Assembly (NCBI GenBank): GCA_903894975.1
Contig: CAITSE010000303.1
Location: 1-50,196, forward strand
Origin: an uncultured Lentisphaerota bacterium
GTDB lineage: Bacteria > Verrucomicrobiota > Lentisphaeria > Oligosphaerales > CAITYL01
Direction: 5' to 3'
DNA: 50,196 nt
Below the pieces are notes generated by a model. That model did not search any database. It worked only from the letters and a program-made list of their open reading frames with translations, and was not told where the DNA came from. The position numbers and the translations under genes were made by a program. Positions 1-50,196 of the stretch are shown piece by piece (position 1 is the first letter of the stretch; each line of letters starts with the position of its first letter).

Positions 1-1
1 C

Positions 2-1369
2 ATGCTGGCCAATCCCCCCTTCGGCGTGGAGTGGAAGCCGGAGAAAGACCACGTCACCCATGAGCACAACGAGTTCGGCTTCAGCGGCCGCTTCGGCCCC
101 GGCCTGCCGCGCATCAATGACGGCGCCCTGCTCTTCCTGCTCCACATGATCTCCAAGATGCACCCCGCGCCCGCCGACGGCGGCGAGGGCTCGCGCATCG
201 GCATCGTCTTCAACGGTTCCCCCCTCTTCACCGGGGACGCGGGCGGCGGGGAAAGCAACATCCGCCGCTGGATCATCGAACATGACATGCTGGAGGCCGT
301 CGTCGGCCTGCCGGACCAGCTCTTCTACAACACCGGCATCTCCACCTACGTCTGGATTGTCACCAACCGCAAACCCGCCAAACGCGCCGGCAAGGTACAG
401 CTCATCAACGGCGCCGACTTCGCCTGGAAGATGAAGAAAAGCCTTGGCAACAAGCGCAAATGCATCGGCGACGGCGCCGAGGGCACGCCCAACCACATCG
501 CGGTACTCACCCAGCTGTACGGCGGCTTCCGGCATGATGCCCGCCTGACCGTGGGCGAAATTCAGACCAACGTTGATCCCAAGCGGGACCAGACCCAAAG
601 CCTGCTGGTCAGCAAGATCTTCGACAACCGCGAGTTCGGCTATCTCAAGATCACCGTCGAACGCCCACTGCGCCTGAACTTCACCGTAACCGACGAACGT
701 ATTGCCCGCTTCATGCGTACTGCGGCTTTCCAGGAACTTGCCGTCTCCCGGAAACGCAAGAACAAGGCAAAGATCGAAGAGGAAATCCTGGAAGGGAAAG
801 CCGCCCAGGCCGCCATCCTGGAGGTGCTGGAAGGCATGAGGGGGGGCTTCGCCGGATTCCCCCCCGTCAAGGACCGCAAGCAGTTCCAGAACGAACTGGC
901 GGACGCCTTCAAGGCCGCGGACATCACGCTGGACGGGCCGCTCCGAGCCGCGCTCCTCGCCCCCGGCAGTCTGGGCGAGAAAGACCCCACCGCCGAAATC
1001 TGCCGGGACAAAAAGGGCGACCCCGAGCCGGATGCCGACCTGCGGGACACCGAGAATGTGCCTCTCCCGCCCGGCATCGCCCTTCCCCTGCCCCTTGACT
1101 ACGAGAGCAAAAAGAACAAGGGCAAGGTAGACGTCACGGCCTTGCTCGACCTTGTGCGTGAACACTGCGAGGCGTATCTCGCGGCCGAAGTCCTGCCCTA
1201 CCGCCCGGATGCCTGGATCGATCACAGCAAGATCAAGGTCGGCTACGAAATCCCCTTCAACCGTCACTTCTATCAGTACGAACCGCCCCGCCCCCTGAAC
1301 GAAATCGAGGCGGACATCGCCGGCCTGGAACAGGAAATCATGGCCATGCTGAAAGAGGTCACGGCATGA
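2..1369 (+). CDS. hsdM: Type I restriction-modification system methyltransferase subunit (HsdM), 5'-truncated by window edge
   Basis: Translation opens with the N6-adenine MTase motif (LANPPFG), so the true N-terminus lies upstream of the window; followed by RhuM-like, HsdS and HsdR ORFs. Confidence 0.93.
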   Translation: MLANPPFGVEWKPEKDHVTHEHNEFGFSGRFGPGLPRINDGALLFLLHMISKMHPAPADGGEGSRIGIVFNGSPLFTGDAGGGESNIRRWIIEHDMLEAVVGLPDQLFYNTGISTYVWIVTNRKPAKRAGKVQLINGADFAWKMKKSLGNKRKCIGDGAEGTPNHIAVLTQLYGGFRHDARLTVGEIQTNVDPKRDQTQSLLVSKIFDNREFGYLKITVERPLRLNFTVTDERIARFMRTAAFQELAVSRKRKNKAKIEEEILEGKAAQAAILEVLEGMRGGFAGFPPVKDRKQFQNELADAFKAADITLDGPLRAALLAPGSLGEKDPTAEICRDKKGDPEPDADLRDTENVPLPPGIALPLPLDYESKKNKGKVDVTALLDLVREHCEAYLAAEVLPYRPDAWIDHSKIKVGYEIPFNRHFYQYEPPRPLNEIEADIAGLEQEIMAMLKEVTA

Positions 1370-1824
1370 GCGAAAACAGCCAATTCATCCTCTACACCGC
1401 ACCGGATGGGGCGGTGAAAGTGGAGGTCTTCTACAAAGACGAAACCGTCTGGCTGACCCAGAAGGCATTGGCGGAATTGTTTGGCGTCCAGATCCCGGCC
1501 GTCAACAAGCACTTGGCGAACATTTTCGCGTCGGGAGAACTGACGCGGGAAGCAACTGTTTCCAAAATGGAAATAGTTCGCGACGAAGGGGGGCGTGAGG
1601 TACAACGCGAAGTGGAATTTTACAATCTCGACGCCATCATCGCCGTCGGCTACCGGGTAAACAGCTACCAGGCCACGCGGTTCCGCATCTGGGCAACCAA
1701 GACGCTGCGGGAATTCATCACCAAGGGCTTTGTGATGGATGACGAACGGTTGAAGCGCGGCAAGCAGCTCTTTGGCAAGGATTTCTTGACAGTTCAAACC
1801 CAAAGCAGACGAGGTCGGAAATGA
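1366..1824 (+). CDS. RhuM-like (virulence RhuM family) protein, apparently C-terminally truncated
   Basis: 152 aa with typical RhuM N-terminal text (VWLTQKALAELFGV...NKHLANIF..GEL...VSKMEIV...REVEFYNLDAIIAVGYRVNS..ATRFRIWATKTLREFITKGFVMDDERLK); stops where full-length family members continue. Start overlaps hsdM stop. Confidence 0.8.
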   Translation: MSENSQFILYTAPDGAVKVEVFYKDETVWLTQKALAELFGVQIPAVNKHLANIFASGELTREATVSKMEIVRDEGGREVQREVEFYNLDAIIAVGYRVNSYQATRFRIWATKTLREFITKGFVMDDERLKRGKQLFGKDFLTVQTQSRRGRK

Positions 1825-3239
1825 GCTATCCGACTTATCCTGAATATCGCGCCTCACGCTTCTTGGAAGCTGAAGGATTCCCAGCACGTAGCCGGTGGTT
1901 GAGCGAAGCGACACCACCGGACCGCCAACCCCAAATCAATTGCACCCCGGCAGGGGTGCCAGCAGGATGGGAAGAAAGGCGGTTGAAGTTCGTTGCCACC
2001 TGCAATGATGAGACCCTGCCAGAAACCACAGACCCTGATTTTGAGATCGCGTATGTAGACATTTCGAGTGTGAATTTGGTCGATGGCATTACCGCGGTGG
2101 AAGTCCTGCCTTTTGAGAAGGCTCCCTCGCGGGCAAGGCGCATCGTTAGAGAGGGTGACACCATCATCTCGACCGTGCGAACCTATCTCAAGGCAATCGC
2201 CCCCATCAAAGCCCCGCCGGACAACATGATCGTGTCCACCGGGTTTGCCGTTGTCCGCCCGCTTGAATTCCTTGCCCCCCAGTTTTTGGGCTACGCACTG
2301 CAAAACGCCACATTCATTGATGCCGTGGTCGCCAACTCCACCGGAGTGAGCTACCCGGCCATCAATCCGTCCACGCTTATCGGCCTAGTGGTCTCCTATC
2401 CAAAGAACGAAACCGAACAGCAACAAATCGCCGCGTTTCTGGATTGGAAGACGGGGCAGATTGACGCGCTGACAACCAAGAAGAAAGAGCTGCTGGAGAA
2501 GCTCAAGGAACAGCGCCGCGCGGTCATCACCCAGGCCGTCACCAAAGGCCTCAACACCGCCGCCCCTCTCCGCGATTCCGGCATCCCCTGGCTCGGACAG
2601 GTGCCGAAGCATTGGGAGGTCATTCCACTCGGATTTCTAATAACGATGTTAGGCGGCATGACCCCCAGCATGGCAAACTCGGAGTATTGGGAGGGTGACA
2701 TTCCCTGGGTAACTCCAAAGGATATGAAACAACCGCGGATTTCAGATTCCACCGACCGGATAACGGAGAAGGCCCTTGCGGAAACGTCAATCTCCTTGAT
2801 TCCGACACACACGGTTTTGGTGGTGGTAAGAGGTATGATATTAGCCCATTCCTTTCCAACCGCTGTTACAGAACGCCCTGTGACCATTAATCAAGATATG
2901 AAGGCTCTCCGGACTGGGGATAAGCTGGAAGTTGAATATTTATTTTGGTCTCTCGTTGGGTTCGGGAAAATATTCTCTGCCCTGGCTCAGGAGTCCGCAC
3001 ACGGCACTCGTAAAATGGAAACAGAGACGCTCAAGAAATTCACCTTCCCCGTGCCCCCGCGGAATGAACAGAAAGAAATTTCCCATGACCTTGAGAAACG
3101 ACTGAGGAAACTTGACAAGCTGGCACAAGCGACTGAAAGCACGATCGCCCGACTCACCGAATACCGCACCGCGCTGATCACCGCCGCGACCACCGGCAAG
3201 ATCGACGTGCGCGGCTGGCGGGGCGCCCGTGGAACATAA
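1821..3239 (+). CDS. hsdS: Type I restriction enzyme specificity subunit (HsdS)
   Basis: Two TRD-like halves with EQQQIAAFLDWKTGQIDALTTKKKELLEKLKEQRRAVITQAVTKGL and C-terminal LTEYRTALITAATTGKIDVR; ATGA overlap with the preceding ORF. Confidence 0.94.
   Translation: MSYPTYPEYRASRFLEAEGFPARSRWLSEATPPDRQPQINCTPAGVPAGWEERRLKFVATCNDETLPETTDPDFEIAYVDISSVNLVDGITAVEVLPFEKAPSRARRIVREGDTIISTVRTYLKAIAPIKAPPDNMIVSTGFAVVRPLEFLAPQFLGYALQNATFIDAVVANSTGVSYPAINPSTLIGLVVSYPKNETEQQQIAAFLDWKTGQIDALTTKKKELLEKLKEQRRAVITQAVTKGLNTAAPLRDSGIPWLGQVPKHWEVIPLGFLITMLGGMTPSMANSEYWEGDIPWVTPKDMKQPRISDSTDRITEKALAETSISLIPTHTVLVVVRGMILAHSFPTAVTERPVTINQDMKALRTGDKLEVEYLFWSLVGFGKIFSALAQESAHGTRKMETETLKKFTFPVPPRNEQKEISHDLEKRLRKLDKLAQATESTIARLTEYRTALITAATTGKIDVRGWRGARGT
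1892..1959. repeat. Two adjacent palindromes (CCGGTGGT/ACCACCGG and GCACCCC/GGGGTGC) inside the hsdS coding region
   Basis: Arms 1892-1899 with 1913-1920, and 1942-1948 with 1953-1959. Confidence 0.85.
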
Positions 3240-3295
3240 GCGCAAGGACTGGCCAACCGACCAACTGGCATAGTACATTTCTCCTCAAAGCCGGA

Positions 3296-3730
3296 GTGAT
3301 TATGTTTCCCAAACGGACTACTTCCAACCCGAAACACCGCTTTGCCAAATCGCCGGCGAAGGCGGACTTGGAGCGCCTGGCGAAAGCGGTGCAGTACGGT
3401 GGCAATGGGGAGCACAAGCGAAATCCTGGAGATTTTGGCCTTCCTCCGCCATTGGGACCGCGCCCCGGCAAGACTCTTTGTGACGGAGCCAACATTTTTA
3501 AGCGCAAACTGGCGCTGAAGCTCTTGAAGGAAGGCATCCGGCGGGGCTTGGTGAGCGAGCAGGCGCGCAATGGTTTCCCGCAGAATATCTGGGCGGTCAG
3601 CGAGGAAGGCGTGCCGTTGGAAGCGCAGTTGGAAAACCGTAAAACCGGCGCCTACCACGGCTACCCGATGCTGGAGGACGACGCCTTCCGCGAGAAGGTC
3701 ATCGAGAAGTGGGGAGCCTTTCATGAATGA
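3296..3730 (+). CDS. Small conserved-looking hypothetical protein (144 aa) in the RM locus
   Basis: ORF between hsdS and the ImmA/IrrE-like ORF; 8-bp overlap with the next ORF indicates co-translation. Confidence 0.75.
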   Translation: MIMFPKRTTSNPKHRFAKSPAKADLERLAKAVQYGGNGEHKRNPGDFGLPPPLGPRPGKTLCDGANIFKRKLALKLLKEGIRRGLVSEQARNGFPQNIWAVSEEGVPLEAQLENRKTGAYHGYPMLEDDAFREKVIEKWGAFHE

Positions 3731-5045
3731 GGAATTGAAAATTGAGTGCAGGTGGCTGGGGCGTCAGACCGGCAGCCCGTTGGACCGTGCATTTTATGCG
3801 GATATCGGCCTGGCCGTGGGCAACAACTGGCTGACGCTTCTTGAAGATCAAGAAGCCAGCACCGTGACGAATCACCTGCGAGGCTGCGCCCATCGCCTGG
3901 CGACGTGGTTTGCAGCCAACTGGTGGAGGCTGCGCTGGGAACCGGAAACCCGCAGTTCCCAAAAGGACGCCGACTGGCGCATCGCCCATAGCATGGCCTC
4001 AGCCGGTGGGGGCTATGTCTGGCCCAACGTAATTTTTGCCAGCGATGGGGACAGTTTGGCGGTGGCATCCCGCCCCAGGATGAAGCCTGCCCCCTTTGAA
4101 CCGATCCGTTATCTGAACCAAATGGTTGCCCGCATCACGGCAGCGGAGTTCGAACGGAAAGTGGATGCCTTCCTGGAGTGCGTGCTCTCCCGCATGCATT
4201 CGCTGGGCATCGAGGACGATACACTTCCAGAACTTTGGTCGGAGGTGTTGAAGGAGCGTCGTGATCCCACCGCGAGCCAGTGGCGCAAGCTGGAGGCACT
4301 GTGTGGCTATGACCCGGACGATGCCCCGGCGGAGATCCTCGAACTGTTGATCGCGGATAAGGCTCGGCTGGGAGGCCAAGCCTTGGAGGAAGTGGCTGCC
4401 CAGGGACGACACTCCACCGCTGAAGTGTTGCAGTCAATCCTTGATCTCGCCAGCTCAAAGACAACGCCGGCGAGCGGGGGATTTCGCGGCAAGATGCCGA
4501 AGTTGACATCGTTGCAGAAAGATGATGCCAATGCACGGCCCTGGCAACGGGCCGCCAAACTCGCCCAACTGGCTCGAAAGGAATGGGGGCTGGGCAAGCA
4601 GCCGATCACCAACAGTCAATTAGCGGACCTGCTGGGAACCACCCCGGCAGTCTTTAGTGACCGGACCAAAGCGGCCACGCCCATGCCAATTGTACTGCGC
4701 ACAGAAACCGACGACGGCTTTGATCTTTACTTCGACAGATCATGGTCAACCAGCCGGCGCTTTGCCACCAGCCGGCTGCTGGGCGATCATCTTTGTTATT
4801 TCAATGGCGGACGATTGATCCCAGCGACGGACGCCAAAACTTCGAGGCAGCAGTTTCAACGGGCCTTTGCCCAAGAATTTTTGTGCCCGTTCGACGCCCT
4901 TTTGGAGAAAATACAGACAGACCAGCCGGATGATGAAGACATTGCGGAAGCCGCCGCTCATTTTGATGTGTCGACCTGGGTGGTGGAGACAACCTTGGTC
5001 AACAAAGGAGAGTTGGACCGCGAAGCTCTGAACTGGGTTGCCTGA
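3723..5045 (+). CDS. ImmA/IrrE-like protein with degenerate metallopeptidase motif
   Basis: C-terminus RRFATSRLLGDHL...QQFQRAFAQEFLCPFDALLEKI...IAEAAAHFDVSTWVVETTLVNKG resembles ImmA/IrrE proteins, but the HExxH position reads RLLGD; a helix-turn-helix-like segment (ITNSQLADLLGTTPAVF) precedes it. Confidence 0.72.
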   Translation: MNEELKIECRWLGRQTGSPLDRAFYADIGLAVGNNWLTLLEDQEASTVTNHLRGCAHRLATWFAANWWRLRWEPETRSSQKDADWRIAHSMASAGGGYVWPNVIFASDGDSLAVASRPRMKPAPFEPIRYLNQMVARITAAEFERKVDAFLECVLSRMHSLGIEDDTLPELWSEVLKERRDPTASQWRKLEALCGYDPDDAPAEILELLIADKARLGGQALEEVAAQGRHSTAEVLQSILDLASSKTTPASGGFRGKMPKLTSLQKDDANARPWQRAAKLAQLARKEWGLGKQPITNSQLADLLGTTPAVFSDRTKAATPMPIVLRTETDDGFDLYFDRSWSTSRRFATSRLLGDHLCYFNGGRLIPATDAKTSRQQFQRAFAQEFLCPFDALLEKIQTDQPDDEDIAEAAAHFDVSTWVVETTLVNKGELDREALNWVA

Positions 5046-5132
5046 ATCCGTTGACGTGCGGCGGCGTTGGCCTTTCTTCCACAAACCTTGAAAAGGTCAA
5101 CCGAGTGCTGGGCGAACAGAATTTTACGCTGA

Positions 5133-5190
5133 CCATTTTCTTATGTAAAGAAAATGGCAAAATTTTACCATAACCTTCCCATAAGGTAAA
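5133..5190. promoter_or_regulatory. Palindrome cluster upstream of hsdR (candidate operator/promoter region)
   Basis: Perfect 10-bp inverted repeat CCATTTTCTT-atgta-AAGAAAATGG (5133-5157), then ACCTT-cccat-AAGGT within TTTACC...GGTAAA (5164-5190); AT-rich island. Confidence 0.55.
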
Positions 5191-5221
5191 GTTGGCCTCC
5201 TCTGCCACTGGAAGAACCTTC

Positions 5222-8200
5222 ATGCCTGCCAATCAAAAGCACACCGAGGCCCGGCTGGAAGATGCGATTGTGGAGCACCTGACCACGCAGGGCGGGTATG
5301 TCTTGGTGGACTACACCAAGGGCGCGGCGGCGGGGCGGTATGACAAGGCGCGGGCACTGGATCCGGCGCTGCTGCTCGGCTTCATCCAGGCCACGCAAAA
5401 GAAGCCGTGGAAGAGCCTGACGGACATCCACGGCGCGGAAACCGGCAACGTGGTGCTGGACCACCTGGGCAAGGAGCTGGAAACCAAGGGGATGTTGAAG
5501 GTGCTGCGGCAGGGGTTCAAGTGCTATGGGAAAAACCTGCGCGTGGCCGTCTTCGCCCCCAGCAATCGGATGAACCCGGACACGCTGGCGCTCTATTCCC
5601 AAAACGTGCTGAGTGTGACGCGGCAGCTTTTCTACGGGGAGGCGCATGCCAAGTCGCTGGATCTGGCGTTGTTCCTCAATGGCCTGCCCATCGCCACGGT
5701 GGAACTGAAAAACCCGCTGTCCGGCCAGACCGTGGAAGATGCCGTCCGGCAATACAAGAAGGACCGGGACCCGCGGGAGCTGCTCTTTGATTTCAAGAAG
5801 CGCGCGCTGGTGCATTTCGCGGTGGATCAGGATCAGGTTTTCATGGCCACGCGGCTGAGCGGGGACAAGACGCATTTCCTCCCTTTCAACCTCGGCAACC
5901 AGGGGCACGCCGGAAATCCGCCGGCCGCCGATGGCGGCTACCGCACCGCCTATCTGTGGCGGGAAGTCTGGCAGCGGGACAGTCTGCTGGACATCCTGGG
6001 GCGCTTCATGCATCTCCAGATCGAGGAGAAGCGCATCCTCACCGACGAGGGAATCCGCAAGATCACCCGGGAGACCATGATCTTCCCCCGCTACCATCAG
6101 CTCGATTCCGTGCGCCGGCTGGTGGCGCATGCCCGGACGCATGGGCCGGGGCGGAACTACCTGATCCAGCACTCGGCCGGTTCGGGCAAGTCCAATTCCA
6201 TCGCCTGGCTGGCGCACCGGCTCTCCTGCCTGCATGACGCCGACGACAAGAAGGTTTTTGACTCGGTGATCGTGGTGACGGATCGCCGGGTGCTGGACCA
6301 GCAGCTCCAGAACACGATTTACCAGTTCGACCACAAACAGGGGGTGGTGCAGAAGGTGGATGAGGACACCCGGCAACTGGTGCAGGCCCTGGCCGGCGGC
6401 ACGCCGATCATCATCGCCACCCTGCAGAAATTCCCGTTCATCGTGGAAACCCTGGAAAAATTGCGAAAAGACGAGCCCTACGGCCTGGACATCCCCACCA
6501 AGGACAAACGCTTTGCCGTGATCGTGGACGAGGCGCACAGTTCGCAGTCCGGGGAAAGCGCCATGGAACTCAAGAGCGTCCTGAATGCCGAGGGCATCCA
6601 GGAAGCGACAGCGGCGTATGTCACGGAGCATGGGTTGGATGAGGACGAAGATGCGGATCACCTCGCCGGGGTGGTGCGGGAGATGCTGAAACGCAGCAAG
6701 CAGCCGAACCTGAGCTTCTTCGCCTTCACCGCGACGCCCAAATACAAGACGAAAAAGGTGTTTGACGAACCCGGCCCGTCGGGCGAATCGCCGTTCCATC
6801 TCTACACGATGCGGCAGGCGATCGAGGAGCGGTTCATCCTTGATGTGCTGAAGAACTACATCACCTACGAGGCGTATTTCCGCCTGGTTCAGGTCAGCGA
6901 CCAGGATCCGCATGTGGAGCGCAAACGGGCCGCCCGGGCGCTGGCCAGAACGTTGGCGCTCCACGCGGTCAATCTCCGCACCAAGACCGAGGTGATAGTG
7001 GAGCACTTCCGCACCCATGTGAAACACAAGATCGGCGGCCGCGCCAAGGCCATGGTGGTCACCGATTCGCGGCTTCAGGCCGTGCGCTACAAGCAATCCT
7101 TCGACAAGTACATTGCCGAAAAGGGCTATACGGACATCAAGGCACTCGTCGCCTTCTCGGGCGTGGTGGAAGACCCGGAGGCGCCGGGCAAGAACTGGAC
7201 GGAAGTCGGCATGAACGGCGGCATCAAGGAACGCGAGCTGCCGGAAAAGTTCGACAGTCACGAGTATCAGGTGCTGCTCGTGGCGGAGAAATATCAGACC
7301 GGCTACGACCAGCCATTGCTGCACACGATGTATGTCGACAAGAAGCTCACCGGCTTGCAGGCCGTGCAGACCCTTTCGCGCCTGAACCGGACCTGCGCCG
7401 GCAAGGAAGACACCTTCATCCTGGATTTCCGCAACACGCCGGAAGAAATCTTCAAGGCGTTCAAACCGTATTACGAAGACACGCCCGCCGAACCACTGAC
7501 GGACGCGCAGCACCTGTACCGGCTGCAACACCAGATCGAGGAGACCGGGCTGATCTTCACGGAGGAGGTCAAGGCGTTCTGCGCGGTCTATTTCAAGCCG
7601 CGCCGCAAAGAGACCGTGCTCGATCACGCGCAAATGAACGGCATTCTGGATCAGGCGGTGGAACGCTTCAAGGCCCGTCCGGAGGAAAAACGGGAAGAGG
7701 AAAAGGCGCTGCTGGTCAACTTCCGCAACCTGTACAGTTTCCTTTCCCAGGTGATTCCCTACCAGGACTCCGACTTGGAACAGCTTTACACCTACCTGCG
7801 CTTCCTGCTGACCAAACTGCCCCGGCGCGAGACCGGTCCAGGCTATCACCTGGAAGACGAAGTCGCCCTCCAATACTACCGACTGCAAAAGATCAGCGAA
7901 GGGCAAATCGATCTGAGCACGGGAGAAACGAAACCGTTGAAAGGCCCCAGCGATGTCGGCACGGGACAGGAGGATCAAAAGATCCGGCTCTCGGAACTCA
8001 TCGACATCCTCAACGAACGTTTCGGAACCGACTTCACCCAGGCCGACCAGCTCTTCTTTGACCAGATCCAAGAAGAAGCGATTGAGAGCGACACCCTCAA
8101 GAAAGCCGCCGTGACGAACTCGAAGGACGACTTCCGGTATGTGTTCGAGAAAGCCTTCGAGGGGCTGGTCATCGACCGCATGGAAGGCAACGAAGAAATC

Positions 8201-8311
8201 TTCGGGAAGCTCATGAGTGACGGTGAGTTCCGGAAGCTGGCCGTGGAACACCTGCTGCATAAGGTCTATGGCGCCCTGAAAGAGCCCAAAGGGGACGTGG
8301 CAACGCCATGA
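5222..8311 (+). CDS. hsdR: Type I restriction endonuclease subunit R (HsdR)
   Basis: Walker A GSGKSNSIAWLAHRLS, DEAH-like DEAHSSQSGES, helicase motifs FTATPKYKT and QTLSRLNRT; likely start MPANQKHTEARLE at 5222. Confidence 0.95.
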   Translation: MPANQKHTEARLEDAIVEHLTTQGGYVLVDYTKGAAAGRYDKARALDPALLLGFIQATQKKPWKSLTDIHGAETGNVVLDHLGKELETKGMLKVLRQGFKCYGKNLRVAVFAPSNRMNPDTLALYSQNVLSVTRQLFYGEAHAKSLDLALFLNGLPIATVELKNPLSGQTVEDAVRQYKKDRDPRELLFDFKKRALVHFAVDQDQVFMATRLSGDKTHFLPFNLGNQGHAGNPPAADGGYRTAYLWREVWQRDSLLDILGRFMHLQIEEKRILTDEGIRKITRETMIFPRYHQLDSVRRLVAHARTHGPGRNYLIQHSAGSGKSNSIAWLAHRLSCLHDADDKKVFDSVIVVTDRRVLDQQLQNTIYQFDHKQGVVQKVDEDTRQLVQALAGGTPIIIATLQKFPFIVETLEKLRKDEPYGLDIPTKDKRFAVIVDEAHSSQSGESAMELKSVLNAEGIQEATAAYVTEHGLDEDEDADHLAGVVREMLKRSKQPNLSFFAFTATPKYKTKKVFDEPGPSGESPFHLYTMRQAIEERFILDVLKNYITYEAYFRLVQVSDQDPHVERKRAARALARTLALHAVNLRTKTEVIVEHFRTHVKHKIGGRAKAMVVTDSRLQAVRYKQSFDKYIAEKGYTDIKALVAFSGVVEDPEAPGKNWTEVGMNGGIKERELPEKFDSHEYQVLLVAEKYQTGYDQPLLHTMYVDKKLTGLQAVQTLSRLNRTCAGKEDTFILDFRNTPEEIFKAFKPYYEDTPAEPLTDAQHLYRLQHQIEETGLIFTEEVKAFCAVYFKPRRKETVLDHAQMNGILDQAVERFKARPEEKREEEKALLVNFRNLYSFLSQVIPYQDSDLEQLYTYLRFLLTKLPRRETGPGYHLEDEVALQYYRLQKISEGQIDLSTGETKPLKGPSDVGTGQEDQKIRLSELIDILNERFGTDFTQADQLFFDQIQEEAIESDTLKKAAVTNSKDDFRYVFEKAFEGLVIDRMEGNEEIFGKLMSDGEFRKLAVEHLLHKVYGALKEPKGDVATP

Positions 8312-8356
8312 CCCGCCGCGCCGACTGTGGCCTGGGGCGCTTTTTCCCGAGGGGAA

Positions 8357-10372
8357 TTATTTGGGGCTGGTGCCCCCGGGCCAGTCGTCGGTGCGGAACG
8401 GGGCGGCCGGCAGGCCGGTGGCGTTGGTCAGATTGCAGGCCGGGTTGTTGGCCCAGGCGTACCGTACCGCCAGGGGCGCCGCCACGTCCGGGGCGGAGAC
8501 AACTACCGCGACGCCATCAAGGCGAGCAGTGGCCCACTTGAACTTCCGGTCGCTGCCGGCGATGGCGAAGCCGACTAGTTCCTTCCCGTCCGCGCTCTTT
8601 AGCCCGACCGCATCGTCGAAGGCCAGACGGATCGCGCCGCCCTCGACCGTCTGCGCCCGGAAGCGCGGCCCGGAGGCGGCGACTGGCAGGCGGTAAACCT
8701 GGGCCTCGGCCGTCAGCGCCAGACGTTTGCCCACATCCTGCTTGTTGAGCGGGTGAACGTTGTCCGCCTCGCCGATGTCGATGGTGATCGCCAGGCCGCA
8801 GTTCGGAACCTGGCGCGCGGTCAGGGACTGCGCCTCGCGCATTTCGGCCCAGGCCGACATTTCCGGCCGTGTGCCGCGGCCCATGTGGTTGGGCAGTTGC
8901 ACGACCAGGAACGGAAGGTCGCCCTGTTCAAGGCGCCCGCGCCAGTCGCGGATCAGCGCCGGCAACAGCGTGCGGTATTGCCAGGCGGCGTCGGTATTGC
9001 TCTCGCCCTGGTACCAGAGGATGCCGGTCAGTGTGAGCGGCAGCAGCGGCGCGATCATGCCGTTGTACAGCGAGGTGATGCCCGGGACCCGGTCATACCG
9101 CACCGGCGCCGGCGGAGCGGCGGCAAAGGCCGTGCCCAGGCGCAGCTTCCACACGCCGGCCAGCGGCGCCGGCGGCAGCCCTTCCGGGGTCAGCGCCAGT
9201 TCCTCGGCCTTTCCGGTCAGGCCGCATTCGCCGTCCAGGCAGACCAGGCGCACGGCGACCGTGTTGCGCCCGGCCCGCAGCAATCCGGCCGGCACGCGCT
9301 GTTTGCGGAACCAGTTGACCGATTCGCTGTCGCCAACGCTTTTGCCATTGATCCACGCCGCATTCATATCCTTCACTCGGATGAGATTCAGCATACCGCC
9401 TTTGCCGGCCGCCTCCGCGGGCAGGTTGAAATCGCGGCGCAGCCAGATCGTTCCCGTGAAATCCGGGGGTACGGCCTTGGCTTCTTTAAGCTTGGCGGGA
9501 AGAGTGACGTCGCGCCAATCGGCGGCAGTGGATGCCTCGGGATCCGCCCAGGGCGCGGGGTCGCCGGCGGAGCCAGGATCGTTGGCCCGGTACCACTCGC
9601 GAATCAGGGTGTCGTAGTCCTTGCCGGTGCGGGCCTGCTGCTCACGACAGCGCGCGACCAGTTCCTGGAAACGGGTGACCGGTGCCGCGAACTCCGGCAT
9701 GGGCGACAGCGCCTCCGGGCTGACCCAGCACTCCGCGCGGGTGCCGCCGTACGAGCTGTTGACCAGGCCGATGGGCACCTGAAGATCCTGGTGCACCTGC
9801 CGGGCGAAGAAATACCCGACCGCGGTGAAATTGCTTACGGTTCCCGGCGTGCATGCCACCCATTTGGCCGAACTCAGCGCCTGCTGCGGTTGCGGCTCGC
9901 CGGCGATCACGCGTCCGACCGCCAACTGGCGAATGCGCGGCCAGTTGGCGGCGGCCTTCTCCGCCGCCGCGTCTTTCGCTCCCGACACGGTGAATTCCAT
10001 GTTCGACTGGCCGGAGCACAGCCAGACGTCGCCGACCAGCACATCCGTGGAGGTGCTGCACCGGATTCCGGCCGCGGCTTCCAGGACATGCGGTCCGCCG
10101 GCCGGCAGCGGGCCGAGCCGCGTCAGCCACCGGCCATCCGTCCCGGCGACGGCCGTGGCGGTCGCGTTCGCCGGCAGGTTGGGACCGCGAAGCGTCACCG
10201 TCACGGCGGCTCCCGGATCGGCCCACCCCCACAACACCGCCGGGCGGTCCCGTTGCAGCACCGTATGGTCGCCAAATAGCGGTGAGAGCAGCGGCCTGGT
10301 GGCGGCGACCGGTTCGACGGCAGACACGGAGACGGCAACCGCCAACAGGAAAAACAGATGCAGGAATTTCAT
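8357..10372 (-). CDS. Secreted sialate O-acetylesterase-like SGNH hydrolase
   Basis: Signal peptide MKFLHLFFLLAVAVSVSA; GQSNMEFTVSGA, LVNSSYGGTRAECWVSPE, LWYQGESN typical of sialate O-acetylesterases. Confidence 0.9.
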   Translation of the reverse strand: MKFLHLFFLLAVAVSVSAVEPVAATRPLLSPLFGDHTVLQRDRPAVLWGWADPGAAVTVTLRGPNLPANATATAVAGTDGRWLTRLGPLPAGGPHVLEAAAGIRCSTSTDVLVGDVWLCSGQSNMEFTVSGAKDAAAEKAAANWPRIRQLAVGRVIAGEPQPQQALSSAKWVACTPGTVSNFTAVGYFFARQVHQDLQVPIGLVNSSYGGTRAECWVSPEALSPMPEFAAPVTRFQELVARCREQQARTGKDYDTLIREWYRANDPGSAGDPAPWADPEASTAADWRDVTLPAKLKEAKAVPPDFTGTIWLRRDFNLPAEAAGKGGMLNLIRVKDMNAAWINGKSVGDSESVNWFRKQRVPAGLLRAGRNTVAVRLVCLDGECGLTGKAEELALTPEGLPPAPLAGVWKLRLGTAFAAAPPAPVRYDRVPGITSLYNGMIAPLLPLTLTGILWYQGESNTDAAWQYRTLLPALIRDWRGRLEQGDLPFLVVQLPNHMGRGTRPEMSAWAEMREAQSLTARQVPNCGLAITIDIGEADNVHPLNKQDVGKRLALTAEAQVYRLPVAASGPRFRAQTVEGGAIRLAFDDAVGLKSADGKELVGFAIAGSDRKFKWATARLDGVAVVVSAPDVAAPLAVRYAWANNPACNLTNATGLPAAPFRTDDWPGGTSPK

Positions 10373-10701
10373 GGAGGAATCCTCTATGGGTAACCACCTC
10401 TCGCGGACCGCAGCAGTCGCAGTCGTTGTAATATTGCCAGACTGCGGCCGGACGCAATCCTCCCCCCTCTGGATAGGGGTAGGGATTAGGGCTTTCGCCC
10501 TACCCCTCCCTCCGAACCGGACTGGCGGCCACGGCGAAGGCCTGGCCTTGGGATAATGCCCGGCGTTCGGGATGAAGAAATGCCGAGTGCAACTCGGCGC
10601 TCCCAGGGGGATGGTAAAAATCTCTAAGCCGGCTAGGTTCCTGTGGTTGTGAACCGCGGGACACCCATCATCCCGGACGACGACCAGCGGAGGGCTCAGG
10701 C

Positions 10702-11796
10702 ATGACGGACATGAGAACAGGCGTCGCCGCGGATTACGCCGCCGAACTCGACCGCGCCGCCAGCATGATCAACGACTTGCTGCACCGGGAAACCCTGCCT
10801 GGCACCGTGCGGCCCGCCGCCCTGGCCGACGCGGTACGCGCCTACCCGGAACGATGCGGGAAACGTCTCCGCCCCGCCCTGCTCCTGTGGAGCTGCGGCC
10901 TGGTCGGCGGCGATCCGGCCAAGGCCCGACATGCCGCTCTGGCCGTCGAACTCTATCACAACTGGACCTTGGTCCATGATGACATCATCGACCGCGACGA
11001 GACTCGCCGCGGCCAGCCCGCCTGCCAGGTGCTGCTGCGCGAATCCTATCCCGGCGCCCGGAAAACCGGCGCCGCCGCCAAACGTCACGGCTGCGACCAG
11101 GCCATGCTCGCCGGCGACATCCAGCACGGCTGGGCGGTCGACACGCTGGCTCGCGGCACCGGGGACGGTATCCGCCCGGAGATCGCCCTGGCCCTGGTCC
11201 GCCGGCTCTGCGGCACCCTGACCCCGGCCCTGCTCAGCGGCGAGGCACTCGACGTCGAGTTCGCCGCCGGCAAAGCCATGCCTTCGGCCACCGCTATCGA
11301 ACACATGATCGCCCTGAAAACTGGCGCGCTATTACGTTTCGCGGCCCAAGCTGGAGTCCTTATTGGATTGGATTCCAGTGACTTCGATTGCCAGGAGGCC
11401 CGCAACCTTGGCGACTTCGCCGAAAACGCCGGCGTCGCCTTCCAGCTTCTGGACGATTGGCTCGGTGTGTTCGGAGACAGCGCTGAACTCGGCAAGCCCG
11501 TCGGCGCCGACCTGCGCGAGGGCAAGAAAACCCTCCTGCTCTGCCATGCCCTGACCATGGCCACACCCGCGGCCCGGCGCGAACTCCGCCGCCTGGCGGG
11601 AAATCCCCGCCTCGATGCCGCCGGCCTTGACCGCGCCCGCACCCTGATCCGCGACTCCGGCGCCGAAACCGCCCTCCTGACCAACGCCCGCCGCCTGGCG
11701 GACTCCGCGCAAAACCTGCTCCTCGCCTTCCCCGCCAACCCCTACCGCGACCGGCTCGGCGCTTGGCTCAACGCCCTCGTCAACCGCCGGCGGTGA
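10702..11796 (+). CDS. Polyprenyl synthetase family protein
   Basis: First Asp-rich motif LVHDDIIDRDETRRGQP and second FQLLDDWLGVFGD; GKRLRPALLLWSC. Confidence 0.92.
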   Translation: MTDMRTGVAADYAAELDRAASMINDLLHRETLPGTVRPAALADAVRAYPERCGKRLRPALLLWSCGLVGGDPAKARHAALAVELYHNWTLVHDDIIDRDETRRGQPACQVLLRESYPGARKTGAAAKRHGCDQAMLAGDIQHGWAVDTLARGTGDGIRPEIALALVRRLCGTLTPALLSGEALDVEFAAGKAMPSATAIEHMIALKTGALLRFAAQAGVLIGLDSSDFDCQEARNLGDFAENAGVAFQLLDDWLGVFGDSAELGKPVGADLREGKKTLLLCHALTMATPAARRELRRLAGNPRLDAAGLDRARTLIRDSGAETALLTNARRLADSAQNLLLAFPANPYRDRLGAWLNALVNRRR

Positions 11797-11955
11797 ACCA
11801 GTTGCCGCTTGGGCAACGACAGCGGATTAAGGGACACGGATTAAGGGACAGGGAAACGATACTCGTATCACCCCCTGAACGAACCGGGTGACAGGCCGTC
11901 ATCCCGGCAAAACCCCACAACCGTCATCGCGCTGGCAGTGATTGGCAACCTGTCC

Positions 11956-12735
11956 CTATTCGTCTCCGAGCACAGGGTTGCGCAGGATGCCGATGCGGCC
12001 GAGTTCGACTTCGACGGAATCGCCGGCGCGGATCGGGCTGACGCCGGCCGGGGTGCCGGTGAGGATGATGTCGCCCGGGAAAAGCGTCATGGCCGCGGAC
12101 GCATGGGCCACCAGCGTCGCCGGGCCGAAGACCATGTCGCCCGCAGTCGCCTGCTGTTTCACCACGCCGTTGACCCGACAGGTGATGGGCAGGTTCAGGA
12201 CCTCGTCCAGGCTCAGTCCGGTGACGATCCAGGGACCGAGCGGACAAAACGTGTCAAGGCTCTTGGCCCGGGCCCATTGGCCGTCACGCTTCTGCAAATC
12301 GCGCGCCGACACGTCGTTGGCGCAAGTCACACCCAGGACATAATCCCAGGCCTTTGCCACCGGCACATGCTTGGCGGTCCGCCCGATCACCAGAGCCAGT
12401 TCCGCCTCGTGCTCGACATGTTGCGACAACGGCGTCAAACGGATCGCCTCCCCCGGCCCGACCACCGCAGAGGGCGCCTTGAGGAACAGCAGCGGCTCCG
12501 GCGGCACCTCGCCGCCGTGCTCTTTGGCGTGGTCGGCATAATTACGGCCGACGGCCACGATCTTGCCGGGCGCGACCGGCGCCAGCAGGCGGACATCCGC
12601 CAGCGGCCCGATTTTACGGCCCCGACGAACTGGCCGCGCCGGATCAAACAGGTCGCCATCCAAGGCGAAGGCCACCCCATTTTCCACCAAACCGAACGCC
12701 GGACCGGTGGCCGATTGATAGCGGATGACAATCAT
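11956..12735 (-). CDS. Fumarylacetoacetate hydrolase family protein
   Basis: GKIVAVGRNYADHAKEHG, EAELALVIGRTAKHVPVAKAWDYVLGVTCANDVSARDLQ, GDIILTGTPAGVSPIRAGDSVEVE. Confidence 0.95.
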   Translation of the reverse strand: MIVIRYQSATGPAFGLVENGVAFALDGDLFDPARPVRRGRKIGPLADVRLLAPVAPGKIVAVGRNYADHAKEHGGEVPPEPLLFLKAPSAVVGPGEAIRLTPLSQHVEHEAELALVIGRTAKHVPVAKAWDYVLGVTCANDVSARDLQKRDGQWARAKSLDTFCPLGPWIVTGLSLDEVLNLPITCRVNGVVKQQATAGDMVFGPATLVAHASAAMTLFPGDIILTGTPAGVSPIRAGDSVEVELGRIGILRNPVLGDE

Positions 12736-12766
12736 GTCAGACGTCCTGTGATGAGGTCGGGGTTCT

Positions 12767-13243
12767 TCATTTCACGCCATAAACCTTGAACTCCCAGATG
12801 GAATATCCCCATTCCGTGCCGCGCTTGCTTCCCAGCATGCGAACGAAACGCGCCTTTACCGGGGTAAACTCCCGGACATCCTCGCCAGCCTTCCCCTCCG
12901 TCACGCTGGCCACATCCTTCCAAGTTTTACCGTCATCCGACACTTGCAGCTTGTATTCTGCGGCACAAGCTGTTTCCCACACCAGCACGACCTTGCCAAT
13001 TTTCTGTGCCGAACCAAGGTCCACCTGGAGCCACTGCTCGTCAATGAATTCCGACGACCAGCGGGTTTCCACATTACCATCCACGGCCAACGCCGCCGCG
13101 TATTCTTCTTGCACGCCTGACGCGGTGGCGGTTTTACCCTGCGCCAGGTTTACCGGTTCCTCAGCCGCTTGGCTGGAAGAAATCAACCCCCATACCAACG
13201 CTTGTGTCATGACCATCCCAAACACGATTGAATGCCATTTCAT
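12767..13243 (-). CDS. Secreted F5/8 type C (discoidin) domain protein
   Basis: Signal peptide MKWHSIVFGMVMTQALVWGLISSSQA; NLAQGKTATASGVQEEYAAALAVDGNVETRWSSEFIDEQWLQVDLGSAQKIGKVVLVWE. Confidence 0.9.
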   Translation of the reverse strand: MKWHSIVFGMVMTQALVWGLISSSQAAEEPVNLAQGKTATASGVQEEYAAALAVDGNVETRWSSEFIDEQWLQVDLGSAQKIGKVVLVWETACAAEYKLQVSDDGKTWKDVASVTEGKAGEDVREFTPVKARFVRMLGSKRGTEWGYSIWEFKVYGVK

Positions 13244-13416
13244 AAAAAACTCCTGGTGGTTGCCTGACCGTGACGCGGAGGGACTGGGCGACACTGTATC
13301 ACGGGAGGCGGCAACGCGCGAACCCAATCGCTTCACAACCTTCGCACCCGCAGTTGACGCAGCTCCGGCCACCGCTACATTCACCCTCTTTCTCACCCCC
13401 GCCGCCCGAGGAGGCC

Positions 13417-14241
13417 ATGGATCCTGTCGCCCTATATCTCGGCCCGCTCACCATCCGTTGGTACGGTGTATTTTTCGCGATAGGCTTCGTGGCCGGGTAC
13501 TGGGTTCTGCTGGCCCGCGCCCGCAAATCCACCGTGGGCGAGACGCACGCCGGCAACCTGGCGCTAACGGCTATGCTGGCCGGCGTGGCCGGCGCACGCC
13601 TCCTGTATGTGACCACGCACTGGAGCCAATTCCAGGGCCAGCCCTGGTTGGAAATGCTGCGCATCGACCACGGCGGGCTGGTCTTCTACGGCGGCTTCAT
13701 CGCCGCCACCCTGAGCATGCTGCTTTATGCCCGCCGGAACCGGCTGCCGCTGGGCAACATCGCGGATCTCGCAGTGCCCGCCCTGCCCCTGGCCCACGCC
13801 TTCGGCCGCATCGGCTGCTTCCTCAACGGCTGCTGCTTCGGCAAGGTCTCGGATTCCGTCCTGGCCTGGACCTATCCCGCCACCTCGGATGTCCGCGCCA
13901 TCCAGATCGCCAAAGGACTGCTGCCGCCGGACGCCGTCGCCTGCCTGCCGGTCCTGCCGGTACAGCTCTTCGAATCCGGCTTCAACCTGTTGCTCTGCGG
14001 CGGATTGCTGCTGCTGGAAAAACGGCTTCCGCGCTACGGCCAGCTGGCCGCCGTCTACCTGAGCGTCTACGCCTGCGGCCGCTTCATTCTGGAAGGCCTG
14101 CGCGGCGATTATCCGGCCGGAGGCATGCTGACCCCGGGCCAGAACACCGCCATCCTCCTGCTGCCCGCCGGACTGATTCTCTTCTTCGTGCTGGGAAAAT
14201 TCGGGGCGAGACGAAAACCAATGCGGGAGGCTAACCGCTGA
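13417..14241 (+). CDS. lgt: Prolipoprotein diacylglyceryl transferase
   Basis: IRWYGVFFAIGFVAGYW, HAFGRIGCFLNGCCFG; GAGGAG ribosome-binding site before ATG at 13417. Confidence 0.95.
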   Translation: MDPVALYLGPLTIRWYGVFFAIGFVAGYWVLLARARKSTVGETHAGNLALTAMLAGVAGARLLYVTTHWSQFQGQPWLEMLRIDHGGLVFYGGFIAATLSMLLYARRNRLPLGNIADLAVPALPLAHAFGRIGCFLNGCCFGKVSDSVLAWTYPATSDVRAIQIAKGLLPPDAVACLPVLPVQLFESGFNLLLCGGLLLLEKRLPRYGQLAAVYLSVYACGRFILEGLRGDYPAGGMLTPGQNTAILLLPAGLILFFVLGKFGARRKPMREANR

Positions 14242-14261
14242 CCTGAATCATGCAGAAACAG

Positions 14262-14349
14262 CCTTTTGCCCGCTAAATTCCGCGAAAAGGCGCGAAAAAA
14301 TTCCGGACTCCATTTCGCGACATTTCGCGTATTTAGCGGGCAAAAAAAA
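14262..14349. repeat. Hairpin repeat TTTTGCCCGCTAAATTCCGCGAAA...TTTCGCGTATTTAGCGGGCAAAA
   Basis: Inverted arms read directly; related TTTCGCGGAATTTCGCGGACAAAAAA near 49984-50010. Confidence 0.85.
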
Positions 14350-14464
14350 CAGCGTCAATCTTTGCGATCTTTGCGTTCTTTCGCGGCAAAAAAATGAATT
14401 TCTTCGCGGCTTTGCAGCCTTGGCGGGAAACGGTTTTGAAAACGAACGGGGAACGGGGAACTCC

Positions 14465-15478
14465 ATGAGTCACAACGAAGAAGAACAGGAACTGCCGGAC
14501 GGCTCGGCCGCGCCCATGCCGGCCCCGCCGCCGCCGGACCAGCGCCCGGACCGCCTGGACGTGCCCGCGGAAGCCGCAGGCGAACGGCTCGACGCCTTTG
14601 TCGCAGCACACCTGCCCTGGAAATCCCGCTGCTGGTTCCAGCACCGCATCAAAGACGGGGACATCCGCATCAACGGCAAATTCGTCCGCCCCTCCGAAAC
14701 CCTCCGCGCCGGCGATGAAGTCACCTTCAACTGGCCGGCAGACAAAAGCTTTGTCCTGCAGCCGGAAAACATCGACCTGGACATCCTGGCGGAGGAGCCG
14801 GAATTCCTGGTTCTGAACAAACCCTCCGACATGGTCGTGCATCCGGCCAAGGGCAATTGGACCGGCACCCTGGTCCAGGGGCTCCTGGCCAATGCCACGG
14901 AAGAGTTTAAGGAGATGATCGACGACGAAATGCGCCCCGGCATCGTCCACCGGCTCGACAAGGACACCTCCGGCGCACTGGTCATCGCCAAGACCGTGGA
15001 CGCGCTGGCAGCGCTGCGCCACGCCTTCAAGGAACACCTGGTTTCCAAAACTTACCTGACCGTGATCATCGGCGCCCTGCCCCAGCTCCGCGGTGAGATC
15101 CGCACCAACATTGGCCGGCACGGAACCGACCGCAAGAAGATGTCGGTCCTGGACCATGCCGGCAAGCCCGCCGAAACGCATTATGAGGTGATCGCCACCA
15201 CGGTTCATGCCAGCCTGTTGCGGGTGCGTATCCTCACCGGCCGCACCCACCAGATCCGGGTACACATGGCGCACCTGCGCCATCCCGTGCTCGGCGACGC
15301 CATCTACGGCGGCCGCCGCCAGGAAATGCCCTTCATGCCCGACCGCCAGATGCTCCACGCCTGGAAGCTGACCTTCCCCCATCCCCGCACCGGCGAACGC
15401 GTCGAATTCACCGCGCCGCCGCCGCCGGACTTCCTGGACTGCCTCGCCCGCTACGGCCTCACCCTGCCGGCGGCATAA
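14465..15478 (+). CDS. RluA/RluD family pseudouridine synthase with S4 domain
   Basis: HRLDKDTSGALVIAKT, LVLNKPSDMVVHPAKGNWTGTLVQGLL, TGRTHQIRVHMAHLRHPVLGDAIYGG. Confidence 0.95.
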   Translation: MSHNEEEQELPDGSAAPMPAPPPPDQRPDRLDVPAEAAGERLDAFVAAHLPWKSRCWFQHRIKDGDIRINGKFVRPSETLRAGDEVTFNWPADKSFVLQPENIDLDILAEEPEFLVLNKPSDMVVHPAKGNWTGTLVQGLLANATEEFKEMIDDEMRPGIVHRLDKDTSGALVIAKTVDALAALRHAFKEHLVSKTYLTVIIGALPQLRGEIRTNIGRHGTDRKKMSVLDHAGKPAETHYEVIATTVHASLLRVRILTGRTHQIRVHMAHLRHPVLGDAIYGGRRQEMPFMPDRQMLHAWKLTFPHPRTGERVEFTAPPPPDFLDCLARYGLTLPAA

Positions 15479-15573
15479 ACCATATCTGACTCGCCAGTGC
15501 ATCTTTCCAGTTTCAAGCTGCTCCTGGCTTATAGTATACCGGTTTTGCGTTCACGATTAATCCGCGGAGTTTT

Positions 15574-16485
15574 ATGTCTTCCGATCTGGCTGGCCTCCTG
15601 ATGGGGCTGGGGTCCGCTCTTGGCGCATCCCTGTCCTATCTCTGTTCCCGGCATTATTACGCGGCGACAAACCGCGGGGCCTGGTCGCTGTTCGGCATGG
15701 CGCATCTCCAGATGGGTGTTTTCGCCGTGCTGCTGCTGCCCTTCGTAGTCGGTGGCAACCTCGGGCCGCTCCGAACCTGGCTGCCGGCCCTGAGCGGATG
15801 CGCCATCTTCTACCTGGCCGCCCAGTGCCTGCTGTTCCAGGCGCTGCGGGAGGCGGACGCCTCGCAGGTCGCCCCGCTGATCGGCCTGAAAATCCCGGTC
15901 CTGGCCCTGGCCTCGCCCTGGATCCTCGGTCTCGCCGTCACACCCGGCGGCTGGGTCGCCGTGGGACTGTGCGTGGCGGCCGGATTCCTGATTTCACCGC
16001 CAAAGCGGTTAACTCATCTACGCCCGCTGCTGCTGATGCTGCTAACCTGCTGCGGGTACGCCGCCTCCGACCTCTGCATCGGCGCGCTCATCCGCGAACT
16101 TCGCCAGGGCGGCGCGGCTATGCCCGCCCTCTTGGCGGTGACGTTCTCCTATATCCTCACCGGAGTTATCGGCGCCGGCGTCGTGCTGGGGCGCCGGGAA
16201 ATGACCGGCTGGTCGCGGCAGCTTCACGCCCTGCCCTTCAGCGTGACCTGGTTCAGCTCCATGATCCTGCTGTTTCTCTGCTTCGCACGCATCGGCGTGG
16301 TCTACGGCGCCATGGCGCAGTCGGTCCGCGGCATCCTTAACGTCATCATCGGCGCCGTCATCGCCCGGCTCGGCTGGCAACACCTGGACAACCTGCGCAG
16401 CAACCGCCTGCTCCTCCAGCGCGGCGCCGGCGCCCTGCTCATGACCCTGGCGATCCTGCTCTACCAGTACACGCGCGTTGCATGA
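15574..16485 (+). CDS. EamA/DMT-type multi-spanning transporter-like membrane protein
   Basis: About 10 hydrophobic segments; READASQVAPLIGLKIPVLALASPWILG and a C-terminal half typical of EamA proteins. Confidence 0.75.
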   Translation: MSSDLAGLLMGLGSALGASLSYLCSRHYYAATNRGAWSLFGMAHLQMGVFAVLLLPFVVGGNLGPLRTWLPALSGCAIFYLAAQCLLFQALREADASQVAPLIGLKIPVLALASPWILGLAVTPGGWVAVGLCVAAGFLISPPKRLTHLRPLLLMLLTCCGYAASDLCIGALIRELRQGGAAMPALLAVTFSYILTGVIGAGVVLGRREMTGWSRQLHALPFSVTWFSSMILLFLCFARIGVVYGAMAQSVRGILNVIIGAVIARLGWQHLDNLRSNRLLLQRGAGALLMTLAILLYQYTRVA

Positions 16486-16615
16486 AAAACACGAACGTCG
16501 AACATCGAACGTTGAACGTCCAACGTCGAATCGGGATCTATGCGGTGCATAGAAGCTGTCAGGTTTTACTTCAACGTTCTACGTTCGATGTTCAATGTTC
16601 GACGTTCGTTTTTGC
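16486..16615. repeat. Long imperfect inverted repeat made of GAACGT(C/T)GAAC-type units
   Basis: Left arm acgaacgtcgaacatcgaacgttgaacgtccaacg; right arm caacgttctacgttcgatgttcaatgttcgacgttcg. Confidence 0.9.
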
Positions 16616-16663
16616 ATATGGGGCGTTGCCCTGCCCTGGTTCAATTTTCAGCGTTCGGGTCCG

Positions 16664-17578
16664 CTACGGCAGTGGATCAATTTCGCGGATGCTGAGCTTC
16701 TGGTAGGTCATGGTCCCGAACTCGTGCCGCAGATAGACGGTGAGCATCGGCAGGCCACTCTCGGAGTCCGGAAGCATCCGGCTGAGCGTCAACGGCAGGG
16801 CCGGATCCACGCCGGGTTTGGGCGAATCCGCGTCCCGGCCCCAGTTTTCGCCGGTGTCGGAGTGCTCCGCGATCTTGCTCCATTGTCCGCCGTCCCGGCC
16901 GCCGGTCAAATCGCGCCACAGTTCCAGGCGGACGTGCCGGCCGCCGTTACAGTCGCGGAGAATGTACTTGACGCCCACGGTCGTCCCGGCCGGCCACTGG
17001 TCCCAGGGACGGTTTTCCGGGGAACCCGAATACCCGCTCGGCCCGTTGTGCCGGGTTTCTTTCTCAAAGGCAAACCGCCCGTCCAGGGTGACCTTGGCCC
17101 CGTAGCCGCGATCATCACAGAGATTGACGGTTTCCGTCCCGGTCGTGCCGTGGTTGGTGCGGGCGAAGATCTGCACGCCGGAGTAAGACACCCGCTTCGT
17201 TTCGGAAACGCGCGTGACGTAAACCGTGATCTCCAGGTTCGGCGACCACATCGCCCGGCGCCTGGGATCATGCACATACATCCGCACGTAATCCCCTGTT
17301 GCCGTAAGAGTTCCCCTGCCGTCGATCCGGCATGTGCCGTCGCCGTGCCCGGCGTCGAACCACGGGTCGTCCGGATCAACCTGCCCGCCGAGAGTGCGGG
17401 CGCGGCCATTGTCCCAGGCCGCCGCATAGTCCCGCCCCGCCACCCGCGTGGGATTGAGTTGACGTATCCCGAAGCGATCCAGCCGCGCCGCCGGTTCCGT
17501 CGCCGGCTCCTGGCCTCGGACAACGCCCGCCAGCAGCAGGCCCGCAGCCGCAACGAAGATCGGAAGAAACGATTTCAT
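16664..17578 (-). CDS. Secreted hypothetical protein (possible beta-sandwich fold)
   Basis: Signal peptide MKSFLPIFVAAAGLLLAGVVRGQ; beta-strand-rich sequence; no family securely recognised. Confidence 0.65.
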   Translation of the reverse strand: MKSFLPIFVAAAGLLLAGVVRGQEPATEPAARLDRFGIRQLNPTRVAGRDYAAAWDNGRARTLGGQVDPDDPWFDAGHGDGTCRIDGRGTLTATGDYVRMYVHDPRRRAMWSPNLEITVYVTRVSETKRVSYSGVQIFARTNHGTTGTETVNLCDDRGYGAKVTLDGRFAFEKETRHNGPSGYSGSPENRPWDQWPAGTTVGVKYILRDCNGGRHVRLELWRDLTGGRDGGQWSKIAEHSDTGENWGRDADSPKPGVDPALPLTLSRMLPDSESGLPMLTVYLRHEFGTMTYQKLSIREIDPLP

Positions 17579-17596
17579 AGTCAACGCCGCACCCTC

Positions 17597-19597
17597 TCAG
17601 CTTTCGTGCAGCACCACCATCTGGTGGCAGGTGAATTCCTCGACGCGCAGGCTCACGGAGCCGTCGGCGTTCCGGGTGAGCGGCAGTTCCGCGCCCTGCG
17701 GCTCGAGCGTGGCGCGCGTCACCGGTTGCGGCGGCCGCAGCGTCACGTCCGTGCCCCGCAGCGGCAGCAGTTCCTCGATCACCTCGAAATGGTGGGGAGA
17801 ACCGAAGAACACGCCGTTGCCGCCGCGGGTGCTCATGGTGGCGTGAAGCAGATGCAGGACCTGCCGTTTTTCCGCCGGCTGCCGCATGAGCGTGACCCGG
17901 CCGGTGGACGGCAGGTTGACTTGCAGCGTCGCGGTTTCGCCGAGCAGCAACCGCAGCGCCTTCACCGCATACTCGCGGCAGGCCACAGCGCCCCAGTCGC
18001 GGTACGTCCCGAACACCGGGTGCGCCAGGTAGACGATGCCGCCCTTGCGCACGCCGCAGTCGAACCCGGACGCCTCCGGCCGGTTGGGCGTATGCTGGTG
18101 ACTGCAAAAGCGGTTGAACCCGCGGTTGAAGTACGGATCATGCACCGCGCCGAGAGACTCGCCGTCCGTCACCCGGATCCGGTGCGAACCGCGGTACATG
18201 ACCATCGGCGACCGGACGAACTCCGCCCGCAGGTCCAGCCGCGGCAGCACATAGTCCGGCTGGAACGGGCTCGGCCCGGCATACTCCGCGCCGATGTCGA
18301 AGAGAAAGCTCCGGCCGTCCGCCGCCGCGCCGCTGGCGCCGGTCAGGAAGAGACGGCCGCCCTGTTTCAGGTACGCATCGAGCCGGGCCTTCAGTTCCGG
18401 CCCCACCGCGACGTCGTCGGGCAGCACCAGGACCTTGTACCGGTTGAAGTCCACGTCCAAATCCAGGACGTCAAAAAGGAAATGCCCTTCGAGCAGGATC
18501 CGCGCTGCGCCGGTGTCCGCGGCCGGTTCGCGCCGGCCACTGACAGCGCCGCTGAGAAGCAAGCCGACATCGGCCACGTTTTCGACGCGGTCGCACCACG
18601 GCTCTTTCCGCTCGACCTCAGCATAGGCCGCGCCAATAATGTCATAGGTGCTGGGGTCCAGGGCGCCGCCGGGATGGAGCTGGTCGCCGACGCTGCACTT
18701 ACTGCCAAAGGCGAGCATGGCGGCGCATTCATAGCGCAGGGCGTTCGGGTGTTTGAATCCGCCGAACTCGCCCCAGGTGCTGTGGAATTTGCCGGTCATG
18801 CCGAGGAAATCGAGCCCGAGCTGGGCGGCGTACTTGGCCGACATCGGGTAATGGTCATAGCCCCAGCCGCCAGTGGGCAGCGACTCCAGTTCCAGGTGGG
18901 AGAAATACGGAAGACTGTCCCGCCGCCCGGGAGTGATGTGGCCGCTGTTGTGAAAGACCGGCATGGCCGGGTTGTCGCAGCGCGCGGCGGCGGTGGTGTC
19001 GCGGTAATAGCGCTCGACCGCAAGTTCGGCGCACTTCCGACGGTCCGTCTCCTGCCGCGGATCCAGCCCGTTTTTCGCCATCACCGCCAAGCAGTACGGG
19101 CAGCAGCATGGTCCCTGATTGATGATGTCAAGAAAGATGCCGTCGCAGTTCGGGAAAAGCCGGGCCGCCTCCCGGATCTGGGCGCAGAGGTAGTCCAGGT
19201 ACGGCGAGTGAAAACACAGCTTGTGGTACCCGGGGTCCAGCGGCCCGGAACCGGAAAGTTTGCCGGTGGCGTCCATCTCGCGCCAGTCGGGATGGGCGGC
19301 CGCGGCCACCTCGTCATATCCCGCCGAGAGATAAACCGGCGCGTTGACGTCGATCTCCTTGCAGGCATCGAACTGCGCCCGGAGCAGGTCAAACCCCAGG
19401 TGCGGGTGCATTTTTCCGATGACGGTCGAATGGTACGTCCAGCCATGGTGGCACTTGGAGAAGAGCGTGATGGAATTGACATGCCCCCGGCGCAGAGTCT
19501 CCTGGAACCCCTTTTTCTCAAAGGCCGCGCCGATCCCGGCGATGTCCGGAGACGTGTGAAAATCCAGATGGACCTGGCGGAAACGCAAATAATGCAT
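17597..19597 (-). CDS. Putative glycoside hydrolase (TIM-barrel, alpha-L-fucosidase/beta-galactosidase trimerisation-like architecture)
   Basis: MHYLRFRQVHLDFHTSPDI, CDGIFLDIINQGPCCCPYC, KYKVLVLPDDVAVGPELKARLDAYLKQGGRLFLTG (glutamine amidotransferase-like middle domain); AGGAG upstream. Confidence 0.65.
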   Translation of the reverse strand: MHYLRFRQVHLDFHTSPDIAGIGAAFEKKGFQETLRRGHVNSITLFSKCHHGWTYHSTVIGKMHPHLGFDLLRAQFDACKEIDVNAPVYLSAGYDEVAAAAHPDWREMDATGKLSGSGPLDPGYHKLCFHSPYLDYLCAQIREAARLFPNCDGIFLDIINQGPCCCPYCLAVMAKNGLDPRQETDRRKCAELAVERYYRDTTAAARCDNPAMPVFHNSGHITPGRRDSLPYFSHLELESLPTGGWGYDHYPMSAKYAAQLGLDFLGMTGKFHSTWGEFGGFKHPNALRYECAAMLAFGSKCSVGDQLHPGGALDPSTYDIIGAAYAEVERKEPWCDRVENVADVGLLLSGAVSGRREPAADTGAARILLEGHFLFDVLDLDVDFNRYKVLVLPDDVAVGPELKARLDAYLKQGGRLFLTGASGAAADGRSFLFDIGAEYAGPSPFQPDYVLPRLDLRAEFVRSPMVMYRGSHRIRVTDGESLGAVHDPYFNRGFNRFCSHQHTPNRPEASGFDCGVRKGGIVYLAHPVFGTYRDWGAVACREYAVKALRLLLGETATLQVNLPSTGRVTLMRQPAEKRQVLHLLHATMSTRGGNGVFFGSPHHFEVIEELLPLRGTDVTLRPPQPVTRATLEPQGAELPLTRNADGSVSLRVEEFTCHQMVVLHES

Positions 19598-19787
19598 GAC
19601 CATTACTCCTGAGACGCAGCGGGAAAACAGCCCCACTGAAGTGGGAACTCCCAACCCGGACCGTCCGAGTTCGGAGTTCCGCCTTCAGGCGGTGCCGGTC
19701 TTGTGCTCCATCGTTTTTTTTAAATTGCCCTTGCGGATTGCCGCCGTAGCGGCTTGCATTGGGCTTGCGCCGCGCGACAATATAAGC

Positions 19788-20609
19788 ATGCGTGAAACAA
19801 ACCACAGCCCCCCTTCCCCGACGCGCCCGCCTCCGCCGGTCGCGAACTCCGTAACTGCACCGGCCGCCGACGCCGGCGAAAAAACCGGCCGCATGCGCCT
19901 AGCCCGGTTCCTGGCCATGGCCGGAGTCGCCGCCCGGCGCAAGGCGGAAGAACTGATTGTCGCCGGCAAGGTCTGCGTCAACGGCCAGACCGTGGCCACC
20001 CCGGCGTTCACCGTGGATCCCGCCGTGGACCGGGTCGAGTTTGACGGCCGCGTCCTGACCGTAGACCGGCCCGCCGTCGTCCTGCTCCTGAACAAGCCGA
20101 TCGGCTACACCTGTTCCGCCGCCGATCCGCACGCCAAAAAACTCGTCTTCGAACTGCTCCCCACGGAGTTCGGCCGGCTCTTCACCGTCGGCCGGCTCGA
20201 CCGCGACAGCGAAGGACTCCTGATCTGCACCAACGACGGCAACCTGGCCCAACGCCTGGCCCATCCGCGCCACGGTTTCCACAAGACCTACCATGTCCGC
20301 GTCATCGGCGAAGTCCCGGGCAATTTCGCAACGATCTTCCGCGACGGCATGGAGGACGATGGCGAAACCCTGCGCGCGCTTTCCGCCAAGGGCCTCCGGC
20401 GGACGCACAACGGCGCCGAACTGGAAGTGGTTCTGGGCGAAGGTAAAAAGCGGGAAGTTCGGCGCATGTGCCAGGCCATGGGCCTGCATGTCATCGGCCT
20501 GCGCCGGGTCCGCCTGGGCCCGCTCGACCTCGGCACGCTGCCCACCGGCGCCTGGCGCCGTCTCTCCGCCGCCGAAACCGCCCACGTCCTGCGGCACGGA
20601 ACGGACTGA
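19788..20609 (+). CDS. RsuA/RluB/RluE-type pseudouridine synthase with S4 domain
   Basis: MRLARFLAMAGVAARRKAEELIVAGKVCVNGQTV (S4), LLNKPIGYTCS, GRLDRDSEGLLICTNDG, EGKKREVRRMCQAMG. Confidence 0.94.
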   Translation: MRETNHSPPSPTRPPPPVANSVTAPAADAGEKTGRMRLARFLAMAGVAARRKAEELIVAGKVCVNGQTVATPAFTVDPAVDRVEFDGRVLTVDRPAVVLLLNKPIGYTCSAADPHAKKLVFELLPTEFGRLFTVGRLDRDSEGLLICTNDGNLAQRLAHPRHGFHKTYHVRVIGEVPGNFATIFRDGMEDDGETLRALSAKGLRRTHNGAELEVVLGEGKKREVRRMCQAMGLHVIGLRRVRLGPLDLGTLPTGAWRRLSAAETAHVLRHGTD

Positions 20610-20675
20610 TTCTAATTACAGATCAAATTGATCCTATACTTGTCACAACGTAGCATTTTAATTCAACTTCATTCG

Positions 20676-20772
20676 CGTTCATTCGCGGTTATTAGCGGTT
20701 CCAAAAGTAGGAACGTATTTTTACCGCATAATTATATAACCTTTTCTTTTTTAACCGCTAATGAACGCGAAT
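20676..20772. repeat. Inverted repeat CGCGTTCATTCGCGGTTATTAGCGGTT...AACCGCTAATGAACGCGAA
   Basis: Arms read directly; one-sided copy ATTCGCGTTCATTGGCGTTCATTAGCGGTTCAAAA at the right window edge (50162-50196). Confidence 0.8.
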
Positions 20773-20814
20773 AGTATCCTTTTATTTTTAATTAGTATGA
20801 GGTCGTCAAACCGG

Positions 20815-20890
20815 GTTCAAAACCGTCTCCCGCCAAGGCGCAAAGATCGCCAAGGGAATCCCCTTCGCGTCTTTGCGCCTTCTGTTAAAA
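20815..20890. repeat. Hairpin repeat AAGGCGCAAAGATCGCCAAGG...CTTCGCGTCTTTGCGCCTTCTGTT
   Basis: Self-complementary; related sequences at 22441-22473, 24246-24305, 48988-49072 and 14383-14440. Confidence 0.85.
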
Positions 20891-20896
20891 CCCTCT

Positions 20897-22384
20897 TTAT
20901 GGATTCAATTTGGCGGCGGGCGGCGCCTGGGCGGCATCCCGGGCGTACCAGTCGGTCTTGCGGGTGGCGGCCATGATCGCGGCCAGGAGAATGAACAGGC
21001 CGGCCGTGCCCATGAGCAGCGAGAAGTCCTGAAGTTGGAGCACGACGTACAGGAAACCGTAGACCAGCGCCAATCCGCCGGTGAGCAGGCCGCCGCGGGT
21101 GCCACTCTTGAGCACGCCCGTGCTGTAGAACCCGATCAGCGACGTCGCCGCGGCGGCGCCGATAAGGTAGGCCTTGCCGAAACTGACCACCTCGGACAGC
21201 GCCAGCAGCCCCAGGTAGAACAGACACAGCGCCGCCCCGACCAGGATGTACTGCACCGGGTGGATGCGCAGTCGCCCTGTGACCTCGAACAGGAAGAACG
21301 TGCTGAATACCAGGACGATGAAGAGAATGGCATACTTCAGAACGCGCTCGACCTCGCGGTAGACGTCCACCAGATTAAGCAAGGCCACGCCGAACATGGA
21401 CGAACGGATGTCCTCGCCGGACACGCAGCCGTCGCCCGCGCCGCTCCACTGCTGGGGATAGGAGCGGCTGAACCCGGAGACTTTCCACTTGGCGGTGAAG
21501 CGGTCGGTGCCGATCTCGCGGCTGTCGGGCGCGACCGTGCCGATGAATTTCGGGTCGGCCCACGGCGCGGCCAGCTTGGCCTCGGTCTGGGCGCCGAGGG
21601 GGGCGAGGCGGATCTCGCGGCTGCCGTTGAACCCGAATTTGAGATTGAACGGAATGGTTCCCTGCTGTCCCTGCGCCAACCCTGCGTTCCGAAGCGAGGC
21701 GGTCAGGCCGGACTTGAAGCCCGGAAGCTTGCAGCCGGGCGTGAACGGCAGATTCTTGCCGTCCCAGTTCACCGACAGCGAGCCGTCCACGCCGCGCAGG
21801 TCGGAGACCGCGAACACCACCACGGCGTCATCCCACAGAATCTGTTCCGGCTTCACCTTCCATTCGTCCAGGGACGGGCGCCGGAAAACGCCGGAAAGGG
21901 TCAGACTGCCGCGGTAGAGCACGGCCTCATAGATGCCGCGGCGGCGCAATTCCGGCAGGAGGCTGCCGTCCGCCTCCAGGCGCTCCGGCAGGAAAAAGGC
22001 TGTGACGGTTTTCATCTCCTCGACTTCGACGCTCTCCATGCGCCCGTTGACCCGTTCCTGGCGGACGACCTTGACCGGGGCACGATAGGGCACCATCAAC
22101 ACCGGACCGACCACTTCCTGGGCATCGCCCCACATCGAGGTGATCTCCTTCACCGCCCCATCGCGCCGCGACTGCCGCTCGGTCAGCAGTGAATTGATCA
22201 TGAAGACCGGGATCAGCAGCAGGAGCACCAGAAACCCGACGGAGAAAAGCTTGAACGTGGTGCCGAAAAAGCCGCGCCGGCCGTTTTCGAGCATGCGCTG
22301 GCCGGCGGCCTGAAGGGAAGCCGGGTCCAGCGGGATCACAGGCGGGGGCGGCATCACAGTGGGCGGTTGGAACGAGTCGGCCAT
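20897..22384 (-). CDS. creD: CreD-family inner membrane protein
   Basis: LLIPVFMINSLLTERQSRRDGAVKEITSMWGDAQEVVGPVLMVPYR and C-terminal TM block EVTGRLRIHPVQYILVGAALCLFYLGLLALSE typical of CreD. Confidence 0.92.
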   Translation of the reverse strand: MADSFQPPTVMPPPPVIPLDPASLQAAGQRMLENGRRGFFGTTFKLFSVGFLVLLLLIPVFMINSLLTERQSRRDGAVKEITSMWGDAQEVVGPVLMVPYRAPVKVVRQERVNGRMESVEVEEMKTVTAFFLPERLEADGSLLPELRRRGIYEAVLYRGSLTLSGVFRRPSLDEWKVKPEQILWDDAVVVFAVSDLRGVDGSLSVNWDGKNLPFTPGCKLPGFKSGLTASLRNAGLAQGQQGTIPFNLKFGFNGSREIRLAPLGAQTEAKLAAPWADPKFIGTVAPDSREIGTDRFTAKWKVSGFSRSYPQQWSGAGDGCVSGEDIRSSMFGVALLNLVDVYREVERVLKYAILFIVLVFSTFFLFEVTGRLRIHPVQYILVGAALCLFYLGLLALSEVVSFGKAYLIGAAAATSLIGFYSTGVLKSGTRGGLLTGGLALVYGFLYVVLQLQDFSLLMGTAGLFILLAAIMAATRKTDWYARDAAQAPPAAKLNP

Positions 22385-22430
22385 GGGGAGTCTCCTGGTT
22401 TGGGTCAACAATGCAAATGCGGGGAAGCAG

Positions 22431-23663
22431 TTACAACGGATCGTTCTTTGCGTCTTCGCGCCTTCTGTTCAACCCCGCCTCGACCCAGCCGGCGGCGACC
22501 ACGCATTCCAGGCCGAACGGCAGGTACCCGGCGTACCCGAGGACCGGCATTTCGAAGATGTGGAAGCGGTTGACAAAGGGCACGGCATACACCCACTTGG
22601 CCAGGCTCGGCAGGTTCCACATCTCCCAGAAGAAGCCGCAGACCAGCGCCGCCAGCGCCGGGATCACGACGCCGCGCCAGTCGCCGGTGCGGACGCCGCC
22701 GAACACGGTGTCGCGTCCGTGCCAGGCCTGCCAGCCGGCCACCAGGAAGAGCGGCGCCAGCCAGAGCAGCGGGAAGAGAAAGTCCGGCCGGACCCCGACC
22801 GCGGCCAGGCCGGCGGCGGAACCGAGCACCGCGGCGGCGCCCCACAGGCGCGGTGAAGGCAGGCGCACCGGCCGCCAGGCGCGGAACGGTTCGGTCAGCC
22901 GCGGGAAACTTTCCAAAAACTCCACCGTGGCCGCCATGGCCGGCAGCACCGTGGCGAAGGAAAGGCTGGCCACCACCGCATACTGCGCCGGTCCCATGCC
23001 CTGGGCGCCGACATAATACCAGTTCTGCACAAAACGGTTGAGGTATTCAAAGTACCACCAGAACAGGGCGCTGGCGGGAAAGAACGCCAGGAACAACCCC
23101 GGCCGGCGCAGCATCAGGCAACCGCCGGTCCGGCGGCAGGTCAGCGCCTGGACGATCAGGATATAGCCGAGCCAGAGCGGAATGAAGGTGAAGCGCTGCA
23201 ACGGCGCGAACCACGGAAAGCGCGTCCAGGCCAAGGTCCAGGAGACCGCGAGCAGCATGAGCGCGAACCAGCCCCATCGGGGGAAGAACGGGTCTGTGGT
23301 CTGTGGCCGGTGGTCTGTGGGGGAAGAGGTTGCGGGTTGCGCGTTGCGGGTTGCGGGTTCGGGGACGAAAGGGGCCGTGGCCCGTGGTCTGCGGCCCGTG
23401 GGAGAAAGGGCCGGGAATCGGAAAAAGATGAAACGGAACAGGAACGGCAGGATCACGGCCAGTGTGAAGACTGCCAGTCCCAGGAAGACCGGCCAGGCGA
23501 ACGGCGCCTGAGCGACATAGCGTGTGAGCGGCGGGAACTCAAAGTATTCCGCCGCCGGTTGTCCCGCCAGCCAGACGCCAAGCAGCGGCAACCCCGCCGC
23601 CGCCGGCAGCAGCAGCACGGCAAAGAGCCCCAAACTTTCTTGCTGGGAAGCGCGTTCTTTCAT
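22431..23663 (-). CDS. Polytopic membrane protein of unknown function
   Basis: Long ORF with multiple TM segments; the hydrophilic linker and extreme C-terminus are encoded by repeat DNA. Confidence 0.75.
   Translation of the reverse strand: MKERASQQESLGLFAVLLLPAAAGLPLLGVWLAGQPAAEYFEFPPLTRYVAQAPFAWPVFLGLAVFTLAVILPFLFRFIFFRFPALSPTGRRPRATAPFVPEPATRNAQPATSSPTDHRPQTTDPFFPRWGWFALMLLAVSWTLAWTRFPWFAPLQRFTFIPLWLGYILIVQALTCRRTGGCLMLRRPGLFLAFFPASALFWWYFEYLNRFVQNWYYVGAQGMGPAQYAVVASLSFATVLPAMAATVEFLESFPRLTEPFRAWRPVRLPSPRLWGAAAVLGSAAGLAAVGVRPDFLFPLLWLAPLFLVAGWQAWHGRDTVFGGVRTGDWRGVVIPALAALVCGFFWEMWNLPSLAKWVYAVPFVNRFHIFEMPVLGYAGYLPFGLECVVAAGWVEAGLNRRREDAKNDPL
23288..23408. repeat. GGTCTGTGG/GCGGGTTGCG direct-repeat tract lying inside a CDS
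   Basis: gggtctgtggtctgtggccggtggtctgtgg...gttgcgggttgcgcgttgcgggttgcgggttcgg; similar tracts at 45934-45965, 49884-49915, 39046-39070 and 40416-40450. Confidence 0.85.
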
Positions 23664-23751
23664 GTCTCCGCCGCTGTACGAATGGCAATTCAAATTTCTG
23701 AGCGAAAAGTGTCGCATTCTGGGAATGATTTATCCGTGAATCAGTACAACC

Positions 23752-23820
23752 GTAGCCCGGGCAAGCCGGCCGCAAAGATGGCATAGCACCACAAACTTGG
23801 TTCCGGCTTGGCCGGGCTAG
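23752..23820 (-). repeat. 69-nt hairpin element, copy 1
   Basis: Reverse complement ctagcccggccaagccgg...ccggcttgcccgggctac; about 91% identical to 29884-29952 (6 mismatches by eye). Confidence 0.9.
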
Positions 23821-24218
23821 GCGATCGCCTTGCCGAGACGGGCGGTCAGGGCTTTGTCGGCCGAAACACGCTTCCGGTCCGGGATGGCGGCGGCGGCGGC
23901 CTTGGCTTGTTCCAGAACCTGCTCCAACGCCTGGAGATAGTCCTGGAAACGGCGGCAGCCAGCCGGGGAGAGGAACACGGTGGTCCGGGGCTTGACGCCG
24001 ACGAATTCCTTGGTGATCCGGACGATGCCGGCTTCCTGCAGCGCGGTCAGGTGCCGGCTGAGGTTGCCGTCGGTGAGGTCGCAATTGTCCTTGAGTTCCG
24101 TGAACGACAGGCCGCCCGGCGCGGCGCAGAGGGCCGAGAGAATGGCCAACCGGCTGGGTTCGTGAAAGAGCCGTTCCAGGGATTCATACGGCGGATCCTG
24201 AATGGGCTTGGCAGTCAT
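23817..24218 (-). CDS. Winged-helix (ArsR/MarR-like) transcriptional regulator
   Basis: YESLERLFHEPSRLAILSALCAAPGGLSFTELKDNCDLTDGNLSRHLTALQEAGIVRITKEFVGVKPRTTVFLSPAG. Confidence 0.92.
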   Translation of the reverse strand: MTAKPIQDPPYESLERLFHEPSRLAILSALCAAPGGLSFTELKDNCDLTDGNLSRHLTALQEAGIVRITKEFVGVKPRTTVFLSPAGCRRFQDYLQALEQVLEQAKAAAAAIPDRKRVSADKALTARLGKAIA

Positions 24219-24424
24219 GGGGCACCTCGGGTTGCGGGATTGAACAAGAGACGCAGAGACGCGAAGAAGACTTTTCTTTGTGTCTTTGCGCCTTCTGTTC
24301 AAACGGTTGTGGGTTGTGAGTTGGGGGAATTTTGGATTTTGGATTGCGGATTTTGAATTGGGAATTGGGGAGAGGCGGAAGTGCCAAATTTCGAATGTCA
24401 AATTTCAAATCACACCACCCGGCC

Positions 24425-25033
24425 TCAGCCGGCGGGTTCCTCGATTTTCATCCGGTAAAGGATATAGCCGCCCCACCATTCGCCGGTGAAGAAGACGATG
24501 CCCATGGGCCAGGGGTTGGCAAAGGTCAGGCCCGGCCAGAACAGGCAGACAGCGCCGGCCAGGACATAGAAGATGCCCACAAAGTAATTGGCCACCGGCA
24601 AGGTGTGCCGGTACGGGATATGGACCAGGCCGTACACGCACATCCAGATGCCGAAGAGCAGGTCAAAATGTCCGTGCAGGACGGCGGCAAGGCTGAGAAA
24701 CGCGCCGACGGCCAGCGGCGGCAGCGCCTCGAACGCGGGCCGGAGGTTTTTCGGGTCCCGCCGGGCCTCGGGATCACGCCAGAACCACAGAAGTAAGGCG
24801 CCGTAGTTCATTCCCAGAGCCGCCATCAGAACGGCGGCCCAGCCGGCCAGGTGGAACCGCGGGCCGGAATCCGGTTTCGCCAGACAGGAGATAACGAAGG
24901 CTCCGGCCAAGGCGACGGAACCGGAGATCATGCGGGCGGGCCCGGAATAGCCGCGGAACCGGCGTTTGTCCAGGATCAATTCCCGGAGCCTCCGGACCTG
25001 GCCAAGCGCGTCATGGACATGGTTTGCGATCAT
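24425..25033 (-). CDS. Predicted membrane protein next to the winged-helix regulator
   Basis: Multiple TM segments (VALAGAFVISC, WAAVLMAALGMNYGALLLWFW, YFVGIFYVLAGAVCLFWPGL). Confidence 0.75.
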   Translation of the reverse strand: MIANHVHDALGQVRRLRELILDKRRFRGYSGPARMISGSVALAGAFVISCLAKPDSGPRFHLAGWAAVLMAALGMNYGALLLWFWRDPEARRDPKNLRPAFEALPPLAVGAFLSLAAVLHGHFDLLFGIWMCVYGLVHIPYRHTLPVANYFVGIFYVLAGAVCLFWPGLTFANPWPMGIVFFTGEWWGGYILYRMKIEEPAG

Positions 25034-25183
25034 GCGGTTTCCTCTGTTTCCGCCACCAACATACACTGATGCAAACAACTTTGCAATGCAAATAATAAAA
25101 AATCCCGCCGCCCTCTTCCGGGCGCGGATATAGTACGCACCAGGGATTACGCCCGTTTTTCACCGGATCAGAGGAATACCCCC

Positions 25184-25666
25184 ATGTCGGCACTGACTTC
25201 CGCGATCTACATCAACCTGCTGGTTCAGCATGAAATGACCATTTCCGCGCTCTACACCGTGTTTGGCCGGAAGCTTCCGGGCATGGCGACTTTCTGGACC
25301 GAGATCAGCACCGAAGAAAAAGCCCATGCCATGGTGCTGCGGGAACTGGAAGTGCTCCTGGAACAGAAGCGGGTGGTCTTTGTCCCGCCGGGGGCCAAAA
25401 TTGCGATCATTGAAGAATCCCTGGAATGGATGACAAATCTCATCCGGGAAACCAACCACAGCGATTCCCTCAGTCCCGGCCACTGCCTGAACTTTGCCCT
25501 GAAACTGGAAATGAGCATGATCGAGAAGAATTTCTTCGACCTATTTGCGGGCGGAGATCCGGACATGATCCGGGAATTCAACGCGCTCATCGCGCATACT
25601 CAGGAACACATCCACCGGATCACGGCGGAGATGAAGCATCATCACCTGCCGCCGGACCCGGCCTGA
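25184..25666 (+). CDS. Ferritin-like (rubrerythrin-type) diiron domain protein, putative
   Basis: 160 aa; E..(EExxH)..E..(ExxH) pattern: QHEMTISALY, STEEKAHAMVL, KLEMSMIEKNFF, HTQEHIHRI. Confidence 0.65.
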   Translation: MSALTSAIYINLLVQHEMTISALYTVFGRKLPGMATFWTEISTEEKAHAMVLRELEVLLEQKRVVFVPPGAKIAIIEESLEWMTNLIRETNHSDSLSPGHCLNFALKLEMSMIEKNFFDLFAGGDPDMIREFNALIAHTQEHIHRITAEMKHHHLPPDPA

Positions 25667-25704
25667 CCTGATGGCTATGGCCCGGCGGTCCCGCCCCATT
25701 TTCC

Positions 25705-26574
25705 TCAGGCCAGGATTTGCGTGCCGATGCCGTGGTCGGTGAAGATTTCGAGCAGCAGCGAGTGAGGGATGCGGCCGTCGATCATATGAACCTTCTGGCA
25801 GCCGGCCTGGAGTGCTTCCACGGCGCTGCGGAGCTTGGGCAGCATGCCGCCGCCAATGACCCCATCCGCGATCAATTGGTCAACCTCTCCGGCATGAATG
25901 GTGGAGATGAGGGTCTTTTCCGCCTTGGGATCGCGGAGAATGCCGGGGACATCGCTGAGAAAGACGATTTTACGGGCCTTGAGTTCGGCGGCGATGACAC
26001 AGGCGGCCATGTCAGCATTAATGTTGTAGACCTGGCCGTTCAGGTCACGTCCGAGCGGGGTGATGACCGGGATCTCCTCGCGGGCGGTGATCCAGCGGAT
26101 CTGTTCGGTATCAACATTGACCACGCGGCCGACGAAGCCGAGGTCAACGTCGTTGCCCTGGGCGTCTTTTTCCAGAATTTTCTCCGCGCGGAGGACATTT
26201 TTTCCGGAAACGGCGCGGGGGCGGCCACCGAATTCGCGGATAATCGCGACCAACTCGGCATTGACCGTGTTGTGGAGGACGTCGTCCACGATACCGATGG
26301 TTTTTTCGTCGGTATACCGCAGGCCGTTGATGAAGCGGCTTTCGACCTTTTCGGCCTTGAGCCTGGCGCTGATGGCCTTGCCGCCGCCGTGAACGAGCAC
26401 GGGGCGCATGCCGGCGCATTCCATGAATACCATGTCGCGCAACACACCGCGGAGGGCGGCGGCGTCTTCCATGAAACTGCCGCCGGCCTTGATCACGACC
26501 AGGCTGCCGCGGAAGTCCTGAATGTAGGGCAGCGCCTCGATCAGGACGTCCGCCTTCTGAATAAGCTGTTCCAT
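25705..26574 (-). CDS. argB: Acetylglutamate kinase
   Basis: VVIKAGGSFMED, LVHGGGKAISARL, GRDLNGQVYNINADMAACVIAAELKARKIVFLSDVPGIL, GGGMLPKLRSAVEAL. Confidence 0.97.
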   Translation of the reverse strand: MEQLIQKADVLIEALPYIQDFRGSLVVIKAGGSFMEDAAALRGVLRDMVFMECAGMRPVLVHGGGKAISARLKAEKVESRFINGLRYTDEKTIGIVDDVLHNTVNAELVAIIREFGGRPRAVSGKNVLRAEKILEKDAQGNDVDLGFVGRVVNVDTEQIRWITAREEIPVITPLGRDLNGQVYNINADMAACVIAAELKARKIVFLSDVPGILRDPKAEKTLISTIHAGEVDQLIADGVIGGGMLPKLRSAVEALQAGCQKVHMIDGRIPHSLLLEIFTDHGIGTQILA

Positions 26575-26587
26575 GGCTCGGTCTCCT

Positions 26588-27994
26588 TCAGAAACTTAGC
26601 CGAGTTTCCAGGCGAATCCATTCCTGAGTGCCGGCATCGCCCGCGTCAAAATAGTCGCCGGGGATCAGGGTGGAAACAATGAAGGAAGTGCTCCACCAGG
26701 AGGTGATCTGATACCTGGCGACAATGCCGATCAGATGGCCGATGACCGCGCCGTCGCCGTTGGCGCCGCCGCCGCCGGCCATGGCGTAACTGGTATGATC
26801 GGCGAGGAGATAGGCGTAGGACGGGGTGACCGTGACTTTTTTGGGCACGACCTGGAGTGGCACGGCAAGGCGGAACTGGTGCAAGTTGGTCCAGTTTCCA
26901 CCCAGCATGTTCGGCATCAGTTCTTCCGTCCAGATCGGATACCCGGCGAAGGAGGACACCCAGCCGCCATAGGAATCACCATCGCCGGGATCATCACCGC
27001 TGAACCAGGTGTATTCGAATTGGAACTCGGGCTGCAGGACGGTACCTGTCGGGGTTTTCAGGTTCACCCGGGCGTCGACCATGGAGCCGTAGGCGTTCAC
27101 CTTGTCGCCAGCGCGCACGCCGGCCTGGTACTTGCCGATCTGTTGGGCGTATTCCAAGCTGTAGTCCACCAGATCATGCGGAGAACCGAAGACGCGGACA
27201 CCGGGGGTGGCCATCTGCATGTTCTGATTATCGTACTGCTCATCATGCACGTCAACCCCCATCAGATAGAGGTCGGTGTTGAAGATCTTGTCGAACTTGT
27301 GCGTCCAGTAAGCGCCAACGATGGAAGAGTCGCCGACGGACAGGCGGCGGTCCCGGTTATTGATTACGATAAATTCGTCCTTGTACTGATTGTAGAAGGC
27401 AAAAAGCCGGAGAACGTCTTGTTCCGCCTTATAGGTGGCGACGAGACCGTCAAAATAGAGGGTACGGCTGCCGTCGCCCGGGGTGCCTTCAAAGAGGACC
27501 ATGCCATTGCCGAACATCGGGCCGATCACGCCCTTGTCGTTCTTTTCGGTCAGGTCCATGCGGCCAAAGCGGAGAGACCAGCCGGTGTCCGCGATCTTGT
27601 CGAAGTTCAGGTAGAGATTGTCAATCACCACTTCGTCCGGCCATTCCCAACTGGCCTTGTTGGCGCGGTTGTCACCGGAACGGGAGGAAAAATCCTGCCA
27701 GCGGTGGGCGACCCGGGTAAAGAGTTCCACGTTCTGGGTCAAATGCCAGTCGGCCCAGAGCCGGGTCTGCTGACGGTAGAACTCCGTGGCCGGCCCCTGG
27801 TTCGCGCGAGTGGGGTTCATGTTGCGAATGTACGCTTCGCGGCTGTAGTGTTCCAGGCGGAGGGAGGTGTCACCGCCCAGGCTGAGAACGGGATTGCCGT
27901 CCTTGTCCTTGATCACCGCGACATCGGCCGCCAGACGCCCGCACATCGCCAGACACACCGACACGAGCAGGATTCGCAACATTCTGGATCGCAT
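26588..27994 (-). CDS. Outer-membrane porin (alginate-export-like beta-barrel)
   Basis: Signal peptide MLRILLVSVCLAMCGRLAA; SLRLEHYSREAY...RQQTRLWADWHLTQNVELFTRVAHRWQ, FGRMDL, terminal ETRLSF. Confidence 0.85.
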   Translation of the reverse strand: MRSRMLRILLVSVCLAMCGRLAADVAVIKDKDGNPVLSLGGDTSLRLEHYSREAYIRNMNPTRANQGPATEFYRQQTRLWADWHLTQNVELFTRVAHRWQDFSSRSGDNRANKASWEWPDEVVIDNLYLNFDKIADTGWSLRFGRMDLTEKNDKGVIGPMFGNGMVLFEGTPGDGSRTLYFDGLVATYKAEQDVLRLFAFYNQYKDEFIVINNRDRRLSVGDSSIVGAYWTHKFDKIFNTDLYLMGVDVHDEQYDNQNMQMATPGVRVFGSPHDLVDYSLEYAQQIGKYQAGVRAGDKVNAYGSMVDARVNLKTPTGTVLQPEFQFEYTWFSGDDPGDGDSYGGWVSSFAGYPIWTEELMPNMLGGNWTNLHQFRLAVPLQVVPKKVTVTPSYAYLLADHTSYAMAGGGGANGDGAVIGHLIGIVARYQITSWWSTSFIVSTLIPGDYFDAGDAGTQEWIRLETRLSF

Positions 27995-28170
27995 GATCTG
28001 AGTTCTCCAAGTGCCGTCAAATCTGCCGCCTTTTCGACACAAAATTCCGGGTACTTTAAACGATGTTGCGGGTTATGAAAGCAAGCGGCTTGATTCCCGG
28101 AGGGTTTCTCCCTACAGTATGAATGGTTCCGGTTGCGCCTTCGCGCCGTCGGGACCGGAGACCAGATCTG

Positions 28171-28869
28171 GTGTACACCGAGTATTACGGCTTCCATGAG
28201 ATGCCTTTCAATCTGACGCCGGATCCGCGCTTCCTTTTTTTCAGCAGCAACCATGAGGAGGCGTTCCACCATCTGCTGTTCGGGTTGCGCGAACGCAAAG
28301 GGTTCATCCAGCTTACCGGCGAGGCGGGTTCGGGGAAAACCACACTCTGCCGCTCCCTGCTGAACGAACTCGGCCCCCATTATCTTTCGGCCCTGGTCCT
28401 GAACCCGATGTTCTCCGAGTCCCAGCTCATGCGGGTGGTGGTCAAGGAGTTCGGCATCCCGAACGTCACCAAGGACCGCCTGGAAAACTACGAGGTCCTC
28501 AACGAATTCCTGCTGGAAAAAGTCAAGGAAGGACGGGACTGCGTCCTCATCATTGACGAAGCCCAGGACCTGACCCCCGTCCTCCTGGAACAGATCCGGC
28601 TTCTCTCCAACCTGGAAACCGACAACCGCAAACTCATCCAGATCATCCTGATGGGACAACCCGAACTCAAAAAGATGCTGGACACCCCCCAACTCCGCCA
28701 GCTCCGTCAGCGCATTGCCATCCGTTTCCATCTCGGCCCGCTGTCGCAGGAGGAAACCCGGCGATATCTGGAACATCGCATGACCGTGGCCGGCGGGCGC
28801 GGCAGCCCGGCATTCGACGCCGCCGCGGTCCGCGCATCCACAAATATTCCCGCGGCATCCCCCGCTTGA
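28171..28869 (+). CDS. ExeA/GspA-like AAA ATPase, apparently frameshifted near the C-terminus
   Basis: GTG start; VYTEYYGFHEMPFNLTPDPRFLFFSSNHEEAFHHLLFGLRERKGFIQLTGEAGSGKTTLCRSLL, LIIDEAQDL; C-terminus continues in another frame to 28982. Confidence 0.9.
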   Translation: MYTEYYGFHEMPFNLTPDPRFLFFSSNHEEAFHHLLFGLRERKGFIQLTGEAGSGKTTLCRSLLNELGPHYLSALVLNPMFSESQLMRVVVKEFGIPNVTKDRLENYEVLNEFLLEKVKEGRDCVLIIDEAQDLTPVLLEQIRLLSNLETDNRKLIQIILMGQPELKKMLDTPQLRQLRQRIAIRFHLGPLSQEETRRYLEHRMTVAGGRGSPAFDAAAVRASTNIPAASPA

Positions 28870-28978
28870 TCAACGCGCTGGCCGACAAATCGCTGCTGGC
28901 CGGCTTCGTCTACCGCACCACCCAGATCTCCGGCAAGCTCGTCACCCTGGCGGAGAGGGAATTGGAAGGTCACATCTT

Positions 28979-29887
28979 ATGAGCCTCATCAACGACGCCC
29001 TCAAGCAGGCCCGCGCCAGCACCCCCCCGCCGCCCCCCGGCGCGCCTCAATTCCCGATGCATACACCGCTCACGCCGCCGCCCGTACCCGGAATGGCGGC
29101 CCCGCCGCCGGCCCCCGCGGCGGGGCCGGCTCCCCTGCCCCAAATCCAAACGGCCTCGGCGGCCTCATTCCAACCGGCGGCGGCAAGTTCGGCGGCCCGA
29201 AATGAAGGCAGTCCGCGCGGCCTGGTTCCCGTGCTCGTCACCGCCCTGGTCCTGCTCGGATTGCTGATCGCCGGCGCCACGGTTCTCGGATTCCTCTGGT
29301 TCATGCGGAACAAGACCTCTCCGCCCGTCGCCGCCGTTCCCGCCCCGGTCGCGGCCGCGACAACCGCAACTGCCACCCCGACCACGAGCGCCGCCGCCGC
29401 CGCTCTCCTCCCTCCCGGCGTGAAAGCGCCGGCCGCCAATCCGCAGACCGCATACGGCCGCGATTACAAACGGGCCGTGGACACGGCGCTGATGGTGGCG
29501 GCACAGCACAAGGAAGTCGCCTTGGCGACAGAACCGGCAGCCCCGGTCATGGAAGCCAATCCCGCCCGGGTCAAGCACTCCACCACGACTGCCACCACGA
29601 CTGTCGCCGACGCCAAACCGCCGGCGGGGTCGCCGCCGCCACACACCGCCGCAACGGCAAAATCCAAAGAACCCGCGAAGCCTGCGATCAAGTTTAATCC
29701 GGACACCTATAAGCTCACCGGCATCATGACCGCAGGCGGCAGCCGCATCGCCCTGATCAACGGCCGAATCATGCGCAAAGGGGATCACCTGGGCGACGCC
29801 GAAGTCACGGAAATCGAAGCCACCCGCGTCCTCCTGCGTTTCGGCGACTCCGAATTCGACCTGATCCTGCCCGGCAGCAATCCCTAG
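28979..29887 (+). CDS. GspB-like general secretion pathway protein, proline/alanine-rich with a single TM
   Basis: MSLINDALKQARAS start typical of GspB partners of ExeA; one TM (VLVTALVLLGLLIAGATVLGFLWF); C-terminal KLTGIMTAGGSRIALINGRIMRKGDHLGDAEVTEIEATRVLLRFGDSEFDLIL. Confidence 0.85.
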   Translation: MSLINDALKQARASTPPPPPGAPQFPMHTPLTPPPVPGMAAPPPAPAAGPAPLPQIQTASAASFQPAAASSAARNEGSPRGLVPVLVTALVLLGLLIAGATVLGFLWFMRNKTSPPVAAVPAPVAAATTATATPTTSAAAAALLPPGVKAPAANPQTAYGRDYKRAVDTALMVAAQHKEVALATEPAAPVMEANPARVKHSTTTATTTVADAKPPAGSPPPHTAATAKSKEPAKPAIKFNPDTYKLTGIMTAGGSRIALINGRIMRKGDHLGDAEVTEIEATRVLLRFGDSEFDLILPGSNP

Positions 29888-29952
29888 CCCGGCCAAGCCG
29901 GAGCCAAGCGTGTGGTGCTATGCAATCATTGCGGCCGGCTTGCCCAGGCTAC
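29884..29952 (+). repeat. 69-nt hairpin element, copy 2
   Basis: ctagcccggccaagccggagccaagcgtgtggtgctatgcaatcattgcggccggcttgcccaggctac. Confidence 0.9.
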
Positions 29953-29975
29953 TGTTTATCAGACGGCCATCTCCA

Positions 29976-31028
29976 TCACGGCGCCCGCCCGCAAGTTCCA
30001 CCGGCGAGCAGGCCGCAGGCGGCCAGGATGTCGCTTCCGCCGCTGTAGCGCCGGGCCACGGGTGCATCCAGTCCCGCCCGCAACGCGTCGCGGAACGCAT
30101 TCAATTCCGCTGCCGGCGGCGGCCGGAAGCGGCCGGAGGGATCGTTGACATCGATCAAGTCAAGCTTGACCGGCAACCCGCGGGTCAACTCCGCCAACTG
30201 CCGGGCATCTTCCGTCCGGGTGTTCTCGCCCGAGATCATGACCCAAGCTAGGGTAACGCGCTGCCCCGTGGCCGCATGATACTCACGCAGAGTCGCGATC
30301 AGCTCCGCCGTCGGGTACGCCGCCTCCGCCGGCATCAGCGCCCGACGGCGTTCCGGGTCGGCGCTGGTCAGGGACACCACCAGCCGGAAAGGCTGCCGCT
30401 CCGCCGTGAACCGCCGGATGCCGGGCACAATGCCCACGGTCGAAATCGTAATCGCCTTGGCGGCAATCGCGCCGCCGCAAGGTTCGGCCAGAATATGCGC
30501 CGCCCGCAGCACCGCGTCATAATTGAGCAGCGGTTCGCCCATCCCCATGAACACCACGCCCCGGACCGGATGCGGCGAGTCATCCCGGATTTTCAGCACC
30601 TGGTCCACCATCTCCCAGGCTTCCAAGTTGCGACGGAACCCGCCCCGCCCGGTGGCGCAGAAAACACAACCCATGGCGCAACCCGCCTGGGAACTGACGC
30701 AGGCCACATACTTCGGATCCTCCGGCCGGTGTAGCAGCGGAATCCTCACGGCCTCAAACGCTTCCGTCCCCGCTCCCCGGAAAAGATACTTGGCAAACCC
30801 GTCCCGCGGCGACACGGTTTTTTCCAGCCGTTCCAGGTGCGGCAGCGTCACGCTCCGGCGCACCCGCTCCAACAGAACGGCAGAGACTTCGGGAAGTTCC
30901 GCCGGAAACGCATCCCGCCGCAGCACCGCCGCCTGCAACCGCCGGGCCAGACGCAAGGTCACCCCCAGCGGTGCCAACGCGGCGTGCAACCCGGCCGAAG
31001 TTTCATTTTTCAGGCATACACGCATCAT
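29976..31028 (-). CDS. rlmN: RlmN/Cfr-family 23S rRNA (adenine-C2)-methyltransferase, radical SAM
   Basis: YVACVSSQAGCAMGCVFCATGRGGFRRNL with CxxxCxxC, GEPLLNYD, RRYSGGSDILAACGLLAG. Confidence 0.94.
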   Translation of the reverse strand: MMRVCLKNETSAGLHAALAPLGVTLRLARRLQAAVLRRDAFPAELPEVSAVLLERVRRSVTLPHLERLEKTVSPRDGFAKYLFRGAGTEAFEAVRIPLLHRPEDPKYVACVSSQAGCAMGCVFCATGRGGFRRNLEAWEMVDQVLKIRDDSPHPVRGVVFMGMGEPLLNYDAVLRAAHILAEPCGGAIAAKAITISTVGIVPGIRRFTAERQPFRLVVSLTSADPERRRALMPAEAAYPTAELIATLREYHAATGQRVTLAWVMISGENTRTEDARQLAELTRGLPVKLDLIDVNDPSGRFRPPPAAELNAFRDALRAGLDAPVARRYSGGSDILAACGLLAGGTCGRAP

Positions 31029-31216
31029 GCCAGATTCATACAAATTTGATCCGTTGCCGACACATGACACGACATCGAAACGTATATGCGCTTGTTGCGC
31101 CCGCCCCGTCGGCCTGGAGAAAAATCTTGACGGCAGAGGAAATAGCCGCGCCCCTTTCCCGTGACGCAAAGCGGGAAGCGGCGTGCCTTGGGCCCGTGTC
31201 TCTGGCCTCCGGCTGA

Positions 31217-31400
31217 TTTCAGCCCCAAGGGGACGCACCATAAAAGCCTAGGGCAGAGCGTCGCGTCGCCCTAGGATTCCGTCACAACACCGGTTGAGCC
31301 CTGAAGGGGCGACCCAATGGAACCGCGCCTTCAGCGCCCAGAACTACCGAAAACGGAAGCAGCCCAGAGGGTCAGGGTATTGTGACCCCCAGTGGGAATA
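31217..31400 (+). repeat. Extragenic repeat copy A (TTTCAGCCCCAAGGGG...GGGCGACCC...GGGTCAGGGTATTG)
   Basis: Closely matches 47922-48200 on both sides of one large indel. Confidence 0.9.
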
Positions 31401-31480
31401 AAAATACAAAAAACATTCAAGACTTGCCATACCGCGTCCGGCATGATACAATTTCCTCATTCTTCAACAAAGGAACCGTC

Positions 31481-34252
31481 ATGAAAGCCAACGCCTCCCA
31501 CATCAAGCAGATCAAGGTCGTCTCCAACACCCACTGGGACCGGGAGTTCCGGAGGTCGTTCGAAAAAACGCGCCGGCGGCTGCTCACCATGCTGGACGTG
31601 ACCCTGGACATTCTGGACAAGGATCCGGCCTACCATTCGTTCACCATGGACGGGCACTCGATCATGATCGAGGATTACCTCGAGATGCGTCCGGAAAAGC
31701 AGCCGCTGGTTGAAAAACTGGTGCGCACGGGACGGTTGGTGCTCGGGCCGTACTTCACCCTAGCCGAAGAGTTCAGCATCTCGCATGAGCCGCTGATCCG
31801 CAACCTGATCTGGGGACGCAAGACCGTGCAGAAATACGGCGGCAAACCGGGAACCGTCGCCTACACTCCGTCGTCCTGGGGTCAGACCGGTCAACTGCCG
31901 CAGATCTGCGCGGACTTCGGCCTGGACAAGTTCATGTTTTACCGCGGGATTTCGCACCACGAGTCGGACGCCGAATTCATCTGGGCCGCACCGGACGGCA
32001 CCCAGATGCTGGGCAGCCGATTTGCGCTCTATGCGCGCTACAACTGGTACTATCAGGTCCACCGCGCCGTGACCCGGCACACCGTGTTTGACAAGACCTA
32101 CGAATGGGGCGCTTACGACGAAGTCCCGGTCCGTTTCTCCGACGGCCTGGCGGGCGAAGACCTGGCGTTTGACTGCAAAGATCCCGTGGCGTGCTACGAC
32201 AAATCCGCGCTGGTCAAGGCGATCACCGACATGGTCGCGGCGGAAGGCGCCCATTTCACGACCGAGGTCTTTCTGGCCATGCACGGCCACGACATCTCGG
32301 TCGCCCATCCGCTAGAATCGCGGATCATCAAGGACGCCAAGTCCTTGCTCAAGGGAAAGTATACGATCGAACACACCGGTCTTGAGCAGTATTGGAAGGA
32401 GTTGGAAAAGCACCTGGACAAAAAGAAACTGCCCGTCCTCACCGGCGAGCGGCGCTCCCATCTCAAGCAAGGCAAATGGACCTTCCTGTTCCCTGCGACG
32501 ATCAGTTCGCGAACCTACCTCAAGCAGCATGACTTCTCCGCGACCACGGCGTTGGTCTATTACGCCGAACCGCTGGCATCCCTGGCAACCGCGCTCGGGG
32601 ATGCCTATCCCCGCGCCTATCTGGATCGCGGCTGGCGCTACCTGCTCTCCAATCATACCCATGACGCCAACGGCGGCTGCGCGCCGGATGCGGTGTGCCA
32701 GGACATGGAATACCGCTACCGCAAGGCGGTGGACATCGGCGAGATCGTCACCGAAGATGCCATCACCCATGTCGCCACCCATCTTTCGCCCAAGGGACAA
32801 AAGCCCGACGCCATGCAACTCATCGTGTTCAATCCACTGCCCCAGACCCGCGACTCCGTGGCGCACATCGACCTGGAGATTCCCCGCCGGCACGGCGCGG
32901 TCGCATTCTCCCTGACCAGCAAAAACGATCCCGCCCCCCGGACGCAACCGATCTCCAACGAGAAATCTAGCTCGTTTGTCGACAACATCTGGGAAGTACC
33001 CACCATCCTCAACTCCAACCGGATCCACGCCTATGTGGAATTTAAAAACCTACCGCCGTTAGGGTATCGCGTCTATTCCATCCTCCCCGAGACCAATGAA
33101 CCGCGCCATCCCGAGACCATGCTCACCGGGCCGTGCGCCATGGAGAACGAGTTCCTGACTGTGACCGTGAATGCCAACGGCACGGTGTCGGTGCTGCACA
33201 AGCCCACCGGGAAAAGCTACCGGAATCTCAACTACCTCTCGGACCAGGGCGAGAACGGCAACGCCTGGAAGCACGGCTCCCCGACGGCGGACCGGGTCTA
33301 CACCAGCCTGAGCGCCGCCGCCGACATCTGTGTCATCACCGATGGCCCGTTGGTGAGCACGATCCGGGCGTCCTATACACTCAATCTCCCCGTGGATTAC
33401 GCCGACGGCAACAGCCGCAACTCCATCATGCGCCCGATGCCGGTCGCGGTCGAGTACACGCTTCATAAAAACCGCGAGTTTCTTCAGGTTTCGCTGAAAC
33501 TCGACAACAACGTCAAAGACCACTGGCTCCGCGCCAATTTCCCCACCGAACTCAAGACCGACGTTACCCACGCGGACAGTCATTTTGACGTAGTTGACCG
33601 CGCCATCGCCCTCCCGGATTCCACCGGCTGGGTCGAGAAAGTCATGGGAACCCATCCGCTGCGAACCTTTGTCGATCTTTCGGACGGCAAGTGCGGATTC
33701 GCCGTCATGCCCAAGGGGCTTTACGAATACGAGGCATTCGACACCGCCGAACGCGTGCTCGCCCTGACCCTGATCCGCGCCTGCCGGATCAAACTCGCGG
33801 TCAGCGAGGAAAAACAGACAGAGCTTCCGGACCTGGGGATTCAATGCCCCGGTGAACGCGCCTTTGAGTACTCGCTCTGTTTTCATGCCGGCACCTGGAG
33901 TGACGCCGGCCTGCCGGCCCGCGCCGCGGAACCGTTTGTCCCGGTTCGGGCCGTGATGGCCGGCCGCGGCAAGGGGACACTGCCCCTGGAACGTTCCTTT
34001 GTGGCGAGCGCGAACGCCAACTGCCCGGTCACCTGCGTCAAGCAGGCGGAGGACGGTTCCGGCATCATCATCCGCTGCTTCAACCCGCTGACCGTCGCCG
34101 CGCCCATCGAACTCACCTTCGGCCTTCCCGTGACCGCAGCCTACCGGTGCGGCATGGACGAGCGTGTCCGCGAAAAACTCCCGCTCCGGAAAAACACCCT
34201 CCGCTACAAGGCCGCACCCAAGAAGATCATAACGATCAAGATCAGCGTGTGA
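31481..34252 (+). CDS. Glycoside hydrolase family 38-like (alpha-mannosidase family) protein
   Basis: VVSNTHWDREFRRSFEKTRRRLLTMLD, WGQTGQLPQICADFGLDKFMFYRGI, C-terminal GH38-type beta domains; AAAGGA before ATG at 31481. Confidence 0.88.
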   Translation: MKANASHIKQIKVVSNTHWDREFRRSFEKTRRRLLTMLDVTLDILDKDPAYHSFTMDGHSIMIEDYLEMRPEKQPLVEKLVRTGRLVLGPYFTLAEEFSISHEPLIRNLIWGRKTVQKYGGKPGTVAYTPSSWGQTGQLPQICADFGLDKFMFYRGISHHESDAEFIWAAPDGTQMLGSRFALYARYNWYYQVHRAVTRHTVFDKTYEWGAYDEVPVRFSDGLAGEDLAFDCKDPVACYDKSALVKAITDMVAAEGAHFTTEVFLAMHGHDISVAHPLESRIIKDAKSLLKGKYTIEHTGLEQYWKELEKHLDKKKLPVLTGERRSHLKQGKWTFLFPATISSRTYLKQHDFSATTALVYYAEPLASLATALGDAYPRAYLDRGWRYLLSNHTHDANGGCAPDAVCQDMEYRYRKAVDIGEIVTEDAITHVATHLSPKGQKPDAMQLIVFNPLPQTRDSVAHIDLEIPRRHGAVAFSLTSKNDPAPRTQPISNEKSSSFVDNIWEVPTILNSNRIHAYVEFKNLPPLGYRVYSILPETNEPRHPETMLTGPCAMENEFLTVTVNANGTVSVLHKPTGKSYRNLNYLSDQGENGNAWKHGSPTADRVYTSLSAAADICVITDGPLVSTIRASYTLNLPVDYADGNSRNSIMRPMPVAVEYTLHKNREFLQVSLKLDNNVKDHWLRANFPTELKTDVTHADSHFDVVDRAIALPDSTGWVEKVMGTHPLRTFVDLSDGKCGFAVMPKGLYEYEAFDTAERVLALTLIRACRIKLAVSEEKQTELPDLGIQCPGERAFEYSLCFHAGTWSDAGLPARAAEPFVPVRAVMAGRGKGTLPLERSFVASANANCPVTCVKQAEDGSGIIIRCFNPLTVAAPIELTFGLPVTAAYRCGMDERVREKLPLRKNTLRYKAAPKKIITIKISV

Positions 34253-34277
34253 ACGAAGCCAGCACCCTGCCGCCGGT

Positions 34278-36662
34278 TCAGCCGCACTTGCTGTAGCCGC
34301 AGGCCAGGCATTTTTTGCAGCCTTCCTGCATGACCAGGCGGGGCTGGTTGCAGGCGGGGCAGAGGGGCAGGCGCGCGGCCGGCGGCGGCGCCGCGGCGAG
34401 GGACACGGCGGTGCCCTCGTCCATCTCGCCGGCGTCGGTGTCGGACTCGGGTTCGGGCGCCATCAGGCCGAGGGCGCGCAGGTGGCGGGCGATGACCCGG
34501 CCGATCTCGGCGGCCAGGGAGGGCACGTATTCGCCGCCGCTGAAATAGCCGCCTTCGGGATCGTGGATCGACTTGAGTTCCTCCACCAGGAAGGCCGGAT
34601 CCCGCTCGCGCCGGAAAATGGCCGAGATCAGGCGGGTCATGGCCACAATCCAACTGTAATGCTGCAAGTTCTTGGTGTTGATGAAGATCTCGTAGGGCCG
34701 CCGCCGGCCGCCGTCGTCGATGTCGTTGATGGTGACGTAGAACGCCTCCCGGGACACGGGGGTACGCACCTTGTAGGTGGTTCCGCCCAGCTCACCGGGG
34801 CGGCGTGACGGCGGCGCGGCCGCAGCGGAACTGCCGGCCGCGACGACTCCCTCCGCGGCTGCGGCCGGAGCCGGAACGGCGCCGGCCGCCGGCCGATCCT
34901 CGGACCGGACCAGGACGCCTTCCAGGTGGCCGCCCGGACGGAACGTGGTGCAACCCTTGAGCCCCCGTTCATAGGCGAGCCGGTAAATGCTCTCGAAACG
35001 GTCGAAGGGGAAGTCGGTCGGGACGTTGACGGTCTTGGAGATCGAACTGTCGACATGCCGCTGCAACTCCGCTTGCATCTCGATGTGCTCCTCGGGCGTG
35101 ACGCGGTCGGCGGTGACAAAGCCCGGCGGCAGTTCCGCATCGTCGGCGGGGCGGCCGAAGCGGCGGATGTATTCCGCGTAGGCGTGATCCAGCACCTCGA
35201 CTTCATCCACTTCCTGCTCCGCGCCCTTGCGGATGCGGCGGATGTAATGCAGGGCGAAAACCGGTTCGATGCCGCTGCTGACATTGCCGGCGAAGAGCGA
35301 GATGGTGCCGGTGGGGGCGATGCTGGTGAGGTGGGAATTGCGGATGCCGGAGCGTTTGATGCGGGCGCGGATGGCGGCCGGAAGTTCGCGGATGAATTTG
35401 CCCTGGAGATACTTGGCACGGACCAGCGCGGGGAATTCGCCCTTTTCCTCGGCCAGGCCGCAGGAGGCGTCGTAGGCGGCTTCATTGATGGTGCGCATGG
35501 CGGCGCCGGCGAGTTCCCGCGCGGCCGGGGCGCCGTAGGGCAGGCCCAGGGCGATGAGGGCGTCGGCCAGGCCGGTGACGCCGAGGCCCATGCGGCGCTT
35601 GGCCTTGGCTTCGACTTCCTGCCGGTGCAGCGGGAAGCGGCTGAGCTCGATCACATTGTCGAGGAAGCGCACGGCCAGACGCGCGGCCGCGGCCAGGGCC
35701 TCCAGGTCCAGTACGGCCTGCTTGCCGAAGGGATCCTTCACAAACCGGGTCAGGTTAAGCGACCCGAGCAGGCAGGCGCCGTAGGGCGGCAGCGGCTGTT
35801 CGCCGCAAGGGTTAGTGGCGCAGATGGTTTCGCAGTAGGCGAGATTGTTCCACTCGTTGACGCGGTCGATCATCAAGACGCCGGGCTCGGCGTAGTCGTA
35901 GGTGGAATGCATGATCCGGTCCCACAGTTCCCGGGCGCGGATGGTGCGGAAGGTTTTGCCGTCGAAGACCAACGGCCAGTCGGCATCGGCCGCCACCGCT
36001 TTCAGGAACGGGTCGGTGAGGGCTACGGAAAGATTGAACATGCTCAGGACGCCGGGCTCGCGCTTGGCGCTGATGAACGCCTCGATGTCGGGATGGTCAC
36101 AGCGGAGGATGCCCATCTGCGCGCCGCGGCGCTGGCCGGCGCTCATGATGGTGCGGCAGGTGGCGTCCAGAACTTTCATGAAACTGAGCGGACCGGAGGA
36201 TGTCGAATCCAGCGTGGCGATGTCGCTGCCGCGGGGACGGATGGTGGAAAAATCAAACCCGACGCCGCCGCCCTGTTTCTGGGTCAGGGCGGATTCCTTG
36301 ACGGTCTGGAAAATGCCTTCGATCGAGTCGTCGATCGTGCCCATGACGTAGCAGTTGAACATGGTCGTCTGCTTCCTGGTGGTGCCGGCATTGGCCAGAA
36401 TCCGGCCGCCGGGCAGAAAACGAAAGTCCGCGAGCAAGTCGTAGAACTTTTTTTCCCAGGCACGCGGCGTCTTTTCCACGGCGGCCACGGCGCGGGCGAC
36501 GCGGCGCCAGGTGTCCTCCACCGTCTGATCCACGATCGTGCCGCCGTTGCGGCGGTAGCGGTACTTCATGTCCCAGACTTGCAGGGACACGGGCGGCAGG
36601 CCGTCGGCGGTGGCGGGCGCCGGGGACGGAGACGGGGCGCGGGCGGGGCGGGGCTTGGACAT
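34278..36662 (-). CDS. nrdJ: Vitamin B12-dependent (class II) ribonucleoside-diphosphate reductase
   Basis: Class II RNR motifs: FNLSVALTDPFLKAV, NPCGEQPLPPYGACLLGSLNLTRFV, C-terminal zinc ribbon CPACNQPRLVMQEGCKKCLACGYSKCG. Confidence 0.95.
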   Translation of the reverse strand: MSKPRPARAPSPSPAPATADGLPPVSLQVWDMKYRYRRNGGTIVDQTVEDTWRRVARAVAAVEKTPRAWEKKFYDLLADFRFLPGGRILANAGTTRKQTTMFNCYVMGTIDDSIEGIFQTVKESALTQKQGGGVGFDFSTIRPRGSDIATLDSTSSGPLSFMKVLDATCRTIMSAGQRRGAQMGILRCDHPDIEAFISAKREPGVLSMFNLSVALTDPFLKAVAADADWPLVFDGKTFRTIRARELWDRIMHSTYDYAEPGVLMIDRVNEWNNLAYCETICATNPCGEQPLPPYGACLLGSLNLTRFVKDPFGKQAVLDLEALAAAARLAVRFLDNVIELSRFPLHRQEVEAKAKRRMGLGVTGLADALIALGLPYGAPAARELAGAAMRTINEAAYDASCGLAEEKGEFPALVRAKYLQGKFIRELPAAIRARIKRSGIRNSHLTSIAPTGTISLFAGNVSSGIEPVFALHYIRRIRKGAEQEVDEVEVLDHAYAEYIRRFGRPADDAELPPGFVTADRVTPEEHIEMQAELQRHVDSSISKTVNVPTDFPFDRFESIYRLAYERGLKGCTTFRPGGHLEGVLVRSEDRPAAGAVPAPAAAAEGVVAAGSSAAAAPPSRRPGELGGTTYKVRTPVSREAFYVTINDIDDGGRRRPYEIFINTKNLQHYSWIVAMTRLISAIFRRERDPAFLVEELKSIHDPEGGYFSGGEYVPSLAAEIGRVIARHLRALGLMAPEPESDTDAGEMDEGTAVSLAAAPPPAARLPLCPACNQPRLVMQEGCKKCLACGYSKCG

Positions 36663-36710
36663 GGGGCGGAGTTCCTTTGCGGGAAAGACTGTGGCGGAAG
36701 GGGTGAAAAC

Positions 36711-36759
36711 AGGGTTCAGGGTTCAGGGTTCAGGGTTCAGGGTTCAGGGTTCAGGGTTC
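36711..36759. repeat. Telomere-like tandem heptamer (AGGGTTC)x7
   Basis: Seven perfect AGGGTTC units, followed by AGGGGGGCGGGGG, just upstream of the nrdJ start. Confidence 0.97.
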
Positions 36760-36881
36760 AGGGGGGCGGGGGCAACATCTGAGATCTTTTCTACAGCCAT
36801 TACAACTCTATATCTTTGAAAAACCTGAACCCCGAACCCTTTGCTGCAGAACGTCGTTCTGCATGCGCCTCGAGGATGCCA

Positions 36882-38036
36882 TCACCCGGCGCCGCGGGGC
36901 GCGGCGGGGCGCGGCGGAATGACCAGCTTCATGCCGGGCTTGACGGAATTGCCGCCGCGGAGGGCGTCCGGGTTGGCCTCACGGATGAGGTTCCAGGAGG
37001 CGGCGGCGCCGTAAAACTTGCGGGCGATGCTGGAAAGAGTGTCCCCGGACTGCACGGTGTAGGTGGTGCGGGCGCCGGGCAGATTGGCAGCCGCGGGGGC
37101 GACTGCAACATCCGTTCCCGCGGCCGGCAAGGTCAAGGCCGCGTGCCCGCCGCCAGAGGAGAGCCGCACCAACGGCGTGAACGGCCGGGAGGCGGTGGCG
37201 GCTACCGGAGCGGGTTTGACCGCCGGGCCAGTCGCGGGGCCGGGAACGGTGCCCGGGGAGCGCGCGACGCCGGCCGGCCCCGTCGGGGCGGGGCGCCGGG
37301 CGTCGGGCGCGTCGGCGGCGGGATCCATAATCGGTCCGTCCTCGCGGATGGGCGGTTCGACCATGGTCACGGCGCCGGCGGCGCGCGGCGGCGAGGGAAT
37401 GACCACCGGGGCGGCGGCAAACGCCGTGCCGGTGACGGATTCCGGCGGCGGCAACGGTCCGGCGGCATCCCCGGCGGCCGGAACCGCCGCGGCGGGATCG
37501 GACTTGGCCAGCAACTCGCGCAGGCGGCGAACTTCGGCGTTGGCCTGCTGCAAACGCTGGAGCAAGTATTTTTCCCGGGAATTATAGGAGGACGGGCCGT
37601 CCTGCTGATTCCGGGTGATGAGCATTTCGACGTCGCCCGGATAGCGGTCGGCGAGTTGGACTAAACAGGTACGTTCCGCACGGGCCAGCCATTTTTCCAC
37701 GGCCTCCCGGTCCTCGGTGTTGGCCGTGGCCTTGCGCAGATAGAGCCGGTAATGGATGACGGCCTGAAACGGATCGTTCAACCGTTCTTCGCAGAGCATG
37801 GCCAGTTGCAGGTGCGCTTTCACCGATTTGGGGGTCAGGCGCAGGCAGGTTTCAAAGGCTTGGGCGGCCTCTTCGTACTTGCCTTCGTCGCGGAGACGGG
37901 CACCCTTCAGGTAGAAGGGATTGCGGTCATCCACCATATTCGTATCGGTGCCGCATCCGGTCAGACCGGAGGCCAGGGAAACGAGTCCCGCGGCCAGCAG
38001 GGCCGCCCGGAACAGTTTTGCCAGCGTGTGGTTCAT
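36882..38036 (-). CDS. TPR plus LysM domain lipoprotein
   Basis: Lipobox LASGLTGCG; TPR-like YLKGARLRDEGKYEEAAQAFETCLRLTP; C-terminal LysM TYTVQSGDTLSSIARKFYGAAASWNLIREANPDAL. Confidence 0.9.
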   Translation of the reverse strand: MNHTLAKLFRAALLAAGLVSLASGLTGCGTDTNMVDDRNPFYLKGARLRDEGKYEEAAQAFETCLRLTPKSVKAHLQLAMLCEERLNDPFQAVIHYRLYLRKATANTEDREAVEKWLARAERTCLVQLADRYPGDVEMLITRNQQDGPSSYNSREKYLLQRLQQANAEVRRLRELLAKSDPAAAVPAAGDAAGPLPPPESVTGTAFAAAPVVIPSPPRAAGAVTMVEPPIREDGPIMDPAADAPDARRPAPTGPAGVARSPGTVPGPATGPAVKPAPVAATASRPFTPLVRLSSGGGHAALTLPAAGTDVAVAPAAANLPGARTTYTVQSGDTLSSIARKFYGAAASWNLIREANPDALRGGNSVKPGMKLVIPPRPAAPRGAG

Positions 38037-38057
38037 GGTGTTTCCGCCAGCGTGGGT

Positions 38058-38912
38058 TCAGGAGAACTGGACGGCGGAAAGCAGGGATACCGCCATGCCT
38101 TTCGGCGCGAACACAGAGCCCTGGCGCACCGTCCAGCGGTTGGGCGCGCCGGCCTCTAGAACATAGTGCGTATTATCGACGGTGGCGGTCAGCGGCGAGC
38201 CGTCCGGGTGCCGCGCCTCAAACCCGGTTTTGAGCAGCATGGGCAGGGCGCCGGCCACATCCCAGAGTTTGAGGTGGCCGAAATAGGCCAGGTACCGCCC
38301 CAGCATCAAGTACATCAGGGAACTGACGGCGCAGCCGGTGACCTGGACCGGGTTCGGGCGCTGGAAGCGGCCGGTTTTGGCGACCAGTTGGCTGAGAGCG
38401 ATCATGCTGCCGTCATTAAGCGGGCGCGGATGCGGCGCCAACAGACACAGATCCACCTGGTCGACCGAGCCATAGACATCGATTTTTTCGGCGAAAAAAA
38501 CCTGGCCGTGGTTGGAAATGAAGATTTCCCCCTGCTGCGGCAGGATGATGGCGCCTTCGGTAAGCACGCCGTTTTCCATGAGGCCGATGGAGGTGCCCCA
38601 ATAGGCAAGTTTGTGGGCGTAGGGCGCGGTGCCGTCGATGGGGTCGACCACCCAGGCCCGGCCCTTGAGCATGGCCTGGATATAGGCTTCGTCATGGTCG
38701 CCGACGGTTTCCTCGCCGAGCATCCAACTGCCCTGTTCGGGATGATTGAACTGGCGATCCAGCAGGGTCTCGATCTCGCCGTCGGCCGGCGTGACCAGGG
38801 TCTGATCCGGCTTCAGCCACCATTCGGAATTCTCAAAATGATGCAGGCCGATACGCCCGCACTCCAGCATCAGTTCGAGCATGTCGTTCACGCGCCAAGC
38901 CGTGGGATTCAT
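38058..38912 (-). CDS. Inositol monophosphatase family protein
   Basis: TPADGEIETLLDRQF, GEETV, WVVDPIDGTAPYAHKLAYWGTSIGL, WDVAGALPML. Confidence 0.92.
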   Translation of the reverse strand: MNPTAWRVNDMLELMLECGRIGLHHFENSEWWLKPDQTLVTPADGEIETLLDRQFNHPEQGSWMLGEETVGDHDEAYIQAMLKGRAWVVDPIDGTAPYAHKLAYWGTSIGLMENGVLTEGAIILPQQGEIFISNHGQVFFAEKIDVYGSVDQVDLCLLAPHPRPLNDGSMIALSQLVAKTGRFQRPNPVQVTGCAVSSLMYLMLGRYLAYFGHLKLWDVAGALPMLLKTGFEARHPDGSPLTATVDNTHYVLEAGAPNRWTVRQGSVFAPKGMAVSLLSAVQFS

Positions 38913-39258
38913 GGGCGCTTTTCCCGGACGGTTCCGGATTGATTTCCCGTCCCGCCTGTTTTCGCCCTGCGGCGGGCCGCATCCATCACCGTCCACTGAC
39001 ACTATGTTCCGCCGGGCGGAAAAAGGCAAGAGGGGGCTCGGGTTTGAAGGTCTGTGGCCAGTGGTGGGAGAAACGGCACGATCCGTCCGATCCGACTGAT
39101 CCCGCGGAGAGATATTCAGGCATCGCCGCGAGTCAAAGGACGGGAGGGACAAGAGAAAGACACCAGGGACAGAATGATCGACGGGCTGGGAACCTTGAAC
39201 GGGAAAATCCGGCGTCCCTGGTGTCTCTTGAGTCCCTGGTGTCCCTACCTCTCGTCCT

Positions 39259-40365
39259 TCAGTCCCTCGCCAAGGTGAAAAGCGGAGCGACTTTGCCGAT
39301 TTCACCGACCTGGCCGAGCAAGACCAGGACGGCGCCGGGAGCGAGCGGCGTGTCATCCTGGGGATTGTAGAGGAACCGTTCCACCGCGGGTGGGCGGAGG
39401 GCAACGACCATGACGTCGGCCCGGCCGCGGAGGCCCAGGGCGCCCAGGGTCTGCCCGGCCGCCGGCGACCCGACCTCGACTTTCAGTTCCTCGAATCGAT
39501 AATTTCCGGCCCGATCCCGCAACATGGTATCGAGGAAGGTGACAACCGAGGGGCGGACCAGTTCGCTGACCATGCGCAGGCCGCCGATGGAATCAGGATT
39601 GACCGTGGCGTCCGCGCCGGCGGTGAGCATTTTACCGCAGGCGGCGGTGTCCTCGACCTTGCTGACGATGCGGAGCTTCGGGTTCAGAGCGCGGGCGGAA
39701 AGGGTGACGAAGAGATTGTCCTTGTCTTCGGGCAGGCAGGTGATGAGTCCGAACGCGCGGTCGATGCCGGCGGCCAACAGGACGGCATCGGCGTCGGCAC
39801 TGCCCGTGACCGAGAGGAACTCGCCATGCTCGCGGGCGGCGGCGGCCAGAACTTCGGGGTCGCGGTCCACGACCACGCACGAGCGCTGGGTCAGCAACAG
39901 TTCGTTGAGGCAGTTCAGCCCGGTGTTGCCCAGGCCGCAGATGATCACATGTCCCTGGAGTTGTGCGATCTGTTTGTCCATTTTTTTTCTCCGCATGGCA
40001 TGACTGAACATGCCTTCCACGATCAGGCCGGTGAGGTTGGTGATGACAAAGGCCGGTACCGACACGCCGACCACGGCCAGCCCCATGGTGTAGAACTCGG
40101 CCAGGGCCAGGCCGCGGAGCGACAGCCAGTCGCCGTAGCCGATGGTGGTCAGGGTGATAACCACCATGAACAGACAGTCCTTGAGCGTCCAGTCCGGCCG
40201 GCCGTAATAGATGCCGAGCAGGTAATAGCAGAGTGTGCTGAGCACGACCACCGCCCCGAGCACGACTGCGCCGTAGCGGAACCACCGGATCGGGTTGTAA
40301 CCGCCCATCACGTCCCCGCTTTTGGGGGCGTCACGCTTCTTGGATTCGCTGTTCCGTCTGGACAT
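39259..40365 (-). CDS. Two-TM potassium channel with TrkA-N/TrkA-C (RCK) domains
   Basis: Selectivity filter TLTTIGYGD; VIICGLGNTGLNCLNELL NAD-binding fold; C-terminal TrkA-C-like domain. Confidence 0.93.
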   Translation of the reverse strand: MSRRNSESKKRDAPKSGDVMGGYNPIRWFRYGAVVLGAVVVLSTLCYYLLGIYYGRPDWTLKDCLFMVVITLTTIGYGDWLSLRGLALAEFYTMGLAVVGVSVPAFVITNLTGLIVEGMFSHAMRRKKMDKQIAQLQGHVIICGLGNTGLNCLNELLLTQRSCVVVDRDPEVLAAAAREHGEFLSVTGSADADAVLLAAGIDRAFGLITCLPEDKDNLFVTLSARALNPKLRIVSKVEDTAACGKMLTAGADATVNPDSIGGLRMVSELVRPSVVTFLDTMLRDRAGNYRFEELKVEVGSPAAGQTLGALGLRGRADVMVVALRPPAVERFLYNPQDDTPLAPGAVLVLLGQVGEIGKVAPLFTLARD

Positions 40366-40504
40366 GCCATTTCCCTGCAAGCATCCGCCGACCCGGCCGG
40401 CGGTAGCCCGTACCATAGCCTGTGGCTTGTGGTCTGCGGCCCTGTGGGTGGAGCGCGGGTGCTTGATCCGTCCGATCCGTCCGATCTGACCGATCGGCAA
40501 AGAA

Positions 40505-41278
40505 TTACGCCCGGCCGTCCTCGGCCCAATCCGGCACACGGCGCCCGGCCCGGCGCAGGGCGCGCTGACAGGCGTCCGCCTGCGGATCGAACCGGAGCAG
40601 CAGGTCGTGAAATTCGTCCTGATGATGAAGATGCCGGGTATGGCAAAGTTCATGCAACAGCACATGCCGGACCAGTTCCTGAGGGAGAAACAACAGCTTG
40701 GCATTGAGCGTGATAACGCCGGCATGTGTGCAACTCCCCCAGCGCGAGCGCTGCCAGCCGGTGCGGACTCCGGCCACATCCAGCCCGCACGCCGCGGCCA
40801 GCCGCCGCAGTTCCGGCGGCAGGGTTGCCGCCGCCCGGTCCCGCAGCCAGCCTTTCAGCGCCGTCACCAGTTGCGCGGTTTCCACGCCGCGGCCATGCCG
40901 GATGTGTAAAATCCGCTCCGCCCCGGCCGCGGCCGGCTCCGCCCACGTCTGCACCGGCACCAGCCGGCCCGGAGCCGGACGTTCATCATAGCGGACAGAC
41001 CAGTTCTCCTCCAAGGCCGGAAGCTCAATCCGCACCGGTGCCGTGACCGGGGCGGATGCGTCCTTGCCGGACGCGGCCAATTCCGCCTGTCGCGCCGCCA
41101 GCCGCTGAAAGGCGGTCTCAATCCAGCGCCGATGGCGCCGGACGACGTCCCGGACTGCGGACGCCGCTACCCCGGGCGGCGTCACTACCACTAGTCCTTC
41201 CTGCGGAGTCACTTCCAGTCGAAGCCGGCGGCAGCGTGCGCTCACCCGGAGGACATAGATTGGCAAATCATCATTCAT
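40505..41278 (-). CDS. YgjP/SprT-like metal-dependent hydrolase (DUF45)
   Basis: WGSCTHAGVITLNAKLLFLPQELVRHVLLHELCHTRHLHHQDEFHDLL. Confidence 0.93.
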   Translation of the reverse strand: MNDDLPIYVLRVSARCRRLRLEVTPQEGLVVVTPPGVAASAVRDVVRRHRRWIETAFQRLAARQAELAASGKDASAPVTAPVRIELPALEENWSVRYDERPAPGRLVPVQTWAEPAAAGAERILHIRHGRGVETAQLVTALKGWLRDRAAATLPPELRRLAAACGLDVAGVRTGWQRSRWGSCTHAGVITLNAKLLFLPQELVRHVLLHELCHTRHLHHQDEFHDLLLRFDPQADACQRALRRAGRRVPDWAEDGRA

Positions 41279-41384
41279 GCCGGCATACCATAGGCTTGAT
41301 TTTGAATTTAAACCGCTTTACCTTGCGGGGGTTCCGGAATGGTTCCGGCAAATCCTGGATTTTCGGCATTCCGCGGAGGTTTTC

Positions 41385-41903
41385 GTGAATTCAATCCTGG
41401 CACCGATCTTCACCCGGCGCAGTATCCGCCAATTTCTGCCCAGCACCCTGACGGAGGCCCAGCTCCGCGACTTGCTGGAGGCGGCCATGGCCGCGCCCTC
41501 GGCTTGCGCCAAGGATCCGTGGCGCTTCCTCGTCGTGCAGGAAAAAGCGCACCTGACGGCCCTGGCCGCGGGGCTGCCCAACGGCGCGTTCCTCAAAGAT
41601 GCGGCGGCGGGAATCGTCGTCTGCGGGGATCTTCAGGCCGCGCATGACGGACAATTGTCCTTCCTGCTTCAGGATTGCGGCGCGGCCATCGAAAACTTGT
41701 TGCTGGCGGCGTCCCTGCTCGGACTGGGCGCCTGCTGGCTTGGCGTGCATCCGCGGCAGGAGCGTATCGAACAGCTGCGCCACCTCTGCCGCATTCCCGA
41801 ATCCATCCTGCCGGTCGCGGTCATCGCGCTGGGCCGTCCGGGCGAAGAAAAACCGCCCCGGACGCGTCATCAGGACGCTTTTGTCCGGCGCGAAACCTGG
41901 TGA
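41385..41903 (+). CDS. Nitroreductase family protein
   Basis: FTRRSIRQFLPSTLTEAQLRDLLEAAMAAPSACAKDPWRFLVVQ; GTG start at 41385 after GCGGAGG; GACWLGVHP. Confidence 0.93.
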   Translation: MNSILAPIFTRRSIRQFLPSTLTEAQLRDLLEAAMAAPSACAKDPWRFLVVQEKAHLTALAAGLPNGAFLKDAAAGIVVCGDLQAAHDGQLSFLLQDCGAAIENLLLAASLLGLGACWLGVHPRQERIEQLRHLCRIPESILPVAVIALGRPGEEKPPRTRHQDAFVRRETW

Positions 41904-41924
41904 CCCGCGGATCACGGAGAGCCC

Positions 41925-43229
41925 ATGCCCCCGGAACCTGACAACGCCACCGAACCCACCGCTCCTTCCGGCACGGAAACAGAAGGCCGCCTCACGTTGG
42001 CGGCTCTGGTCTGTGACGGCGTCGCCAACTTCGGGGCACGGGCCCGGAAAGACGGAACCCGCGCCGCCGCCCTCCTGAGCCGCGACCGGGAACTGGCCGC
42101 GCCGTGCGTGGCCCGGCACGGCGGAGTCCTGCTCAAGACCACTGAAGATATGGCGTTCCTGTATTTTGACAGTGCCGCGCACGCCGTGGCCGCGGCCCTG
42201 GAAATCCGGCAAGCCCTGGCCGAAGCCGCGCCAACCCTGCCCCGGGACGAAATCCTCGGCCACCGCTTCGGCATTCACCTTGGCGACGTCATGGTCACGG
42301 ATGCCAATGTCACCGGTCCCAGCCTGGACATCGCCGCCCACCTCCAGAGCCAGGCCGCCGCCGGCGAAATCTGCCTTTCCCGGACCGTGATGGAAGTGGC
42401 CAAGCCCTATCTCGATCTCCAGGCGGTCTACCTCGGCTCCCGCCAATTTCCCAACCTCCCTGACGCACTGCCAGTGTTCCGGTTGGCGCCGGAAGCGCTA
42501 GAACTGGCGGCCGGTTCGCGGCGCCGCCGCGCGGTTTGGCGTATCGTCCTCATCATCACCGCCGCCCTGCTCCTGCTCGGCGGCGCCGCCGGCGCCCTGG
42601 CCTATTTCAAAAAGAACGCCGTCAAGCCACCGCCACCCGACGCCAAGCTCGTAAAAAAAACCGCCGCCCCGGCGAAACCGGCCCCGCCCAAGCCGCCGCC
42701 CCCGCCCAAGACCGTCGACGAGGCGCGCAAGCTCTTTCTCGCCCGCCAGGACCTCGCCGGCTTGCAACAATGGCTGGGGAAAAATGGCGATGGATCTTCG
42801 CCGGCCGCCCAAAACGCCAAAATCCTCGGCGAACTTCAGGTACGCATCAAGGACCGCCTGGCCACCACGTCCATGGCCAATCCGCTCCTGCTGGGACCGC
42901 CGCCCCCGGCCGGAACCGCGCGTGGCAAAACCGGCGATCCCTTCCGGGCCTGGCGCGAGGCGGACGGCCGCATCACCCTGGAAAATCCCGGCGGCCGCCA
43001 GACCCTGAAACTCCAGGACGTTCCCTTCAAGAATTCTCGCCTGATCCTGCTCGCCCTCCTCAAGGAACTGCCGCCGGATTCGCCGGAGGCACAGAAATTG
43101 CATCGGGCCCTGCCCGTCGCCGAAGAAGAATACGGCAAGGCCGGCCTGTTCACCCCCGTCCCGACCGCCAGGACCGGCACCGGCCAGACGGCCGCCACCC
43201 CGCCCGCGCCAAGCCAGACGGCACCCTGA
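41925..43229 (+). CDS. Class III adenylate/guanylate cyclase homology domain plus TM and Pro-rich region; probably catalytically altered
   Basis: LTLAALVCDGVANF, KTTEDMAFLYF, FGIHLGDVMVTDANVTGPSLDIAAHLQSQAAAGEICLSRTV; TM RIVLIITAALLLLGGAAGALAYF. Confidence 0.85.
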   Translation: MPPEPDNATEPTAPSGTETEGRLTLAALVCDGVANFGARARKDGTRAAALLSRDRELAAPCVARHGGVLLKTTEDMAFLYFDSAAHAVAAALEIRQALAEAAPTLPRDEILGHRFGIHLGDVMVTDANVTGPSLDIAAHLQSQAAAGEICLSRTVMEVAKPYLDLQAVYLGSRQFPNLPDALPVFRLAPEALELAAGSRRRRAVWRIVLIITAALLLLGGAAGALAYFKKNAVKPPPPDAKLVKKTAAPAKPAPPKPPPPPKTVDEARKLFLARQDLAGLQQWLGKNGDGSSPAAQNAKILGELQVRIKDRLATTSMANPLLLGPPPPAGTARGKTGDPFRAWREADGRITLENPGGRQTLKLQDVPFKNSRLILLALLKELPPDSPEAQKLHRALPVAEEEYGKAGLFTPVPTARTGTGQTAATPPAPSQTAP

Positions 43230-43277
43230 CCGTATTGACACCACCGTCCCACCGTTACACCGTTACATTATGCCATC

Positions 43278-45929
43278 ATGATACATTCTTTCCCGTTAGA
43301 TTCCGCCGTTTCCCGCCGCGGCCGCCGGCTGGCCGGACGGGGCATTCTCTTTCTGGCTGCGACCTTGTTCCTGGCCGTTGCCCCCGTTCCCGCCACCCCC
43401 GCCGCCGGTCTCGCTTTCTGGCGCACCTCCAATCCCGACGGCGCCGAACCTGGCGATTTTCCCGCCCGCACCAAAGGCCGCCGGGCCATGGCCGATGGAA
43501 TCACCGACTCCGCCACCACCTTCTTCCGCGAATACCGCGAGGCCGCCGCCACCCGCGAACCGGCCTATTCCGATGCCTCTCTGTTTCTCCTCCAGGCCTA
43601 CTTCCGCCAGGGTCGGACCGAGGACGCCATTCAGGTGCTGGCCGAGCGTGACGCCGCCAAAACCCACGGCCTGCTCCACGACCAGGACTTGGTCGAAAAA
43701 CTCCGCTACTGGCGCGGCATCCTCCTCTCCATGCAAGGCCGTTGGGCGGAAGCGCGCGACCAGTTCCAACCCGTCGCCGCCAAAGCCGAACACAAAGACA
43801 CCCAAGCGCTGGCGCTCCAAGCCTTGGGCAACGCCTGCGCCCGTCTCGGCGACTGGAAGGCCGCCGCCAACGCCTGCGAACGCTTTCTGGCAGAATTCCC
43901 TAAAAACCGCGAAGCCCCCGCCGTCACCTTCAATCTCTTCAAATGCGCCCTCGGCCTCCACGATTTCAAACGTGCGGAGACCATCCTTGCCGACGCTCTC
44001 GCCAAGCTCCCTCCGGAGAATGTGCGCACTCCTACCCTGTACCGCACCCTCCTCCTGCTGGCCGCAGGCGACAACGCCGCGGCCTGGAAACAATTCGACC
44101 TCTGCGCCAGGGGCGCAGGGCCGGAACCGCCGCCGGCCGACTTCTGGCTGGCCGCCGTGCGCGTGGCCGACAGCCTGACCGTCGCGGGACGCCCGGCCGA
44201 CGCCCAGATTATCCTGCAATCAGCCTTGACCACCGCCCCCTCCCCCGCCGACCTGCGCCAAACCCGCATGCGTCTGGCTGACGTCCTCCTGGCCCAGGGA
44301 AAGGAAGAGGCGGCCGCCGCCCTGCTCGAAGCGTTCCGCAAGGAATTCCCCGGCAAGCCAGAAACCCCCGCCGCCGCCCTCAAACTCGGCGATATTCTGC
44401 GCAAGGCTGGCAATTATCTGGCCGCGGCCGACCGCTTCCGGGAAATCACCGCCGACACCAGCCTGGCCACCAATCTCCGCTACGAAGCCGGCCTGCGCCA
44501 GGCCGGCTGCCTCCGCGAAGTCGGCCAATACGCCGCCGCCAGTCGCGCCTTCGAACAAGCCGCCGCCCTGGCCGTTACCCCGGACCGCAAGGCCGAAACC
44601 CTCATGCAGGCCGCCGATGCCGCGTTCGCCATCGGCAGTTTCGGCCAGGCCGCCGCCTGGTTCGCCACCGCCGCCGACCTGGCCCCAGACACACCCGCCG
44701 CCGAAAACGCGCGTTTCAACCAGGCCATGGCCAAAGCCCGCGAAGGCCAGGCCGCCAAAGCCGCCGAACTCTTCGCCGGCTTCCTCAAAACCTACCCCGC
44801 CAGCAAACTTTCCGTTCAGGCCGAACTGGAACAGGGCGTTGCCCTGCGCGACAGCGGCAACACCGTCGCCGCCGCCGCCACCCTCCTGCGCCTGGCCCAG
44901 AATCATCCCGCCGACGCCCTCGCCCCCCAGGCACTCCTGGACGCCCATCTCGCCGAAGTCGCCGACGGACGCCTGGACCAGGCCAACCGCATCCTCGGCC
45001 AATTCCTGGAAAAATATCCCGCCTCCCCTCTCGCCCCCCGCGCCCTCTACGAACGCGCCCGCCTCGCTTTCCGCGCCGGCCGCGCCGAACCCGCCCTGGC
45101 TGACTGCCGCCTCTTTCTCGAACGCCATCCCCAATCCCCGCTCGCCGCCGACGTGCTCATGTGGATCGGCGATTATCAGCTCACCGCCGGCCTGCGCGCC
45201 CAGGCCGAAGCCACCTGGCTCGACCTGGCCGCCCGTTTCCCCGCCTCCCCTCTCGCCCCCCAGGCTATCCTGGAAGCCGCCAAAAGCGCCCTGCTCCGCC
45301 AGGATACGACCCGCGCCCAGGCTCTGACCGACCAGCTCCAGAAGGATCTGCCCGCCGGCAGCGCCGCCCCGGCCTTCGCCGTTCAAGCCGAACTCCTCCG
45401 CGGCGACATCCTCGCCGAACAGGGACGTTATGCCGATGCTCTGACCCATTTCCGCAAGGCCGCCGAAACCGCCAATGCGTCCCCCCTCACCGCCACCGCC
45501 CGCGCCCGGTCCGGAGACATGCTCTACGCTCTCGCCGACGGCGGCGCCAAGGACGACCCCAACCTCCTCCAAGCCGCAGAAATCTTCTCCGCCCTCAGCC
45601 GCGACCCGGCCATGGCCCCCGGTGACCGCGAAAATGCCCGCTACCGCCTGGGCAAGGTCCGGGAAAAACTCACCCAGAATGATCAGGCCGTGGCCGAATA
45701 CCTGGCCGTCCTCTATGAATATGAAGACGACCTCAAGGCCGGACGCCCCCGCGACTGGACCGGCTTTGTCCGCGCCGGCTTTGACGCCGCCCGCCTCCTC
45801 ACCCTCCAGGAACGATGGGAGGAAGCCGCCCGCATCTACCAGCGCGTCGCCGCCGCCGGCCTCCCCGAATCCCCCGAGGCCGCGCTCAAAGCCAAAGAAC
45901 TCCGCGCCGCCCATCACCTCGACCGGTAA
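43278..45929 (+). CDS. Large TPR-repeat protein (YbgF/BamD-like outer-membrane assembly TPRs)
   Basis: 883 aa, N-terminal hydrophobic segment, many TPR-like units (AxxxFxxFLxxYPxSxLAxxAxLExAxLxxxxG). Confidence 0.9.
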   Translation: MIHSFPLDSAVSRRGRRLAGRGILFLAATLFLAVAPVPATPAAGLAFWRTSNPDGAEPGDFPARTKGRRAMADGITDSATTFFREYREAAATREPAYSDASLFLLQAYFRQGRTEDAIQVLAERDAAKTHGLLHDQDLVEKLRYWRGILLSMQGRWAEARDQFQPVAAKAEHKDTQALALQALGNACARLGDWKAAANACERFLAEFPKNREAPAVTFNLFKCALGLHDFKRAETILADALAKLPPENVRTPTLYRTLLLLAAGDNAAAWKQFDLCARGAGPEPPPADFWLAAVRVADSLTVAGRPADAQIILQSALTTAPSPADLRQTRMRLADVLLAQGKEEAAAALLEAFRKEFPGKPETPAAALKLGDILRKAGNYLAAADRFREITADTSLATNLRYEAGLRQAGCLREVGQYAAASRAFEQAAALAVTPDRKAETLMQAADAAFAIGSFGQAAAWFATAADLAPDTPAAENARFNQAMAKAREGQAAKAAELFAGFLKTYPASKLSVQAELEQGVALRDSGNTVAAAATLLRLAQNHPADALAPQALLDAHLAEVADGRLDQANRILGQFLEKYPASPLAPRALYERARLAFRAGRAEPALADCRLFLERHPQSPLAADVLMWIGDYQLTAGLRAQAEATWLDLAARFPASPLAPQAILEAAKSALLRQDTTRAQALTDQLQKDLPAGSAAPAFAVQAELLRGDILAEQGRYADALTHFRKAAETANASPLTATARARSGDMLYALADGGAKDDPNLLQAAEIFSALSRDPAMAPGDRENARYRLGKVREKLTQNDQAVAEYLAVLYEYEDDLKAGRPRDWTGFVRAGFDAARLLTLQERWEEAARIYQRVAAAGLPESPEAALKAKELRAAHHLDR

Positions 45930-46052
45930 AGAGCGGGTCTGTGGCCTGTGGTCTGTGGGTGGTGGGGAAACGGAAAATCCCGCCCCATCTGCGAAAATCT
46001 ACGTAATCTGCGGATGAAAAAAACGCGTTCAAACCCAATCTTGGGATAGCAC

Positions 46053-47837
46053 ATGAAAATCCTGAAAAAACTCCACCCCGCTCTGTTTGCCCTGATCCTC
46101 CCGGTGTTATCCGCCGCCACGCCCGTGCCGGAAGGCGGAATTCTGGTGATCCCCGCCGACGCCATCGCCGGAATGCGCGAGACCACCACATCGAAATACG
46201 GAACCTTGACCCGCGTCAAAATCGCGGGCCAGCCGTTCGCGGAGGCGCTCCGCTGCGAGATCGCCACGCACCCGGTGCACCCGTGGGACATCCAGTTCAA
46301 GTTCCTCACCACACACCGCATCGAGAAAGACGAAATTCTCTGGGCGCGCTTTTATGCGCGGACGGTCGCCGCCAGGACCGAGAGCGGCGAGGGCCACGTC
46401 AACGCGATCTTCGAGAAAAACAGCCCGCCGAATGAAAAGTCGTTGAGCTTCGATGTCGACCTGGGGCGCGAGTGGAAAGAGTATTTCCTGCCATTCAAGG
46501 CCCGCGAGGCCTACGAACCCGGCAAGGCGACCGCGGGCTTCCATCTCGGCGTCCAGGAACAGACAGTCGAGATCGCCGACCTCGCCGTCTACACCTTCGG
46601 CAGGGACTTTGACCTGGCACGGCTGCCGCGCACCAAGGTCACCTACGCGGGCCAGGCCGCCGACGCACCGTGGCGCGCCGCCGCCGACGCCCGCATCGAA
46701 AAGATCCGCAAAGGCGACCTCACGGTCACCGTGACCGATGCGGCGGGGAAGCCGGTTCCCGGCGCGGACGTCGCCGTCGCCATGAAGCGCCACGCCTTCG
46801 GCTGGGGTTCCGCCGTGACCGCCAAGGGCATCCTGCGGCAGGATGCAGACGGCGAAAAATACCGCGCCGTCATCGCGAAGACCTTCACCCGCGTCGTGTT
46901 CGAAAACGACCTCAAGTGGCAGAGCTGGGACATCCCCGCCAATCGCCAGAACACCCTGCAGGCGGCCGCCTGGCTGCGGGCCCGGAACATCGAGCTTCGC
47001 GGCCACAACCTCATCTGGCCCGCGTGGAGATACTCGCCGCAGGACCTGCAAAAGCTCAAGGACAATCCCGAGGCGCTGCGGCAGCGGATCAACAGCCACA
47101 TCCGGGACGAAGCCGGCGCCATGAAGGGGCTGGTCGTGGACTGGGACGTCATCAACGAACCGTACAACAACCATGACGTCATGGACATCCTCGGCGACGG
47201 CGAAATGATCGCCTGGTTCAAGCTCGCCCACAGCCTCGATCCCGGGGCGCGTTTGTACGTCAACGACTTCGCCATCCTCTCCGCCGGCGGCCTGGACAAG
47301 GCGCACCAAGATCACTTCGAGAAGACCCTGCGCCTGCTCAAGGACGGCGGCGCGCCGATCACGAGCCTCGGCATGCAGTCGCACTTCGGCGGCACGCCCA
47401 CGCCGCCCGAACGGATGCTGGCCATCCTCGACCGCTACGCCGCGCTCGGCCTCGACATCTCCATCACCGAACACGACATCGACTCCTCTGACGAACAGCT
47501 CCAGGCCGACTTCACCCGCGACTTTCTGACCACCACCTTCAGCCATCCGTCGGTGGTCGCAGTTCTGACCTGGGGATTCTGGGAAAAGTCACACTGGAAG
47601 CCCGACGCCGCCTACTACCGCGGCGACTGGTCGGTGACCCCCGCCGGCCAGGCCTGGCTCGATCTCGTGATGAAAAAATGGTGGACGAACACGACGCTCA
47701 AAACCGCCGCGGACGGCACTGCCCGCACGCGCGGCTTCCTCGGCGACTACGAAATCACGGTCAGACACGACGGCACGACCAAAACCGTCCCCGCCAAGCT
47801 GACGGCGGCGGGCACGACCATCGTGATTGGGCTGTGA
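46053..47837 (+). CDS. Secreted glycoside hydrolase family 10 endo-1,4-beta-xylanase
   Basis: Signal peptide; FTRVVFENDLKWQSWD, LRGHNLIWP, VVDWDVINEPYNNH (acid/base Glu), LDISITEHDID (nucleophile Glu). Confidence 0.94.
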   Translation: MKILKKLHPALFALILPVLSAATPVPEGGILVIPADAIAGMRETTTSKYGTLTRVKIAGQPFAEALRCEIATHPVHPWDIQFKFLTTHRIEKDEILWARFYARTVAARTESGEGHVNAIFEKNSPPNEKSLSFDVDLGREWKEYFLPFKAREAYEPGKATAGFHLGVQEQTVEIADLAVYTFGRDFDLARLPRTKVTYAGQAADAPWRAAADARIEKIRKGDLTVTVTDAAGKPVPGADVAVAMKRHAFGWGSAVTAKGILRQDADGEKYRAVIAKTFTRVVFENDLKWQSWDIPANRQNTLQAAAWLRARNIELRGHNLIWPAWRYSPQDLQKLKDNPEALRQRINSHIRDEAGAMKGLVVDWDVINEPYNNHDVMDILGDGEMIAWFKLAHSLDPGARLYVNDFAILSAGGLDKAHQDHFEKTLRLLKDGGAPITSLGMQSHFGGTPTPPERMLAILDRYAALGLDISITEHDIDSSDEQLQADFTRDFLTTTFSHPSVVAVLTWGFWEKSHWKPDAAYYRGDWSVTPAGQAWLDLVMKKWWTNTTLKTAADGTARTRGFLGDYEITVRHDGTTKTVPAKLTAAGTTIVIGL

Positions 47838-47921
47838 GAACGCGGCACGGCGAATGAAGAACCCCGCCCCAAGGGTGCGAGGTATCCAACAGCCAAACCC
47901 CCAAACCCGAGAGCCTTCCGT

Positions 47922-48200
47922 TTTCAGCCCCAAGGGGGCGCACCATAACAGCCTAGGGCAGAGCGTAGCGTCGCCCTAGGATTCCGTTACGACACCGGTT
48001 GAGCCCTGAAAGGGCGACCCATGGGAATTTCTCCTGCCATGCACAACCCAAATGGTTCGCCCCTACAGGGCTCATCTTTCCTTTTCGATCCAACCTGGGG
48101 CGTTGCCCCAGGCTATTATGGAACCGCGCCTTCAGCGCTCCGATCTATCGAAATCCTTAAGCGACCCAGAGGGTCGGGGTATTGACCCCCACTAGGAATA
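47922..48200 (+). repeat. Extragenic repeat copy B (longer form)
   Basis: Same outer segments as copy A plus a 97-nt internal block (48025-48121). Confidence 0.9.
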
Positions 48201-48255
48201 AGACCGCGCAATCCGATCCCGCCAGGGGTTCGGGACACATGAAGCGCGCTCTTGA

Positions 48256-48963
48256 TCAGTTCCGAATCGGGGCCGGCGGCACAAACACGGCCGGACGCAC
48301 ATAGACCGGCTGGCAGGAGTCGGCGGCGGCCTCGTCCGTGGCGGGCCAGGGCTGGCCGGGCACGTCAAGCAGAAATTCCGCCGCAACCTGTTCCCGCGAA
48401 AGTAATTTCACGATCGCGTTTTCCAGCAGCAACGGGGCAAACCGCTCCAGGTGCGCGGTGACCGCCAGCCGGCAGGACAGCACCACCCGCACCGCTTCCG
48501 CCGGATCGGCGACCCGCGCGGGCTGCGCCTCGCTCCAACCCCCGGCGTCATGACGCCAGACGGAAACCAGAATCTGCCGCTGCCGGGCATCGTGCAGCAC
48601 GGCGACTTCGCCGATATCTTCACCGGCCGCGGCGGCTGCCCAGGCGTCGCGGGCCAGGGCCAGGCTGCTCGGCAGGCCGCGCAGAGGCGCGCCGCCCGCC
48701 GCCGCCACGCCCTGGATGAAGGCGATGCCGGCCCGGAGTCCGGAAAAACTGCCGGGGCCGGTGCCGACGGTCCAGCGGTCGATGCCTGCCAGGGTCAGTC
48801 CGGCCGCCGCCAGCCGCTCTTCAATCCACAGGGCCAGCCGGCTGTCGCTGTCGCGGCCGCTCAGCGCTTCGCCGGCCTGCACCACCAACTGCCCGTCGCG
48901 CCGGACGGCAAGGGCCACGCCCTGGGAGGTATCCAGCGCCGCTTCTGTCCGGAAAAGAGTCAC
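48256..48963 (-). CDS. tsaB: tRNA threonylcarbamoyladenosine biosynthesis protein TsaB
   Basis: TSQGVALAVRRDGQLV, VGTGPGSFSGLRAGIAFIQGVAAAGGAPLRGLPSS. Confidence 0.92.
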   Translation of the reverse strand: MTLFRTEAALDTSQGVALAVRRDGQLVVQAGEALSGRDSDSRLALWIEERLAAAGLTLAGIDRWTVGTGPGSFSGLRAGIAFIQGVAAAGGAPLRGLPSSLALARDAWAAAAAGEDIGEVAVLHDARQRQILVSVWRHDAGGWSEAQPARVADPAEAVRVVLSCRLAVTAHLERFAPLLLENAIVKLLSREQVAAEFLLDVPGQPWPATDEAAADSCQPVYVRPAVFVPPAPIRN

Positions 48964-49079
48964 ATCGATCCCCGATCCTGGGAAAAACGTTTTGAACAGA
49001 AGCTCGCAAAGAACACAAAGATTTTTAGGTCCAAACCCCTTTGTGACCGTCGCGCCCTTCTGTTCAACAACGTCGGAGC

Positions 49080-49712
49080 TTATCCGGCGTTGACCGAGAG
49101 CAGTTCGACTTCGAACACCAGCGTGGCGTTGGGGCCGATGGCGCGGCCGGCGCCGCGCTCGCCGTAGGCCAGCTTGGCGGGAATGACAAAGCGGTTTTTG
49201 CCGCCGGCCTTCATGAGCTGGACGCCTTCGGTCCAGCCGGGAATGACCTGGTTCAGGGCAAAGGTGGCGGGTTCGTTGCGTTCCACGGAACTGTCGAACA
49301 CCGTGCCGTCCATCAGGGTTCCGGTGTAGTGAACCGTCACCTCGTCGGTCGCGGCGGGGCGGACGCCGGAACCTTCCTTCAGAACCTCGTACTGCAGGCC
49401 GCTGGCGGTGGTAGTCACGCCGGGCTTCTTGCCGTTCTTGGCCAGGAATTCGGCGCCTTCGCGGAGATTGCCTTCGCCGGCCTGGCCTTGGGCGGCGGCC
49501 GCATGGCTCTTCATCTTCTCCTGGAATTCACCCATGACCTTCTGGAACTCCTCCGGGGACATCTGCGGCTTGCCGCCGCCGAACAAATCCGCCACGGCGG
49601 CGCAGAACACCGCGGTATCCATCTTGAAAGGCAGACGCTGCAGGGAAGAGCCCACGTCAAGGCCGAGGGCATAGCTCAGCTTGCGGTCTGGGGTGTCGAG
49701 ATTCACGCTCAT
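49080..49712 (-). CDS. FKBP-type peptidyl-prolyl cis-trans isomerase with N-terminal dimerisation-like domain
   Basis: DRKLSYALGLDVGSSL; VTVHYTGTLMDGTVFDSSVERNEPATFALNQVIPGWTEGVQLMKAGGKNRFVIPAKLAYGERGAG. Confidence 0.95.
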   Translation of the reverse strand: MSVNLDTPDRKLSYALGLDVGSSLQRLPFKMDTAVFCAAVADLFGGGKPQMSPEEFQKVMGEFQEKMKSHAAAAQGQAGEGNLREGAEFLAKNGKKPGVTTTASGLQYEVLKEGSGVRPAATDEVTVHYTGTLMDGTVFDSSVERNEPATFALNQVIPGWTEGVQLMKAGGKNRFVIPAKLAYGERGAGRAIGPNATLVFEVELLSVNAG

Positions 49713-50196
49713 GGCGACGAGTCCTTGGTTCGCTGCGGTGCGGGGTTTCGCCCGGGCCCGGCCCGGACGGCGCGGCCGGCCCCGCGGTCCGCGACCGCCG
49801 GCTCCGGCTGACAAGACAAAGGCAGAACCATAGAACCCGAATCGGGGTAAGCAAACAGGAATTTACTGGCTCAATGACAAAAGGTCTGTGGTCTGTAGGC
49901 CTGTGCCTGGTGGTAAAGACAATTAGTCGGACTGAGTACCTTCCGCTGAACCTTAATTCCTTTAGCAATTCCGTTTGCGCCCTTTCGCGGAATTTCGCGG
50001 ACAAAAAAGGCTGTTGGTGAATAATCCAGGCGAAGGAAGTGACAGGCACCCAAAACGGCGGCGGCAGATTACATTTTACCATCTCAATCTCAAGCCCCGA
50101 ACCCCCTCTGTCCCCGCTGGCCGCCAAGGGTAATACCAATTAAAAATCAACCCGAGATACTATTCGCGTTCATTGGCGTTCATTAGCGGTTCAAAA

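Follow-up and report, generated by a model that had tools for sequence, protein, structure and literature searches.

The question raised by this locus is whether two overlapping genes found inside a type I restriction-modification (RM) operon serve that operon or form a unit of their own. The operon lies at the beginning of the window, by which we mean the whole 50,196-nucleotide stretch of DNA that was analysed, and the two genes, termed P1 and P2 here, had been proposed in an earlier note to be a toxin-antitoxin-like module, an anti-suicide control or an accessory defence module coupled to the RM system. The layout described there is confirmed, as ORF calls give two co-oriented ORFs, of 144 and 440 aa, that share 8 bp (3723-3730), and a Methylase_S protein is encoded upstream and an HsdR protein downstream, placing the pair between hsdS and hsdR. 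The features of the region are as follows.

2-1369, hsdM, its 5' end cut by the contig start
1366-1824, truncated rhuM, between hsdM and hsdS
1821-3239, forward strand, hsdS, with a Methylase_S match
3302-3730, forward strand, P1, a 142-aa basic protein (pI 9.7), putative toxin, for which the ATG start is the likelier
3723-5045, forward strand, P2, a 440-aa acidic protein (pI 5.3), putative antitoxin
4539-5012, forward strand, M78 (IrrE/ImmA/CapP-type) domain of P2, about residues 273-430
5046-5191, no strand, AT-rich palindromic gap upstream of hsdR
5192-8311, forward strand, hsdR, with an HsdR match

The longest ORF for P1 (3296-3730, 144 aa) begins with GTG and, since homologues begin at an ATG two codons further downstream, P1 most likely extends from 3302 to 3730 and encodes 142 aa. 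A longer in-frame start is also available to P2 (491-aa ORF), the ATG of the 440-aa form being the conserved one. In comparison with the pair at locus L002, codon positions 1, 2 and 3 differ by 24%, 23% and 61% in P1 and by 24%, 15% and 54% in P2, and the far more frequent differences at position 3 show that both genes are under protein-level selection. No Rfam RNA was detected in the first 12 kb of the window. hsdM and hsdS are also kept apart, by the truncated rhuM (1366-1824), a decayed restriction-linked gene of only 152 aa which ends in unrelated residues running into the hsdS start, intact copies in L064 and L071 being 333-356 aa in length.

Intact P1 is located directly upstream of P2 at 18 loci, with the two genes meeting or overlapping within a few bases at most of them. 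P2 relatives span three phyla, represented by Verrucomicrobiota, a Planctomycetes MAG and Pseudomonadota plasmids, plus a viral contig, the one relative of the pair found among viral contigs, with none found in phage records. Distribution is patchy, the pair being present in 9 of 388 Verrucomicrobiota genomes, and several copies are carried on plasmids. A type I RM operon setting is observed for two of the 18 intact pairs, those of the window and L023. The survey of neighbourhoods for which the earlier note had called gave a divided answer, association with recognisable defence or toxin-antitoxin genes holding at about half of the loci and failing at the other half. P1-P2 adjoins Cas1-Cas2 in L003, Cas3 in L024, DptFGH and a HipA pair in L006, restriction endonucleases in L032, an IrrE/HTH pair in L030 and RhuM in L029, while no defence gene was recognised next to the pairs in L002, L009, L010, L025, L026 and L028. 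The stable two-gene operon and mobile, patchy distribution characteristic of toxin-antitoxin modules are both observed, and the consistent linkage to hsd genes characteristic of a dedicated type I RM accessory is not (2/18). On this distribution, P1-P2 is an autonomous, mobile two-gene unit and not a part of the RM system. Upstream of P1-P2 in L023 a chimeric ORF (9177-9545) is composed of the HTH start of the adjacent HTH-IrrE protein, which is present in full at 11490, fused to an HsdS C-terminal end, indicating that recombination has shuffled this slot. Just downstream of P1-P2 on an Allorhizobium plasmid (L008:16775-18126) lies another unannotated pair, of 98 and 352 aa, with no Pfam family above its cut-off.

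If the pair were a regulator or an anti-suicide control dedicated to the type I RM system, modulating how HsdR works or is expressed, this would account for its location between hsdS and hsdR, its reappearance in an RM operon in L023 and the palindromes before hsdR. By a rough estimate, based on related hsdR genes in 59 of 378 genomes (some twice), ∼0.01 such loci would be expected by chance among the remaining nine of the sample. This explanation is nevertheless very improbable, as 16 of the 18 intact pairs lie outside RM operons, the palindrome is not common to other P1-P2 loci and the closest RM relative, L064 (HsdR 79-80%), has no pair, its hsdS and hsdR overlapping with nothing between. 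In addition, the window and L023 pairs are not joined in a supported clade of the P2 tree, so that a shared origin of these two pairs finds no support there. Thus the coupling to the RM system, or anti-suicide control, put forward earlier is unsupported, since so few intact pairs reside in RM operons.

The palindromes reported previously in the gap before hsdR were recovered within 5046-5191, comprising a perfect repeat with 10+10 arms (5133-5157) and two imperfect repeats (5140-5185 and 5161-5193). No second copy was found in the genome and none beside other P1-P2 loci, and for this reason an operator belonging to the module itself was rejected. If the palindrome is an operator it would belong to this hsdR and not to P1-P2, and the gap palindromes are possibly an hsdR operator.

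The contents of the hsdS-hsdR slot were surveyed in 20 further RM loci with a related HsdR, several of them cut by contig ends. HTH-M78/DUF4411 genes are present in L067, L071 and L082, HigB/HTH-M78 in L070, AAA/RloB-like genes in L073 and other single genes in L068, L075-L079 and L081, and the slot is empty in L064, L074 and L080. The overlap of hsdS and hsdR in L064 indicates that this locus has nothing in the slot, which in the window contains about 2 kb. Gene order in L070 is that of the window, a small toxin gene first and an overlapping gene for an M78 protein second. The hsdS-hsdR gap in this Verrucomicrobiota type I RM family is repeatedly occupied by toxin-antitoxin-like pairs (L067, L070, L071, L073, L082). 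In EPEC, the toxin-antitoxin pair DarTG2 is located between hsdS and hsdR (PMC12255303), the same position, although its protein families differ from those of P1-P2.

Presence of the two genes is asymmetric. In one Verrucomicrobiota sample P1 and P2 occur in the same 9 genomes and P1 alone in none, and intact P1 lacking P2 was not found at all in the Verrucomicrobiota sample and plasmids. Conversely, P2 lacking an intact P1 is observed at three loci, a small number, P1 being absent in L004 and L031 and interrupted in L005, where it is stopped by a TGA at conserved W97. Two Acidithiobacillus plasmids carry N-terminal P2 remnants, one of them with a P1 fragment. On these small numbers, the pair conforms to the pattern in which a toxin is never present without its antitoxin.

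A second indication of the role of P2 comes from R. etli pRetIE4771b, in which a TumE toxin gene (PF20126) is followed directly by a gene fusing an N-terminal winged HTH to a P2 domain of full length (hhalign 99.8%, E=4e-30, 363 columns), the single TumE-linked case found. TumE-TumA is an experimentally validated toxin-antitoxin pair (PMC10584680), and the occurrence of the P2 domain directly behind TumE suggests that P2 is able to take the place of an antitoxin beside an unrelated toxin. P1 itself is not detectably related to TumE, hhalign probability against R. etli TumE being 0.3%. The R. etli locus (L092:5135-7098) represents an unusual TumA-P2 antitoxin architecture. These observations bear on a reversal of roles, in which P2 would be the effector, through its N-terminal WWRL domain, and P1 an antitoxin or regulator of small size that binds nucleic acid. 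The size, charge and leading position of P1 are those of many antitoxins, but the reversal is unlikely given that P2 is intact where P1 has been lost or stopped, that P1 is never seen without P2, that a P2 homologue holds the antitoxin position beside TumE and that in other systems the M78 protein is the antitoxin.

P1 and its relatives gave no match above chance in Pfam, NCBIfam, PADLOC or PHROGs. Alignment of 18 relatives reveals the pattern Y32, H38-K39, C60, P93, W97 and Y118-(H/K)-G-(Y/W)-P122, in which Y32, H38-K39, C60, P93, Y118 and P122 are common to all and W97 and G120 are nearly invariant. P1 is basic in all 18 cases (pI 8.6-10.2) and P2 is acidic at every locus compared. The AF2 model of P1, of moderate quality (pLDDT 72.7), comprises helices, a three-stranded sheet and a final helix; the alignments behind the structure models were shallow, containing 4 and 6 sequences with relatives from the genome searches left out. 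No match with E below 0.3 was obtained for the P1 model against the PDB and viral folds. The match to a chain of a CDI complex (5t87, prob 0.28) lacks the strength to be informative, and a colicin/RelE-type nuclease fold for P1 consequently stays a guess. The P1 profile gave only chance matches to PDB sequences, for example hemerythrin, and comparison with HigB indicated that the two are unrelated.

P2 consists of an N-terminal 'WWRL..E' domain, in which W68 and R69 are invariant, a helical middle and a C-terminal M78-type pseudoprotease. The N-terminal domain has no family match and P2 belongs to no confident Pfam, NCBIfam or PHROG family, Pfam Peptidase_M78 matching weakly (E=0.0023) and rising above its curated cut-off in the relative in L010. 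By fold and sequence relationship, however, the C-terminal half is of the M78 (ImmA/IrrE/CapP) type, aligning with genuine M78 proteins at 96.5% by hhalign (E=8e-10) and having CapP (7t5t, prob 1.00) and Deinococcus IrrE (3dti, prob 0.92) as its best Foldseek matches. At the zinc site, R351-L-L-G-D355 stands in place of HExxH, and Q376 in place of the E that is the third ligand. HExxH is retained in none of the 22 P2 relatives, R. etli fusion included, and in all 22 the first His is Arg and the third-ligand Glu is Gln; the C-terminal domain is, by its sequence, a conserved pseudoprotease. No HTH above cut-off was detected in the window P2. Profile matches between P2 and apolipoprotein E are probably artefacts of helical sequence.

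Among known systems, RosmerTA provides experimentally confirmed antitoxins that are M78-domain (ImmA) proteins, and in the D25/ImmA antitoxin group gene order is toxin-first in 58% (PMC10440598). P1-P2 resembles RosmerTA (RmrT-RmrA) in being a two-gene unit with an M78-domain protein and in the toxin-first order common there, and PADLOC RmrA matches P2 weakly (E=2e-4), the match being confined to residues 259-298. In contrast to RosmerTA, P2 lacks HExxH, has no detected HTH and carries an additional N-terminal domain, and none of the PADLOC models, including RmrT, matches P1. Absence of the zinc site, together with a P1 that is not an RmrT, indicates that P1-P2 is not a RosmerTA member as defined. 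COG2856 modules (HTH plus Zn peptidase) with PIN/DUF4411 or RelE/HigB toxins have a similar C-terminal domain (PMC2701414) and occupy the same hsdS-hsdR slot in sister RM operons, but keep the active-site motif that is lost in P2, and their small partner protein is unrelated to P1. The closest solved fold to the C-terminal half of P2 is that of CapP, the M78 protease of CBASS. CapP is an active zinc protease, and CapH-CapP controls CBASS. On this model the pseudo-M78 P2 would sense infection, with P1 as a partner required for signalling, and classic toxin-antitoxin neutralisation would not be involved. The CapP fold match and the frequent defence neighbours are consistent with such a role, which is nonetheless quite unlikely, as CapP acts through a zinc site that P2 does not have, many of the pairs are solitary, having no defence operon behind them to control, and P1 has no HTH family match.

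Overall, P1-P2 is probably (about 0.7) a toxin-antitoxin-like module of the M78-antitoxin kind with P1 as the toxin. This part of the earlier three-way proposal is supported by the mobility of the pair, the partner asymmetry, the TumE partner swap and the presence of toxin-antitoxin pairs in the same slot of sister operons, and the part concerning RM coupling or anti-suicide control is not upheld. Pairing, mobility, pseudoprotease, partner swap and slot are properties of the sequences themselves; the toxicity, neutralisation, trigger and anti-phage role that we infer for P1-P2 would take the following form. The pair would be carried as cargo in a type I RM operon slot into which modules of this sort are repeatedly inserted. 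P1, a small basic protein, would most likely be the toxin, acting, at a guess, as an RNase or other translation poison. P2, acidic and with a C-terminal domain descended from M78 (ImmA/IrrE) proteases, would most likely be the antitoxin and, since its zinc site has been lost, should act by binding and sequestering P1 and not by any cleavage. The other domain or domains of P2 would be a probable sensor releasing P1, for example on phage infection or element loss. Against the toxin-antitoxin reading, P2 is large for an antitoxin and has no HTH above cut-off, and P1 lacks a fold or family match. More tentatively, and at somewhat less than even odds, P1 and P2 may be the founders of two new families, of toxins and of M78-pseudoprotease antitoxins respectively, together forming a phage-responsive abortive-infection system whose location shifts among plasmids, defence islands and the slot between hsdS and hsdR.

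If correct, this would add a toxin family without known relatives and an antitoxin that has kept the M78 protease fold and lost its chemistry, suggesting that the binding role of M78 antitoxins is separable from their protease role. The hsdS-hsdR junction of Verrucomicrobiota type I RM operons would likewise be a docking slot for exchangeable toxin-antitoxin pairs, and as such could be mined for others. Several such RM operons encode, between hsdM and hsdS, a recurrent 307-325 aa protein beginning MSDI(K/R)LFR, examples being L074:9341-10264 and L071:7127-8104 (reverse-complement coordinates).
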